From: Spongilla lacustris
Lineage: Eukaryota > Porifera > Demospongiae > Spongillida > Spongillidae
Assembly (NCBI GenBank): GCA_949361645.1
Contig: OX442415.1
Location: forward strand, 26,749,092 to 26,813,091
Direction of reading: 5' to 3'
DNA length: 64,000 bases
The notes under the pieces were generated by a model. The model made no database searches and had not been told where the DNA came from. It saw nothing but the letters and a program-made list of their open reading frames with translations. The translations under genes were made by a program, and so were the position numbers. Shown piece by piece: positions 1 to 64,000 of the stretch; the first letter of the stretch is position 1, and every line of letters starts with the position of its first letter.

Positions 1-292
1 TATGGTTGTCACTCAGCACTCAACTACAGCCAACTAAATGTACACATCACACCAGATGCCCTCAACACATCATCATGCTAGACACCCTCCTAAAAGTACC
101 CATATCACACCTGATCAGTACCCTCAGCATACCAGTATACATCCATAGCTACTACCATCACACAGCTATTCACACCAGATGCACTCAGCACACAGCCACA
201 GCTACCAGATGCACTCAGCACACAACCACAGCTACCCCCAGCAATCAAGTGCACTGGGCAGATTTGCGACACTGTCATCAGCAGCAGAGCAA

Positions 293-452
293 CAGAATAT
301 ACGTGTATTGTGTACAGAATACACGTGTATTGTATACAGAATACATGTGTATTGTGTGCAGAATGCACGTGTATTGTGTACAGAATACACATGTATTGTG
401 TACAGAATGCACGTGTATTGTGTACATAATACACATGTATTGTGTACAGAAT
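293..452. repeat. 22-bp minisatellite of near-palindromic units
   Basis: About seven copies of a 22-bp unit of the form CAGAATACACGTGTATTGTG. Each unit holds an ATACACGTGTAT-like palindrome whose core varies between CACGTG, CATGTG and CACATG. Long ORFs cross it in several frames only because the repeat lacks stops, so it is not treated as coding. Confidence 0.9.
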
Positions 453-1355
453 TCGGTGCCTTCCCACAGGTTTGCTGGCACTGTACCACTATATCCATCA
501 GCAAGGTCTGAATGAGTGGTGGTGCAGGCTTCAGCTGTGAAGGAGCCAGAGGAGTGTCCATGATACAGCATGGACACTTGACCTCCCTGCAGTTGGAAGC
601 CATGAACCAGTGTACAATGCAGTTTGTGCAGACTAGTGCCCTACATGGCAGCTCCAGTGGTTGGTGCACAATTGTCAGGCACAAGGGACACCGAAGTTAG
701 TCCAGTATGCCTGGATTGTTGGTACTGGCAAGTAGGCCTATTTGATTTTGTACTGAGAAACCTACAGTCTGCATGGGAGGGGCTATTCCACATATGGCTG
801 CAATAATCTAAGCTTGTGGGCCTTCCACTCAAAAGGAATACTTTTGGGCCCATGTTTATCCATCGTTTGTTTGCAGGATAGCAAACGGATGGTGGGTGAG
901 TGCCAATTGTGTCCAGGGAGGTGTTAATAAGAAATTTGGAGTGCAAATCCTCTGCAAACTGTCTGCAGTTATATGTTTTCCTCGTCTTTTCACTTTGCAT
1001 TGCTCTTCGATTTTCTTTGCTTGTATCTCCATTCTAAAATACTGAAATTATTCATAAAAACTCTTGCCTTATTCTGGGGTTAAAATATTTACGAGCGATA
1101 TGCATATACTCTCCTATGTGTGCTGATCATTATATTACTCGCTTACAGATTTAGAGCTACGGGTCGGTTCGTCCGCAACAAGTACACCTCATCTTTTCCA
1201 GCCAAAGTTACATTGATGTGGAAACGGGCTGCGCAGAACCACTCAGTAGTCCTGGTGCAATTATGGCTTACGTATAGCTGTGGTAGAGTGTTTTCATGAG
1301 CATTTTCTCTCCTCGGTACGTCGTATGATATGTGCTCGCAAAAACAGATATCGTA
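453..1355. other. Intergenic stretch, no gene recognised
   Basis: Only short, mutually overlapping ORFs are present, with no recognisable domain, splice pattern or tandem structure. It abuts the left TA of the large foldback element. Confidence 0.5.
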
Positions 1356-1608
1356 TACAGTAGTGGCTCGCACATCCGCACTTTTCACACCTCGCACATC
1401 AGCAAAAATAATTATATACACCAGAAATTGTAGAAACTGTTAGCTTTCATAGCAAACCCTATCGATCACTCCCGCTAGCCATATAATAATATTCACTGTT
1501 TACACGGCCTGCACCTTGGGATATCAATGCAATTAGCATGTACAAACTTTGTTACCACCCCCCAAAACATGCACTGCACCCCCTCCACCCATCACCACTG
1601 CACTATTG

Positions 1609-2632
1609 GGTAATTCCATATATATATTTGCCACCCTTTTTGCATCATTGTCTAGTTTGGACATGCTATTTTCCCCATGTGTTCTCCCCATAGGAGTATG
1701 CAAAATTGCTGTACATTTGTATACCCTATAGTGTACAACTTTTAATATACGACATATCAAAATTTTCATTTTTTTCATAACCTCGGTTAACTCGGTTGAG
1801 CATATCCTGAGTCCTGAAACATTCTGATTGATTTGAATATATCCAAAACATTGCTAAGATAGAGGTCTACATAAAATTAATTGATTTTAATAACTTCTTG
1901 GCATGTTACATGAATAAAGTCATGAATTTGTAATGAATTGTGACCTATCCAAAAATATGAAAATACGAATCACACCAGACTTGTACCATAGTTAGCTAAC
2001 CATACCCCAAACATATTTAGCTGAAAAGCTTACTGGGACACGTATTCTCAGGGCTGGGACAGCACAAAAAGTGGCTGGCAGCCATGTTATGTTTTGACAG
2101 TACCTTAGCTGTGTAAACTGCCCTATGTAAACAAAGAGTTGCAAGGAGGAATAACATGGCTGCCAGCCACTTTTTGTGCTGTCCCAGCCCTGAGAATACG
2201 TGTCCCAGTAAGCTTTTCAGCTAAATATGTTTGGGGTATGGTTAGCTAACTATGGTACAAGTCTGGTGTGATTCGTATTTTCATATTTTTGGATAGGTCA
2301 CAATTCATTACAAATTCATGACTTTATTCATGTAACATGCCAAGAAGTTATTAAAATCAATTAATTTTATGTAGACCTCTATCTTAGCAATGTTTTGGAT
2401 ATATTCAAATCAATCAGAATGTTTCAGGACTCAGGATATGCTCAACCGAGTTAACCGAGGTTATGAAAAAAATGAAGATTTTGATATGTCGTATATTAAA
2501 AGTTGTACACTATAGGGTATACATATGTACAGCACTTTTGCATACTCCTATGGGGAGAACACATGGGGAAAATAGCATGTCCAAACTAGACAATGATGCT
2601 AAAAGGGTGGCAAATATATATATGGAATTACC
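1609..2632. mobile_element. Nested palindromic element, 482-bp arms, TSD CTATTG
   Basis: The left arm 1609-2090 and right arm 2151-2632 are reverse complements with few mismatches and no net indels; a 60-bp loop lies between. The ends are GGTAATTCC and GGAATTACC. CTATTG occurs at 1603-1608 and again at 2633-2638. The opposite arm of the host palindrome (around 6785-6800) keeps the same sequence with a single CTATTG and no insert, which gives the pre-insertion site. No coding sequence is seen; the two similar short ORFs on its arms are mirror images. Family not assigned. Confidence 0.93.
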
Positions 2633-3517
2633 CTATTGCAACACCTAGATGGATATGGTGATTTGATATGACAAATGTGTTATGGTACCATACATTTTGT
2701 AGCTGCAGCATTACATTCAAAAATGGGATATTAGGACAGCTTTGCCAACCATTCATACGGCGAACACAGATCAATTGCGTTCAGGTCTCTGGCTCATTGA
2801 GGCAGATGGACATTGCAGACAAATGTCTGTGGAGTACGATCAGGTTAGGCTGGCTGCCATGGGTACATGTAATACTGCTTCTTTGTATGTGTAGGAACCA
2901 TACACACTTGTGCGTATGCATCTGTGCATGTACATAACATGTGCCTATAAGTATATTGTACGCATGGTAGACATCTGGCTTCATGTAAACATGCCTTTAC
3001 CCTCTTTGTGGTGCCTACTCATGTTGTACAGGTTACCTCTTCACTTAAATTTGTATTACTTGAGCCAGTTTGTTTAGTTCAGCCTTTTGATTTCACTGCG
3101 CCACACTGTATACACCTGTAATATAACACCCAGTGAATGCAGAACGCAACCATCTCCATTAACTTGCTAAAGTACTGTCTTGTCAGGTGGAAAATGAGCA
3201 GGATGCTATAAAATAGGTGTGGATAGCACCCATTATCACAGCTTCAGTTCACTTACATGTACTGAGGCAATCACAGACGATATCAGGATACTTGCTGATA
3301 TCGTACACTTGCTATTGTACAAGGTCCTGGCCATGCAGGGAGAGATTACGTGTGTAACTGGGGTATCACTGCAAGTGATCTGTCTTTTACCTGCACATAG
3401 CTAGCAGTTCATAGGCTAACCTTTACACTGGCAGTGTCTTCAAATGCACGAAGAATTGATTTCAAATGCTCATATTTGCAATTAATTGCTGGATGGTACT
3501 AACCAAGGTAAGAAAAA

Positions 3518-4240
3518 CAGCTAGCCACCATTACCCAATACGTACAAAATAATGCATGGTGTCTCGTCCCACCGCGTGTAGGCAAAGCCACGAAAACGTT
3601 GTTGTGTACGTTTAAATCTTCACTTCAGCTAAATGTAATCAGCATGACGACATTTCGTGCTCTATGGCCAGATCCCCTGGCTAGCTGCTCACGAAGAATT
3701 GTGGTCATGTTGAAGACGCCATACCAGTACTAGTATAGCGACCACTTGCACTATACATTTATTCACTTGCCTCATAGTTTCACACGTATGGTTCCAAATT
3801 TCAGCGACTGTAGGCAGTGCGGTGTGTATGACTGCCCGTTACTGCAGCGGCCGCATGTAGTAAACAGTTGCTCATTCATTAGAAATATCGTGGTCCGAGT
3901 TCCGATATCTAGTGAAAGAGCACCTTTACACGCCTGTGAATTCACAGTGGCAGAAAGTACAGTCATCCTCTGCCTACAGTCGTTGAACTTTAGAATCATA
4001 TGTATGAAACTATGAGGCAAGTGAATAAATGTACGTGGTCGCTATATGGCGTCTTCAACATGACCACAGTTCTTCGTGATCTGGATCCGGCCACAGAGCA
4101 CGAACTGTCGTCATGCTGATTACATTTAGCTGAAATGAAGGTTTAAACATGCGCAACAACGTTGTCGTGGCTTTGCCTACACGCGGTGGGACGAGACACC
4201 GTGAATTATCTTGTACGTACTGGGTAATGGTGGCTAGCTG
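3518..4240. mobile_element. Second nested palindromic element (CAGCTAGCC ends)
   Basis: The ends CAGCTAGCC and GGCTAGCTG begin arms of roughly 330 and 300 bp, with a loop near 3845-3944. The left arm has about 30 bp not matched on the right. The mirrored arm of the host element near 5905-5930 lacks this insert. The left flank is AAGAAAAA, but the right flank is TTTTTCTT, its reverse complement, instead of a direct duplication. The CAG start and 8-bp flank would suit a hAT-like origin; this is tentative. Confidence 0.8.
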
Positions 4241-4836
4241 TTTTTCTTGGCATTTTCCTAGTTGGGGTTCCGTCATTAGTATTCATTGCTACTACTACGA
4301 CGGATTGGAGGTTTTCCTATCGCTGTTACTCATGAATATAATCAGCAATTCAAGAGGTCAGAAATAATAGAGTTGAAAACTCGATTCGCTAACAGGGTAA
4401 AGCTTCTTGCCTCAGCTCAACCTCACCCGCCGCCGATCCCCCCTGCCCCCCCCCCCCCCCCCCCCCCTCCCCATCGGTACCTCCACCGCCTCACCCGCGC
4501 CTATCCCCGCCTACGTGCACTGCCGGTAACCAATAAGGGCAACTAACGCAGTCCTTGTTAATGCTATGTTGTACACCCTCACCTTAATCAGCAGCCGAAC
4601 ATACCGCGTAGGTCAGGGCGCCGAGCCCAGCCGCTATATTTTGCTCCACTAATGGCTAACAAAAACTATAGTAGGCACTAGCCTAACCGTGCGCTCAACA
4701 GCATCTCTAGCTATTGTTATATGTACATAGATCGCAGTGGATCTTTCAGTGTAGACAATTTAGTTGAAACGAACACGAGTTAACTCACGTGACGTATTGT
4801 ACGATCGTAGCTATTAAACAAACAATTCCCGATCCC

Positions 4837-5382
4837 GATCCCTATAGATAATTCTACGCCGAGTCTTTCAATTCCCAGGGGCGGACGCGGGGTGGTGGCA
4901 AAGGGTAGATGGTAAGGGAAAGGGGGTGGGGGGCGTCGCCCCCTCCCGCTCCAGCTAAGGGATATTGGGAAGGGATATGGGGAGCGCTGTAAGCTCCCCC
5001 ACTGGGGTCGAAGCTTTTGCAAGTTCCGCGTTATGAACAATACGGAATTTCATACCCAAAAAGCCACAAAATGCTTATGCCTTAGCTTCAATTCGCGCAA
5101 ACTGCGCATGCACACGTGCTGCAGCAGCTTTGGGTTTGACGTTCGTCTGACGCACAGCCGTTCACTTCCTCTCCAGCACGCTTCAGCTCAGGTTAACGGT
5201 TACAGGTTAACATAATAGTCTTATTATTTTTCATTTATCGCGATGGACAAGTGACAAGTACATGTAATCCATATCACTGTGCATCGCGATCAATGAAAGG
5301 AATTAAAAGACTCGACGTAGAATTATTGAAAACGGCCCCGCTCGAACGGCTCAGCCAAAATTCTTAGTAAGCAATACATGTA
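4837..5382. other. Central loop of the large foldback element
   Basis: Unique sequence between the two large arms. It has a G-rich stretch (about 4870-5000) and a smaller internal inverted repeat, with ATCGCGATG-type arms near 5236 and 5280. No convincing gene was seen. Confidence 0.6.
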
Positions 5383-7109
5383 GGGGATCGGGAATTGTTT
5401 ATTTGATAGCTAAAGTATGCAATACGTCACGTGAGTTAACTTGTGTTCGTTTCAACTATTAAATTGTCTACACTGAAAGATCCACTGCGATCCATGTACA
5501 TATAAGGCCTACAATAGCTAGAGATGCTGTTGAGCGCACGGTTAATTAAGCTAGTGCCTACTAGTTTTTGTTAGCCATTAGTGGAGCAAAATATAGCGGC
5601 TGAGCTCGGCGCCCTGACCTACGCGTTATGTTCGTATGCGGCACGGCTGCTGATTAAGGTGAGGGTGTACAACATAGCATTACCAAGGACTGCGTTAGTT
5701 GCCCTTTTTAGTGCACGTAGTTAAAAATAGGCGCGGGGGTAGGCGCGGGTGAGGTTGAGCTGAGGCAAGAAGCTTTACCCTGTTAGCGAATCGAGTTTTC
5801 AACTCTATTATTTCTGACCTCTTGAATTGTTAATTATATTCATGAGTAACAGAGCGATAGGAAAACCAGTGGTAGCAATGAATACTAATGACGGAACCCC
5901 AACTAGGATAATGCCTTTTTCTTACCTTGGTTTGTACCATACTGCAATAAATTGGGCATTTGAAATCAATTCTTTGTGCATTTGAAGACACTGCCAGTGT
6001 AAAGGTTAGCCTATGAACTGCTAGCTATGTGCAGGTAAAAGACAGATCACTTGCAGTGATACCCCAGTTACACACGTAATCTCTCCCTGCATGGCCAGGA
6101 CCTTGTACAATAGCAAGTGTACGATATCAGCAAGTATCCTGATATCGTCTGTGATTGCCTCAGTACATGTAAGTGAACTGAAGCTGCTGTGATAATGGGT
6201 GCTATCCACACCTATTTTATAGCATCCTGCTCATTTTCCACCTGACAAGACAGTACTTTAGCAAGTTAATGGAGATGGTTGCGTTCTGCATTCACTGGGT
6301 GTTATATTACAGGTGTATACAGTGTGGCGCAGTGAAATCAAAAGGCTGAACTAAACAAACTGGCTCAAGTAATACAAATTTAAGTGAAGAGGTAACCTGT
6401 ACAACATGAGTAGGCACCACAAAGAGGGTAAAGGCATGTTTACATGAAGCCAGATGTCTACCATGCGTACAATATACTTATAGGCACATGTTATGTACAT
6501 GCACAGATGCATACGCACAAGTGTGTATGGTTCCTACACATACAAAGAAGCAGTATTACATGTACCCATGGCAGCCAGCCTAACCTGATCGTACTCCACA
6601 GACATTTGTCTGCAATGTCCATCTGCCTCAATGAGCCAGAGACCTGAACGCAATTGATCTGTGTTCTCCGTATGAATGGTTGGCAAAGCTGTCCTAATAT
6701 CCCATTTTTGAATGTAATGCTGCAGCTACAAAATGTATGGTACCATAACACATTTGTCATATCAAATCACCATATCCATCTAGGTGTTGCAATAGTGCAG
6801 TGGTGATGGGTGGAGGGGGTGCAGTGCATGTTTTGGGGGGTGGTAACAAAGTTTGTACAATTTCTGGTGTATATAATTATTTTTGCTGATGTGCGAGGTG
6901 TGAAAAGTGCGGATGTGCGAGCCACTACTGTAATGTGATGCGGTTTTTGGTGGCTATTACTAAATTATGGTATTGCTTATATTATCCAACCTACTGTCTG
7001 GCCGCAAACACTCGTGCTTGTTCCAGATCTGCGAGTCCAGATTAGCTGATAAGCGGTTTGCTGACTTTGCTGTGGTCCAGATCTGCGATTTGCGGACGTT
7101 GCCACGTGG

Positions 7110-7807
7110 CAGGGTTGCCGAAGGCCAGCCCGGCCTGCCAGGTCGGCCTACCTGGCCGGACTCTCAATGAGGCCTGCCAAGTCGGACCCTGGCCTGACAG
7201 GTCGGGATCCGCCCAATAACTAAGATGATTGCAGCGAATTAGGGCTTGCTAGATCTTGCTGTACCGTAGTTGTACAGTACGTTATATGCACGCGCCAGCA
7301 ATTGTATGGCGTTGTCATGTTCATCCAAGGGGGAACCTTCGTTGCTCAAGTTGAGCCCCTGTTAGCTTTGAGAGTGCTCAATTTCTCATTGCGGACCAAA
7401 GCAAAAGGAGAATCGGTTTGACCGCATGGCTTAATTGGACAGCTGCTCTTTATGATGCCGTTGTTGTAGAGTGCTCCCTTACATAGGGCCTGTGGCAGTA
7501 ATCGCACCATGCTTTGTCAGCATACACAGCGTCATTAGAGGCATGAAATATGTGCACTTTAAAATGCGACCAAACAACGGAGGCAGAGTTACTGTTTTGT
7601 TTCCGACGTTGTGGGAGCCTTACGAGCTCATCCGGATTATACATCCAAATATCGGGGACAGCTGACAAAGAGAGAGTAGCTGAAGTGGAACACAAATCTG
7701 AAGCAGCATTCATAGCCATGCTTAGCGATTTAATTAAAATTAAGAGTTAATCAGCTATGAATATATTAACACGTATTTTCCGGCCGGCCTGGCTTTAGGC
7801 AACCCTG
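7110..7807. mobile_element. hAT-type element with TSD CCACGTGG
   Basis: Terminal inverted repeats CAGGGTTGCC and GGCAACCCTG are flanked on both sides by the identical 8-bp sequence CCACGTGG (7102-7109 and 7808-7815). An 8-bp duplication is the signature of hAT transposition. The subterminal regions are rich in GGCCTGCCAGG-type motifs and resemble those of the element at 20143-21097, so both belong to one family. The interior keeps a fragment encoding a BED-like zinc finger on the minus strand but no transposase core, so it looks like a deletion derivative. Confidence 0.93.
7450..7719 (-). pseudogene. BED-type zinc finger fragment of a hAT transposase
   Basis: An 89-codon ORF inside the hAT derivative. 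Residues about 46-78 read SVVWSHF followed by DKAWCDYCHRPY. This matches the start of a BED finger (the VW-x-HF aromatic signature, then C-x2-C). The ORF stops after HSTTTAS, before the paired histidines that complete the finger, and no catalytic core follows. BED fingers are the usual N-terminal DNA-binding domain of hAT transposases. It is probably a residual, non-functional coding end; a small domesticated product cannot be excluded. Confidence 0.6.
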
Positions 7808-7815
7808 CCACGTGG

Positions 7816-8172
7816 CATGCGTTGGTGCCTCTTCGTTTGAAAAAAAAAAACTGACGTGCGACACACAGAAAGGACATGAATATGGTGCGACAAGACGATC
7901 CCGACCTTGCCTTCCGTGCGCTGTTGGTATCTGAACGCTCACGTTTTTAACCTTGTGCGTAGGGGGTCGGTCGATCCGCCCAGTTATTGTATTTAAGCTT
8001 TACAAATTGTGCATCCAAAGCTGACAGCACCCCCCCCCCCCCCCCCCCCCCCCGCGTTTCGTATCGAACAGTGGCAGCCCTCAACCCTTCGTACTCTATA
8101 TATTAGCCAATCGCAAGGTCCCACCCCCGCTTTTAGAAGTCGTGCACTGCACGGCAGTCTTTGCCCGCTGGT
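7816..8172. repeat. Intergenic stretch with homopolymer runs
   Basis: Holds an A-run near 7841-7850 and a C-run of more than 20 bases near 8030-8053. The long overlapping ORFs here arise from the C-run. No gene recognised. Confidence 0.6.
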
Positions 8173-8719
8173 TACGGTGGCCCTGGAGGTCGCGCGACCA
8201 AACATTGTAACGCCACGCGATTTTGCGATTGAACAATGTAGCGACGGTCCGATTCCGCGATCGATCATTGATCCCATTCCGCGACCAAACAAACATCCAC
8301 TTCCGCTACCGTACATCAACGCGAACTAGCATTGATCTATTTTTGGGATCGAACAACGGTCTATTTTTGGGATCGAACAGCGGGCCGTTTCTCCGACCGA
8401 CCAGCCAAACGTACTATGGGATATACATGTAGGCGGTACCTTCCATGACGTCACCGAAAATACTATTATACTTTACAGAGACGAATCATCCTATAGTCCA
8501 CCGTAAGTTAGCACAGGTAACGATGCATATGCACGCACATGCAGGGCTAATTGTACAATACTGAAGGCAGCAGAAGACAATCCCGGTCATACTCGGCTAA
8601 TGCACCACGTGGTTGTTGGGTAAGTGTACGTGTGGGCTACGTGTGTGTATGCTGGCTACATTGGCGTAGTACCAGTAAATTAACGGCATCGCTATACCGG
8701 TCCGCTATACCTATGTGCT

Positions 8720-9225
8720 GTGTTTGTTTGATATGTGCTATCTTTGTGTGTGATATGTCTGTGTTTGTGTGATATGTGCTGTGTGTGCTGTGTGTGTTTG
8801 TGTGATATGTGCTGTGTTATGTGCTGTGTGTTTGTATGTGTGATATGTGCTGTGTGTTTGTATGTGTGATATGTGCTGTGTGTTTGTATGTGTGATATAT
8901 GTGCTGTGGGCTGATATGTGCTGTGTGCTTGTGTACTATGTGCTAAAACAACTAATCCTCCCCCCACTGAGGTGTTCGATTGTCTTTTGTGGTCACACTT
9001 CAGAGATTACTTTTAAAATGCAGCTGTGTGTGTGTGTGTGTGTGACTGTGTGTTTGTGTGTGTGTGTGACTGTGTGTGTTTGTGTGTGTGACTGTGTGTT
9101 GTGGGTATGTGCTATAGCAATTAACCCCCTCACTGAGGTTTTTTTGTGTGGTCACATTGTCAAAGATAACTATATGTGACTGTATGTGTGTGTGTGTGTG
9201 ATTGTGTGTTTTTGTGTGTATCAAT
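8720..9225. repeat. TG-rich micro/minisatellite arrays
   Basis: 8720-8945 is a variable array of about 26 bp built from TGTGTTTGTATGTGTGATA and TGTGCTG blocks. 9027-9110 and 9185-9225 are TG dinucleotide-rich arrays separated by a short unique segment (about 9115-9175). ORFs across them are composition artefacts. Confidence 0.85.
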
Positions 9226-9252
9226 AATATGTTCATGTTTCCTTTATTTCAG

Positions 9253-9480
9253 ATTGCATACTTTAGGATGTCCCACACTTGTAAGGAGTGATTGTGGAAC
9301 AGAAAATGTGCTATTAAATGGCTTTATGATGACCAGTATTGGAGAGCCTGTCCTCTAGGGCACAGCAAACACTTGAGAGCATCCCACCAGGTATATAAAC
9401 TCTCCATGGCAACTATAGAGGGATATGCACCTGCTGTTCAGGTCGTCCAGATCCTTCACACTCTCGCTATCCAATTATGA
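9253..9480 (+). pseudogene. Integrase-core (rve-like) exon fragment
   Basis: A pyrimidine-rich TTTATTTCAG ending at 9252 looks like a splice acceptor. The following frame reads LHTLGCPTLVRSDCGTENVL, which resembles the second-aspartate region of integrase cores (R-x-D-x-G-T-E-N). The frame then stops at 9356-9358. A second frame continues to 9480 with a GHSKHLRASHQ segment that could be a decayed continuation. Only a scrap of the domain is present, so it is not functional here. Assignment rests on one motif. Confidence 0.45.
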
Positions 9481-10786
9481 TGATGAGGCAAATGGTTCTT
9501 TATATTTCATGTAACATATGGTCCTCTCCAGGGCTGGGGAGGAGCCATTTTCATCCTTATCAAGATTCAACAAAACATGTGACTTTGCATGTACTCGAAA
9601 AAGTCATTTTACAAAAATTCGTTCTGCACTTGTTTTATCATTTTGTATGCATATACAAGATGTCAATAGAGGATAGTCATGATTTTCTAACTCTAAGGTT
9701 TCATGATCAGCTTGTTGTACATATCAACATGCAAACACCAGTTTGGACCCTGCAATGAACCACAAAGTTCAAACTGAGTAGCTGGATGCATGGTGGTGAC
9801 AAATCATTGCCTTGTTCACATACATGTAGGTTTTTTTTCTTTACGTAGCCATGAACCAACAAAATCCATTACTGCAAGCATAGATAGTACTGCAAGTAGC
9901 ATCATCACAGCTGATCTAGATAAGTGATGAATGAATGTCTGTTAAGAACCACGTGTACCTCACCCAAATATGGGGCACCTTTTAATGGTGTATCCATACT
10001 TCATTTGAAGCATTCGCCACATTGACCGGTACCCGAGGCACCAGTTGGACGTTTGCAGCTCATTCTATGGCTCCCCAATATGGACACTCTGTATTTTCGT
10101 AGCTCGGCAAAGTACTGACTTTAATGGCCTGATGTACCAGTGTGTATTAAAGGCGTACGTTTTTTTCACAAAGTCCCATGCAGTGCAGTGAGCCTTTTCC
10201 TGAACCATGTTAGCCTGAAGGTATAGCGGGCCGGTATAGCGATGCCGTTAATTTACTGGTACTACGCCAATGTAGCCAGCATACACACACGTACACTTAC
10301 CCTAGAAGGGCGGGCCCTACCACCGCGTTTGACCCTTACCCAACAACCACGTGGTGCATTAGCCGAGTATGACCGGGATTGTCTTCTGCTGCCTTCAGTA
10401 TCGTACTATTAGCCCTGCATGTGCGTGCATATGCATCGTTACCTGTGCTAACTTACGGTGGACTATAGGATGATTCGTCTCTGTAAAGTATAATAATATT
10501 TTCGGTGACGTCACGGAAGGTACCGCCTACATGTATATCCCATAGTACGTTTGGCTGGTCGGTCGGAGAAACGGCCCGCTGTTCGATCCCAAAAATAGAC
10601 CGTTGTTCGATCCCAAAAATAGATCAATGCTAGTTCGCGTTGATGTACGGTAGCGGAAGTGGATGTTTGTTTGGTCGCGGAATGGGATCAATGATCGATC
10701 GCGGAATCGGACCGTTGCTACATTGTTCAATCGCAAAATCGCGTGGCGTTACAATGTTTGGTCGCGCGACCTCCAGGGCCACCGTA

Positions 10787-11975
10787 GCTGGTAGGATGGA
10801 TATGGTCAACCTCTATTAGTATATTCTCTCTCGCACGCACGTTTTTATAAACAAATGTTAAACAACGAGGTACAATGCATGCCACGTGGCAGCGACGTGG
10901 CGCATGGCAACGATGCAAATCGCAGATCTGCATGGGGACCACATCAAATACGTATAATCGGGACATGTGCAAGGCAAATCGAATCAATGATCTGGACTTG
11001 GGTAAACAGCATACATGTATCTGCATGCATGGACCAAATGCACAACCGCAAAACGGGATGTGGATGTAATGACCGCCGCGATCTACCGGGCCGCCATAAA
11101 CCTGGCTTGAGTGGTCTAAACTCATCACAATAACTAAGCGTAAACCTTCTTTCATATAAGCTCAACCTCACCCCTACCCCCGCCTCACCGGCGCATTCCC
11201 CCCGCCCATTTTAACAACGCGCACTATAAGTAATCAGTGGCGTAGGAACTGTAGCGGCCATGGCCGCTACACTTTTCCTGTGGATCACTTCTTTTTTTTT
11301 TTTCAATGGTAGTAGATAGAGCGACCGTGATGTGTTAACTTGGGTGTTGTACGTATAGTTAACACTTAGCCCAGGTTAACACAGCGCTAAATATGGATGC
11401 AATTGCAAGCGGCAACTTCATTTGCAACCTCCTCGTTCACAGAATTGCTGCCAGCCTCATCATTCACGCGCAGCAGATGCGATTCCAATACTAGCAGTAT
11501 GTACCGAAACCTCCCCTATTGCCAGTGGACGTGACAAAAACTCCTCAGGGTAGTTAAGGCATGGGTAGCCATTCATTTTTAACTTTGCATATTGTTCATG
11601 AACTGTGCAATATGTATGCATAAGTATGATATCAAATCAAAGTATTAATGATGCGGAATTTTATAATCACCATGGTTACGTCATTGCATCACGTGAGTAC
11701 TGCATATAACCATATTTTGTTCAGCGAATTATACGGCAGTGAAACCGGGGTATTTCAGCGTTCATTTTTCATCCATACACGTCAACTGATGAGTACTTTT
11801 CACTTCTCGGTAGGATTTCCTAAAGAACAACTTCTTCACGGAGAAAAGTGATAATACTTCTCGTCTTGTTAAACATTTCTGTATACACAATTTTTTCTAT
11901 GCCGACTCGATAAGCATTTCGCTTCCACCGGGCACAACCTAAATAGAGTACTAGGTGGAGCACATTTTGGTGTAT
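10787..11975. other. Intergenic stretch, no gene recognised
   Basis: Only short, unsupported ORFs. 11155-11225 resembles a piece of the large foldback arm (compare the reverse complement of 5700-5765). A T-run lies near 11290. A sequence near 11545-11570 matches, inverted, 18340-18370. Confidence 0.5.
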
Positions 11976-12105
11976 TTAAAATAATTTTACCCCTTTGTCT
12001 TCACTGTCGTACGGAAGGAATAAGAAATTCGCACAGCCATTTTCGCGCGCCGCCCGTATCATAGCAACGAACGATTCACGCGGCACACAACGGTAGGTAA
12101 GTATG

Positions 12106-12282
12106 TTATGTACATTCATCAGTTGGAACTGCATCCCGCTTTGCTTTAGATTTGGGTAACAAGGCAAAGCAGTTAGCACGCCTCACAATCGGTACGCAGT
12201 GAGAGGAATAACCACACTCGCGTGCGATATCAGATAACAATAACACAAAGTGGTCATAATAGCGGGGTTCAATGTCTTGAAT
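12106..12282 (-). CDS. Possible host exon, unrecognised
   Basis: On the minus strand a TTTTCCCTCTACAG acceptor is followed from 12282 by an open frame beginning IQDIEPRYYDHFVLLLSDIA and ending at a stop at 12106. A possible GTGAGG donor lies inside it after CVPI. A second short ORF (11976-12179) overlaps in another frame. The residue composition looks protein-like, but I recognise no family and cannot place neighbouring exons. A long CA array lies upstream. It could be a real exon or a chance ORF. Confidence 0.3.
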   Translation of the reverse strand: MQDIEPRYYDHFVLLLSDIARECGYSSHCVPIVRRANCFALLPKSKAKRDAVPTDECT

Positions 12283-12404
12283 CTGTAGAGGGAAAACATA
12301 CACATACATGACCTCAGATAAACAGTGACCACAGACAGACATCTACATCTATGATTATAGTAACTAACCCGCACTGTCAGCTGGTCTTCCTGTTCTGTAG
12401 ATTT

Positions 12405-12414
12405 CACACACACA

Positions 12415-12496
<82 letters not shown>

Positions 12497-12498
12497 CA
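12405..12498. repeat. (CA)n microsatellite
   Basis: Almost pure CA dinucleotides for about 94 bp. The cysteine/valine and histidine/threonine ORFs across it are artefacts. Confidence 0.97.
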
Positions 12499-12927
12499 AT
12501 ATTTCATATACATACAAGGATTCACACATACTCTACTTCTTTCACTGCTTTTCAGTGTGTGAACTTGAACTGGGGTGAATGGGTGGGAAAGGTGGGATGG
12601 GACATCAAATCACCCACACATCATACTACCAAACCACATCACCCATACCTACACCAACCACAACACCATGTACCCATCAGTGGCGGCCTGGCTACTTTAT
12701 GGCAGGGGGGGCACACACGAGAATGGCGCCCCCCCCCCCCCCCCCCCCCGAATTAATGACTGGAGTTGTAATTGTGTATTCAATTTACTAGCACAGATAG
12801 CTACATAGAATTGCTGCAAATTACGCTTTGTTACGATGTGCGACGCGTAACATATATATTGCATGTAGCAGTATAGCTTATAGAAGTGCCCTTGTCAACT
12901 CTGATGAGCTACGAGCAAACTGATCAA

Positions 12928-15900
12928 TTATCTTCTCACTTGAAATGGACAACAAATTTCCACAGCCATCATAAGCAGTCCCTCTAGTCTCTCTTGCAAC
13001 ATTACTGATCTTAACCGGGTTTTCACTCTCTTCAATGCAGAGAAACTGCGTTCAGCAGTGCATGAACTAACAGGGACTGCTACGGCGAGTGTATAGACTT
13101 TGCAAAGTTCAGAGAATGCATCCGTCAGATGAAACTTCGGGTTGCAGAGTATGCCTAATACTTCAGAAAACGACGATCCTTTCCTCTTCTCTTCTAGAAT
13201 CGTATCATCTACTGCCGCTTCATCAGTTTCCTCACATATTTCATTATCCCCACTGTCATCTACAAGGTCACCAAACTCATCATCGCTCTCTTCTTCTTGA
13301 TCCGAGATTAAACTTGGGCAGGAAGCCAGAAAATCTGTATACACTCGAGCAAAGTTGAATAACTCTTCCGCACACCTCAATAAGTCTAAGTTGTATTTTT
13401 CACAAAACGATTTAAGATGGCCCTGGAGATCTTGTACCGTGTTAAAAGACGTCTGAAGCACTGTAAAGTTAACGGGAGAAAACACCGACAACATTTGAAA
13501 TAAGGGTTTGCTATCTTGGAAACGACTCCTGAAGGATTGCAAAATAGTGTCAATTACGACATAAAAGGTGCAACGCTTCCACACTTGTTTCGGTGATTCG
13601 GTTTCAGGGGTGTGTGAAATATGTTCTTTTTGCGTATTGCGGCGCACTCGTGTCATTCTCCATTCAATATCGTCAAAACCAACAGTAGCATCCTCCATTA
13701 TACGGATAACATCTTCCGCCTTCTGTCGCATGAGCTCCAGTGAAGACGAAACACACTCTATCATTGTCAATGCTTTAGAAAAATCAATGTTTACAGTCTG
13801 CAAATAGCGACTCAGTGGTCCCGTGTGTGCAAATATTTCGCGAAAGAGGAACAAGGTAGCGAGGAATTGTTTTGTATTGATACTAACAAGCAAACCAGCT
13901 GCCTCTGATCTTTGCTTGTTATCAAACGTGCTGTCATTTTGGATCATTTCGAGGGTTAAGATAATGTATTTGTGCCGCTCCACAAAGGTTCTTATGCACA
14001 TTTCTCGGCTGTTCCACCTTACCGTATTCAAGCGCTTAAGTGAACGGATATGCCGTAACCCTTCAGATTTCTGCACATCTTCAAACAAAGCATGGACCCT
14101 TTGTGATTTGCTAAATAGCACATACAACTTTTCAAGGTTTCCAAACAATGTAACGACGTCTACAGCAACAGTAGCCGTATCTGACAAAACTAGATTGAGC
14201 GAATGTGCATAGCAATGGACGTACATGACATTGCAATTGATTCTTTGCTGTACCAGTGCTTGCAAACCATTGTAGCAGCCACTCATATTAGATGCTCCAT
14301 TGTATGTTTGTGCGACCAATTTTTTAAATGATACATTTTTTTCTTGAAAAGTGGAGACAACAATCCCAAATATATCTTCAGCAGTGGTTCTATTTGCTCT
14401 CTGAAGGGCCAAAAGATGCTCTGAAGCACTACCATCGGTGTGAACAATTCTAACACAAATACTAATTTGTTCTTTGTGAGCAATATCCGGTGTTGTGTCA
14501 ACAATGAGAGCCCAAGCTCTTGAGTGTTCTATTGCCTTGACAACAGCATTAGTTATATTTTGGCTTATTATGGACACTAACTTATTCTGAGTAGTCTTAC
14601 TTAAAAAGGTCAGCTTTGAACCCCGTCCTTTGTGTTCTTTATCTGAAGATGTTTTACTTTGCCTTTCATTCACATCAGTTAAATGCCTGTTCACTGTTGT
14701 ATCATAATGGGAAATTAGCTTCAGTACTTCAATAAAATTTCCTGAGTTGATAGAATCATCACAAATAGTTTCTCTGTGTCCCCTTAGTGACAGACGTTGA
14801 CGACCAAGAAACATTACTACATCCACAATGCGTTGCATAACCGATCTATTCCTTGCCACTTCCAATTTATTTCTAGATGCATCTGCTTTTGCCTGGTCAG
14901 ATAAAGAATTGTTAGATGATGCAAAAATAGTGCCTGTGCCAATACAGCATTGCAATGTGCATTTGAACGTTCATGCTTCAGTACACCTTCATATTGCTTC
15001 TTCCAACTGGAGTAGCCTTCTTTTGTGAATGCACTGCCCTGTTTTACTCTTTGGTTTTCTCCTCGCAGGGAGGAATCGCTAAAAAGCAAACAAGGGATGC
15101 AGAATAGTGCATTTCTACTTCCAGAATAAGAAATCCAGTTCCGTTTAGTGCCATCTGGATGGCTAAACACCTGTTGTGAGCAACTTCTGTACCTATCACC
15201 ACAAAGCACCTTCTTTGTTGTTTTTGGTTGACAGGGACCAAAACTGATAATTTTTTTCTTGACTTCTGGGCTAACCTTTTGACAAACTAGTTTTGCTGGA
15301 TCAATGGACTCAGCAGATGTATCAAAGAGATCAATGATGCCAACTGAAGTGGATGTGGAAGCTTCTATCATACTGCTTCCAGTAGCCTTCATTTCTGCTT
15401 CTCTTGAGTCACTTTCAATATCTTGCATTGGAGACACCCTTATAGAATCACTTTCAATAGCCAGTATCTCCTTACATGAATCACTTTCAATAGCCAGTAT
15501 CTCCTTACATGAATCACTTTCAATAGCTTGCATCTGACAATCATCACTGGAATCACTTCCAATAGCCTGCAGCTCATTTGAGTCACTTCCAATAACTTGC
15601 ATCTGACAATCATCTCTGGAACCACTTCCAATAGCCTGCAGCTCATTTGAGTCACTTCCAATAGCTTGCATCTGACAATCATCTCTGGTACCACTTCCAA
15701 TAGCAGCCTCATGCTCATTTGAGTCAATCCCATTAGCGTGCATCTGAAACTCCCCTGTGGAACCACTTGCAACTGACAGCATCTCTTCGTTTGAGTCACC
15801 TCCAATAGACGGCGGCATCGATATCCCCTCTGTCAAGTCATTTCCACTAGCTATTTCATCCAGTAATCCACAGCTTCTTAACAGTGTGCTGTCAAGCCTG

Positions 15901-16112
15901 TCATATGTCTCATATTGCTCTGTACCACTTCCACTGATCTCAATCTGCTCAATCGATGGCGCAGTTGCTTTGTCGTCGGTACTCATGGGATGAAAAGACC
16001 TCTTTAAATACTCATCCATGAAAGCACTCAGTTTAAGGTTCTCATCCGTTCTTTGCTTTTTTAAACTGCGGTATGCTGCACCAGATTTCTTCCTACAACC
16101 TTTAGACTCCAT
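12928..16112 (-). pseudogene. hAT transposase (ZMYM1/DUF4371-like), frameshifted
   Basis: Two overlapping minus-strand frames make one protein. The first, 431 aa (16112 to 14817), has a lysine/arginine-rich start, an acidic serine-rich section with repeated SDSNELQAIGS-type units (about residues 130-235), then a TTF-type zinc finger region (about 300-395: RNWISYSGSRNALFCIPCLL, FTKEGYSSWKK, HERSNAHCNAV). The second, 675 aa (14955 to 12928), continues with FLGRQRLSLRGHRE, the catalytic-core signature VDTTPDIAHKEQ (Asp153), TYNGASNMSG (216-225), CYAHSLNLV and the C-terminal CTAERSFSALKRVKTRLRS dimerisation block. The frame changes near a T5 run at 14927-14931. The second catalytic Asp, normally in a YDGASNMSG context, is Asn219. 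The copy is therefore probably inactive twice over. An unannotated intron instead of a frameshift is less likely. Confidence 0.88.
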
Positions 16113-16174
16113 TTAGCGCGCCAATATTGCAATCGTGACGAATGTCGGTGACCGTACCATCAACACTGTACTTA

Positions 16175-16478
16175 GGGGGCTTGTCCAAACGATTTTTGGC
16201 GTCATTGTGACGTTACGGGGGGGGGGGGGGGCGGCTATGACGCTATAAGAAAATTTTTATTGCCCACAAGTATTGTTTTTATAATACCAAACATGTAGCT
16301 AGCTGCAGCGTTGACTCCAGTGGCAACAGTTATGTCTATACAGACTACACTGCACATTGTGTTACCGTGTAATGTTCCATACAAAAACTCAATGACGTTA
16401 AGGGGAGGAGGGGGAGGGCTTAAAATGTTAACGTCACAATGACGCTAATTTTTCCAAAAATAGTTTGGACAAGCCCCC
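16175..16478. mobile_element. Harbinger-like MITE nested in the hAT element
   Basis: 304 bp with terminal inverted repeats GGGGGCTTGTCCAAAC and GTTTGGACAAGCCCCC, flanked by TTA on both sides (16172-16174 and 16479-16481). A 3-bp TTA/TAA target fits PIF/Harbinger MITEs. The inner parts are also complementary (TGGCGTCATTGTGACG against CGTCACAATGACGCT). A G-run lies near 16208-16222. No ORF. Confidence 0.88.
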
Positions 16479-16783
16479 TTACGCACGTAGAAGTGAATTA
16501 ATTTGTTAACTGAATCACGATTATAGACTTATAACCATTAATCGCTGGATAATATATTGACGTTGGAGTTCAGAAGTTGCCAAATTGGGTGAACGCCTGG
16601 CGGCTGGCGCCCTTCGGTGCCCGTGGTGCCCTTCGGTGCCCGTGGCGCCCCACGTCATAACGCGGCAGGTGGGTTGGTGTCCCCCCTGGCCCCCCCGGCC
16701 AGGCCGCCACTGGTACCCATCACCTATCCATTACACCATCCACTCACCCCATCACCCATATCAAACACATACCTACTAGTCCT

Positions 16784-17562
16784 TCCAGCCCTCTTCACTC
16801 CAGTGTCACTCCAGTGTCACATGTCCAGCCCTCTTCACTCCAGTGTCACTCCAGTGTCACATGTCCAGCCCTCTTCACTCCAGTGTCACTCCAGTGTCAC
16901 ATGTCCAGCCCTCTTCACTCCAGTGTCACTCCAGTGTCACATGTCCAGCCCTCTTCACTCCAGTGTCACATGTCCAGCCCTCGTCACTCCAGTGTCACAT
17001 GTCCAGCCCTCTTCACTCCAGTGTCACATGTCCAGCCCTCTTCACTCCAGTGTCACATGTCCAGCCCTCTTCACTCCAGTGTCACATGTCCAGCCCTCTT
17101 CACTCCAGTGTCACATGTCCAGCCCTCTTCACTCCAGTGTCACATGTCCAGCCCTCTTCACTCCAGTGTCACATGTCCAGCCCTCTTCACTCCAGTGTCA
17201 CATGTCCAGCCCTCTTCACCTATTCACTCCAGTGTCACATGTCCAGCCCTCTTCACTCCAGTGTCACATGTCCAGCCCTCTTCACTCCAGTGTCACATGT
17301 CCAGCCCTCTTCACTCCAGTGTCACATGTCCAGCCCTCTTCACTCCAGTGTCACATGTCCAGCCCTCTTCACCTATTCACTCCAGTGTCACATGTCCAGC
17401 CCTCTTCACCTATTCACTCCAGTGTCACATGTCCAGCCCTCTTCACCTATTCACTCCAGTGTCACATGTCCAGCCCTCTTCACTCCAGTGTCACATGTCC
17501 AGCCCTCTTCAGTTCCCAGTGTCACATGTCCAGCCCTCTGATCTTCACTCGAGTGTCACATG
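16784..17562. repeat. 29-bp minisatellite
   Basis: More than 20 copies of a 29-bp unit built from CCAGCCCTCTTCACTCCAG followed by TGTCACATGT. The first copies carry an extra 13-bp ACTCCAGTGTC block and several late copies an extra CACCTATTC block, giving 42- and 38-bp variants. Because 29 is not a multiple of 3, the same repeat is open in three frames. The 232-327 aa ORFs are therefore artefacts. Confidence 0.97.
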
Positions 17563-19552
17563 GTCCTACACAGCAGTATTGCAATGGAAAAACATTTTAA
17601 AACCAAAACTGTAGAACAAGTTAGAAGTTTCTAGGGAATACAAGTAGGAACAGCTAGACACAAAATCAAGATAAAAAAAAGGACTAAAAAACGATGTGGC
17701 AAGAATATCAGTGGGAAGGCAGCATGACAAGACACTGAAGGTTTTTACTTGACGAATGCCTGAAAGGCTAACCCCAACAAACAAGGCGAGAATCAATGAT
17801 GAAAAAGACTGTTCTCTGCATGAACTGGAAACATCAGATAACGGCGATCTAATTAGAAAGATGCATTCTTAATACCGTACAATTACAGTGTATCGCTTCC
17901 ATACACTTTTGTGGGCTAAGTACACATATTGCATAGTATAAAACAGCGTCAGTATAATTTAAGTGCTTTAAATAGAACATGTTTCGTGGTGATACGCAGA
18001 AGCTTCGTAATGAGAAAAGGGGAGTGTGCTAAGCTTAAACCCTAATGATATATGCTTTTACCTGCGCGTAAAGCTACGGGTACCGTTTGCTGTTTTGAAA
18101 CAAAACTAGGAACAGCTAGCGCATCCTAGTCATCGGCACCCATTGCATTGTATCGCTTTACATATCACACCAAGCAAGATAAAAACTCACCGGAACGGAT
18201 ACTGGAATGACGGATTAATGATAGGAGTCCTGAATGTACGTTGCACAGACATTTACAAAAAAATAATACAATTTGGCCGCATGAAAATATCACGTGTGCT
18301 CACGTAAAATATGAATATAATTAAACTCCTGCAATAAATTTTACCCATGCCTTAACTCCCCTGAGTCTTTACTTTTGTTGAAAACGGAAGAATACGACCC
18401 ATTTTCGCGAATGACATCAGTCATTACTGCCAGTTATATTTCCACTTAAGTTACACGCTTTGTTCTCATAACGTGCCAACAGCCGCTCGAGGGTCCGGGG
18501 TATATCTTATACATGTATATCCATGTAAGAGCATACGTTTTTGCGATCGAACAGGAACTAGCTTTGATTAATATCAGTTGAAAAGTTGCTATATTGCGCG
18601 CGAGCAAATCGATCAACGTGCTAGCTCGGACCGCGATTTGCAGCTGCCATGTTAAATGGCTGCGATGAGCGAATTCTGTTCAGGCTCAGCTACCAAGTTT
18701 ACAGCATCAGAGAGCTATACATGCCACTAATCCTCACTAACTACGAGCATTTTTGTTTCGGCATATTTACAACCATCTTATACAGATCAGCTCAGTTTGA
18801 TTGAAATATTCGCAGAGAAGCTAATTTTAGAACATTTCTGTTAACCCATTGACCGGCAGTCCGGCACTTTGATCACATAATTGCATTCTTTTATCGGGAC
18901 CTACGTTAGTAGGTCCTATGTAGGATTTGAAGTGTCATGAATACGATTAGCAAAACACCAGATTCCATTATTGCCGATGCGCCGTAGAATCAGTTGGAAT
19001 TTAGTGAGCGTATTTGGATACAGCCGTCGAATATCTACAGTGTAGTATAACTGCCGACGTTTAGAAAGCTCGGACAACAGAGATAACGCTCACTCGTTCC
19101 CACCCTCGAACCTTAAAAAAAGTTTCTCCTAATTCTTCTTTTTCTTCTTCTTCTTCCGGATCTGATAAGATAAGATTCACTCGGATAAGAGGTTTATTGC
19201 GCTGTATCTTTGTCACGATTGAAGCGCAATGTTAGCCGTTATGCGGAAGCACTAGAACCAATAAGTTAGAAACTTACTGCCGAGTGGGATTTGTTTTATT
19301 ATTTTCGTAAGAGGAGTGATGCTTGACACAATTTCGATCTTTAGCTACTTAATTATGTTAGCAATAGCAACTTAATTATGTTAGCAATAGCCCACAACAG
19401 ATTTTATCGGCCCGTGGAAGACATAAAAGTTAAGATAGTAAAGTTAACCCTTGCTTGTGGTTGAACACGTTCTACATGTATTATATTTCATGTAGTGCTC
19501 TAGTTATCGGTTTCTCCCAAAAGCTTGACGTGTCTGGTTTGTTTTCTTCAAA
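17563..19552. other. Intergenic stretch, no gene recognised
   Basis: No ORF above about 76 codons and no domain. Contains a (CTT)n run at 19133-19157, a short duplication CAACTTAATTATGTTAGCAATAG near 19350-19390, and the hairpin motif listed at 18891. Confidence 0.5.
18891..18927. other. Hairpin motif, copy 1
   Basis: GGACCTAC-GTTA-GTAGGTCC forms a perfect 8-bp stem with a 4-base loop, preceded by TTATCG and followed by TATGTAGGATTTG. A closely similar motif occurs at 29731-29767. Confidence 0.5.
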
Positions 19553-19882
19553 ATGCCGTCACGTCGGTCTAGAAGAGAAAAGAATCGTGCTAAGAAGATA
19601 GCCAAGTTAAATGATGACAGTTGTGCTAACGATCGCGAGTCGCAAGATATTGAATGTGAGGAGCGTGACAGTTTTCAAGAAGCGCGTGAAAAAAAGAATG
19701 CTTTCGAAAGAAACCGCTACAAAGCCAATTCTGAAAGTAAGAAGGATAGCATGAAGGCCTACTACGATCAAAATCGAGAATTGATTTTAGCCTCCAAACA
19801 AGATCAATATCAGGCAAATCCAAAGGCCAAGAGAGATATCTCAAGGATAAACACCTTCAGGAAAAGAAATTCTACGAGGTAG
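19553..19882 (+). CDS. Lysine-rich small protein, unrecognised function
   Basis: 109 codons, starting MPSRRSRREKNRAKKIAKLN in good context (CAAAATGCC) and ending at TAG. The protein is highly charged. Its second half has loose repeats of about 14 residues (RYKANSESKKD, YYDQNRELILASKQ, QYQANPKAKRD), predicted to be helical or disordered. Similar lysine-rich Y-x-A-N-P-x-x-K-R repeats occur near the N-termini of some transposon-derived proteins in invertebrates. That parallel is from general knowledge and is not shown by the neighbours here. A short ORF at 44001-44099 begins with a similar MPSR basic stretch. It may be a first exon. Confidence 0.45.
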   Translation: MPSRRSRREKNRAKKIAKLNDDSCANDRESQDIECEERDSFQEAREKKNAFERNRYKANSESKKDSMKAYYDQNRELILASKQDQYQANPKAKRDISRINTFRKRNSTR

Positions 19883-20079
19883 GAGAGTTTGCAATGTATA
19901 CCGTTTGGGTGCATGCGCAATGTCCAAGCTTTATTCACGCGTAAGGGACCGGTATATCGTGTGCTGTTTCTTGCGAGCAGTCTGTAGATAGCACAACTCG
20001 CAGGAAACGAATAAAGCCATGTACCGCTTTTATATTTGACAAATAATTTATGCACCTATCATTGTTACGTGAGACCCCC

Positions 20080-21273
20080 CAGTGGCGTATCCAGAGAGGG
20101 TGCTCCGGGTGCTTGAGCACCCCCCTCGGCCAAAATTGTAACCAGGGTTGCCGAAAGTCAGGCCGGGGTCCGGCCTGTGACTGGCCGGCCTGACAGCCCC
20201 GGCCTGCCAGGCCGGCCTCAGGTCGGATAAATTGACGTTATTAAACAATTTATTAAAAATTCATACTTCTTCAGCTTTATCCGAGTGGGTGTTTTCGTGA
20301 GCTAAGCTGATTCAACAGCGCCAGAGATGGAACCTTCTCCCTCAATGTTTGGAGGCATGTGTCATGCTGAAGCACAATGCATGGTTAATTACAAGTATTT
20401 AGATAGCAAGCGCGCTGTTTGCATCACTGCATGTTATATGTATCTCAGACTCAGTTTCTGTATCTGTAGGAGTAATCAAATCGCTTCAAATTCGGTTGTA
20501 AGTAGAGAGGTCCTATTACGGAGATATAGTGGAACAAACCGTACGTGCACATTTTCCCGCTCGATTCGCGCCGATGATTTGGGCAAATCGCGTCCCGCTC
20601 AAAGTATGGGAGCTGATGATTATATCATTGCCGCGTATCGAGCGTGAAAAAGTGCACGTATAGTTTGTTCAACTATATCTCTGTAACGGATCGATAGATA
20701 TAGCCATATAGGACCTCTCTACCTACAAACCGGATTTGATTACTCCTACAGAAAGTTATGTTGGGTTTGAACCTGGTGGGGTATCGAACCTTTCAACGAT
20801 GATACTGAGCAAGTGCAAGACACAAAAATGTATTTTACCATAGGACAATGGTGTAGTATGAAGTGTTGAAAATAGGAAGTCGATAGCCTTTATTGTTCGG
20901 CAGATACAGCAATTCAATTAAATGTTATAACACGATTATTTTATAATGTTATAAAACATAGGAAGTTATCTCGGAAACTGTCCCATATATATGAATATAG
21001 CTATAGACATCGCAAAATGAATTAATAATTTATTATAATAAGTGGGTGGATCCTGGCCTGCCGACTTGGCAGGCCGGGCTGGCCTTCGGCAACCCTGATT
21101 GTAATCATTAATTATTAACGATAACGTATTTGCTGTGCGCCAAACAAAGGCCCCCCACTTTTCGTATTGGACCTGAAGCAAACTGCACCCCCCCCCCCCC
21201 CCCCCCCCCCCCACTTTTTGTATCGGGCCTCACTTTAAGCACCTCCCTCGCTGAAATCCTGGATACGCCACTG
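20080..21273. mobile_element. hAT-like MITE interrupted by another hAT element
   Basis: The ends are CAGTGGCGTATCCAG (20080-20094) and its complement (ending 21273), with AGCACC..CCCTCG subterminal matches. Removing the nested element (20143-21097) leaves about 230 bp, a typical MITE size. The right flank is an expanded C-run (21274-21291), so the 8-bp duplication cannot be read cleanly; the left flank is AGACCCCC. A second C-run of over 20 bases lies near 21187-21212. Confidence 0.75.
20143..21097. mobile_element. hAT-type element, same family as 7110-7807
   Basis: 955 bp with CAGGGTTGCCGAA ends, flanked by ATTGTAAC (20135-20142) and ATTGTAAT (21098-21105), seven of eight bases alike. The interior has an inverted repeat (about 20460-20560 against 20640-20760). 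A right-hand part (about 20640-20990) recurs, diverged, at 48345-48710. No transposase ORF. Confidence 0.85.
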
Positions 21274-22547
21274 CCCCCCCCCCCCCCCCCCCCTCCCTGG
21301 GGCATTGGGAGGGATTTGACCTTTATTAAAGCAAATGGCCCCTGGTTGGGGTTAATAACCGGTCAAATGTCTAAACTACATGGATCGATGTCACGTGCAA
21401 ATTTTAGATTAACTACAGGTCTGACCACAACTGCATGGGGGGGGGGGGGGGGGGGGAATTATTCCTGAGATGGATCATTCTTCTGAGTTGCAAACCAGAT
21501 TGAGGCAAGATCTAAACTGTTTCATTCCCCCACAATGTAGATCTGTCCCTATGCCAACAAGGGACCCAACATTACACACGGATGTTCAACAGGGATTAAC
21601 TATGGCAGTATGGGTGTTGCCACAACTAATAAGTATTTACAAGCTGACCTATGGACATGGATTTCATTCTTATGAGTTAAAAAGCACACAGACAACATCT
21701 GATCTGTTTCATTTACCCACAGGATAGGTGTACGCGTACGGACCCAACGTCACGGGGGGATTACCACAACTGAGGCAGAATGCCAGGGCAATTTTGGCCA
21801 GATGTGTCTCACCAACTACATCTAGTTGTAGTGTTTTAATAAACAGTTGTGAGTAGGTTATAATATTATTATTTATACCACAACTAATAAGCCAACCTAT
21901 GCAGATGGATTTCTACTCTGACTTATTAATTTATTGTTGTGTTCTGTGTGTGTTTATCTAAAATACATAAAACATGCATGCGTTCTTACACTTCCATCTG
22001 TGTCGTATATACTTATAGCAACCACCCGAACAATCAGTCAAAACTTAGACTAACATATATAGTTATGTAACACATAACCAAATATGGACGTCAATACATA
22101 TATCACATGTTTATGTGCTTTGCTGCTTTATGCATCTGATTCAATGGGTTCAGTGATGTGCTTAAAAAGCACACCAGCCTGCAGCAAGGCTGTCCTCCCC
22201 TAGGCCTCGGCAGTTCAAATTGACACATTTAACTGTAGTACATGCATTATTACCTTTAACAACTCACGTAGCGGTGATGTAATCCATCCGCAGCTGTGGG
22301 AATCAGGGTCTGGGTATGAGACTATTGCCTCCCTGAGTCAAGGGTTTGTATCGTTAGAAGACCCGTGGATCATCGTTTTCATCGAACTGGAGTTTATGAC
22401 AGAAGAAAGCTTCGGCTTAAGTCCTAACGGGTCGGGGATGTGATAATAGACGGATCCCAGAATACGCCTATGACTGAAGCGATTTAGATGTGTAGAGCGC
22501 CCTTCCTTCCGACTGTCCTAACCCGGGCCCTAGCTGCGTTAGAGGAC
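21274..22547. other. Intergenic stretch with homopolymers
   Basis: A C-run at 21274-21291 and a G-run near 21437-21456. ORFs of 85 to 112 codons overlap these runs and show no domain. Nothing else recognised. Confidence 0.5.
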
Positions 22548-23071
22548 ATTGCTCTGCTGCTGGGTGTGGCCATTGCTCTGCTGTCAGGTGTGGCCATTGC
22601 TCTGCTGCTGGGTGTGGCCATTGCTCTGCTGCTGTGGGTGGCCATTGCTCTGCTGTCAGGTGTGGCCATTGCTCTGCTGCCAGGTGTGGCCATTGCTCTG
22701 CTGCTGGGTGTGGCCACTGCACTGCTGCCAGGTGTGGCCATTGCTCTGCAGCTGGGTGTGGCCATTGCACTGCTGTCAGGTGTGGCCATTGCTCAGTTTG
22801 CTGCCAGGTGTGACCATTGCTTTGCTGCTGGGTGTTACCATTGCTCTGCTGCTGGGTGTGGCCATTGCTCTGCTGCCAGGTGTGGCCATTGCTCTGCTGC
22901 TGGGTGTGGCCATTGCTCTGCTGCCAGGTATTACCATTGCTCTGCTGCTGGGTGTGGCCATTGCTCTGCTGCAAGGTGTGGCCATTGCTCTGCTGTCAGG
23001 TGTGGCCATTGCTCTGCTGTCAGGTGTGGCCATTGCTTTGCTACTGGGTGTGGCCATTGCTCTGCTGCTAG
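22548..23071. repeat. 24-bp minisatellite
   Basis: About 22 copies of a 24-bp unit, GGTGTGGCCATTGCTCTGCT plus GCTG or GTCA. With a period divisible by 3 it stays open in several frames on both strands (for example LLGVAIAL and SNGHTQQQ repeats). No flanking exon signals or conserved ends support translation. Confidence 0.95.
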
Positions 23072-23079
23072 CAGTTACG

Positions 23080-24043
23080 CTGACCCCATCCACATGACTG
23101 GCATGTGTGTAGTGGCCTCAAGCAGCCTCACCACATTGACCCCACTTCCTCCATTGCTTGCTCTCGTCCGCTTATTGATCCTAGCATTATATAATGTATT
23201 ACTACACATTGTATGTGGTGTAGGACAATCGATCTTTAAAAATTATATTAAATTGGTGATTTTTGATTTGTAGACACCAATTGGGTAAAGGTAAAGAAAC
23301 AAGGGATTACTGAAATTATGCATCGCCTCCATTTAGAATCTTGAGGCAGGGAAATTTGTTAAATAATGTAGGTCTGTAATATCTTTCCAATTCCCTTGTT
23401 TTCTTACATATTTCTTACATAACCAATTTTATTCAAATTTTTTGTCTCAATCTACATGTTCTTAGTTTTTCCTTTCCTCAGTAAAATGATCGGCTGTATG
23501 CTCTCCCATATGTGAAGATTACTCACTGCAACCTACATTCCATTTTATGTGATGGGGTATCTTATATAACTGTTTGTTAATAATATTGCATGTTTCTTTT
23601 CATATGTGCCCATTAAGAAATGCCTTCAATATGTGGTGATGCCAATAACCTGATTATGAATTCATTGGTTTCCATCATTTTTCTATGCTATGGTGGTGTC
23701 ATCAGTATGCTTATTTAATTGGTTTGTGCATATGCTTCAAGCAGATAAATCTTGTGCTTTACTTGCATGCTATGGGGCAATCATTTACATGCATACCATT
23801 TTGCTTCTACTGATGTCAGTATTGGATGACTTCAGTTATAAGTACCTGTAGGTAAGTTTATTATTTTTCAATCCTTATCCTGGTTATGGGTCTGGGCTCC
23901 CCATGTTTATGTTTCATACACTTTTTTATAGTACCCAATAAAAACTATAATTTATATTACAGCTGACAGTATATATACATGTATGCAGGAATATTGATAA
24001 TGAAAAGATGTATCAGTTATTATTGTTTTTCATAGACAAAACG
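23080..24043. other. 3' flank of the ankyrin gene
   Basis: AT-rich and without ORFs. On the minus strand an AATAAA (complement of 23857-23862) lies about 180 bases past the stop of the ankyrin gene and could be its polyadenylation signal. Confidence 0.45.
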
Positions 24044-27000
24044 TCATGAAATACATGTACCATGTAACACATCTACTTCTTGGTTGGCCTGGGCACCCCT
24101 ATGCATCAGCAGCTCCACGCAGTCAACTTTGCCCCTATGTGATGCCCACATCAGTGGAGTCCAGCCAGCCTGTGAAGGGAAGGACATGCCAATCACTAGA
24201 ACTCTAAAAAAATTCAAATAAGTTCAACAAAGGTAAGTTTGCTAAATGTAGGTCTGTAATGTTGCGTAAATTCATCATTGCATGATTACTTGTTGTCTCA
24301 ATTGGTGCCTACATATAAACCAATTTTTAAAAAGCCATATAATATAATGGAAGTTTTTTTAAAAGTTGAATATATAAATGAACTTTCAATTACTGTCATG
24401 GCACAGGAAAACGAAGATTAAAGTATTTTCTCTTTTCAATTATCATACTTGCAAGCGAACAGCATTATGCAAACAGTGGTACAATTTTCAGCCCACTAGC
24501 TAAATACAGAAAGTTCGGGGCACATGTAGTTGAACATTATTACATGTACATAAGCGTGTCAATATGACATCCACTCTTGCAAGTGTGATAATTGAAAAAA
24601 GAAGTTCACTATCACAAGCAGTTATACCACTACTCATTTTCAGTACATAACATTCACATAAGCACCCACGACTGTAAAAAAGTCTGCAAAGCTTATGAGT
24701 CAGCACCTATAGCCTAATCCACCTACACAAATACAACAGGCACAACTGGCAAAACAACGATGAGGTCCACTATCATACAGGCTGAGTGAGAAACACCTGC
24801 AGTGACTGAACTGTTGAATATACCATGTATAAGGAACAGCTAACTAGCTAACTAAGTAGGAATGTTCTAATAGTGAAAGCCAACGCAAATAAACATGCTC
24901 TAATATTGTAGCTTCTGGCCACAAAATCATTAGCACTGTGATAACTCTTGTTCAGATTGAGTTTCTATCAATCATGCCAAAGATACAGTGCAATAAACCT
25001 CTTGTCCAAATCAAATCTTCTTGCATCAGATCCAGAAGGAGAAACATTTGGGGGTTCGGTTATGAAAACTAGAGGGCACTATCTCCGTTTTCTCAGCTTT
25101 CAGTTATTGTAGGTATTCACTAGCTCTATCCAAATACATTTTTAAGTCCAATTGATTCTACAAATACTTGATAGTGTGCATGTGTATGCACACAATTTAT
25201 ATGTGCCTTGGCAATATTAGCAGAGAAGTCAGTGGCCTTGTTTGATAAAACGTATCTGCTCCACATACCAATATCGCACATCAAAATGAAATTCAGCACC
25301 TCAAATTACTTTGTCCATAATACTTTGAACACCCAAGAATTCTGGAGGACAATCCTTTTCCATATACAAGCTTGTCCATTGTATGCATATTTTAGCAGGG
25401 CATAAATTACTATTGAGCAGCATTACATGTACATAGTGGGTGAACATTATGACTAGAATTATTATACACTGCTTTGAGTGCTACATGTACATATGCTTCT
25501 GGTGTACCATAATCCATATTATTGTAATTCCAGATACATGTGCCCACAGCAGTGTGGGGGGAAAAAGGTACTGTAACACATTTGCAACTCACAATATCTT
25601 GTTCATTGATTTGGGCACCACCATCCAGTAGTTCCTTTACACACTCAACATGTCCCTCTGATGATGCCTTCATCAGTGGAGTCGACCCAAACTACAAGGA
25701 AGATATATATTTTAGGTGCAAGCCATCTCTGTGGACACAGATAGGATAGGACTGTAACAATAAGCTTTCCAGCAGAAATATAGGAAGAAACTTCTGTAAG
25801 CTGCAATTTCAATCATGGTTATCAACTCTATACCTTAGTGACCACTACAGTGCAATCAAATGATTATAATGGACATTCTACCATGCGTCCGTCTTTGGTT
25901 ACATGTATTGATCATTATTGAGGAAAGGTGGGTAGGGGGGGGGGGGGGGGGGGAATGATGATCCACGGAGCAATAGCAGTAAAAGGTCCATTAGAAGCAG
26001 TCCACAACATGCAGCACCCACACCCTAGGTATTAGCCTAAATCTTGAAATTTTACATACAGTATCTTGTTGGTCAGCCAGGGCACCGCTATCCAATAGCA
26101 ATTTCACACAATCAGCATGGCCACCTGAAGCTGCCTTCATAAGTGCAGTCCATCCAGCCTGTAAAAGAGAAAGCCATACAACCCTTCTGGCTGTAAATGC
26201 AAGGGAACTGGATTTTCAATATCAAGCAACTATCATTTCTCTACAAGACAAATCAGTTGTATTGTAAACAATTGATGTTAAGAAGTAAACAAACCTTTAT
26301 TCTTAATAAATTGCAGTTCCTGTGAGGAGCATAGCAAAGCTTTCAAATTTATTTTATACATATAGGTACGCTCTATTGTACTTATGTGCATGGTAAGTTT
26401 GATTTCTTAAGTCTAAGTGGTTGATTGGAAATAATGTGTTTATGAGGTGTCACGGGGTTCACCAAATTAGTTCGACTTAAGGTCTAAAATTTATTTAAGA
26501 AGCCCTTATATGCTGCCTATGTAAATGGGAAAAGTTTACAATGTAAAGTAAGATGGACTGAAATAGTTGTGGCGTAAACACAAATGCATTTGGTGCAGAG
26601 TCTGGGAGAGAGTTCCAAATGTGAATAGCCCTATGGGTGAAAAAAATTAGATCTGCAGGTACAGCGAGGTAGACCAAGCATATAGCTGCTTACTAAACCT
26701 TCACCTTCCATCTCTTGAGCACCACAAGATATATTTTTATATGATAATCTGCTTAAAGATTATTAACCACTCTGTTGACCTCCCCTTTGACAGATTCTTT
26801 TCCTTTGCTGATATGAGCCGTAACACATGTGATAAACTTCAAGCACATTAGCTGTCATTTCCATATTTAACATATAGGTAAACAAAGGGTGGTGAAAAGT
26901 AAAAAACAACTTTGTGGTACCTACATGTATGTGCATGGCAGGTTTGACCTCTTTGGACAAAGTGGTGGGAAAGATTGACACGTTTTTTGAAGTGCTGTGG

Positions 27001-29655
27001 GGTTTGCTAGAATTGAGACAAGTTAGACAAATTAGTTTGACTTAAGGTCTGAATGCAATTATAATCTCTGTCATACATGATGCCATATTTAGGGGCAGGG
27101 CTATTGAATATTTACAGGGGATGTTCATTGAGTGCTTGTACATTCTTCTCAGAACCAAACAAGTGTGGTGTCAAACCAGATCACTACAACAGACCGCACT
27201 GCATATAATGTTATGTCACAAGAGTATACGTCACGAAATTTATTAATGAAATTGCTAAGTTGCAGCGAAAATGCGTAACATTTGAGCTCTTGAAGCACAA
27301 TTTCTATCCCAAAGATACCAAAATATATATGGAAATCTTAGCCATTCATTACTAGCCTTTCTCAATGTTTGTTTACCTGTATGTATCATACGATGTTATT
27401 GAGAAAAACAATTACAATTACAAAATGCACCTGCATATCTTTAAAAAAAAAAAGACAAAGTTTACGAAATATTAGTAATGGAAAATGGTTTCATCTCAAA
27501 CTCAACTCACAGTATCCTGGTTAAAAGTCTGGGCACCCCTATCCACCAAAAGCTTCACACATTCAGCACTGCCCCCTGATGATGCCATCATCAGTGGGGT
27601 CCACCCATCCTGGGAGAGGGTATTACCACCAATGTCCACATTTTGTCACATACAATGTACAACAAACCTGCAGGCAGTAGACCACACATGGCCTTATACT
27701 ACAGGGACACATGGGCCCACCACACTTTATACATGGAGTAGACCAGTACATATGGGCACACCCCAATGACAAAAAATTTGAACAGACTCTAGCTAATTGT
27801 TATGTGTGCTGGTCTACTCCCTGTATGAGGTGTGGTGTGCCCATGTGTGCTGGTATACTCTCTGTCATGTGTACTGGTCTACTCCATATAGCTTTAAATA
27901 ATAGCAGTAAACGGTAAACACATGTATGGATAATTATAATCAAAAGCTTTGAAAACATATAGAAATAGAGCAAGAACATGGCCTGAATGCCATAGACTAT
28001 GTGAAGTACACGACCAATAATGTCATACACCCCCAGAATATACATGACTGTGTCCCCAGACTAATACAAACATTCAATAACTACATTACTGTTTCTCCTA
28101 ACAGCCCTCTTCACTTAAGGCCAGCAAGACAGGGCGACTTCAAGGCGATCGATTTGTCGCATGCAACTCAATTGAATATGCGTGAAAATTCTGTAATTGT
28201 TTAGTTTACTGATGGTTTGCAGAACTTTTACCCACATTCAATTGAGATGCATGCGACAAATCAGCAGAAAGTTGCCCCATGTACATGTATGCTGGCCTTT
28301 AGAACTACCTTATCGCTCCCTATACATATAATCTTGCACACACATTGGCCACAGGTCACTTATACCACTCCCTTTTCAAAGCGTTTTGGTCTGCCCCCAA
28401 AACCGCAATCACCTTATCCTGTTGATTGACCCGGGCACCCCTATCCATCAGAAGTTTCACACACTCAATATGTCCCCCTAATGATGCCGCCATCAGTGGA
28501 GTCCCTCCGTCCTGCAAAGGGAGGACATAAGCTAATACCTGAGTGAAAAACGATTGATTTTTTTTTCTTAATAGCTTGCTATATACTTGATCGTATATAA
28601 CATAGTGATTCCATGACATACTGTGATCCCACCCATAACAGCTAGAGGAATCCCATAACAGAGCTGTCCCATAATAGAGGAATCCCATAACAGAGTGGTC
28701 CCATAACAGAGGGATCCCATAACAGAATGATCACATAACTGTAACATGCATGCTGTATTGTCTACAATCTGTAGATGACAATTGTGCGCTGCAACTACGT
28801 CATCATTGATGCATTGATTATTGCACGCCTAATTTCAGATGGCAACTGTAAATTACGTACATCATAGTGGACTAAGAAGCACATGCACATGTATCATGTC
28901 TAACCTCATCCATAGCATTAACATCCACACCCTGCTCAAGTAATCCCATGACATCATCTGTCCTGCCGCAACTCGCTCCGTCCATTAGCTTCTCTTCTAA
29001 TGCCTAACACATTTATTAAAAGTAGTCAGATTATTAAATTGACCAGTGTCTTGGAAGTTGGTGGTACACTAGTTGGACCGCAATCTTCTTATAGCTAGAG
29101 TTTAATAAGACTGCTACATGTACATATAAAGCATCACTGCACCGCCCATCTTCTCCCACTTATGCAGTTCGACTCCCCCACTTCTATTATTCTTGTTTTT
29201 CGTGTAGTTAGATCACACGATATGTTAGGATAAGCGCCAGTGCATGTGGGGCTACTAAGCGAGACTAGCCAACACTCCCGTTTGGTGTCACGCTGCTGCC
29301 TCTTTAAAACGAAATGAAATGAAAGAGTGGGAGGGTGAGGGGGAAACCCTCCCTCCCTATGTAAAGAGCGTCAAATGGGCGTGGTTAACCCTCCCTCTCT
29401 TGATGAAAAGTACCCCGCCATACACCCCATCGTGCACCAGTTGGGCTGGCTCTTTCCCCATATCGTTCTTGAACTGCACGAAATAAGGTAAAGTTCGCTT
29501 GCATTCGGATTCAACACAGCGGCCCCTTCCCCTCCTCCTCTTAGTCCTTTTTTTTTTTTTTTTCATTGTATGGAGGGGGGGAACTGCATACGCGCCAAAC
29601 TGGGTCCGTTATATTATACAATAATATACATGTATGTATATACCTTTGACTCCAT
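24044..29655 (-). CDS. Ankyrin-repeat protein, seven coding exons
   Basis: Minus-strand exons, 5' to 3': 29655-29644 (MESK), 29003-28905, 28511-28413, 27609-27511, 26158-26060, 25691-25593 and 24169-24044. All introns have AG acceptors and GT donors and are phase 0. The five middle exons are each exactly 99 bp and encode one 33-residue ankyrin repeat; examples are DGGTPLMAASLGGHIECVKL and FGSTPLMKASSEGHVECVKE. The first of these (ALEEKLMDGASCGR...) is the divergent cap repeat. The last exon encodes a sixth repeat and a short tail ending in TGA at 24044-24046. Total is 210 aa. The T-P-L-M, G-H-x-E-C-V-K-L-L and G-A-x-x-N/Q-x-Q-D positions fit ankyrin repeats, which mediate protein-protein binding. 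No catalytic domain is linked. The start was chosen as the first ATG continuing in frame; an upstream exon or further repeat exons in the long introns remain possible. Introns hold LINE, MITE and repeat debris. Confidence 0.85.
25935..25953. repeat. G-run in an ankyrin-gene intron
   Basis: An uninterrupted run of about 19 G on the plus strand (C on the transcribed sense). Confidence 0.9.
26330..27060. repeat. Two diverged direct repeats within an intron
   Basis: 26330-26490 and 26880-27060 share the order GGTAC..TGTGCATGG..GTTTGA..CAAATTAGTT..GACTTAAGGTCT. The same AAATTAGTTCGACTTAA-type block occurs in the terminal repeat of the 60.8-kb transposon (around 61115-61225), so these are probably old relatives of that terminus. 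Confidence 0.5.
26495..26690 (-). pseudogene. LINE reverse transcriptase C-terminal tail fragment
   Basis: The minus-strand frame contains FFTHRAIHIWNSLPDSAPNA, the tail that closes many non-LTR (CR1/L2/RTE-like) reverse transcriptases (F-x-x-R-x-x-x-x-WN-x-LP). Only about 60 residues remain inside an intron of the ankyrin gene, so this is a 5'-truncated dead copy. Confidence 0.65.
28118..28298. mobile_element. Small foldback MITE in an ankyrin intron
   Basis: The ends AGGCCAGCA and TGCTGGCCT are flanked by TTA (28115-28117 and 28299-28301), as in Harbinger-type MITEs. Inner 25-bp arms around TTTGTCGCATGCA (28153-28177 and 28237-28261) pair with one mismatch. About 180 bp, no ORF. Confidence 0.75.
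28630..28735. repeat. Short CCCATAACAGAG-type tandem repeat
   Basis: Irregular units of about 17 bp (CCCATAACAGAG plus a few bases) upstream of the second ankyrin repeat exon, within its intron. Confidence 0.7.
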
Positions 29656-29942
29656 TGCTAACTCCTCACGCGCATCAATATTATTATTATCAGAGCCATA
29701 GCAACGGCACAGGTGTTTCGCAGTGGATATTTATCAGGACCCACGGTAGTGGATCCTATGTAGGATTGGCTTCGTGGGCGTGGTTTCGATCGAGCGTTTT
29801 AAAACAGTAACGAAGCGTTGCCTTTACTCGCCAGCTCGCATATAATCCATCACAAACATGACAGATATGCACATATAACGCCTCTCTATTGATAATTCCA
29901 TGCATAGTAATAGCACAAACCCAGCTCCTTAATTCGTTACGA
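29656..29942. other. 5' flank of the ankyrin gene
   Basis: Between the MESK start codon and the next hAT insertion. Contains the second copy of the hairpin motif (29731-29767: GGACCCAC-GGTA-GTGGATCC then TATGTAGGATTGG). Likely holds the promoter by position; no TATA box was identified with confidence. Confidence 0.4.
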
Positions 29943-29950
29943 GTGCATCT

Positions 29951-31283
29951 CAGTGTTGCCGCGGCCAGCCTTGGCCGTCCGGCAGCCGCGAAAATTTGCC
30001 AAAATTTGTGCTGACCGCCATCGGCCGCGGGCCGTCAATGTGTCTGGCCGTCTGAGCCGTCAAAGTAGGGTGACCGTCAGAATTGTACGGCTGACCGTAA
30101 AAATATTATCCGGTCACTGACGGTCAATTAGCTAATGCAATATGGCTGACGATATCGAATTTATCATGATTGATAGCTTCCCAGAAGCACAGACAGGATC
30201 ATGCCAGGTTCAAGGAAGAGATTTAGAATATTACTGGTCTGGTACTGATGATGCACCTGCAGATGTCCAATTATATCATTGTATCTATGGTCCAATTGAA
30301 CGGAGATGACATGCACAACAAATGCATTGGATGCCGCTTTTTAAAACTTAAATGATTTTGATAAACGCGACGCAGAGCGTTTGGCTGCTGATCCTATTGT
30401 GATGCAGATAACCATGCAGCAAAGAGATGGTAGACGATGAGTTTCGTCGAGACCTAAAAGCAAAATCCACTAGTTGGCGTGTAAATAATGTCATGGACTG
30501 GTGGAGCATTATTTAGCAAAGATGGCACTAAAATATTTGGCTGTTCCAGCGTCAAGTACACCTTCTGAACGTGTTTTTCCCAATTGAAGCTAACCCTTGA
30601 CAGAAAGAGGTATACATGGAGAATTGAGGCAGACAGGCTTGAAAGGATTTGCTTTTATACGCTACAACAAGAACTTCAGTGCCAGCCGTAATTTCCATCC
30701 TCACCTCCTTAATTCTCTTTGTAGTGTCTTGGACCCCCAGACTTGGCTCTCAGTCACGATTCACTCATTAACAAAAAGGATCATTCAATCAATGAGCATG
30801 CGCACAACTGCACTCTAAATATACGTATGCCAATACATCACACTCTTCAGGCGCGCTGTTTCCATTATGTCCATATACATGTATATTCGTATTTATCCGC
30901 TCAGTGAATCATTGCTATATCAGTATAATGCATCTGGTATCGTCTATAAATGAATTAGTAGAAAGCCGCATCTATACACATGCAAACCGATGACCAGCAG
31001 TGCATGCGGAGTTATATACGCTGCCAATACAGTAAAATAATAGACGTATTCAAGCTTTGACCGACTAAGACCGTCTGCCGTGACCGGTAAGTATGAACTG
31101 GCGGTTTTTGACGGTCCAAAACTGACCGTGACCGTGCCGGATAGGTTTCAAACGGCCTGCCCGTGATCGTGACCGTATGGACTGGTCACGGCTATCTCTA
31201 GCCGTGACCGTGACCGCCAGAGGTCTATTCCGGTCAACTGGCCGTCCGTGACTTCCTCCAACCGGTCAACCGCGGCAACACTG
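29951..31283 (+). mobile_element. hAT element with perfect TSD GTGCATCT
   Basis: The ends are CAGTGTTGCCGCGG and CCGCGGCAACACTG, with GTGCATCT at both 29943-29950 and 31284-31291. The subterminal 100-200 bp on each side are dense in GACCGT/ACGGTC motifs, which may be transposase binding sites. The 1333-bp element keeps decayed pieces of a transposase on the plus strand. It lies between the ankyrin gene and the plus-strand unknown gene. Confidence 0.95.
30141..30640 (+). pseudogene. Decayed hAT transposase remnant
   Basis: An ATG at 30141 opens a 55-codon frame (MADDIEFIMIDSFPEAQTGS...) ending in TGA. About 30505-30590 still encodes DWWSI, then a stop, then LAKMALKYLAVPASSTPSER, the hAT C-terminal dimerisation motif. 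Several stops and shifts and a missing core show an internally deleted, dead copy of the BED-type hAT group. Confidence 0.75.
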
Positions 31284-31469
31284 GTGCATCTTCTGGCGGG
31301 CTATTTGTGAGGCTCTCGAACTTCCAGGTAAGTTGTGACGATAAAATACAGAATCTAGGGACATTGTAAAACAATTAAAGCTGGGTCATGTCTCGAGACG
31401 CGACATATCTAGGACATATAGAATCACGGTTGAAATATGTGAATAATTATCAACATCTTAGTTTTATAG

Positions 31470-32804
31470 ATGCTTTGCAATGGAACAGTTAGCTTAGAAA
31501 ACATTGCATGGTGTGCGGTGGTTGGTTGGTGGTGGCAAAGAAGTAAAGAAGCACCTATATCTTACAAAAAGGAGCTTAAACTAGCTTTTGGTACCAATGT
31601 GATCGTTGATCATGTAGAGATCCACCCACCATCGTTCTACAAACCGTGTAAGCTAAGGAAAGGGTGTTAAATGCTTCAAAGCAGAAAAAGCTAGTACCAT
31701 TTAAAAGTTTTGTCGTGCCTTGCAAGTGGTAAGCCCATGCTGTCACCTGTCATCATTGCTCCTGTGCGATATTGACAGATATTAACTACGATCGCAAGGT
31801 TAGTGCCAGAACGTACAACCTACAGGCTACTTTGCATAGTCTGCAGGATAAGATGAGGTAACAGATGAGGTAATATAAAAATTGGTTATTCAGTTTAGTT
31901 ATATATCTGCAGTATTACGGTGCAGTTTTATCAAATATGTCACATATACTTAGACCACTGTACATAAATCTCCAGTTCATAAAACAATTTCTACTGACAT
32001 ACCGGCATTTGTCATGTCTACTAAGCATAGAGCAAATAGCAGGTAAACAAGGGTCTAATACTGAATAAGGCAATAATATAGAACCTAATGCACAAACTGC
32101 TTGCATTTAAATATTAGACTCTTCAATTACAATCTTTAAATATTCTATTAACACTAGTATCTATTTGAAATACATATATATATATTTACATCTGATTGCA
32201 GTCATTCAGGTACTCGAAAAATCCAAACATACATGAACTTTTTCTCAGAAGAGGTTGTATAGATGATGATATGAAATGCACTTGTTACAGTCAAGGAGAA
32301 AACCCTATGGGTGAAGGAGTTCTTATTGCAATGCTTGGGCCCCCTTTTGAGAGATATATTCTACCAGCAGAAAATATCATTGATGAGAAACCTACATATG
32401 TGATCCAAAATGAGCAAATAGGTGTCTGAGAATCAATGCTTCTAAAAGTGGCATATGAGCAAGCCAAGGCTGCAAAGTACATTCTCTGTAGGACCACGTT
32501 TGATGACAAAAGCATGCTCATAGAACCTGATGTTACTGCCCTGGCACTGAAATGGCTTGTAGGGCAATGGCCACAATGGAGAGCAAATTACAAGCTCCAC
32601 ACACTGATAATTTGCATTCCTTATGGAGGGAAGTACAAGAGGGAAGAGGAGGACGCAGTGAGTGATGCTCATTCCAGTGGTATTATTATTGTCAGTATGA
32701 GCAGCAGGATGGAGGGGAACTGGAATAGCCATATGGAGAAATCAACGGACACGAAAGTTGCGGTTTGTAAATTTTTGGATTTCATTCCGCGGTACGTTCC
32801 ATAG
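31470..32804 (+). pseudogene. Unrecognised two-part gene with an in-frame TGA
   Basis: A donor (CTTCCAG|GTAAGT) at 31327 and an acceptor (TTTTATAG) before 31470 bracket a possible first intron. A frame from 31470 (MLCNGTVSLENIAWCAVVGW...) may splice at a GTGTAAGC near 31647 to an acceptor (TTGCAG) before 32202. From 32196 to 32804 one frame of 203 codons (HELFLRRGCIDDDMKCTCYS..., LIEPDVTALALKWLVGQWPQ...) is open except for a single TGA at 32427-32429. Composition is protein-like, with several Cys and Trp, but I recognise no domain. The TGA may be a nonsense mutation, a sequencing error, an unrecognised short intron or recoding. Family unknown. Confidence 0.45.
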
Positions 32805-32859
32805 AGAATGTATGGCGTTTTTACTAACTTGATTATTATTTACTTAACTAACAGACCTG

Positions 32860-33180
32860 CAACTTTTGCCACCCTCTAATACTACTCTAAATGATGTTTA
32901 AATGTAGGCAATTTCAAATTTTATACCTTGTATCGTCCAAAATTCTGGGACCATTTCTGAAAATATGATATTCCATAGACTTGTACAGAAAATGGAAAAA
33001 AATCATGCTAATTAAGATATTCCATTAGTTATAACTAATGAACAGAGGGGGATTAGAACTTTTGCCACCCTCTGAAACAATTCTACAACTATCCAAATAA
33101 TATAATATATGAAAAAAAGTGGATGTTGTCGTGAAGAATTTGGGGACCATTTTTAAAAATAGTAAATCAGTTTTGGTGCA
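32860..33180. repeat. Imperfect tandem duplication of about 200 bp
   Basis: AACTTTTGCCACCCTCT occurs at about 32870 and 33057. Both are followed by similar AT-rich text and a GGGACCATTT motif (32948 and 33145). No coding potential. Confidence 0.55.
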
Positions 33181-33491
33181 ATAAGGCGCCATTTTTAAAT
33201 GGCGTTTCTATGTGTTACCATAGATATTTAGTAAAATCAAGGATATTCCATAGTTAATAAAATGAGACAAACATGCCAGCATTTTGCAAAGCTGGAGTCG
33301 AGCAGAGGGCGTGGTGGGCCAGGTGCCGCCCCGTGCCGGGGGTAACTACTAGTACATGCCATGGAATACTAAAAGCTTCGAGTCTGTGTTTTCTGCAAGA
33401 CAGATCGATGTATTGAAATGATGTTAGGCTGCTTACCTCGACCGGCTGCTCAGACAAGAGATGTAGGCATACACGTAGCTGTAGCTGGATT

Positions 33492-33517
33492 TGAGCTATC
33501 CGAGTGCATCCTGAGGT
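33492..33517. repeat. Probable LTR 3' edge and primer site, copy 1
   Basis: A 26-bp sequence (TGAGCTATCCGAGTGCATCC...) is followed by CTACA and then TGGCGACGAG, a primer-binding-site-like start seen in Gypsy elements. The same 26 bp recurs at 35512-35537. The 5' bounds of the LTRs could not be matched. Confidence 0.5.
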
Positions 33518-33556
33518 CTACAGTGGCGACGAGGGTGCATGGGATAGCTAAGAAGG

Positions 33557-34418
33557 ATGGCAGGGGAGTGTGACGCGTCAACGGAAGACTGGTTGAGTTA
33601 ATACGTCGAGCGGCTAGAACATTTCTTCCTGGCAAATAAAGTGGAAGCCGAACAGAAAAAAGACGCTTTCCTCGCCTGTATTACATTTGGCCTGCTCCGA
33701 GCGCTCGTAGCACCCCAGAAATTGAAAGACCGAACGTACGAGCAACTGGTCGCAGCCTTAACGACACACGTAGCGCCTAAACCTCTAGTCATCGCAGAAC
33801 GTACGGTTCCACAAACGGGACAAAAGGAGGGATATGTGGTATGCAGCAAGTTTGCAGAACTGTGCGTTTGGTGCGACGTTATCAGAGACGCTGAGAGACA
33901 GGGTGTTCTTTGGTATGAGGGACGAGGGGGTACAGAAGAGACTCCTCACAAAGGCAGACCTCACTTTTGCCAAGGTGCTGGAGACAGCGGAAATAGCGGA
34001 AAGGGAGACTAAAGACGCGCAGAACAGTTGCAGAGTGTCACAAAACAGGAACAAGACCCTGAAGTACAACAAGTGGCAGCAACACCAAGAAGGGGGAGAC
34101 AGTCAGGCCTAGGGGCTTGCAACAGGTGTGGAGGAGCGCATGATACTCAACAGTGCAGGTTCAGAAACAAAGTTTGCAGGAAATGGGGGCAAATTGAGAG
34201 GGCGTATTGTGCAAAGAAAAGGGCAGAAGGAACAGGTGTTGGAAAGGGTGTACCCACTAGAGACCACTCTGTGAAGGAACTAAAGGGGGACGATGAAAGC
34301 AATGAAGAATGGGACGGACTGAAATGGGGATCACTACATGGCCTAGCAAAAGACAAGAGATATGGAATGAAACAGAGGACAATGGGTAAACCTATATGTA
34401 TGTGGAGTTCATCATGAA
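33557..34418 (+). pseudogene. Ty3/Gypsy gag, broken
   Basis: Starts MAGECDASTEDWLS, then a TAA. It continues YVERLEHFFLANKVEAEQ, FGLLRALVAPQKL, EQLVAALTTHVAPKPLVIAE, LRDRVFFGMRDEGVQKRLLT, DLTFAKVLETAEIAE, in more than one frame, and ends with a zinc-knuckle region CNRCGGAHDTQQC and a second degenerate C..C..Y..C. This is the normal order of a Gypsy gag (capsid then nucleocapsid). At least one stop and one or two shifts (near 33800-33840 and 34020) break it. No protease or reverse transcriptase follows on this strand. Confidence 0.85.
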
Positions 34419-34463
34419 TGAACAACTGCTATGTATCAATACAATTGGTTGTACCCCAAATTG

Positions 34464-34862
34464 TACAGGCCTGTACAATTTTATAGGCCTGTACCACTGT
34501 ACAGGCCACTACCCCTCCCTGTACACGCCATTACCCTTGTACAGGCCTGCACCCCTGTACAAGCCTGTACCCTTGTACAGTCCTGTACACCCCCCCCCCC
34601 CAAGTACAGGCCTGTACCCCTGTCCAGGCCACTACCCCTCCCTGTACACGCCATTACCCTTGTACAGGCCTGCACCCCTGTACAAGCCTGTACCCTCGTA
34701 CAGTCCTGTACCCCCCACCCACCCCAGTACAGGCCTGTACCCCTGTCCAGGCTTGTACCCCTCCCTGCATGTACACGCCTTTACCCCTGTACAAGCCTGT
34801 ACCCACTGTACAGTCCTGTAAACCCCCCCCCCCCCCCCGCCCCCCCGCCAGTACAGGCCTGT
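34464..34862. repeat. GTAC-rich minisatellite with 123-bp higher-order period
   Basis: Built of TGTACAGGCCTGTACCCC modules. A larger 123-bp period is visible: the CCACTACCCCTCCCTGTACA block begins at 34506 and again at 34629. Three C-runs are embedded. The proline/tyrosine-rich ORFs are composition artefacts. Confidence 0.9.
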
Positions 34863-35049
34863 ACCCTGTCCAGGCTTGTATCCCTGTACCCCTCCTTGAA
34901 CATGCCTGTATCCCTGAGCAGGCCTGTACCCCTCCGTGAACAGTGGTACAGGCCTATACCTCTCCCTGTACCCTTTCACAGGATTGTACTGCTGTACATG
35001 TATAGTTCATGTCTCTACTCAAAGCATGGCTTTATAACCGGACCTCTTC

Positions 35050-35420
35050 TGTAGTTTTGGGTGGCCATCCCTCCTGAATAGACTGAAACACCCTTGCTAA
35101 CACCAGGTCCCTTAATTGTTGTTGTTCTTCGTAATTCTGCCACTGCGACCAGGAGGGTTTGTAGTTGGGAATGTCCCTCCTTCCTCCTCGTCCATTTGTG
35201 CCATCTGCATGTCGGCCACCACTGGGAGACGTGAAAGTGCATCAGCATTTGTGTGCTGAGTGGTACTCTTGTACCTGATATCAAGACAGGGCTAGCCTAC
35301 CGCATATACCAATGCAACCGTGCTGCTGTCACTGCTGGTAATCCCTTTTCAGGGTTGAGAATGGACAACAAGGGATGGTGGTCTGTCACCAGTGTGTAAT
35401 GGGGAGGAACTGTGATGTCC
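35050..35420 (-). pseudogene. Gypsy RNase H fragment, opposite strand to the gag
   Basis: The minus strand reads TLVTDHHPLLSILNPEKGLP, then a stop, then in another frame TTQHTNADALSRLPVV. TDHxPL..I and NADALSRLP are hallmark motifs of Ty3/Gypsy RNase H. Orientation is opposite to the gag at 33557, so either one piece was inverted or two insertions are present. Confidence 0.82.
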
Positions 35421-35511
35421 GGAAACATTCAGTGATTAGAGATAAATAGGATGTGTGTGCATGTGATTACGTGTATGATTCAGTATAATGAATGAATGAT
35501 TGTTGATGTTG

Positions 35512-35537
35512 TGAGCTATCCGAGTGCATCCTGAGGT
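35512..35537. repeat. LTR-edge-like repeat, copy 2
   Basis: Identical 26 bp to 33492-33517, but continuing ATCGAGTG in place of CTACA, so it looks truncated. Confidence 0.5.
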
Positions 35538-36047
35538 ATCGAGTGTCTGAGAAACAAACCAGCCTAGGACGCCATTGCATGTGGTTGAATCTTTTGAAAC
35601 ATGATCACATGTACATGTACAACAGTGCTTTGTTGTGACACCTGCAGTTAAATTAACACAACAGTAATGCTACATTACATCCATAGTGACATCCATGCAC
35701 ATGCACTGTTCCTTCTGATTGTTCCTGCAGCTAGTGAGCGTTGTATGTAAAAAATCAATTTAAGCTGACACTTGAACTCCCTGAAATAAAAATGCAGTGA
35801 TTACTAGAATACACCTGAACACACATATTGCATACTGTAGAAGAGAACCGGTTAACTTACGTCCTTTTCTTCAACCCAATATAAGTGTCTTCTTAAAACC
35901 ACTTTACAACACTGGAAAGCATGGTATTATTCAGTTTTATTTTGTTTTTTACAAACAAACCCAGCTAGCTTACCTTTTTCCTTTCATACACAATCCTTTC
36001 AGTCTGATAGTACTTCATTTGACATGCGCTATAAGATGAGAGCCGGG
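35538..36047. other. Intergenic, nothing recognised
   Basis: AT-rich with short ORFs only. Confidence 0.5.
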
Positions 36048-36205
36048 GCCAGCGGGGTGAATGGGGATAAGGGGAGGAAAGGAGAGAGGAGGAGCGAGAG
36101 TGATGGGAGGGAGGGGGAGGTAGGAAAATTGACGGGATGAGGAGGGAGGGAGATGGAAGGGGAGGTAAGGAAATTAAATGGAGGAGGAAAAGAGAAAGTA
36201 TTATT
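36048..36205. repeat. Purine-rich (GGGAGGAAAG)n-like tract
   Basis: Nearly all purines on the plus strand for about 160 bp, with irregular GGAGG/GGGAG units. Mirror-repeat-like purine tracts of this kind can form triplex DNA; that is inference. Confidence 0.8.
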
Positions 36206-36594
36206 TGTTTTTTTTTGTACAGGTTGTGGTGGCAGTTTGTATATGCCAAAACATTGAGTGTCTGACTGGCTAAATACAATTGAGGGATTCATGAAAGTTT
36301 GTGTTATGATGTTCTACTTCCATTGCTGCAGTATTATTGTAGGAAGTCTTCCCTTCATATGTACAGTTAAATGGCATGTTTGTGAACCCTGGATTAATTG
36401 ACAGAACAGCAAGTGACATGCCACGTGTACACCAGGGGGTAGGTACGGTAAATCCCTGGTGTTATAGGAAGTACATGCATGTAATGGTGTGCTTCTTGTA
36501 CACGTAACATCTGTAGCAAATGCATGACTGGAAACCGTAAGTGATACTGGCAGATGTTGCCTATTCCTGCCTCCTCCTCCCCCACGTTCAGCTG

Positions 36595-36596
<2 letters not shown>
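36206..36596. other. Intergenic, nothing recognised
   Basis: No supported ORF or repeat. Confidence 0.5.
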
Positions 36597-36649
<53 letters not shown>

Positions 36650-36666
36650 TGTGTGTGTTTGTGTGA

Positions 36667-36738
<72 letters not shown>

Positions 36739-36757
36739 ATGTATGTGTGTGTGTACA
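36597..36757. repeat. (GT)n microsatellite
   Basis: About 160 bp of GT dinucleotides with a few AAT and TTT interruptions. Confidence 0.97.
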
Positions 36758-38344
36758 TAAACACCTGCTGATCCTATCTTATTTCAATGTTTGTACAAAG
36801 TAACAAAGGCCCAATGTTATGAATTTTGTTGTGTGGCCAGACTGTGCTGATAAAAGGTCTAGGTCTGTACATGTACATACAGTGAATAATCTCATGCACA
36901 ATGCCATGCATCTTTGTGCAAATACAACCCCTAGGCCTGGTTTTGCTGGTTGTCCTAGGGAAAAGCTGTGTCCTGGAAGTTCATAGTATGTTAACAGATG
37001 TGCAGCACTACTACTTGTGTCCATACATGTATGTACATTTTTGGTGAGCCCCAGGGTTATTCTATTGCCTGTCTACTTGTTGCCAGCTAGGCTTGGAGTA
37101 CTACAGTTGAGAGCCTTACTGTTGACAGTAATGAGAGCAAGGTACTACATGTAATGCCGTGCATACTAAAAATGAAAACCTTTAGGGAAGGCCAACAATA
37201 TAGGGAGAAGGCCACCTATAGGGAGAAGGCCAACTGTATAGGGAGAAGGCCACTGTATAGGGAGAAGGCCACTGTATAGGGAGAAGGCCAACTGACCAAC
37301 AGTATAGTATATAACATGTACATGTACATGTAAGTAGTCAAGGGAGGTGTGTCCATATATGTATGTACGAAGTGGGCCCATAAGGTTATTCTATTTGTGA
37401 TAACTAATGCAAACACTAAATGGGCATGGGCCAACCTACATGTATGAAGCTTTGGCATAGCCCCAGAACCATTATCCCTTGTTAGGCCAGTAGGGGCCAA
37501 AACCAGCTTAAGGCTGGCTTGTGGTTTCCTTGTCCACACAATGGATGTGGTTGCTTTGCAAAACTTAGGTAACCACTAAAATCACTACCTATCTTTGAAG
37601 TACCACTGCATGTACATGTAGTGACCTACAGCCAAAAAAGTTGCATGAAGGGCATACGATGACTTGGCTACATACATGTATAGAAGGGTTAAGGTTACCA
37701 CACGTACATGTAGGTAACATGTTGCATGCAACTCAAATGAATATAGCGCATGGTAGCCTTTTAAAGCACAGCCTCATATGCAAATGTAGTAATATTAAAT
37801 TTACCAGAACTTTTGTGTAGGTAGTCAGGGTTAGGGTTTATACCTGTATCTGGTAGCCACCAGATGAGAAATTAGTCCTGGGTACATATACTAGGTACAG
37901 GATTATGTAACAGTAGATGGTGTCTATAAAGATAGACAATAGTACATGTAACAAAGAGTACATGTACAAGTTAATGTACCTCTCCAGGCCCTTAAACAGA
38001 AGTACTTTAACATGCATGTTCAAAGACTTCTGATGGAGCCGTCACCCAAGTGATGCATTGTATGTGTACAAAGGATACCTCCCCCCTTTCTGGGGGATTT
38101 GGAGAGGTGATCCAATGACACCACCAACACCCCTCCAGGGGAGTGACGAAGTGTTCTCAACACCAATGCATGCAAAGAAAAATTAGCATGTCCAAAAATA
38201 CCATGTGTACTCTAGTGCATGTAACCACCATCACAATAGCCCCCAAACAGCCATTCACACACCTGTTATCTGTCGTCACTGTGTTCAAAGGACTGGGGAA
38301 GTAGCCAGACCAGTAAATACTTTGGTTTGTAGTACTGCAGTTAC
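36758..38344. repeat. Intergenic stretch with a small copy of the 20-bp array
   Basis: 37190-37292 holds about five units of the TATAGGGAGAAGGCCAAC repeat that forms the larger array at 38895-39660. Many TACATGTA motifs. No gene recognised. Confidence 0.65.
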
Positions 38345-38551
<207 letters not shown>

Positions 38552-38894
38552 GTTTGTGTCCAAATTATTATTATTTATATCTGATGTATATGGATGTACA
38601 TGTAAGTACCACTGTGTACAGGTATATGTGTGGACATCATTGGTGTGTGTGCCCATGTTTGAAGCACACAATACACAGCTCTACATCAGCGTGTGTAGTG
38701 TGCACATGATGGAGACACTTGTGAATATGTGCATCGCCACCAGTAGAGCTACTACATTGAGTGTCCACACTGTAACTGAGCGTGCGTGACTTGCTGGAAG
38801 TGTCCATGCACGTGTGTGGTGTGTGTGTCCCACAGGTCAGCTATACACATGGTAAACAAAGGGACAGAGATGCTACACAAATGGACAATGCTCA

Positions 38895-39660
38895 GTGGTT
38901 CATATAGGGAGAAAGCCAATAGTATAGGGAGAAGGCCAACTGTATAGGAAATAGTATAGGGATAAGGCCGACAGTACACATGTAGGTAGAAAGTCAACAG
39001 TATAGGGAGAAAGCCAACAGCATAGGGAGACGGCCAACTGTATAGGGATAAGGTCAACCATATAGGGAGAAGGGTCAACAGTATAGGGAGAAGGCCAAGA
39101 GTATATAGGGAGCAGGCCAACAGTATAGGGAGAAGGCCAACAGTATAGGGAGAAGGCCAACTGTATAGGGAGAAGGCCAACAGTATAGGGAGAAGGCCAA
39201 GAGTATATAGGGAGAAGGCTAACAGTATAGGGAGAAGGCCAACAGTATAGGGAGAAGGCCAACAGTATAGGGAGAAGGCCAAGAGTATATAGGGAGAAGG
39301 CTAACAGTATAAGCGCAGCTTATTATAAAGAGAAGGCCACCAGCATAGGAAGAAGGCCAACAGTACAGGGAGAAGGCCAACAGTATAGGGAGAAGGCCAA
39401 CAGTATAGGGAGAAGGCCAAGAGTATATAGGGAGAAGGCTAACAGTATAGGGAGAAGGCCAACAGTATAGGGAGAAGGCCAACTGTATAGCGAGAAGGCC
39501 AACAGTATAGGGAGAAGGCCAACAGTATAGCGAGAAGGCCACCAGTCTAACACTACAGGAAGAAGACCAACAGTATAAGGAAACGGGCAATTAACGGTCC
39601 GGGAGAAGGCCAACAGTACAGGGCGAATTCCATACAGTACTAGTATAGGGAGAAGGCCAT
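38895..39660. repeat. 20-bp minisatellite
   Basis: More than 30 units of AACAGTATAGGGAGAAGGCC with some 22-24-bp variants (AAGAGTATATAGGG). A related short array lies at 37190-37292. Minus-strand PYTVGLLPILLAFSLY-type ORFs are artefacts of the repeat. Confidence 0.95.
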
Positions 39661-40136
39661 ATCTCCTCCCCCTTCACTGCATCGAATATATGCCTGTTCT
39701 GCACATACTAAATTCACACAGTATACTCACCAAAACACTTGAATCTCAGAAGTTGAAATCATGCAGGGCAATCCGTTTATTGCTGCCTCCACATATCCAA
39801 AGCTACGATTGTGTATTATCGTTAATAATTCATCTGCAATTAACAGTTAACTAGTTGCAACGTACGCAATAACTGTAACTTAATCCCAGATGATGCAAGG
39901 TATTACGTTATGACATATTGTTTATGAATAAATTATGCGCGGTAGAAATTAATTTTTTGTCTTGATTTTACTACACGAATGGTTCATGTCATAATTATAT
40001 AAAACACAGATTCACAATCAGACCGATTTATACTAAATTATAAATGTGTTTAAAATTCAATTTAAAAATAAAAGCATGATGACCGCCTATGTATGGGCCA
40101 TTTCTCCATATGCATTTCCAGCCAAGTTTGGATCAG
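39661..40136. other. 3' flank of the coiled-coil gene
   Basis: AT-rich, no ORF. No canonical AATAAA was found on the minus strand close to the stop. Confidence 0.4.
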
Positions 40137-43100
40137 TCATCTGTGTAGGATCAGAACAGTGTGATGGCACTGTTGCACCTTACTCTCCTCGTGGTAGAGA
40201 GCTAGACATTGTTGGCCCTGGATCTGTGAGGTTTGGGTCGGGGGTGGAGGAGGAGTCTTTGGTCCCACCTCTCCCCCCACCACTGCCCTCGACGTCTCCA
40301 CATCCAACTTCTCCACAATGCTGGTGTCAAGACTACTGTTCGAATCGTCGCTCGGCTTGGCAGAGTAGTCGTCCACACTGCCATCCTCATTCACCGGAGT
40401 CCTGGGTCCAACAACAGTAGCTTCCTCCGTTCCCAACACCCCCTCTTCCTCCTCCTCCATCTGCCCAGCACCACGGTGAGAGATGGACTCCTTCACCGGT
40501 GAGAACATTTGCATAGCCGTGTGGCTGCGATTCCTGCAATGACCATCGGAACTGGTGGATGCTACATGCCTCCTCCCTCCTCCCCTGTCCATCACTTCAA
40601 AGTCTTCACCGTCTGAAGACACCTCGTCAAAGAGAGGGGAGGAGTTTCGCTTGTCGCCCTTGTTATTATCATTGAAATCATAAAAAGAAATAATTATACT
40701 AGTTATTAAGAGCACCACACAACTAGTCAAATGATTGGACGAGGGTGTGGTCAAGCATGTAGACTAATTGTAACATTCATAGATTTTTAAAATGAATGCA
40801 TCATTGTACATTACACGTATTTGCCACCTGTATTTGCCACCTGTACAGCCACCTGTACAGCCACCCAATCTATGACAACAGTTCTCAGCCTCTCGATCTC
40901 AGCCAACAGCCTGTTTACCTGCTCCAGTCTGGGCGTCAAGTTGCCCGAATCTAGGGTCACGTCATTTTCTGTTGCCATGTAGTTCCCTAGCAACAGAACA
41001 GGTGCTAGTACACCACAGCAGGTAGGGAAATAAAACAACTCAACATACGTTTAGCCCCAAACAGCAGAGAGGCGCTGGGGTCCTTCCTTTCGCTCATTGC
41101 AGTGGCGAGGTTCACCAAGCACTCCAATTCTTCTACAGACTCCGTGATCTGAAGCAATTGTAGCAACTAAATAATCACACACAACAGGACAACACATGGG
41201 GAGAACTAACTTTTATAACCAGCTCCACTGATTCTTGACTCTGAGCTTCACTCACACCAGTCAGCAGCGTAGCAATCTACACACGAATAAAGTACACATA
41301 ATGCTTCTTTGACACATTAACATGAAGTATACCTTAAATGCATTATGACACTCTGAACATTTTATCAGCATGATTATATTTCAATGGCTTCACATTGCCG
41401 CACAACACATATGTAAAATACACCAACCTCCTCATATGCTTCCTGTAGTGTCCTTTTCTCTTCCAAAAGACCCTGGTTTTGGCTCTCAAGCTACAAGGAG
41501 AAAGAAAAAGTGATGCAGGGAGAGTCCCAACAATGTGGCCAATACACATGAAACTAAATATGTATATTGTCATGGCAAGCATACATGTAACCCCTTTCCA
41601 AATTATGTCACTCACATGTACCATTATGTCTATCACCCATGGTAGGTGTAATACATTATTTGTTTGGGTAGATGCACATATGTACCGCAAGAAACATTTG
41701 GGGGAGAGAACACACTAATCCAGTGGGCTGGCACCATTCATGCATCCTAACCTCCTTCATGGATGACTTCAGCTGCCCAATGGTCCCCTGGCTGGACTGC
41801 AGCTCAATGCTGAGCACAGTCATGGCGTCCTAGAGCAATAACAATGGAATGAGATGATCACATGACCACAACAATGATAGGTATATCCTTCTAAGGGTGA
41901 CAAGTGGGGAGGGAGCTCACCACATGATGGGTGTGAGGGGAGGGGCTCACCACATGATGGGTGACATGGGGGGCGGGGCTCACCATATGATGAGGGGGGG
42001 GGGGGGGGGGCTCACCGAGTTCCTCATGGCCTGCAACTCATGGCAACATTTGGCCTCTGGCTCAAATAACATCTGAGGGGCAGAGTAGGTGGGTGAAGTC
42101 ACGAAGGATACACACTATTCTGCAAACGTTTTGGAGTTTTTCACACTCCTGCCTCAGCTGTGAATTCTCAGGCTCCAGAGAGGCGATCCTTTTTGCTTGG
42201 GAGTCTGAGCAGACCCTGAAAAGGCACACAACATCAAAATAATATCCTCCGGCAGATGATAATGGCTGCACGAGACAGTCCTCCACACCACCCCACCTCA
42301 GCTCTTAGTCCTCCACACCACCCCCACACAAAGCAAACCTCAGCTCTTAGTCCTTCACACCACCCCCACACAAAGCTCACCTCAGCTCTTAGTCCTCCAC
42401 ACCACCCCCACACAAAGCTCACCTCAGCTCTTAGTCCTCCACACCACCCCCACACAACGCTCACCTCAGCTCTTAGTCCTTCACACCACCTCCACACAAA
42501 GCTCACCTCAGCTCCTTCAGCTCTTTCTGGAGCATCTCAACAACTTCCTGGGAGCTCTGAAGGAGTGACTCCTACAACACTACATGGGTGCACATGCCGT
42601 AAACACTCCTCCAATGCCTTCTCATGCAGCACAGCACTGGTCATCTGCAGGGTGTGGTGTTTCTCAGCTAGCTCCCTGGCCTGTGCAAGAAGCTGAGACT
42701 GGAGCTCCATTACCTGGTGCCAAGCAGAGAGACATCAGGTTACACATATCATTATTCACCAATTACATATTTATCGTTTTTTGATTTTAAAACAATGAAG
42801 TGTTGTGCGATTGCAAAGAGTAACTTTGGTAGGTACAATATTATGCATCCTACCCCTAGCCAAGGGATGTCGTGTAAAAAAAAAAACAGCTGGTATGTGT
42901 ATGCACATACACTTTGCAACTAGAAATTCAAGCCAGTTCACGTTAATGAGCTTGAGATTACATGTACATGCACTATCTCTCTTCACTCTAATTCACCATC
43001 TGCAGTTTGAGTTTTCAAGCACATAAACTTAATAATCACACACCTTTGCTGATGTCATATCATATGATGCTTATGTCTCATATTATATGATGGTTATGCC

Positions 43101-43826
43101 TCATATTAATATGATGGTTATGCCTCATATTAATATGATGGTTATGTCTCATATTATATGATGGTTATGCTTCATATTAATATGATGGTTATGCCTCATA
43201 TTAATATGATGGTTATGCCTCATATTAATATGATGGTTATGCCTCATATTAATATGATGGTTATGCCTCATATTAATATGATGGTTATGCCTCATATTAA
43301 TATGATGGTTATGCCTCATATTAATATGATGGTTATGCCTCATATTAATATGATGGTTATGCCTCATATTAATATGATGGTTATGCCTCATTATATGATG
43401 GTTATGCCTCATATTCTCCCCCATATTACGTTAACAGGAGCATTCAGTGAAGGTGGGTGAAGGGAATGAGTGATGAAGTGTAGTGGGAGGGGCATTGGTG
43501 ATGGGTGTGGGTTATAGAGGGGAGGGGCATTGGTGATGGTGTGGGGTATAGAGGGGAGGGGCATTAGTGATGGTGTGGGGTATAAAGGCTAGGGGCATTG
43601 GTGATGGTGTAGGGTGCAGTGGCTGACCTACTGATAAAAATAAGGTATTTACAGAAATATCAGCTGGTCTGGGACAATGCCAAGGAGTAAGGTGGAGGGA
43701 GGAGGAGGTGAACTAGGGGATGCCCCTTCATGTACCAACAAGGTCAATACCTTGTCCTTCAGCAGCTTATGTTCTTCTATGACAGGAGCTGAGGTGGCAT
43801 ATTGTTCTGCCCTCTCCTTGTAGTCA
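40137..43826 (-). CDS. Coiled-coil protein, at least ten exons, 5' end not found
   Basis: Minus-strand exons: 43826-43751, 42713 to about 42622, 42571-42507, 42215-42128, 42072-42016, 41829-41752, 41490-41428, 41276-41211, 41148-41049, 40986 to 40919 (or further), and a last exon from about 40658 to the TGA at 40137. Acceptors are AG and most donors GT. Reading phase is conserved across every junction checked, including a split Arg codon (AAG-C|GG) between 41049 and 40986. The protein is rich in E, L, K and Q with heptad-like segments (VMELQSQLLAQARELAEKHH, SLLQSSQEVVEMLQKELKEL, IASLEPENSQLRQECEKLQ). The C-terminal exon is acidic, serine-rich and probably disordered (SSPLFDEVSSDGEDFEVMD). Such proteins usually act as scaffolds; the family is not recognised. 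Uncertain points: the donor of the second exon (a 46-nt GC-AG intron would keep phase), and the N-terminus, which must supply two bases before 43826. Confidence 0.75.
42289..42506. repeat. 42-bp tandem repeat copying a 5' splice site
   Basis: Five 42-bp units lie directly after the exon ending at 42507. The CCTCAGCTC block starts at 42296, 42338, 42380, 42422, 42464 and 42506. On the minus strand each unit contains GAGCTGAG|GT. Four of these, including the authentic exon end, read GAGCTGAG|GTGAGC exactly. Confidence 0.9.
43065..43420. repeat. 24-bp minisatellite in an intron
   Basis: About 14 copies of ATGATGGTTATGCCTCATAT plus TAAT, located 5' of the second known exon of the coiled-coil gene. 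Each unit is partly self-complementary (ATATTAATAT). ORFs in both directions (MVMPHIN and NMRHNHHI repeats) are artefacts. Confidence 0.95.
43470..43625. repeat. Imperfect ~45-bp tandem repeat
   Basis: Three to four units of GGGGCATTGGTGATGGTGTG followed by GGGTATAGAGGGGA, in the same intron as the 24-bp array. Confidence 0.75.
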
Positions 43827-44000
43827 CTGAAACAAAGTAGATCATATCTACTAAAATTCAATTGCTGTTAAATTTCCTGTATATGTAGTGCTTATTAAAA
43901 GCGTTCCCATGGCAATGTTTACGTTAAATTAGAATTGTGTATCTTTATGTTTTAAGTTTTGCTCACCACTTTTAGCTAACGCGAAGTAGTTTTTATCAAG

Positions 44001-44099
44001 ATGCCTTCACGACAACAACAGAGGAAAGCTAAGCGACGAGAGGAATACCTCCAGAATCGAGACGACGAGTTGGAGTCCTCCCGAATTCATAGCATGTAA
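44001..44099 (+). CDS. Small basic ORF resembling the start of 19553-19882
   Basis: MPSRQQQRKAKRREEYLQNR then DDELESSRIHSM and a stop: 32 codons in good start context (CAAGATGCC). The MPSR plus basic opening recalls MPSRRSRREKNRAKK at 19553. It may be the 5' remnant of the same repeat-encoded family. A short upstream region is AT-rich. Too short to name. Confidence 0.3.
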   Translation: MPSRQQQRKAKRREEYLQNRDDELESSRIHSM

Positions 44100-44459
44100 A
44101 AAGGCGTTTGGGCTCGGAACAATGGATGAATATTCACTCAAATCACATGAATCTGGGAAGACACATAAAAAAAACGTGTCTATCTTAAGGGGAAATACCA
44201 AGATTGTTATTTAAAAGTGTGCTTTGCATTAAGGAGAGGAGGGAGCCTTTGAACTTGGCATCCCCCCTCCCCCCCCCCCCCCCCCCAAGTTTACAGCCTG
44301 CCTAAGCCAGTAAAAGAATTTTCAAGAGCAAGCAAAGTACTAGTGTACCTTATATAGATAATTTCTGCATCACTAACAGATGAGTCAGTGGTGCCATCCA
44401 CCACGATAGAAGTTGTTTGACTGAAGCTTTTGTTGCAAACCCACCCGCTGCTCTTCTGC

Positions 44460-45130
44460 ATTAGAGTCCACCATGAAGGAGAGGAGGGAGCCTTCGAACT
44501 TGGCATCCCCCCAGTTCCAACACATAGCTCCACCTCCTTTAGGCCTTTCTTAAAGTGTGACGAGACGAAGCCCTTCAAAGACTGAAAGTCCTGTGACAGA
44601 AGGGTTAAACCAGCAGAGGTTAAGCATGGTGCAAGTAAAGATATCTGAAAGGAGTCACGATGAACAAGGAGGAATCATATCAATACATGCAAAAATATGC
44701 AACGCTAAACGGAACTTCTCAATACAATTCAGTCATGCACACATAACACAGGTACATATGCATGCAGAAACACACATGAAACAAATTGCCACTGCTCAAT
44801 TACCGACTCTTCGAATCCATCATGCACACTTGTTCACGCTTCCGTTACTAGACACCACCTTCACCTCATAGCCCGGTCATCCATTCCAAGTTCACAGCGT
44901 CCGAGTCGTTGATTTGAATAATGTCGCCACTCTTGGAAGACTTGGAGTATATTCCGTTGGATTGGATTTTCATATGACCAATGTCCTGGCATGTAAAAGA
45001 TACGCGAAGAGGTGTTTAGCCCCCACCCCATTTGTAAATTTACCCGTAACCCTTAAAACCAAGCTTCTGCGAGCGCCTCTTAATCTTGATGTGCCCGACC
45101 TCGTTGTACCATGGCGCCTGCAGTTTTAGT
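44460..45130 (-). pseudogene. SSRP1: SSRP1 (FACT complex) N-terminal fragment
   Basis: Minus-strand pieces match the N-terminal half of SSRP1 in order. After an acceptor at 44985 comes GHMKIQSNGIYSKSSKSGDI then NLEW. Next come KVVSSNGSVNK and, after a shift, DGFEES. After an acceptor near 44590 comes DFQSLKGFVSSHFKKGLKEV then ELCV, and in another frame WNWGDAKFEGSLLSFMVDS. A second GHIKIK-like copy lies at about 45060-45115. SSRP1 pairs with SPT16 in the FACT histone chaperone. At least three frameshifts, a stop and the absence of later domains show a pseudogene. Sequence after MVDSNA no longer resembles SSRP1. Compare 54625-55425. Confidence 0.75.
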
Positions 45131-45362
45131 CGCTCCTTACAGTTGGCTAATCAACCACCTGTACCATCTCTGCCTGTTACCCATGAACACTGCGCGTACG
45201 GGCTATATATAGGCGGGAGGCGAGCATATAATTCGATTCTTTCAAACGACAGGCCTGCCGGCCGGGAAGTCGTCAAATTAATGAATTTGATTGTTTGGTA
45301 AAACACGAAGCTACAATTATACACATCCACATCAAACACAACACGCAAAGGGTATCGGGGAC
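45131..45362. other. Region between the SSRP1 fragment and the 111-aa ORF
   Basis: The end near the ORF (about 45310-45362) is shared, inverted, with 54495-54545. Nothing else recognised. Confidence 0.5.
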
Positions 45363-45698
45363 TCAAAGTTTTGTCAACGCGGTACTACATACGGTTTCGT
45401 ACACTGTAAGAATCCTTGTAGAATCCTCCTCTGATACAGGAACGTGACGGTCAAACCTAGAACACTGCGTATATGTCTTCACTAGCGTGATAAACTCGTC
45501 GCTGAGTGGTACTCGAGCCTTTAGCTCTTGCCAATGGCTATTGGCTGTTGAATCATTTAGTTCGTCCAACACTTCTTCCATGACTTCAAACGAAGCGATG
45601 TTTTTGACTTTTCCTTCCAGCACTATTCCAATGCACAGAAGTTGAGTGTACAAAAGGTAGCCAATAACATATTCCCGACATTTTTCTATGTTGTCCAT
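45363..45698 (-). CDS. Intact 111-aa protein, family unknown
   Basis: The start is the ATG at 45696-45698 (context CAAGATGG); a longer frame would need a GTG. It reads MDNIEKCREYVIGYLLYTQL..., GKVKNIASFEVMEEVLDELN, WQELKARVPLSDEFITLVKT, ending STALTKL and stop. It is predicted mostly helical, with no membrane segment or signal peptide and no motif I recognise. Its last 60 or so codons are duplicated, broken, at 54310-54495, in both places beside SSRP1 sequence. Intact against a decayed copy suggests this one is, or recently was, under selection. It may be a single-exon gene or one exon of a larger gene. Confidence 0.5.
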   Translation of the reverse strand: MDNIEKCREYVIGYLLYTQLLCIGIVLEGKVKNIASFEVMEEVLDELNDSTANSHWQELKARVPLSDEFITLVKTYTQCSRFDRHVPVSEEDSTRILTVYETVCSTALTKL

Positions 45699-45939
45699 CT
45701 TGCTCCCTGACACGTCAGTGGAAAAATACTCCCGTGATCAATTACAAACAAATAAATTGAGCGTTGCTCTTAATAGTACCGACAAAAAATGCACACGGGA
45801 GACTCAGACGGTAGCAGCGCAGGGTGGTTGACAGGTGTGCGTTACGTAGAGCCTGACATCACTGCAACATCACTAATCTCATCACTAGGGAGGGAGGGAG
45901 AGGCTGGCTGCATGGCCATTATACAGCTGGCACACACAA

Positions 45940-46425
45940 GGAGTTAGGCTCACAGTTAGAGTGTTCTCTATGATGGGCACCCACCAGCTCTTCATCATAC
46001 CTTGATTCAAGGAATTGAAGATTAAAATAGTTTTAACATTTCGTATTCTGAGAGCTTGCAACAATATGGACTGCCTAAAGTTATGTGCCACATATATGTC
46101 AGTGCTACATGTACATGTTGTGCTAATAAACAGGACAAAGCAAATCGGTAGATCAGTTATGCGCTGTAAGCATTGAAAACCACCATCACCTAGGTTCACC
46201 TTGCCACAAATGCCATTCTTGGGACCCAGCCTAGTGTGACATGCACACAAAATTTGCATAGTCACCTGAAGTTGGTCTTTGTCTGTCCTTTCCTGATGCC
46301 TTTGATCATCTCTTGATGTGTGGTCCCGAACTCCCCTCCAGGCTAGGGAACAGCAGGGTGGCCATCACAGCCGCTTTGGAATGGGTGTGGATAACAGCCC
46401 CAGCACCTAACACTGCTCTGATAAC
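45940..46425 (-). pseudogene. APIP: APIP/MtnB (methylthioribulose-1-P dehydratase) fragment
   Basis: The minus strand encodes GAGAVIHTHSKAAVMATLLF (about 46415-46355), the zinc-binding HTHS segment of class II aldolase-like MtnB/APIP. After a shift near 46340 it reads EFGTTHQEMIKGIRKG up to a GTGACT donor near 46265. A further block at about 45945-46010 encodes RYDEELV and, in another frame, VPIIENT. This order is that of the methionine-salvage dehydratase. Frameshifts in both blocks and loss of the flanking exons make it a pseudogene. Its 5' side runs straight into the satellite array. Confidence 0.75.
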
Positions 46426-47990
46426 TATGGCTGGGTCCACTTCATAGGTGTTTGCAATGGGGTACTCGACATAGGGTTAACCCCATAGATTTTTACTGTG
46501 GGTGGGCTGCTTCGTAGCTGTGTGCCATAAGGTTCAGTCCAACTCCATACACTGCTCTGATATAGCTATGACTATCTGCCATAGGATCCACTTTATAGGT
46601 GTTTACTATGGGGTACTTGACGTAAGGATAACCTCATAGCTTTTTGCTGTGGGGTGCTTTGTAGCTGTGTGATGTAAGGTTCACTCCTATACAGTGCTCT
46701 GATAACTATGGCTTTCTGCAATAGGGTCCACTTCATAGGTGTCTGCAATGGGGTACTCGACATAGGGTTAACCACATAGATTTTTACTGTGGGTGGGCTG
46801 CTTCGTAGCTGTGTGCCGTAAGGTTCAGTCCAACTCCATACACTGCTCTGATATAGCTATGACTATCTGCCATAGGATCCACTTTATAGGTGTTTGCTAT
46901 GGGGTACTTGACGTAAGGATAACCTCATAGCTTTTTGCTGTGGGGTACTTTGTAGCTGTGTGATGTAAGGTTCACTCCTATACAGTGCTCTGATAGTTAT
47001 GGCTATTTGCCATAGGGTCCACTTCATAGGTGTTTGCTATGGGGTACTCGACGTAAGGATAACCCCATAGCTTTTTGCTGTGGGTTGCTTCGTAGCTGTG
47101 TGCCATAAGGTTCACTCCAACTCCATACACTGCTCTGATAGCTATGACTATCTGCCATAGGGTCCAATTCATAGGTGTTTGCTATGGGGTACTTGACATA
47201 GGGTTAACCCCATACCTTTTTGCTGTGGGCTGCTTCATAGCAGTCTGTCGTAGAGTTCACTCCATACATTGCTCTGATATCTATGCCTATCTGCCATAGG
47301 GTCCAATTCATAGGTGTTTGCTATGGGGTACTCGACGTAAGGATAACCCCATAGCTTTTTGCTGTGGGCTGCTTCATAGCTGTGTACCGTAAAGTTCACT
47401 CCAACTTCATACACTGCTCTGATAACTATGGCTGGGTCCACTTCATAGGTGTTTGCTATGGGGTACTCGACATAAGGATAACCCCATAGCTTTTTACTGT
47501 GGGCTGCTTCGTAGCTGTGTGCTGGAAGTTACACTCTAACTCCATACACTGCTCTGATAGCTATCCACTTCATAGGTGTTTGCTATGGGGCACTCGACAA
47601 CATAGGGTTAACCCCATAGCTTTTTACTTTGGGCTGCTTCGTAGCTGTGTGCCGGAAGTTTCACTCCAACTCCATACACTGCTCTGATAGCTATGACTAT
47701 GTGCCATTGGGTCCAATTCATAGGTGTTTGCTATGGGGTACTCGACATAGGCCAGTTAACCCCATAGCGTTTTGCTGTGGGCTGCTTCGTAGCTGTCTGT
47801 CGTAGAGTTCACTCCATACATTGCTCTGATAGCTATGGCTATCTGCCGTAGGGTCCACTTCATAGGTGTTTGCTATTGGGTACACCGTACACGACATAGG
47901 CCTGGTTAACCCCCTTGTAGCTGTGTGCCGTAGGTGGTGTATGCTGTAAATGATAGCTATCTGCAATAGGTGTAGGGTCTATTCCATAGC
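46426..47990. repeat. ~145-bp satellite array
   Basis: About ten or eleven diverged tandem units. Landmark TTCATAGGTGTTTG recurs at roughly 46440, 46590, 46735, 46885, 47030, 47172, 47312, 47450, 47575, 47720 and 47865. Each unit also holds GGGGTACTCGAC, CCCCATAGCTTTTTGCTGTG and CACTGCTCTGATAGCTATG. Short ORFs recur with it and are not genes. Confidence 0.93.
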
Positions 47991-48344
47991 TGTCTGGGCA
48001 TGTGATTGATGTTCAGTGACACACCAAATTCACCCTATACTCGCGGGATGGTTAGCTTACGAAAGCTAACTTCTACAGCTCCCATTCTCCACCGCCCATT
48101 CTCACAGCATTGATCTTGATATCGTCGTCTTCGCACTGGGCCGTTCGAAAATCGTCCGTGGAATTCGACGACAAGAAGCGAGGAACAATACATGCACCAC
48201 AAAGTCTGGGGACTAACCAATTGCCACATACTTAATTTCCTCCAACTATGTTGGTAGGTACACCCCTGCCCACGGAATGTAGTTGAATATTCATGTACTT
48301 CGGAGAATAGAAACAGTTTCGTCTTCATATAAAGGCGCGATTCG
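47991..48344. other. Intergenic, nothing recognised
   Basis: A 97-codon minus-strand ORF (48035-48328) has no motif or splice support. Confidence 0.4.
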
Positions 48345-48710
48345 AGCGGGAAACGTGTGAATACTCTGCAAAGTTATATCTCCGTAAGGGATGACATAAA
48401 AATTAATGAACAGGACAAATCGATATGTACCTACAAACCGAATTTGAAGCAATTTGATTACTCCTACCTAAAGTTATGGCGGGTTTGAACCCGGTCGGGT
48501 ATCGAGCGTTGCAATACTGGCGTGGAGCAAGTGCAAGACTCCAAAATGTAATTTGTTATAGAGAAGTGGTGTAGTATGGACTGTTGAAAATAGGATGTCG
48601 ATAGCATTTAGCGTTCGGAAGATATAGCGATTCAAACGTTATAACACTATGTCATAAAACATAGGAAGTTTTCGCGGAAACTGTCCCATATATATATAAT
48701 ATTATAATAA
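48345..48710. repeat. Dispersed repeat also found inside the hAT element at 20143
   Basis: Matches about 20640-20990 in the same order and strand: CTACAAACCG, TTTGATTACTCCTAC, AAGTTATG, GGGTTTGAACC, GAGCAAGTGCAAGAC, GGTGTAGTATG, GTTGAAAATAGGA, CATAGGAAGTT, GGAAACTGTCCCATATATAT. Diverged by scattered changes. CAGGGTTGCC ends were not found here, so it is a fragment. Confidence 0.75.
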
Positions 48711-49194
48711 TATATATGTTTTAATACCCTGATGGTTTCAATACCTAATAATAATGATTACGTAAGTACGTCGTACAACAATGCGCGATGTTGGCATACA
48801 AATTAGTCCCTGGGATCATAAAATCGGTCCACTCGCGATTTCGGATGCAAGTGGCTCGCAAAGTTCAGATGTGCGACAGAGACTTCTCCCACTTTTGGAA
48901 CTTGCCCAGGAAGGGCCCCACAAGCAGCTATGCTCTGGAGGTTCATTGCCCTTAGTGTACCAGGGGCAAGAACACAAATCAATACCATGCTGAAAATATG
49001 GCCAAAACAATTACTTCCACACCCTTGCATGAGGTACCTACTTGTGAACAGTGAACTGCAGTGCATTCCACGTGTTGACCATGCACCTCATTGATGCACT
49101 TCTCAATGCTAAGTTCCTTGTTTGCGCTTCCCACAATGTCAGATACGGTCCGTTCCTTTTCAGGCTCGGCTTGCCGTTGATTGGGCTGAATCTA

Positions 49195-49630
49195 AAATGT
49201 CGGTAGTATATGCACAGCGACTGGGAACGAGGCGCATTCCAATGTTACGCCATGCACACCCGCTGGTGGGAATAATTCTATGGCAGTGGATGGGAATTAT
49301 ACGTGTTTCGTGCATTTTGTACCTGAAAGGAACAGTTTAGTTCTTTCGAGTGCAAGCTGCGGGGTGGGCATGCTAAAAAGTCTTTAGAAAACGAGTCATT
49401 TTCGTTTTTTTCTCAGTAACCTAAAAAATCTTACTTGTCTCATACTTGTAGTGCGTTGGGTAGCGGGCGAAAATTAAATGCATGTTTGATCAGTGAAAAA
49501 AATGCTTGAAACACGCATAATTCCCATCCACCGCCATTGAATTTATGATTATTCCCACCAGTGGGTGTGGTGTAAGATTGGAATGCACCTCGCTCCCAGT
49601 AGCGCGCTGTGCATACTACCACTATTATCT
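49195..49630. repeat. Inverted repeat, arms ~115 bp
   Basis: GGTAGTATATGCACAGCG... to TGGGAATTATACGTG on the left pairs with CACGCATAATTCCCATCCA... to GCTGTGCATACTACC on the right, across about 190 bp. Probable small foldback element. Confidence 0.7.
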
Positions 49631-50063
49631 AATAGGTGTCAGTAGTGCCCAGGCCGTACACATTGGGGTACTTCGTATAAAGCGCGAAATACTGATGACC
49701 AAGTTCTAACCTACCCGATCGTTCTGAGTGCTGTCAGATACAGGATGCTTAACTATGCGTAATTCGCTAACACAACCGCTGGTAGTCTCGAGACTTTTTG
49801 ACCACTGGGCACGAGTTTCGAAAGGTGTTTTGTTCCCCACAACAACGCGGTTTTGTGACATCAAACAAACACGAAACTGCTCGTTCTTGCCTTCTTGTTC
49901 GATACCGACAACAAGCTAAGCCATCCGATCGTCAGGAGTCTCACTTCATGCATAATCGGGATTAAAGAGTTACTATTAATTATTGAAACACATACACCCA
50001 ACACGTTTTAGCCCGCCGTTTTAGCTTTAAAAGATCGCCTTGTGTGGTTTTGCACATGCAAAG

Positions 50064-50343
50064 ATGGACTACGCTACTTTTACTCGACACATCCTAATCG
50101 GGGAAAGAGCGAGGTGTATTCAGGAATATTGTGGCCACGAGCAGTCTTCTGCGTGGCTGCAACTGATGCCTACGGGGGTTGGCCGCAAACACTTTTTTGA
50201 CATGACCACGGCATGGGCCTGGCATAGAAACATACAGGCCCATTCGACTAACGAAGCCTTGGCTTTGTCTGCAGCCTGCCAGTTTGACGTGAAATGGAAT
50301 CCTATAGCAGTAGAACATATACAAAGAGCCTACGACCAAATGG
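50064..50343 (+). CDS. Exon-like ORF with strong splice donor, unrecognised
   Basis: From ATG at 50064 (AAAGATGGA; an in-frame upstream ATG at 50040 is possible) the frame reads MDYATFTRHILIGERARCIQ, EYCGHEQSSAWLQLMPTGVG, FDMTTAWAWHRNIQAHSTNE, IAVEHIQRAYDQM. It meets ATGG|GTAAGTC, a near-consensus donor, at 50343. This gives 93 codons plus one base. Composition, with several Trp, Cys and His, looks like real protein. No family recognised and no downstream exon located. Beyond the donor the frame continues only by chance. Confidence 0.4.
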
Positions 50344-51416
50344 GTAAGTCAGCTAGCTATAGTAGTTACACATGCACCGCGGCACCTGCACTTTACTTAA
50401 TTTTAAGGGGATATGCTGCAGCAGAACAGGTCGAGCATAGGGCTTCGTGTTTAGGCCATGCACTATAAGATATAATGCAGGTGACTTGGTATATATAGCA
50501 TTCTTCCTGAATTGCATGTGTAGGGTTTTGTGTGCACCTGGAATATTATATAACAGCGGAGACGTGTAGGGTATGTATATAGTTTTGTGTGTGTAAAAAG
50601 TGCGCACCTGAATTTCTATTGATCTGTTCCTTAATTCCAATTGCAGTTGCCGCTCAGTACCATACGCGGACTGAATGATGTGTATATATTTATTGCATAT
50701 TGAAATCAATTGAATGTCTGTTTGAGCGCATGCAGGAATCAAATGTTTCATACCTGTAGCGAAAATAAGCGACAGCTATACCAATGAGATGCAGGCAGTC
50801 ATGTGATACTCCCACGTAGTCATATGATATCGTGTTTTAATTACATTCCAAGCACCTTCTTGCAGTATAGTAGCGAGCGCGCTGCTTTTAAAGCCTCGAA
50901 ATCCAGCGCCACGCCATCATCATCACTAGTTTAATTTACTCAGCGTTTTGGGTTGTCTAAAACACAGTGGGCACAGCCGGGAACTTATAGCTGTTGTGGC
51001 TTAAAAGTGCCCGGCTGAAATAGCTGGTTGCGGAAATAAGAGTTCCTGCTTTGCAAACACCGCGCGCGACTCCTTTTTGGAAGCCACTCACTGTTTCACC
51101 GCACATACAAGGCAAACCATGTAGTTTAGCAGCCTGTAATGATGTTGCTCTCAATTGCATTCTTGGCACGTGACTTTGTACTTTAACTAGTCCAGTACCC
51201 AGACCCACACCCGATTTATAACTGATATTTAATTTCCCTCATCAAAAACCAGCGCGTCGTTAAAAACCTAGTAGCAAAAGGCAATTCAGGGCTTTGATTG
51301 CGGGCCTGCAACATTGACGGATGATTGCCTTTGATCGGGCTTCCAAACTTTGCGAGGCACTTGCATCCGAAATCACGAGTGGACCGATTTCCTCGCGATC
51401 CCAGGGACTAATTTGT

Positions 51417-51900
51417 ATGCACAAACATCGCAAGCGCATGATTATAAAGGATATGCAACTGACGTCACGTGCGTCTTACACCATGCATGTGTACATTTTT
51501 GGTGTTTTATGTCATGCAAAATGGCAATACTAAAAGGTGGGAAATTAAACTTGGTTTCTGCTAAGAATGGGTGCTTCTAAGTTGGGAAAGAGGTGGGGGA
51601 AATACCATACCAACCGATGGTACAAACCTCTAACTTTGTGCACTCAGTCCATCTTTATGTACACCAATAAACTAGAAGGTCAGCGTTACGTTGATGGCCG
51701 ATCATTGTTGTAATGGGATATCAGTTGGGGGGGGGGGGAATATAATGACTGGGGGTGGGTGCAGGAGGGGGCGTGCCCCCGTCTGCCCAGCGCTGTAAGC
51801 TCCCCTAAAGGCCCAAGCCACTTTAACTTTTTCCTTAGCAAAAACTTAAGCACAACGTTAACTTAGAAGAATCCACTGAGGGTTACTATACAGCATGCAG
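51417..51900. other. Intergenic stretch with repeat debris
   Basis: A G-run at about 51728-51740, and CAGCGCTGTAAGCTCCCC, similar to 4980-5000 in the foldback loop. No gene. Confidence 0.45.
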
Positions 51901-52008
51901 ATAGCATCAATATTAATTTCAATCAGTATTAGCATATTACTATATTAGTCGAAGGCTCTGCTGTCTTTGCTACAAAACGAACTTCGTAAAGTCTCCGCGT
52001 ACGCAGGG
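51901..52008. repeat. 108-bp direct repeat, copy 1
   Basis: Nearly identical to 53894-54001 in the same orientation (ATAGCATCAATATTAATTTC ... TCCGCGTACGCAGGG), one visible base change. The similarity begins slightly upstream at TTACTATACAGCA. Confidence 0.92.
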
Positions 52009-52790
52009 CCCCCGACCTGGAAGGCCGCAGACTGGTGGAGCTGAGAGCCCCCGACCAACTGGGCTGACCGTGACAGGTGGAGCTGAGAGCCCCCGACCTG
52101 GAAGGCAACAGATAGTGGAGCTGAGAGCCCCCCAACCAACTGAGCTGACCGTGACGAGTAATGCTGAGAATCTGGCTTCAGTCTGCCACTCAACTCTCCC
52201 CACGCAGCAAGGGGTTCTCAGGGGCACTAAGTCCGCCCATGGATGTCCTGCACCCAAACCACACCCACTCAACCCCCCACAAAAATGCAAACATTGCGGT
52301 CAAACTCAGATGGATGGACTGGAGAAAATCCACCATCTCAATAAACCCCCTGTCCAAATCCATTCTGCAACCATTGCTAGGGCTGGCTGAACACCTTCCC
52401 CTCTGAAAATGCCTGAACTAGCCCCCGTTTGCTGCGTAACTATTGCCGCACGTCCCACGGTATCATGTCATGGTGGGGTTCCGAACCCCTGACCGTCTGA
52501 GCCAACTGGTGCAGGTGGAGCTGTGAGCTCACGACCTAAGGGGCCGCAGATTGGTGGAGCTGAGACAGGTGCAGGTGGAGCCGAGGGCTGTTGACCTGAG
52601 GGACCACAGGTTGGTGGAGCTGAGAGCCCCCGACCAACTGCGCTGCCAACCTGATGGGCCGCAGGTTGGTGGAGCTGAGAGCCCCCAACCAACTGGGCTG
52701 ACGGGTGCATGTGGAGCCGAGGGCTGCCAACCTGAGGGACCACAGATTGGTGGAGCTGAGAGCCCCCAACCATCTGGGTTGACAGTGATA
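52009..52790. repeat. GGTGGAGCTGAGAGCCCCCG repeat cluster
   Basis: Irregular units of about 40-65 bp: GGTGGAGCTGAGAGCCCCC-GACCAACTGGGCTGAC-(CGTGACAG). Two blocks (52009-52160 and 52500-52790) are separated by about 340 bp of unique sequence. On the minus strand the unit reads TCAGCTCAGTTGGT, similar to a tRNA D-arm, and GGGGTTCGGAACCCC near 52475 resembles a T-arm/B box, so tRNA-like ancestry is possible. Confidence 0.7.
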
Positions 52791-53567
52791 CGTGATGCTT
52801 GGCGTGCAATTGCAGAGATCATATATAGAGGGACTGGATACGAACCATGTGCACCATAGACGTAGCTGGCAATTTTAACATGCATTCATTAAGCGCTGCT
52901 AGATTTGGGGAGAATCCGCTAATCTAGATGAGCTATTATCATCTTATTTGTACTTCGTGGGGGAGCCACGCCATTGTGCTACAGAAGCGACTGGTTTTGG
53001 CACATTATTTTGACAGTGTAGTGCCAATTGCGCGCCCACCGCATGCTCCTAGAGGCCAAACACGTCCCATCTGTCCAGGAAATCCCACAAAGGTGATGGC
53101 TGCAAGAAAGTGTTGCTCTAAAACAAACCACCCAAAAGTCCTAAGGACCTAGACAAATACCTATTAAGTCTTAAGCGTGCACCTCACACACATACTCGTC
53201 AACTGTCTTATATCCATATCATAGCTCTAGTCGCTTATTAATTAATTTCTTAATTTATTTTGTTTAGGCAACCTGTACGGACCCTCTCCAGCATTGCGCG
53301 CGTTGATTGGTGTTGATTGGCTGTGTTCCTAATCGGTATACATCTACGTTATCTCTGGCGATGGACCCTGGGCCCCCATACCAGACGGCCCACCCTGATC
53401 GGCGCGTCTGCCCATACCAGATACGGCCGAACCACACTCAATTCCTCTGCCGAAGGCGGCACTCCTAGCCCTTCACACGAGGAAAAACGTTAATTAATAA
53501 GGCCAACCTAATTACACGTGTAAGTCGCTTCGCATGCCGTACAGCACACGCATAAACTCCTTCCTAC
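52791..53567. other. Intergenic, nothing recognised
   Basis: Short ORFs only; lies between the 108-bp direct repeats and downstream of the donor at 53568. Confidence 0.45.
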
Positions 53568-53733
53568 CTGAGGTCTCAGACGCGGGTGGAGCCTGGGATG
53601 GAGACGAGCGCGCCAGCTTCCCGATCTCAGAGCTCAAATTCAACACCGTGCGTTCAAGGCGAGCCATCCTTTCATCCATGCCAACTGCTGCTGCTTCCTC
53701 GGCATCAGCCAACTCGAGACGAATGTTAGCCAT
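53568..53733 (-). CDS. Possible first exon of a coiled-coil protein
   Basis: ATG at 53731-53733 opens MANIRLELADAEEAAAVGMD, ERMARLERTVLNLSSEIGKL, ARSSPSQAPPASETS. It ends at CCTCAG|GTAGGA, a good donor (53568). Fifty-five codons plus one base. Heptad-like leucines (L-ERTVLNLSSEIGKL) suggest a short coiled coil, then a proline/serine linker. No second exon found; it could be a host gene start or a retroelement ORF1 start. Confidence 0.4.
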
Positions 53734-53893
53734 TTCACCGACCAACGTCAGGCTGTCGAAAATAACAAAAAACACCACCAGCACCACACTCGCAGGCTGT
53801 CACGCGATGACTAAACGCGCATGCGGGTTAACATAGGGCTCTACGGCCCATTAACCTCAGTTAACAAACGTTAACCTTTACTATACAGCAGAT

Positions 53894-54001
53894 ATAGCAT
53901 CAATATTAATTTCAATCAGTATTAGCATATTACTATATTAGTCGAAGGCTCTGCTGTCTTTGCTACAAAACGAACTTCGTAGAGTCTCCGCGTACGCAGG
54001 G
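53894..54001. repeat. 108-bp direct repeat, copy 2
   Basis: Partner of 51901-52008; after CGCAGGG the two diverge completely (CCCCCGACC there, TTTTATAAAG here). Confidence 0.92.
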
Positions 54002-54309
54002 TTTTATAAAGCTAGGGGTTACACATATTATTATGCCCCCTCCCGCGCGCGCGAAGCGCAGAAGCTCTGTGCATGGTGCTTTAGCTTTTCAATTTATTTT
54101 TCAGCGTTCCGTATGTAACGCACGCGCATGCAGCTCAATGAAGCCTTTTTACTAAGATGCATGCCTATGATAAGTACGCTTATATTAGCTATCAGAACTA
54201 GACCTATGCAATGATAATATATTCCTTCACAACAATTGAAATTCGTAACACCGGCGTGCGTGCGGCACTTTGGCATAGCCTTAGTTGGATGTGGTAGCCG
54301 TTCAGTTAT

Positions 54310-54495
54310 GATTCAACAGCCAATAGCCGTTGGCAAGAGCTAAAGGCTCGAGTACCACGCAGCGACGAGGCTAGTAAAGACGTATACGCAACGTTCTAGG
54401 TTTGACCGTCACGTTCCTGTATCAGAGGAGGATTCTACAAGGATTCTTACAGTGTACGAAACCGTACGTAGTACCGCGTTGACAAAACTTTGAGC
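54310..54495 (+). pseudogene. Broken inverted copy of the 111-aa ORF end
   Basis: Matches the coding strand of 45553 down to 45363: TCAACAGCCAATAGCCGTTGG (cf. SHWQELKARVP), then a shift near 54375, then GAGGATTCTACAAGGATTCT and ACAAAACTTTGAG with the same stop. The upstream half of the ORF is missing. Similarity continues past the stop for about 50 bp (CCCCGATACC..TTGCGTGTTGT). It shows that the 45-kb and 54-kb regions descend from one locus. Confidence 0.85.
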
Positions 54496-54624
54496 CCCGA
54501 TACCTTTTGCGTGTTGTCTATATAATTGTACAAGTAAATAAAAAACATTCTCTATGAGAAAGTTGGTGGCATATAGGATTTGAAGGCAATGGTGGTGTAA
54601 AAAGGAAGGAAACAAGGATATAGG

Positions 54625-55425
54625 AAACAAGGCTCCCTCCTTCATGGTGGACTCTAAGCCTGTCCCTCTGCAGGAGGTGTCTCAGGCTATTCCAGGCAAG
54701 AATGAGATCACTTTGGAGTTTCACCAAAATGACGAAACTCCTGTGTCCCTGGTGGAGCATATCCCCAATGTGGAGGACAGTGAAGACCCTTTGAAGGTGT
54801 GGAGTGGGACTGGGGATCAGGTTTTGGAAGGGCAAGGGGACCAGATTTGTGGGACCAGGCATTGTGAGGGAATGGGGACCAGGTATTGTAAGGGAATGGG
54901 GACCGGGCATTGCAAGGGAAGGGAATTGTGACTAGGGCTAGTACTGCGGTACTACCTTCACTATGAAGTTGCAAATGTACTGAGCCTCAATTATAACTGT
55001 TTTTGTAGCTGGTTCCATTTTTCAGGAGTTCCACAAGAAGGCCATTGCTAAGGCAGATGTGATGCAGGCCACAGGGGAAATTGCCATTGTGGTCTTCCCC
55101 AAAGCGCCATGTCCAACTCCAAGGTGCAAGGTGTGGAGTGTATATGTGGAGGTGTGGGGTGTATGTGTGGGGTGAATGTGCATGTGTGTACAATAACCAT
55201 GTGTCACTGTCATTTATGAAGTATCCAAATTTGTCCTTAACCTTTTAACCCTTTGGTCATCACCTTCCCTCCTCAGGGGTCGCTACAGTCTGAAGGCCTA
55301 TCCTTTGCTTTCATGGGAAGACCTTTGACTACAAGATCCCATGCAACACCATCACTAAGCTCCTCCTACTTCCTCACAATTTTAATATCACAAAGATGCA
55401 TTTTGAAAACAGGAGACTTGCATTG
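54625..55425 (+). pseudogene. SSRP1: SSRP1 (FACT complex) middle fragment
   Basis: Begins GSLLHGGL/FMVDSKPVPLQEV-type sequence, then VSQAIPGKNEITLEFHQNDE and VSLVEHIPNVEDSEDP (about 54640-54795). After an AG near 55023 comes EFHKKAIAKADVMQATGEIA then IVVFPKAPCPTPR. After an AG near 55276 come GRYSLKAYP and, in a shifted frame, HGKTFDYKIPCNTITKLLLL. This is the continuous middle of SSRP1. A lost VRF-like stretch, a shift in the last exon and absence of the HMG box make it a pseudogene. Gypsy sequence takes over at about 55440. Confidence 0.8.
54815..54930. repeat. ~24-bp tandem repeat in the SSRP1 pseudogene
   Basis: Four irregular units of GGGGACCAGG-CATTGTGAGGGAAT after the first SSRP1 exon piece. 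Confidence 0.75.
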
Positions 55426-55439
55426 CTATCGTAATTAGC

Positions 55440-56585
55440 ACGTCAGAGTTAGAGTGGCAGGCTAAGATGCACGTGGCGAGGCAGAAAGCAGGTGAGTCTG
55501 TCCTCGAATTTGCTGGCAGGTTGTGTGTTCTGGCGGACAAAGGATATCCCTCGTTGAGGTTGCTCGTAACCAATTTATCCAGGGTATTCTCTCCCCTACC
55601 ATCCAGCTCAAACTTCTCACAGATATCCACCAACGGCGCTGGACAACGCGGTGAAACTGGCTTACATGCTGCAGACAGCAGAGTTAGCCCAAGTGCACCT
55701 CAAAGCGGAAGCTACAATTGACGATACCAGAGGAGGCGGAAGTAGCTGTGCTATTGAAAGGAGTGATGGCCAGGTACACAAGCTTTCTCAACAGGTTGAG
55801 CGGTTGACTGAGCAATTGACCAAACTGATGGCAGAACGTGAACCAGGAAAAAGAAATTGGCCTAAAAGGAAGCAGACGTGCTGGCATTGTGGTGAGACAG
55901 GGCATTTAAGATGGGATTGTCCAAGCAGAAGACAAGGAGTACAGAGGAAGCCATCAAACAATAAGTCAGTGGAACATACATCAGCTGTTGCATGTACATT
56001 AACCATACAAGGGCATATAGAGGGATTCCCTGTCAGCGATGCTGGTTCTTCAGTAACACTTTTATACATGAAGCAGTGTGGAATAAGGTGAAAATCAAGG
56101 TCAAAAGTTCACTCTCCCCATGCACTGTTCCAGTTATGGCCATAAATGGTGAACAGCTTAAGGTGGCTGGGGAGATTGACCTTCACTTGCAGATCGGTAC
56201 ACACCAAGGGAAGCACAAGGTTCTTGTAGTTGAGCAAATCAAATGCCGCAACAGTGCCTACTGGTAACTGATTATTTGGAAAAAGCAGGAATGCTTGGTT
56301 CATGTAGGGAAAAGGACTTTGACGGTAGGCAAACCTAGTAATTGTGTTTCCATTGTCTTTTGGTGCCCAGTCATCCACATGTCATGTTGTTTTGGGGGAG
56401 AAGATAGTGATTTCAGGTTATCATCAAGTCAGGCTGCCTGTTAGGGTGACTCCAACTGATGGTAGTGCTGCAGTTGGAATTTTTGAACCACATTCAGAGA
56501 TGGTTGAAACCCATGGTGTGTTGATTGCCCGATCAGTTTCACCTATCCAATCAGGTCAGACAATTGTTCAGATACTTAACCCACT
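55440..56585 (+). pseudogene. Ty3/Gypsy gag-protease fragment
   Basis: In order: a gag helix with ARQKAGESVLEFAGRLCVLA, a coiled segment (LSQQVERLTEQLTKLMAE), a zinc knuckle CWHCGETGHLRWDC (C-x2-C-x4-H-x4-C), a retropepsin-like site FPVSDAGSSVTLL with D-A-G-S where D-T/S-G is usual, then after shifts LSPCTVPVMAINGEQLKVAG and GIFEPHSEMVETHGVLIARS, the linker toward reverse transcriptase. No reverse transcriptase follows. Frameshifts lie near 55590-55650, 56085 and 56255. At about 56586 the frame passes into LINE sequence. Confidence 0.85.
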
Positions 56586-57175
56586 GGGTCTGGCCACCTC
56601 GGGTGGCTCTCTGGGTCACCATGCTGCTTCATGTAAACATGGTGGAGTTGTGGTGGCTAGGCACAATGACCTCAGGGACATTTTTGCTGCATTTTGTCGT
56701 CGTGCCCACCTGTCGGTAAAAGTTGAGGTAGAGTATGGGCTAGGCATAAGGCCATGTCAACTCCCGCCCGGCAGATGTTCTTGTTCAGGGCTGGGACAGA
56801 GGAAAACCAGCTGCCTTTGATGTAACAGTTACATCTGCCATCATAAAGGGAGCTAGTGCAGCAGTTGGGGCAGCAGCCTTTGCACTTTGCAGCCAAGGTT
56901 ATGAAGCATACTGCAAATGATGCCAAGTGCCAGGAATTGGGATGGTCTTGCATCCCACTGGCTGTTGAAACATATGGCAACTGGGGAAAAGAAGCTCAGT
57001 GCGCATTTTCCCGACTAGCCTCTTTGCTTGCCATCGGCCAGGCCAGCTCCAAAGCAAAAATGGCTGCAGAGATCTATGGTATGGCCATCTGAACTTATCT
57101 CTTGTGAGATCAGTGGCCAGAGCCATCTTAGGGAGGGAGTTAGCTAGTGCATTTGTAGAACTGTAGTGTATATCT
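56586..57175 (+). pseudogene. RLE-type LINE endonuclease fragment, copy A
   Basis: GHHAASCKHGGVVVARHNDL, DIFAAFCRRAHLSVKVEVEY, then after shifts RPADVLVQGW-like, AAFDVTVTSAI-like, KHTANDAKCQELGWSCIPLA, VETYGNWGKEAQ and KAKMAAEIYGMA. The order H-H..C, RHN-x-LRD, R-P-x-D..D fits the zinc-finger plus restriction-like endonuclease C-terminus of some non-LTR elements. The first cysteines are missing. Confidence 0.7.
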
Positions 57176-57309
57176 TATGCGTAGTTTTGTTGTATCTGTT
57201 ATACATGTATGCTGATATTAATAATAAATTGTTACATCATACAACATGTACGTAGATACATCTGGAAAAGTTAAACTCCATGGACAACCTAACTATTAGC
57301 ACTATAGCT

Positions 57310-58500
57310 ACAAGGAAAACAATACATGTAAACTAGAGATGGATTGGGCTCTGGCCTCTTGCCAGGATGGACAGCTCTCACCAAACAGATGTTTAGGCGG
57401 CCATATATGTCAGCCAGAACTCTGGACTTGGGGCAGGAACAATGGATAGCTAAATAGGGAACATCTGTTTGTTACCGTACATCTCAACTGCCATTGGTAT
57501 ACACATCCATCCCAATTCACGACACTTTGGGTCATTGGCAGCATGCTTCCTAGTTTCAGCAGACAGAGCTGCTACACCTACAATTCTACTTGAGTCTTTC
57601 AAGGAGACTGGAGTGAGGGGAGAAGCGATAGTGATGTCTAGGGCAGCAGGTTGGCCTCTCTCCCAACCCTCCACAAGGACATCAGCTGGATGAGAGTGAT
57701 TGTTGTAGCAACACATACCATGTCCCGCTTCCACCCTGACAGACAGGTGTGCCTTGTGACATAAATCTGTAATGATGTCACGCAATGTGTTGTGTCTGAT
57801 GACTGTGTCACCTCCATGTCTGCAGGACACAGCATGGTGACTAAGGGAGTCAAGAGCGACCCCTGGACAAAATGGGCACACTGAGGCAAATGAAGTGTCC
57901 AGACCCAGCCACCATCTGACAGCAGTTTGGAATTCCGGTGAGTGTACATGCAGATTTAGGCCAAATGAGGGAGCAGCCGAGAGCCACGCTCTGGCATGGG
58001 GGGGCCAAAGCTGGTAATAGCCGAGCCTTATTCGCTGGAGAGGAGGACATCAAAAGTGATTCAAAGAGATGCCTGTCCAACTTCTGGGACTAGGATTGCT
58101 GGCGAGGCTGATCAGCAAGAAATGCTCTATAGTAACTGCATCAGAATGTGAGACCTGACTGTTGAATATGATTAAAGATTGCTGAAGATGGAGGTTATTG
58201 GTATTGCCTACACCTGAGGCTGAAAATGATGCTAGGAACACTGAGCTAGAATGGAGTGCAAGGGAGCGGAGTCCAAGCCCGCCAAAGGAGAGGCTTAGTT
58301 GGGCTTGTTGCCAGGCGGCATCCGTGACATCTGCAGCAAGACAGGCTGAGAAGCAGGATCTGGTCTCCCCATCAAAGGCACGTAGAGCCTCAGAGGATAG
58401 AATAGGGGGAGTGGTTCTCGAAATGTGGACTAGCGTGCAGAAACCTCCACAAATTCGAAGCAACGAGATCGCTACATGGAGGTCAGAGTCAGCCACCTCT
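57310..58500 (-). pseudogene. RLE-type LINE fragment, copy B
   Basis: Minus strand: AWQQAQLSLSFGGLGLRSLA (58350-58240), ARLLPALAPPCQSVAL, a zinc-finger CPFCPGVALDSLSHHAVSC, GGDTVIRHNTLRDIITDLCH, ADVLVEGWERGQPAALDITI, KHAANDPKCRELGWMCIPMA, and a tail RVLADIYGRLNICLVRA near 57380. Shifts near 58080, 57900 and 57690 break it. Same family as copies A, C and D; this one reaches back into the region after the reverse transcriptase core. Confidence 0.78.
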
Positions 58501-58601
58501 AATAGAACAGACAGCAGCTTCTTGGCTTGAGCACACCTCTCTGCAATGAAGTGAGCACAGAAAAGATAGTCCCGGATTGGAGCTCCAAGGATATCTACAT
58601 T

Positions 58602-58674
58602 AATACAATTTTAATAATTTTACATAACAATAATAATAATTATTATTGTTATGTAAAATTATTAAAATTGTATT
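58602..58674. other. Perfect 73-bp AT palindrome
   Basis: Both halves from AATACAATTTTAATAATTTT inward are exactly complementary about a single central base at 58638. It lies between oppositely placed LINE pieces. Confidence 0.95.
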
Positions 58675-59117
58675 GGACTTTGCATTTGGGTGACGGGGCT
58701 GAGGAGTTGACTCCGGGAGTGGCCACGAAAAGGGAGGAATCCCCTCTACCGATTAAGGCTACGCAAGGGGGAACTGGACTCCAAGGCTGTCTCCGAAGAC
58801 CACGTGTATTTCTTAAAAAAAACCACCGAAGTCGGACGAGACTAGACCTGGCGCTTTGTCGAGGCATCTGATGGTGCAGTGGGAGGGTGAAGGACGGCTT
58901 CCTTTTTGAGTGTATTGTGTATGTATAGCTGGTTATATATAATGTAGGCCTACAGTAGAGTATAATACTCGTATTTGGTTCGTATGTAATGTATATTTGA
59001 CAATTTTAATAATAATAATAATATAACTATTTTTTCACCCATAACAGTTATATAATTACACATATAGATATTTACAATACAATACATAATATGAGGAACA
59101 CAATGCAAGAAACTAAA
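58675..59117. other. Intergenic, nothing recognised
   Basis: Contains a GC-rich block (58690-58890) with no supported gene, then AT-rich sequence. Confidence 0.45.
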
Positions 59118-60275
59118 TACTAAGCTACATGTACACTGAACTAATATCTACTTCACTTGTGGTTCGTCCCAGTAAAGCCCTTGCATTCTGGCGCAACAGG
59201 GTAATGCCCAGGCGGCAGTAGATTGAGGCTAACACCTCAGGCCAGAAACGACTCGTCCTGATGGCTAATTTCTTGGCAACCCTGAGAGAGCTTCTTGTGC
59301 CTCGCTTCCCCAACCACCAAATACCTCCACGACCAATGGGACACATACCCAACCTCTCGCAGTACAGGGAATGTCATTTTTGGCATGTTTGTCCTGCTCT
59401 CCCAGTTCAGCAGTATAACCTGAGGTCATGCTCACTCCCAATAAAAAGTTTGAGTTGAGCGGATTGATGACCTTCAGATCAAATGCTGCTGAACGTGAGA
59501 GAGACCAGTTAGACACCAACACATCAGCCGGTCGCGTTCTGTCCTTTGTTGAGGTGAGCCCACTACCTCTTTCAATTTCAGGAGCAAGACAAGCCTTACG
59601 ACAGAAATCTGCGAAGCAGTCACGAAGGCGGTTGTGCCTTGTGACTACATCCCCACCTGAACGACATATCAGGGCATGGTGCCCATGAATGTCCAGGGCT
59701 TGGGAGCAGTGTGGGCAGGCATCTGCATCTGTGGAAAGTGGAAGCCCAAGCCACCATTTCACTAAGACTTGGATTTCATTGGGCAGCAGGTCTAACCCCA
59801 ACTTTGGAGATGGTTGTACCCTCAGCCATGCATGTGCTTGGGGAGCTGAGATGGTTAGTAGTCTGGCCTTATCTACTGTTGATGCTCCATCAAGCAGAGA
59901 AAGGAAGCCCGCTTTCTCTATGGCTGAGGATAACTTGTGCTGATGGTGGGAAGCATCTTGTACCCTTGCTACAGAGAGCTGCTCACAACATGCTACCTTC
60001 CCATTGAACACCGTGATGGCATCACAGAGGTGCTGCATAGTCAGTTCTGATGGATGGATTGGTGTTAGTGAGGTAGACAAGGAGGCGATGTAGGCTGCTT
60101 GTGCATGGGTGGTCAGGGAGCGCAATCCTAGCCCTCCGTACTTGAGGCCAAGTTGGGCTTGACTGCAAGCTCGTGGGGTTAGCTCAATCTCCAGTGAGCA
60201 CTCTAAGCAGTAAAGCACATCATCATCAAACCTGGCAATATAATACATACACAATGCAACAGTATAAACTAACAC
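59118..60275 (-). pseudogene. RLE-type LINE C-terminus, copy C (longest)
   Basis: A 336-codon open frame from 60275 to 59265. It has the post-RT segment CSQAQLGLKYGGLGLRSLTT, EKAGFLSLLDGASTVDKARL, LPNEIQVLVKWWLGLPLS, a CCHC finger CPHCSQALDIHGHHALIC, SGGDVVTRHNRLRDCFADFC, an endonuclease-like RPADVLVSNWSLSRSAAFDL (P-x-D then D), KHAKNDIPCTARGWVCVPLV and VEVFGGWGSEAQEALSGLPR. A frameshift at about 59270-59350 leads into KLAIRTSRFW and a tail ending at 59125. The reverse transcriptase domain itself is absent, so this is a 5'-truncated copy. It could still be expressed as a fragment. Confidence 0.82.
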
Positions 60276-60374
60276 ATATGGCTAACAACAACACGATAGT
60301 TATCCTAACACACTCACTCACTCACTCACACAATATTCATATTTATACTAATAGTCTGGCGATGGGCTGCAGGG

Positions 60375-60710
60375 GCTGGGTACACCAATTTACAATCCCG
60401 CCCAGCAGACATTCTTGTCACTAACTGGGACCTTGGCAAACTTGTGGCCTTTGACTTGTCCGTCACATCCAAGCTACATTCAAGTGGTGTCTTGCTAGAA
60501 GCGAGCATGCATGACAGCAGCCCTTGTAGCCGAGAACAGAAAATGACAGGAAGTGCAAGGAACTGGGTTGAGTCTGCATCCCAGTCCTCCGTGCATCTGC
60601 GATGGAAGAGGCGGGGCATCCTGGTTAGGAGGCGGAGCCTTGAGGTCTGTGGGGCAAACAGCTCCGATGGGATGGCACCTGTGTGACAGTTCAGCCTCTT
60701 CCCCTCTCCT
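60375..60710 (+). pseudogene. RLE-type LINE fragment, copy D
   Basis: Plus strand: SRPADILVTNWDLGKLVAFD then LSVTSKLHSSGVLLEASM and a decayed HLRWKRRGILV. It matches the endonuclease block of copy C. It starts and stops abruptly. Confidence 0.7.
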
Positions 60711-60824
60711 TTCTAATCATTAAAAATACTCACCTCTCCTTGGGTCTTGGGACAGCTCAATACCACCTTGATTCCTTCAGGAGATATAGAGGGGGGATGA
60801 GAGTGAGTTTTGGAATCAAAAGTA

Positions 60825-63800
60825 CAGTGCTCCAAATGATAAGCTGCCAAAACTGACTTTTTCAGTTATTGGCCTATATCTTTTGAACCAATCATACTTA
60901 AAGCAGGGCAATTACTTTTTCTGATTCAGCAAACACTTTTGTGTAAGAATCTGTGTTGTTAATTCAATTAGCACATGTAAACAAAGCTTGGCTAAGTGTA
61001 AACAAATCACGGTCAAAATCTCATTTTTCAATTATAATTCCCCCCAGGAATGTAACTATCAATTCAAATTTATTTTATGAGTACAGCATTAGGTCTTCTA
61101 TATATATAGTTGATTTGGTGTCTTAAGTCCTACTGGTTGGGAAGATCGGTACGGATTGATGAAATTTTCGAGGACGTTCGCGGTTCGCTGAAATTCGGAC
61201 GATTTAGTTCGACTTAAGAAATAATTTTTACATGTTGTTACAGAAAAGTGGTAGGAGCATCTGTATATATCTTTTTTATTATGTACGGCGTTTGCGAAGG
61301 TTTGCAATACGAGATAGAAAGCTAAAAAGCATAAATTTTTTCATACGAAATTAATTAATCCGTTCCTCTCCGTAAGCTATTGCTTACGTGACGTTACAGT
61401 CGAGCTGGCTCATTTATTTATTCATTCCCTTGAGGTGCGTTGTAACTGGAGTTTGCGATTGATGTCGTCGTCGAATGTTTCTTTGTCTACGGGTTCTTTT
61501 CAGAACCAAGCTGCAACCGTAGATGCCTTGGAAACTGCGAGTGTTCCCAAGACAGACGGTGTTAAGCGACGAAAGCGAGACATGTCAGTGTTGTTAGAAC
61601 AAGCGAGTAGTTCGGAAGGAGTCACCAGTTCTGGAAAAGACACAAGATCATGCAGCGCGAGGGCAAATGATAAACTGCACGCATTATTCGTGTCAAGAAA
61701 ATCTCCCGAAAGCAAAGTTACGTGCACAACAAGCAGCGTTTTGAAAGAGGACAGGCCTGTGTTTGACAGAGGAATGGATAGTTTGGTAATGTACGTAGAA
61801 CGAAATGCTACCTGGGAACTGCAGAAAGCATTTGCAATTCTTGTGATGGGTACAGCTCTAGTGGACTGGAACGAAGGTGTATGTGAAGCAGCACAAAAGG
61901 CTTCTAATGTGACACATTTTTCAGAACACACAATACGTAACTGGATGCAGCTATACATTCAATCCACATCAGACCTTTTATCAGATGGAAAGGACACAAT
62001 TACGGATCAAGATATAGAGGAAAGTTTGGCATCAGAGAAAGGACATTTTGATCGACTGGATTCCTTAATTTCAGATGAAGATTTTCAGCTAAGTGCTCGT
62101 ACATACGTTAGAAGCAATGCATGCAAAAAGGGAGAACCAAATCTCACAAGTGGTATGTTTGCAGTTTGGGTAAAACAAAAGTATGACCATGACATCAGTG
62201 AAGAAACAGCAAGGTTATGGCTTCACAAACTGGGATTTGGGCATACACATCACCAAAAAGGAGTTTACTTTGATGGACACGAGCGCCAAGATGTTGCGTA
62301 ACACAGGAGTGAATTTTTAAGAATTAGATAAAATAACAATTACTCCAAGTAATTTAACTCCACTATGCCCAGAAGGTGTAAAGCCGTTAATTAGGGTAGT
62401 GCATGATGAGAGTACATACTATGCCAACTGTGATCAGTCGTACTTTTGGGGTGACGAGCACACAAATGTTTTAAAGCAAAAATCCTTGGGACAATCTATA
62501 ATGGTATCTGATTTTGTAGATAATGTTAATGAATTTTTACAGTTTAATGATAGTAAAGCTAGTGTTATGATTGAGGTGCACAAGGATGGATACTTCAATA
62601 ATGAAGGATTAATGAAGCAAGTTGAGAAAGCAGTGGATATTTTTGAACTCAAATACCCGCATGCAAGAGGACTGTTTTTATTTGGCAATGCTCCATCCCA
62701 CAGGAAAATAGCCAACAACCAATTAAACGTAGATAAAATGAATGTTAGCTCTGGGGGGAAACAACCAGTAATGAGAGATACAGTTTGGAATGGCAATGTA
62801 CAGCGCATGGTTTTAGATGATGGTAGACCTAAAGGCATGACAATAGTTCTAAAAGAAAGAGGTGTTGATACTCATGGTATGAATGCAGAGAAGATGAGGG
62901 AAAAGTTGAACACATATGAAGACTTTAAAATTCAAAAAACTATACTAGAAGAGTATGTTGAACAAAGGGGTCATTTATGTTTATACTATCCTAAGTATCA
63001 TTGTGAACTCAGTCCCATTGAGAGAATTTGGTGCCATTCCAAAAAGCACACAAGAGCTTATGCAAATGGGACAATCACAAGACTGCGGAAAATTGTACCA
63101 GAAGGACTTGAAACTTGTACAAGTGACATGATAAGTAAATATTTTAGAACTTGTAGGGATTATGAACAAGCGTATAGAGAAGGATGCCTTGGAAAAGATG
63201 TTGAAGTTAGAGTAAAAGTATACAAGTCACACAGAAAAGTAACTAATGACAGTAGTTTGTTAATAATTCTTTTATGCATGTAGCTAGCTTGATTGATTCT
63301 TCAACGTGCGTATCCTGTATGTTTTTGTGCTACATGTGTACGTTTGTGTATACATGTATATGTACTCATTTATTGCATGCTATGAAGTTGAATTACATGT
63401 ATATGTACGAAGAATGCAAGTACTCGGTACTCGAACTCGTACTCACGAACAAATTCATTTCGCGCGCGGCGCGTAAATATGACGTTAAAACGTCACGGAT
63501 TTCGTAAATGAGGATGAAACTACAATAAATTTAAGCTTTTTAGCTTTCTATCTCGTATTGAAAACCTTCGCAAACGCCGTACATAATAAAAAAGATATAT
63601 ACAGATGCTCCTACCACTTTTCTGTAACAACATGTAAAAATTATTTCTTAAGTCGAACTAAATCGTCCGAATTTCAGCGAACCGCGAACGTCCTCGAAAA
63701 TTTCATCAATCCGTACCGATCTTCCCAACCAGTAGGACTTAAGACACCAAATCAACTATATATATAGAAGACCTAATGCTGTACTCATAAAATAAATTTG

Positions 63801-64000
63801 AATTGATAGTTACATTCCTGGGGGGAATTATAATTGAAAAATGAGATTTTGACCGTGATTTGTTTACACTTAGCCAAGCTTTGTTTACATGTGCTAATTG
63901 AATTAACAACACAGATTCTTACACAAAAGTGTTTGCTGAATCAGAAAAAGTAATTGCCCTGCTTTAAGTATGATTGGTTCAAAAGATATAGGCCAATAAC
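60825..64000 (+). mobile_element. Tc1/mariner (IS630-like) element with ~0.5-kb TIRs, cut by window end
   Basis: A TA at 60823-60824 precedes CAGTGCTCCAAATGATAAGC. From 60868 to about 61340 the sequence is the reverse complement of 63528 to 64000, so each terminal repeat is at least 470 bp and, if symmetric, about 515 bp. The right end should lie about 43 bp past the window. The transposase pseudogene (61435-63283) sits between. Mirror ORFs in the repeats (61098-61307 and 63558-63767) are not genes. Confidence 0.9.
61435..63283 (+). pseudogene. DDE transposase (IS630/Tc1-like), inactivated
   Basis: Two frames: 61435-62301 (288 aa, with a basic, low-complexity start and a helical DNA-binding region including FSEHTIRNWMQLY and ISEETARLWLHKLGFGH) and 62399-63283 (294 aa, the catalytic core). 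Core motifs: VHDESTYYANCDQSYFW with the first Asp (residue 3 of the second frame), LFLFGNAPSHRK where the second Asp is expected but Gly96 (GGC) stands, and CELSPIERIW with Glu208. Between the frames are a TAA at about 62299 and one frameshift near 62330, while the linking sequence still reads as the family. So three separate lesions. Family placement rests on the D..D-N-A..E-L-x-P-I-E layout. Confidence 0.85.

What the first reader, a model, noticed from the sequence alone, without database searches (positions are those of the whole stretch)
1356..6932. Three-level nest of palindromes with an internal pre-insertion control
A large foldback element keeps two near-complementary arms. Its left arm carries two further foldback elements absent from the right arm. 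The right arm therefore preserves both empty sites, so the order of events and exact insert boundaries can be read from one locus. Palindromes of this size are usually unstable in genomes and often lost in assemblies.
Basis: seen in the sequence. Interest (0 to 1): 0.8.

Follow-up and report, generated by a model that had tools for sequence, protein, structure and literature searches.

The report
Palindromic jumping gene with two inserts
A large mirror-image mobile DNA element carries two other mirror-image elements, one in each of its arms, so each arm shows what the other looked like before it was hit; it is a clean example of known kinds of mobile DNA rather than a new kind.

Summary
The outer element A (1358-6930, TA on both sides) carries two independent inserts, one per arm. 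B (1608-2633, 1026 bp, 4-bp duplication TATT) is in the left arm. C (4249-5915, 8-bp duplication TTTTTCTT) is in the right arm. Each arm therefore keeps the empty site of the other arm's insert; other A copies show both sites empty. The nest has two levels. The 100 bp at 1439-1538 are an ancestral part of A, deleted from the right arm. All three elements belong to dispersed families in the same 248.6-Mb assembly, which argues strongly against an artefact. A shares its ends with an element encoding a DDE_1/Tc5-HTH transposase (DD32D, pogo/Tigger type), so A is probably its non-autonomous derivative. Transposases for B and C were not found. In A and B, variants recur in both arms of the same copy more often than expected, pointing to patchy arm-to-arm copying, similar to what has been proposed for Drosophila Galileo. 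New members of a known kind; modest interest.

The parts
1358..6930 (.). Element A: outer foldback (5573 bp with inserts; 2868 bp by arithmetic without B, C and one copy of each duplication), termini CAGTAGTGGCTCGC...
   Evidence: dispersed family
1356..1357 (.). TA target duplication, left
6931..6932 (.). TA target duplication, right
1439..1538 (+). 100-bp ancestral arm segment, missing from the right arm (GTA at both edges)
   Evidence: present in the arms of other A copies; also within the match of window 1356-1566 to both ends of L091
1608..2633 (.). Element B: 1026-bp near-perfect palindrome, TIR GGGTAATTCCATATATATATTTGCCACCC, inserted in A's left arm
1604..1607 (+). B target duplication TATT, left
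2634..2637 (+). B target duplication TATT, right
6791..6794 (-). Empty B site (TATT read on the minus strand) in A's right arm
   Evidence: the same site in other A copies
3510..4248 (.). A's own centre (inner part of the palindrome plus loop), not an insert
3510..3517 (-). Empty C site (TTTTTCTT on the minus strand) in A's left arm
4249..5915 (.). Element C: 1667-bp foldback, TIR GGCATTTTCCTAGTTGGGG..., inserted in A's right arm
4241..4248 (+). C target duplication TTTTTCTT, left
5916..5923 (+). C target duplication TTTTTCTT, right
5924..6930 (.). A's right arm outside C (pairs with left-arm pieces 1358-1438, 1539-1607 and 2638-3509)

Best explanation
The locus is a non-autonomous foldback DNA transposon (A) hit later by two unrelated non-autonomous foldback DNA transposons, one in each arm. 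A inserted at a TA and is mobilised by a pogo/Tigger-type DDE transposase acting on its CAGTAGYGGCTCGC ends (inferred from shared ends with L091). B then inserted in the left arm, duplicating TATT, and C in the right arm, duplicating TTTTTCTT (shown by empty sites and duplications). The mutual order of B and C is unknown. A 100-bp segment was lost from the right arm (shown by comparison with other copies). The arms are kept alike by tract-wise copying from one arm to the other, most likely gene conversion or repair in which a broken arm uses its partner as template (inferred from variants that sit in both arms of the same copy); B, C and the deletion have not been copied across.
For: Exact duplications and empty sites at the locus. 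In other A-related elements the C-site motif (up to 3 edits) is found in both arms of 6 of 10, and the B-site motif (up to 1 edit) in both arms of 6 of 10. TA precedes 18 of 18 A-type ends found with a pattern that did not ask for TA, including both ends of 6 copies; TA also flanks both ends of L069 and L091. B: 40 scored places, 38 of at least 927 bp; 21 of 27 copies are exactly 1026 bp, range 1017-1028, and 25 of 27 have a 4-bp duplication; the window copy is identical over 1026 bp to the copy at C9:8507985. C: 8-bp duplication exact in 6 of 10 copies. A's likely transposase source: L091 matches window 1356-1566 at 95.8% and 94.8% at its two ends and encodes DDE_1 (E 1.5e-28) plus HTH_Tnp_Tc5, DD32D. 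Arm copying: in 27 B copies, 27 site+base variants occur in both arms against 4.3 expected (maximum 13 in 5000 permutations), 10 of them in the same set of copies in both arms; 87 copy-cells against a mean of 24 when arms are re-paired (maximum 48). In 7 A copies, 27 private variants are in both arms and 47 in one.
Against: Only L091 itself is identical to L091's transposase among the places scored; its frame has a stop after residue 374, and the next best long matches are 67-68%, so a working enzyme for A today is not shown. No transposase was found for B or C. 38 of 42 private B variants are in one arm only. In A the own partner arm is the best match of both arms in only 3 of 8 pairs outside the 100%-identical subfamily; within-copy identity is 96.9-99.4% while other copies reach 99.2%. 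12 of the 27 both-arm private A variants come from one copy, C15:8.41. The re-pairing control ignores relatedness of copies, and mutation hot spots were not modelled beyond the base changed. In C copies 3 of 10 show no matching duplication.
Confidence: 0.9

Rival explanations
1. One reading: 3510-4248 is a second foldback inserted in the left arm and 4249-5915 is A's loop, so the right arm keeps both empty sites.
For: 3510-4248 is itself palindromic (79% with 94 gap positions) and its left-hand neighbour pairs with 5916-5963.
Against: The 3460-4248 block matches in one alignment in 7 of 10 other A-related elements. 4249-5915 has its own family with the same termini at other sites, 8-bp duplications there, and TTTTTCTT on both sides here.
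Confidence: 0.02
2. Assembly artefact: inverted contig joins or chimeric foldback reads produced the palindrome.
For: Foldback artefacts in long reads are a known problem (PMC12870357, title and start of abstract in a search listing only).
Against: Copies at other sites with different flanks and target duplications for all three families. A read artefact would not be bounded by TA, 4-bp and 8-bp duplications.
Confidence: 0.02
3. Arms are alike only because the copies are young; no arm-to-arm copying is needed.
For: Aligned bases of A copies differ by about 1-4% outside the distant subfamily; the window B has an identical copy elsewhere; the weak sister-arm signal in A.
Against: Independent mutation rarely puts the same derived base in both arms of the same copies, as seen at 27 B variants against 4.3 expected and for 27 private A variants. 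Swapping of arms by inversion of the loop would move a variant, not double it.
Confidence: 0.12
4. C is mobilised by an IS1595/Merlin-type transposase.
For: 8-bp duplication and GG termini fit Merlin (recalled); 57 IS1595-domain matches exist in the genome, one about 2 kb from a C fragment.
Against: That nearby domain lies between inverted repeats of its own that do not match C. A hAT-type enzyme also gives 8 bp (PMC10741241, passages).
Confidence: 0.3

Closest known systems
pogo/Tigger-type Tc1/mariner elements
   Same: TA duplication; DDE_1 + Tc5-type HTH transposase with DD32D spacing in the element that shares A's ends.
   Different: Arms of about 1.2-1.9 kb in L091, L069 and A copies, against very short TIRs (<30 bp) for most Passer-type pogo elements (PMC9976928, passages). 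Long TIRs are known in Minos and in ciliate Tec elements (PMC7325037, passages).
Galileo (P-superfamily foldback-like element of Drosophila)
   Same: Long arms, tandem repeats inside arms, arms of one copy 98-100% alike with repair from a partner TIR proposed (PMC3573991, passages); secondary TE insertions in one arm, said to be able to pass to the other (PMC4168063, passages). In Table 2 of PMC2775673 two of four copies have arms 0.2-0.7% apart, the other two 5.7-6.3% (passages).
   Different: Different transposase and duplication (7-8 bp in Galileo). Here each insert is still in one arm only.
Tetris and other Foldback (mostly Mutator) elements
   Same: Foldback architecture, tandem repeats in the TIRs, homogenisation suspected (PMC4079207, passages).
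   Different: A's likely transposase is pogo-type, not Mutator-type; TA duplication.
C. elegans Tc4/Tc6 palindromic elements (recalled; the search listed no paper)
   Same: Near-perfect palindromic non-autonomous elements of 1-2 kb (recalled).
   Different: B's 4-bp duplication of variable sequence and its termini differ from what I recall for these.
Sola transposons
   Same: 4-bp duplications and TIRs up to 1124 bp (PMC10741241, passages) fit B's anatomy.
   Different: No transposase linked to B, so membership is untested.

Membership tests
pogo/Tigger (Tc1/mariner) for A | TA target duplication | tested here: met
   TA before 18 of 18 A-type ends found without TA in the pattern, both ends of 6 copies among them; also L069 and L091. 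The pattern contained TA, so its 4 copies are no independent test.
pogo/Tigger (Tc1/mariner) for A | DDE_1 transposase with DDxD triad in an element with the same ends | tested here: met
   L091: DDE_1 E 1.5e-28, HTH_Tnp_Tc5 E 3.3e-6, DD32D
pogo/Tigger (Tc1/mariner) for A | The transposase actually moves A | not testable with these tools
   needs an excision or integration assay
Foldback elements (architectural class) for A, B, C | Long inverted arms making up most of the element, with target duplication, in several copies | tested here: met
Mutator-type foldback for A | TSD of 7-12 bp, MULE transposase | tested here: not met
   A has a 2-bp TA duplication and its relative has DDE_1; the MULE range is from PMC10741241 (passages). 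No MULE profile was searched.
Merlin/IS1595 for C | Transposase with PF12762 inside an element with C's ends | tested here: inconclusive
   57 domain matches, one near a C fragment but between other inverted repeats; the ends of the other 56 were not examined
hAT for C | 8-bp duplication and short TIRs | tested here: inconclusive
   8 bp met in 6 of 10 copies, but the arms are hundreds of bp long; no hAT gene linked to C ends
Sola for B | 4-bp duplication | tested here: met
   25 of 27; other superfamilies such as Ginger also give 4 bp (PMC10741241, passages)
Sola for B | Sola transposase in an element with B's ends | not tested
   one long element with B ends (L094) proved to be B with a retrotransposon-like insert; no Sola profile was searched

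The most novel reading that the evidence does not exclude
A pogo-type lineage in this genome has become a true foldback system (arms of 1.2-1.9 kb, some carried by elements with an open transposase frame), and its own and other palindromic elements keep their arms alike by repeated tract-wise arm-to-arm copying. One-armed inserts such as B and C would then be markers that copying cannot cross, making the nest a natural assay for conversion tract limits in palindromes.
Probability: 0.45. Interest if true: 0.5.

Novelty: new member of a known kind. Interest (0 to 1): 0.35.

Why it matters
The nest gives exact insert ends and target duplications without a second genome, and the A and B families give a countable signal of arm-to-arm copying in palindromic transposons. 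It also extends foldback architecture to pogo-type elements with kilobase arms. None of this overturns current views: foldback elements, TE insertions into their arms and alike arms within a copy are described (PMC4168063, PMC3573991, PMC4079207, passages).

Tried and rejected
My own first reading of 1439-1538 as an insertion (one search shows it in other A copies' arms). Arm divergence as an insertion clock: C's arms agree at 448 of 470 aligned bases with 107 gap positions, yet C lies inside A, whose outer arms agree at 866 of 873. C15:8.41 and C1:0.20 as two independent A copies with the same one-armed insert: their flanks match too, so they are duplicates, and C1:0.20 was dropped.

Led nowhere: L090 as an autonomous A partner (longest frame 116 aa); L092 as a source of C's transposase; L094 as an autonomous B partner (B with a retrotransposon-like insert). 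Paper searches gave nothing that I could use on sponge Tigger palindromes or Tc4/Tc6; led to PMC7325037. The host was not identified: the transposase search lists Ephydatia-style ids (Em0008g875a at 50% over 93%, Em0478g1a at 72% over 40% of the query; that 'Em' means Ephydatia muelleri is recalled), so a sponge is only a lead. Rows left out of counts: L032 was not put into the A-arm alignment (29 of 30 arm loci used); 8 of those 29 arms were dropped; L062 gave no second B end (27 of 28 loci counted); L067 and L068 are minus-strand doubles of L039 and L040 and were not counted.
Full report
WHAT IS THERE. The region 1356-6932 is a large foldback. Self-comparison gives outer ends 1356-1438 / 6850-6932, arms 2633-3517 / 5916-6795, an inner palindrome 3510-4248, and two further foldbacks, 1605-2636 and 4249-5915. 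The longest exact inverted match expected by chance in 64 kb is estimated at about 15-16 bases.

CORRECT NESTING. Exact boundaries: A runs from CAG at 1358 to CTG at 6930 with TA on both sides. B is 1608-2633 (1026 bp) with TATT at 1604-1607 and 2634-2637. C is 4249-5915 (1667 bp) with TTTTTCTT at 4241-4248 and 5916-5923. B's empty site (TATT) is in the right arm at 6791-6794. C's empty site is in the LEFT arm at 3510-3517: the left arm reads CCAAGGTAAGAAAAACAGCTAGCC, the complement of the right arm with C and one duplication left out. Against that, 3460-4248 matches in one alignment in 7 of 10 other A-related elements (79-95%; two of the seven, C1:0.20 and C15:8.41, are duplicates of each other), in two pieces in 1, in short pieces in L069 and not in L091, while C has its own family with the same termini at other sites. 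The nest therefore has two levels, with two sibling inserts.

THE THIRD DIFFERENCE BETWEEN THE ARMS. 1439-1538 is missing from the right arm. Other A copies carry this segment in their arms, and it lies within the stretch where window 1356-1566 matches both ends of L091. So it is a deletion in the right arm, with GTA at both edges, and the right arm is not a pure pre-insertion state. A's arms also carry a minisatellite of 19-bp-type units. Both arms of the window copy have the same very short allele and both arms of C25:1.84 share one identical allele; the two arms of C5:9.78, C14:4.16 and C25:5.62 differ (only one arm of C1:0.20 and C15:8.41 could be read).

THE FAMILIES. A: a DNA search with the right arm gives 100 matches, a lower bound because 40 of 500 candidates were scored. 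TA precedes all 18 A-type ends found, whose pattern did not include TA. Four copies for which both ends were found are 3138-3449 bp (that pattern did include TA, and four other merged copies did not give both ends). B: 40 scored places of 139 candidates, 38 of them at least 927 bp. Of 28 loci examined 27 gave both ends; 21 of 27 are exactly 1026 bp (range 1017-1028) and 25 of 27 have an exact 4-bp duplication of variable sequence. The window copy equals the C9:8507985 copy in all 1026 bases. C: ten copies with ends fetched; 6 have an exact 8-bp duplication, 1 has 7 matching bases shifted by one, 3 show none. Families with their own target duplications argue strongly against an assembly artefact, though no reads were seen.

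WHAT MOVES A. L091 (C25:1340535-1345862) has A's ends at both sides (window 1356-1566 at 95.8% and 94.8%), TA on both sides, arms of about 1.2 kb, and a 374-aa open frame with DDE_1 (E 1.5e-28) and HTH_Tnp_Tc5; the three aspartates have DD32D spacing. A stop separates it from a further 198-aa frame, which matches no Pfam family; it was left as it is. In the genome this protein's next best long matches are 67-68%, five of them with equal scores and 567-aa open frames at C1, C5, C6, C7 and C19; one partial match is 80% over 89 residues (110 of 277 candidates scored). Only the C19 one was fetched (L093): arms of at least 1453 bp at 99.8% lie on both sides of the frame, cut by the end of the fetched stretch, and TA|CAGTACCGGCTCGC, part of an 18-base stretch four substitutions from A's terminus, stands 76 bp outside the point where the match is cut; its other end was not seen. 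L069, another element with A's terminus, is a 3.87-kb palindrome over its whole length with no frame above 106 aa.

ARM-TO-ARM COPYING. For 27 B copies, 65 variants were scored in left arms and 62 in right arms over 488 columns; 27 are the same base at the same site in both arms, against 4.3 expected when sites are permuted among columns with the same common base (maximum 13 of 5000). Ten of these are in exactly the same set of copies in both arms. Pairing right arms with the wrong copies lowers the both-arm cells from 87 to a mean of 24 (maximum 48); this control ignores relatedness. Of 42 variants private to one copy, 4 are in both arms. For A, 21 of 29 arms were used; in 7 copies with both arms, 27 private variants are in both arms and 47 in one (15 and 38 without C15:8.41); in the window copy 3 and 1. 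Against a strong effect: the own partner is the best match of both arms in only 3 of 8 A pairs outside a subfamily that is 100% identical throughout, within-copy identity is 96.9-99.4% and other copies reach 99.2%. Left arms of different B copies are on average more alike (16 differences) than the two arms of one copy (19, about 10 of which lie at the loop edge). The reading I prefer is slow, patchy conversion, partly in ancestral masters. For Galileo, 98-100% identity of the TIRs of one copy is in print together with a repair model that copies one TIR onto the other (PMC3573991, passages), and transfer of a TE insertion from one arm to the other has been proposed (PMC4168063, passages); a table in PMC2775673 shows arms 0.2-0.7% apart in two of four copies and 5.7-6.3% in the other two (passages). 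In the window neither insert has been transferred.

WHAT IS SHOWN AND WHAT IS INFERRED. Shown: anatomy, duplications, empty sites, families, shared ends with a DDE_1 element, variants in both arms. Inferred: that this transposase moves A, that both-arm variants come from conversion or repair, that B and C are cut-and-paste elements. Unknown: B's and C's enzymes, the order of B and C, the host species.

VERDICT. A well-resolved nest of non-autonomous foldback DNA transposons. New members of a known kind; interest 0.35.

Noticed in passing
window 8173-10786: A further foldback (arms 8173-8712 / 10219-10786, 93.8% with 28 gap positions) with ends TACGGTGGCCCTGGAGG and a 6-bp direct repeat GCTGGT on both sides.
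   Followed up: partly
window 60825-64000: TA|CAGTGCTCCAAATG at 60823-60838, inverted repeats of at least 477 bp at 99.4% (cut by the window end, so the terminus is a reading) around ORFs with a DDE_3 match below the curated cut-off: possibly a second Tc1/mariner-type element with long arms.
   Followed up: partly
window 12928-16112 (minus): Two overlapping ORFs; the 680-aa one has DUF4371 and hAT dimerisation domains, the 431-aa one has no Pfam match: a hAT-type transposase gene.
   Followed up: no
L094 49-5852: A B copy (TGCA on both sides) carrying an insert of about 4.8 kb in one arm, whose ORFs read like a gypsy-type gag-pol (my reading; no family search): another one-armed insert.
   Followed up: partly
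G000 C6:7108022-7110527: A C-family copy ends at 7109497 and a B copy starts at 7109501, so B may have inserted at a C end there.
   Followed up: no
L022 and L024: An insert of roughly 280 bp sits in one arm only of an A copy and of its segmental duplicate.
   Followed up: partly
window 4446-4467 and 8030-8053: Runs of 22 and 24 C, the first inside element C.
   Followed up: no
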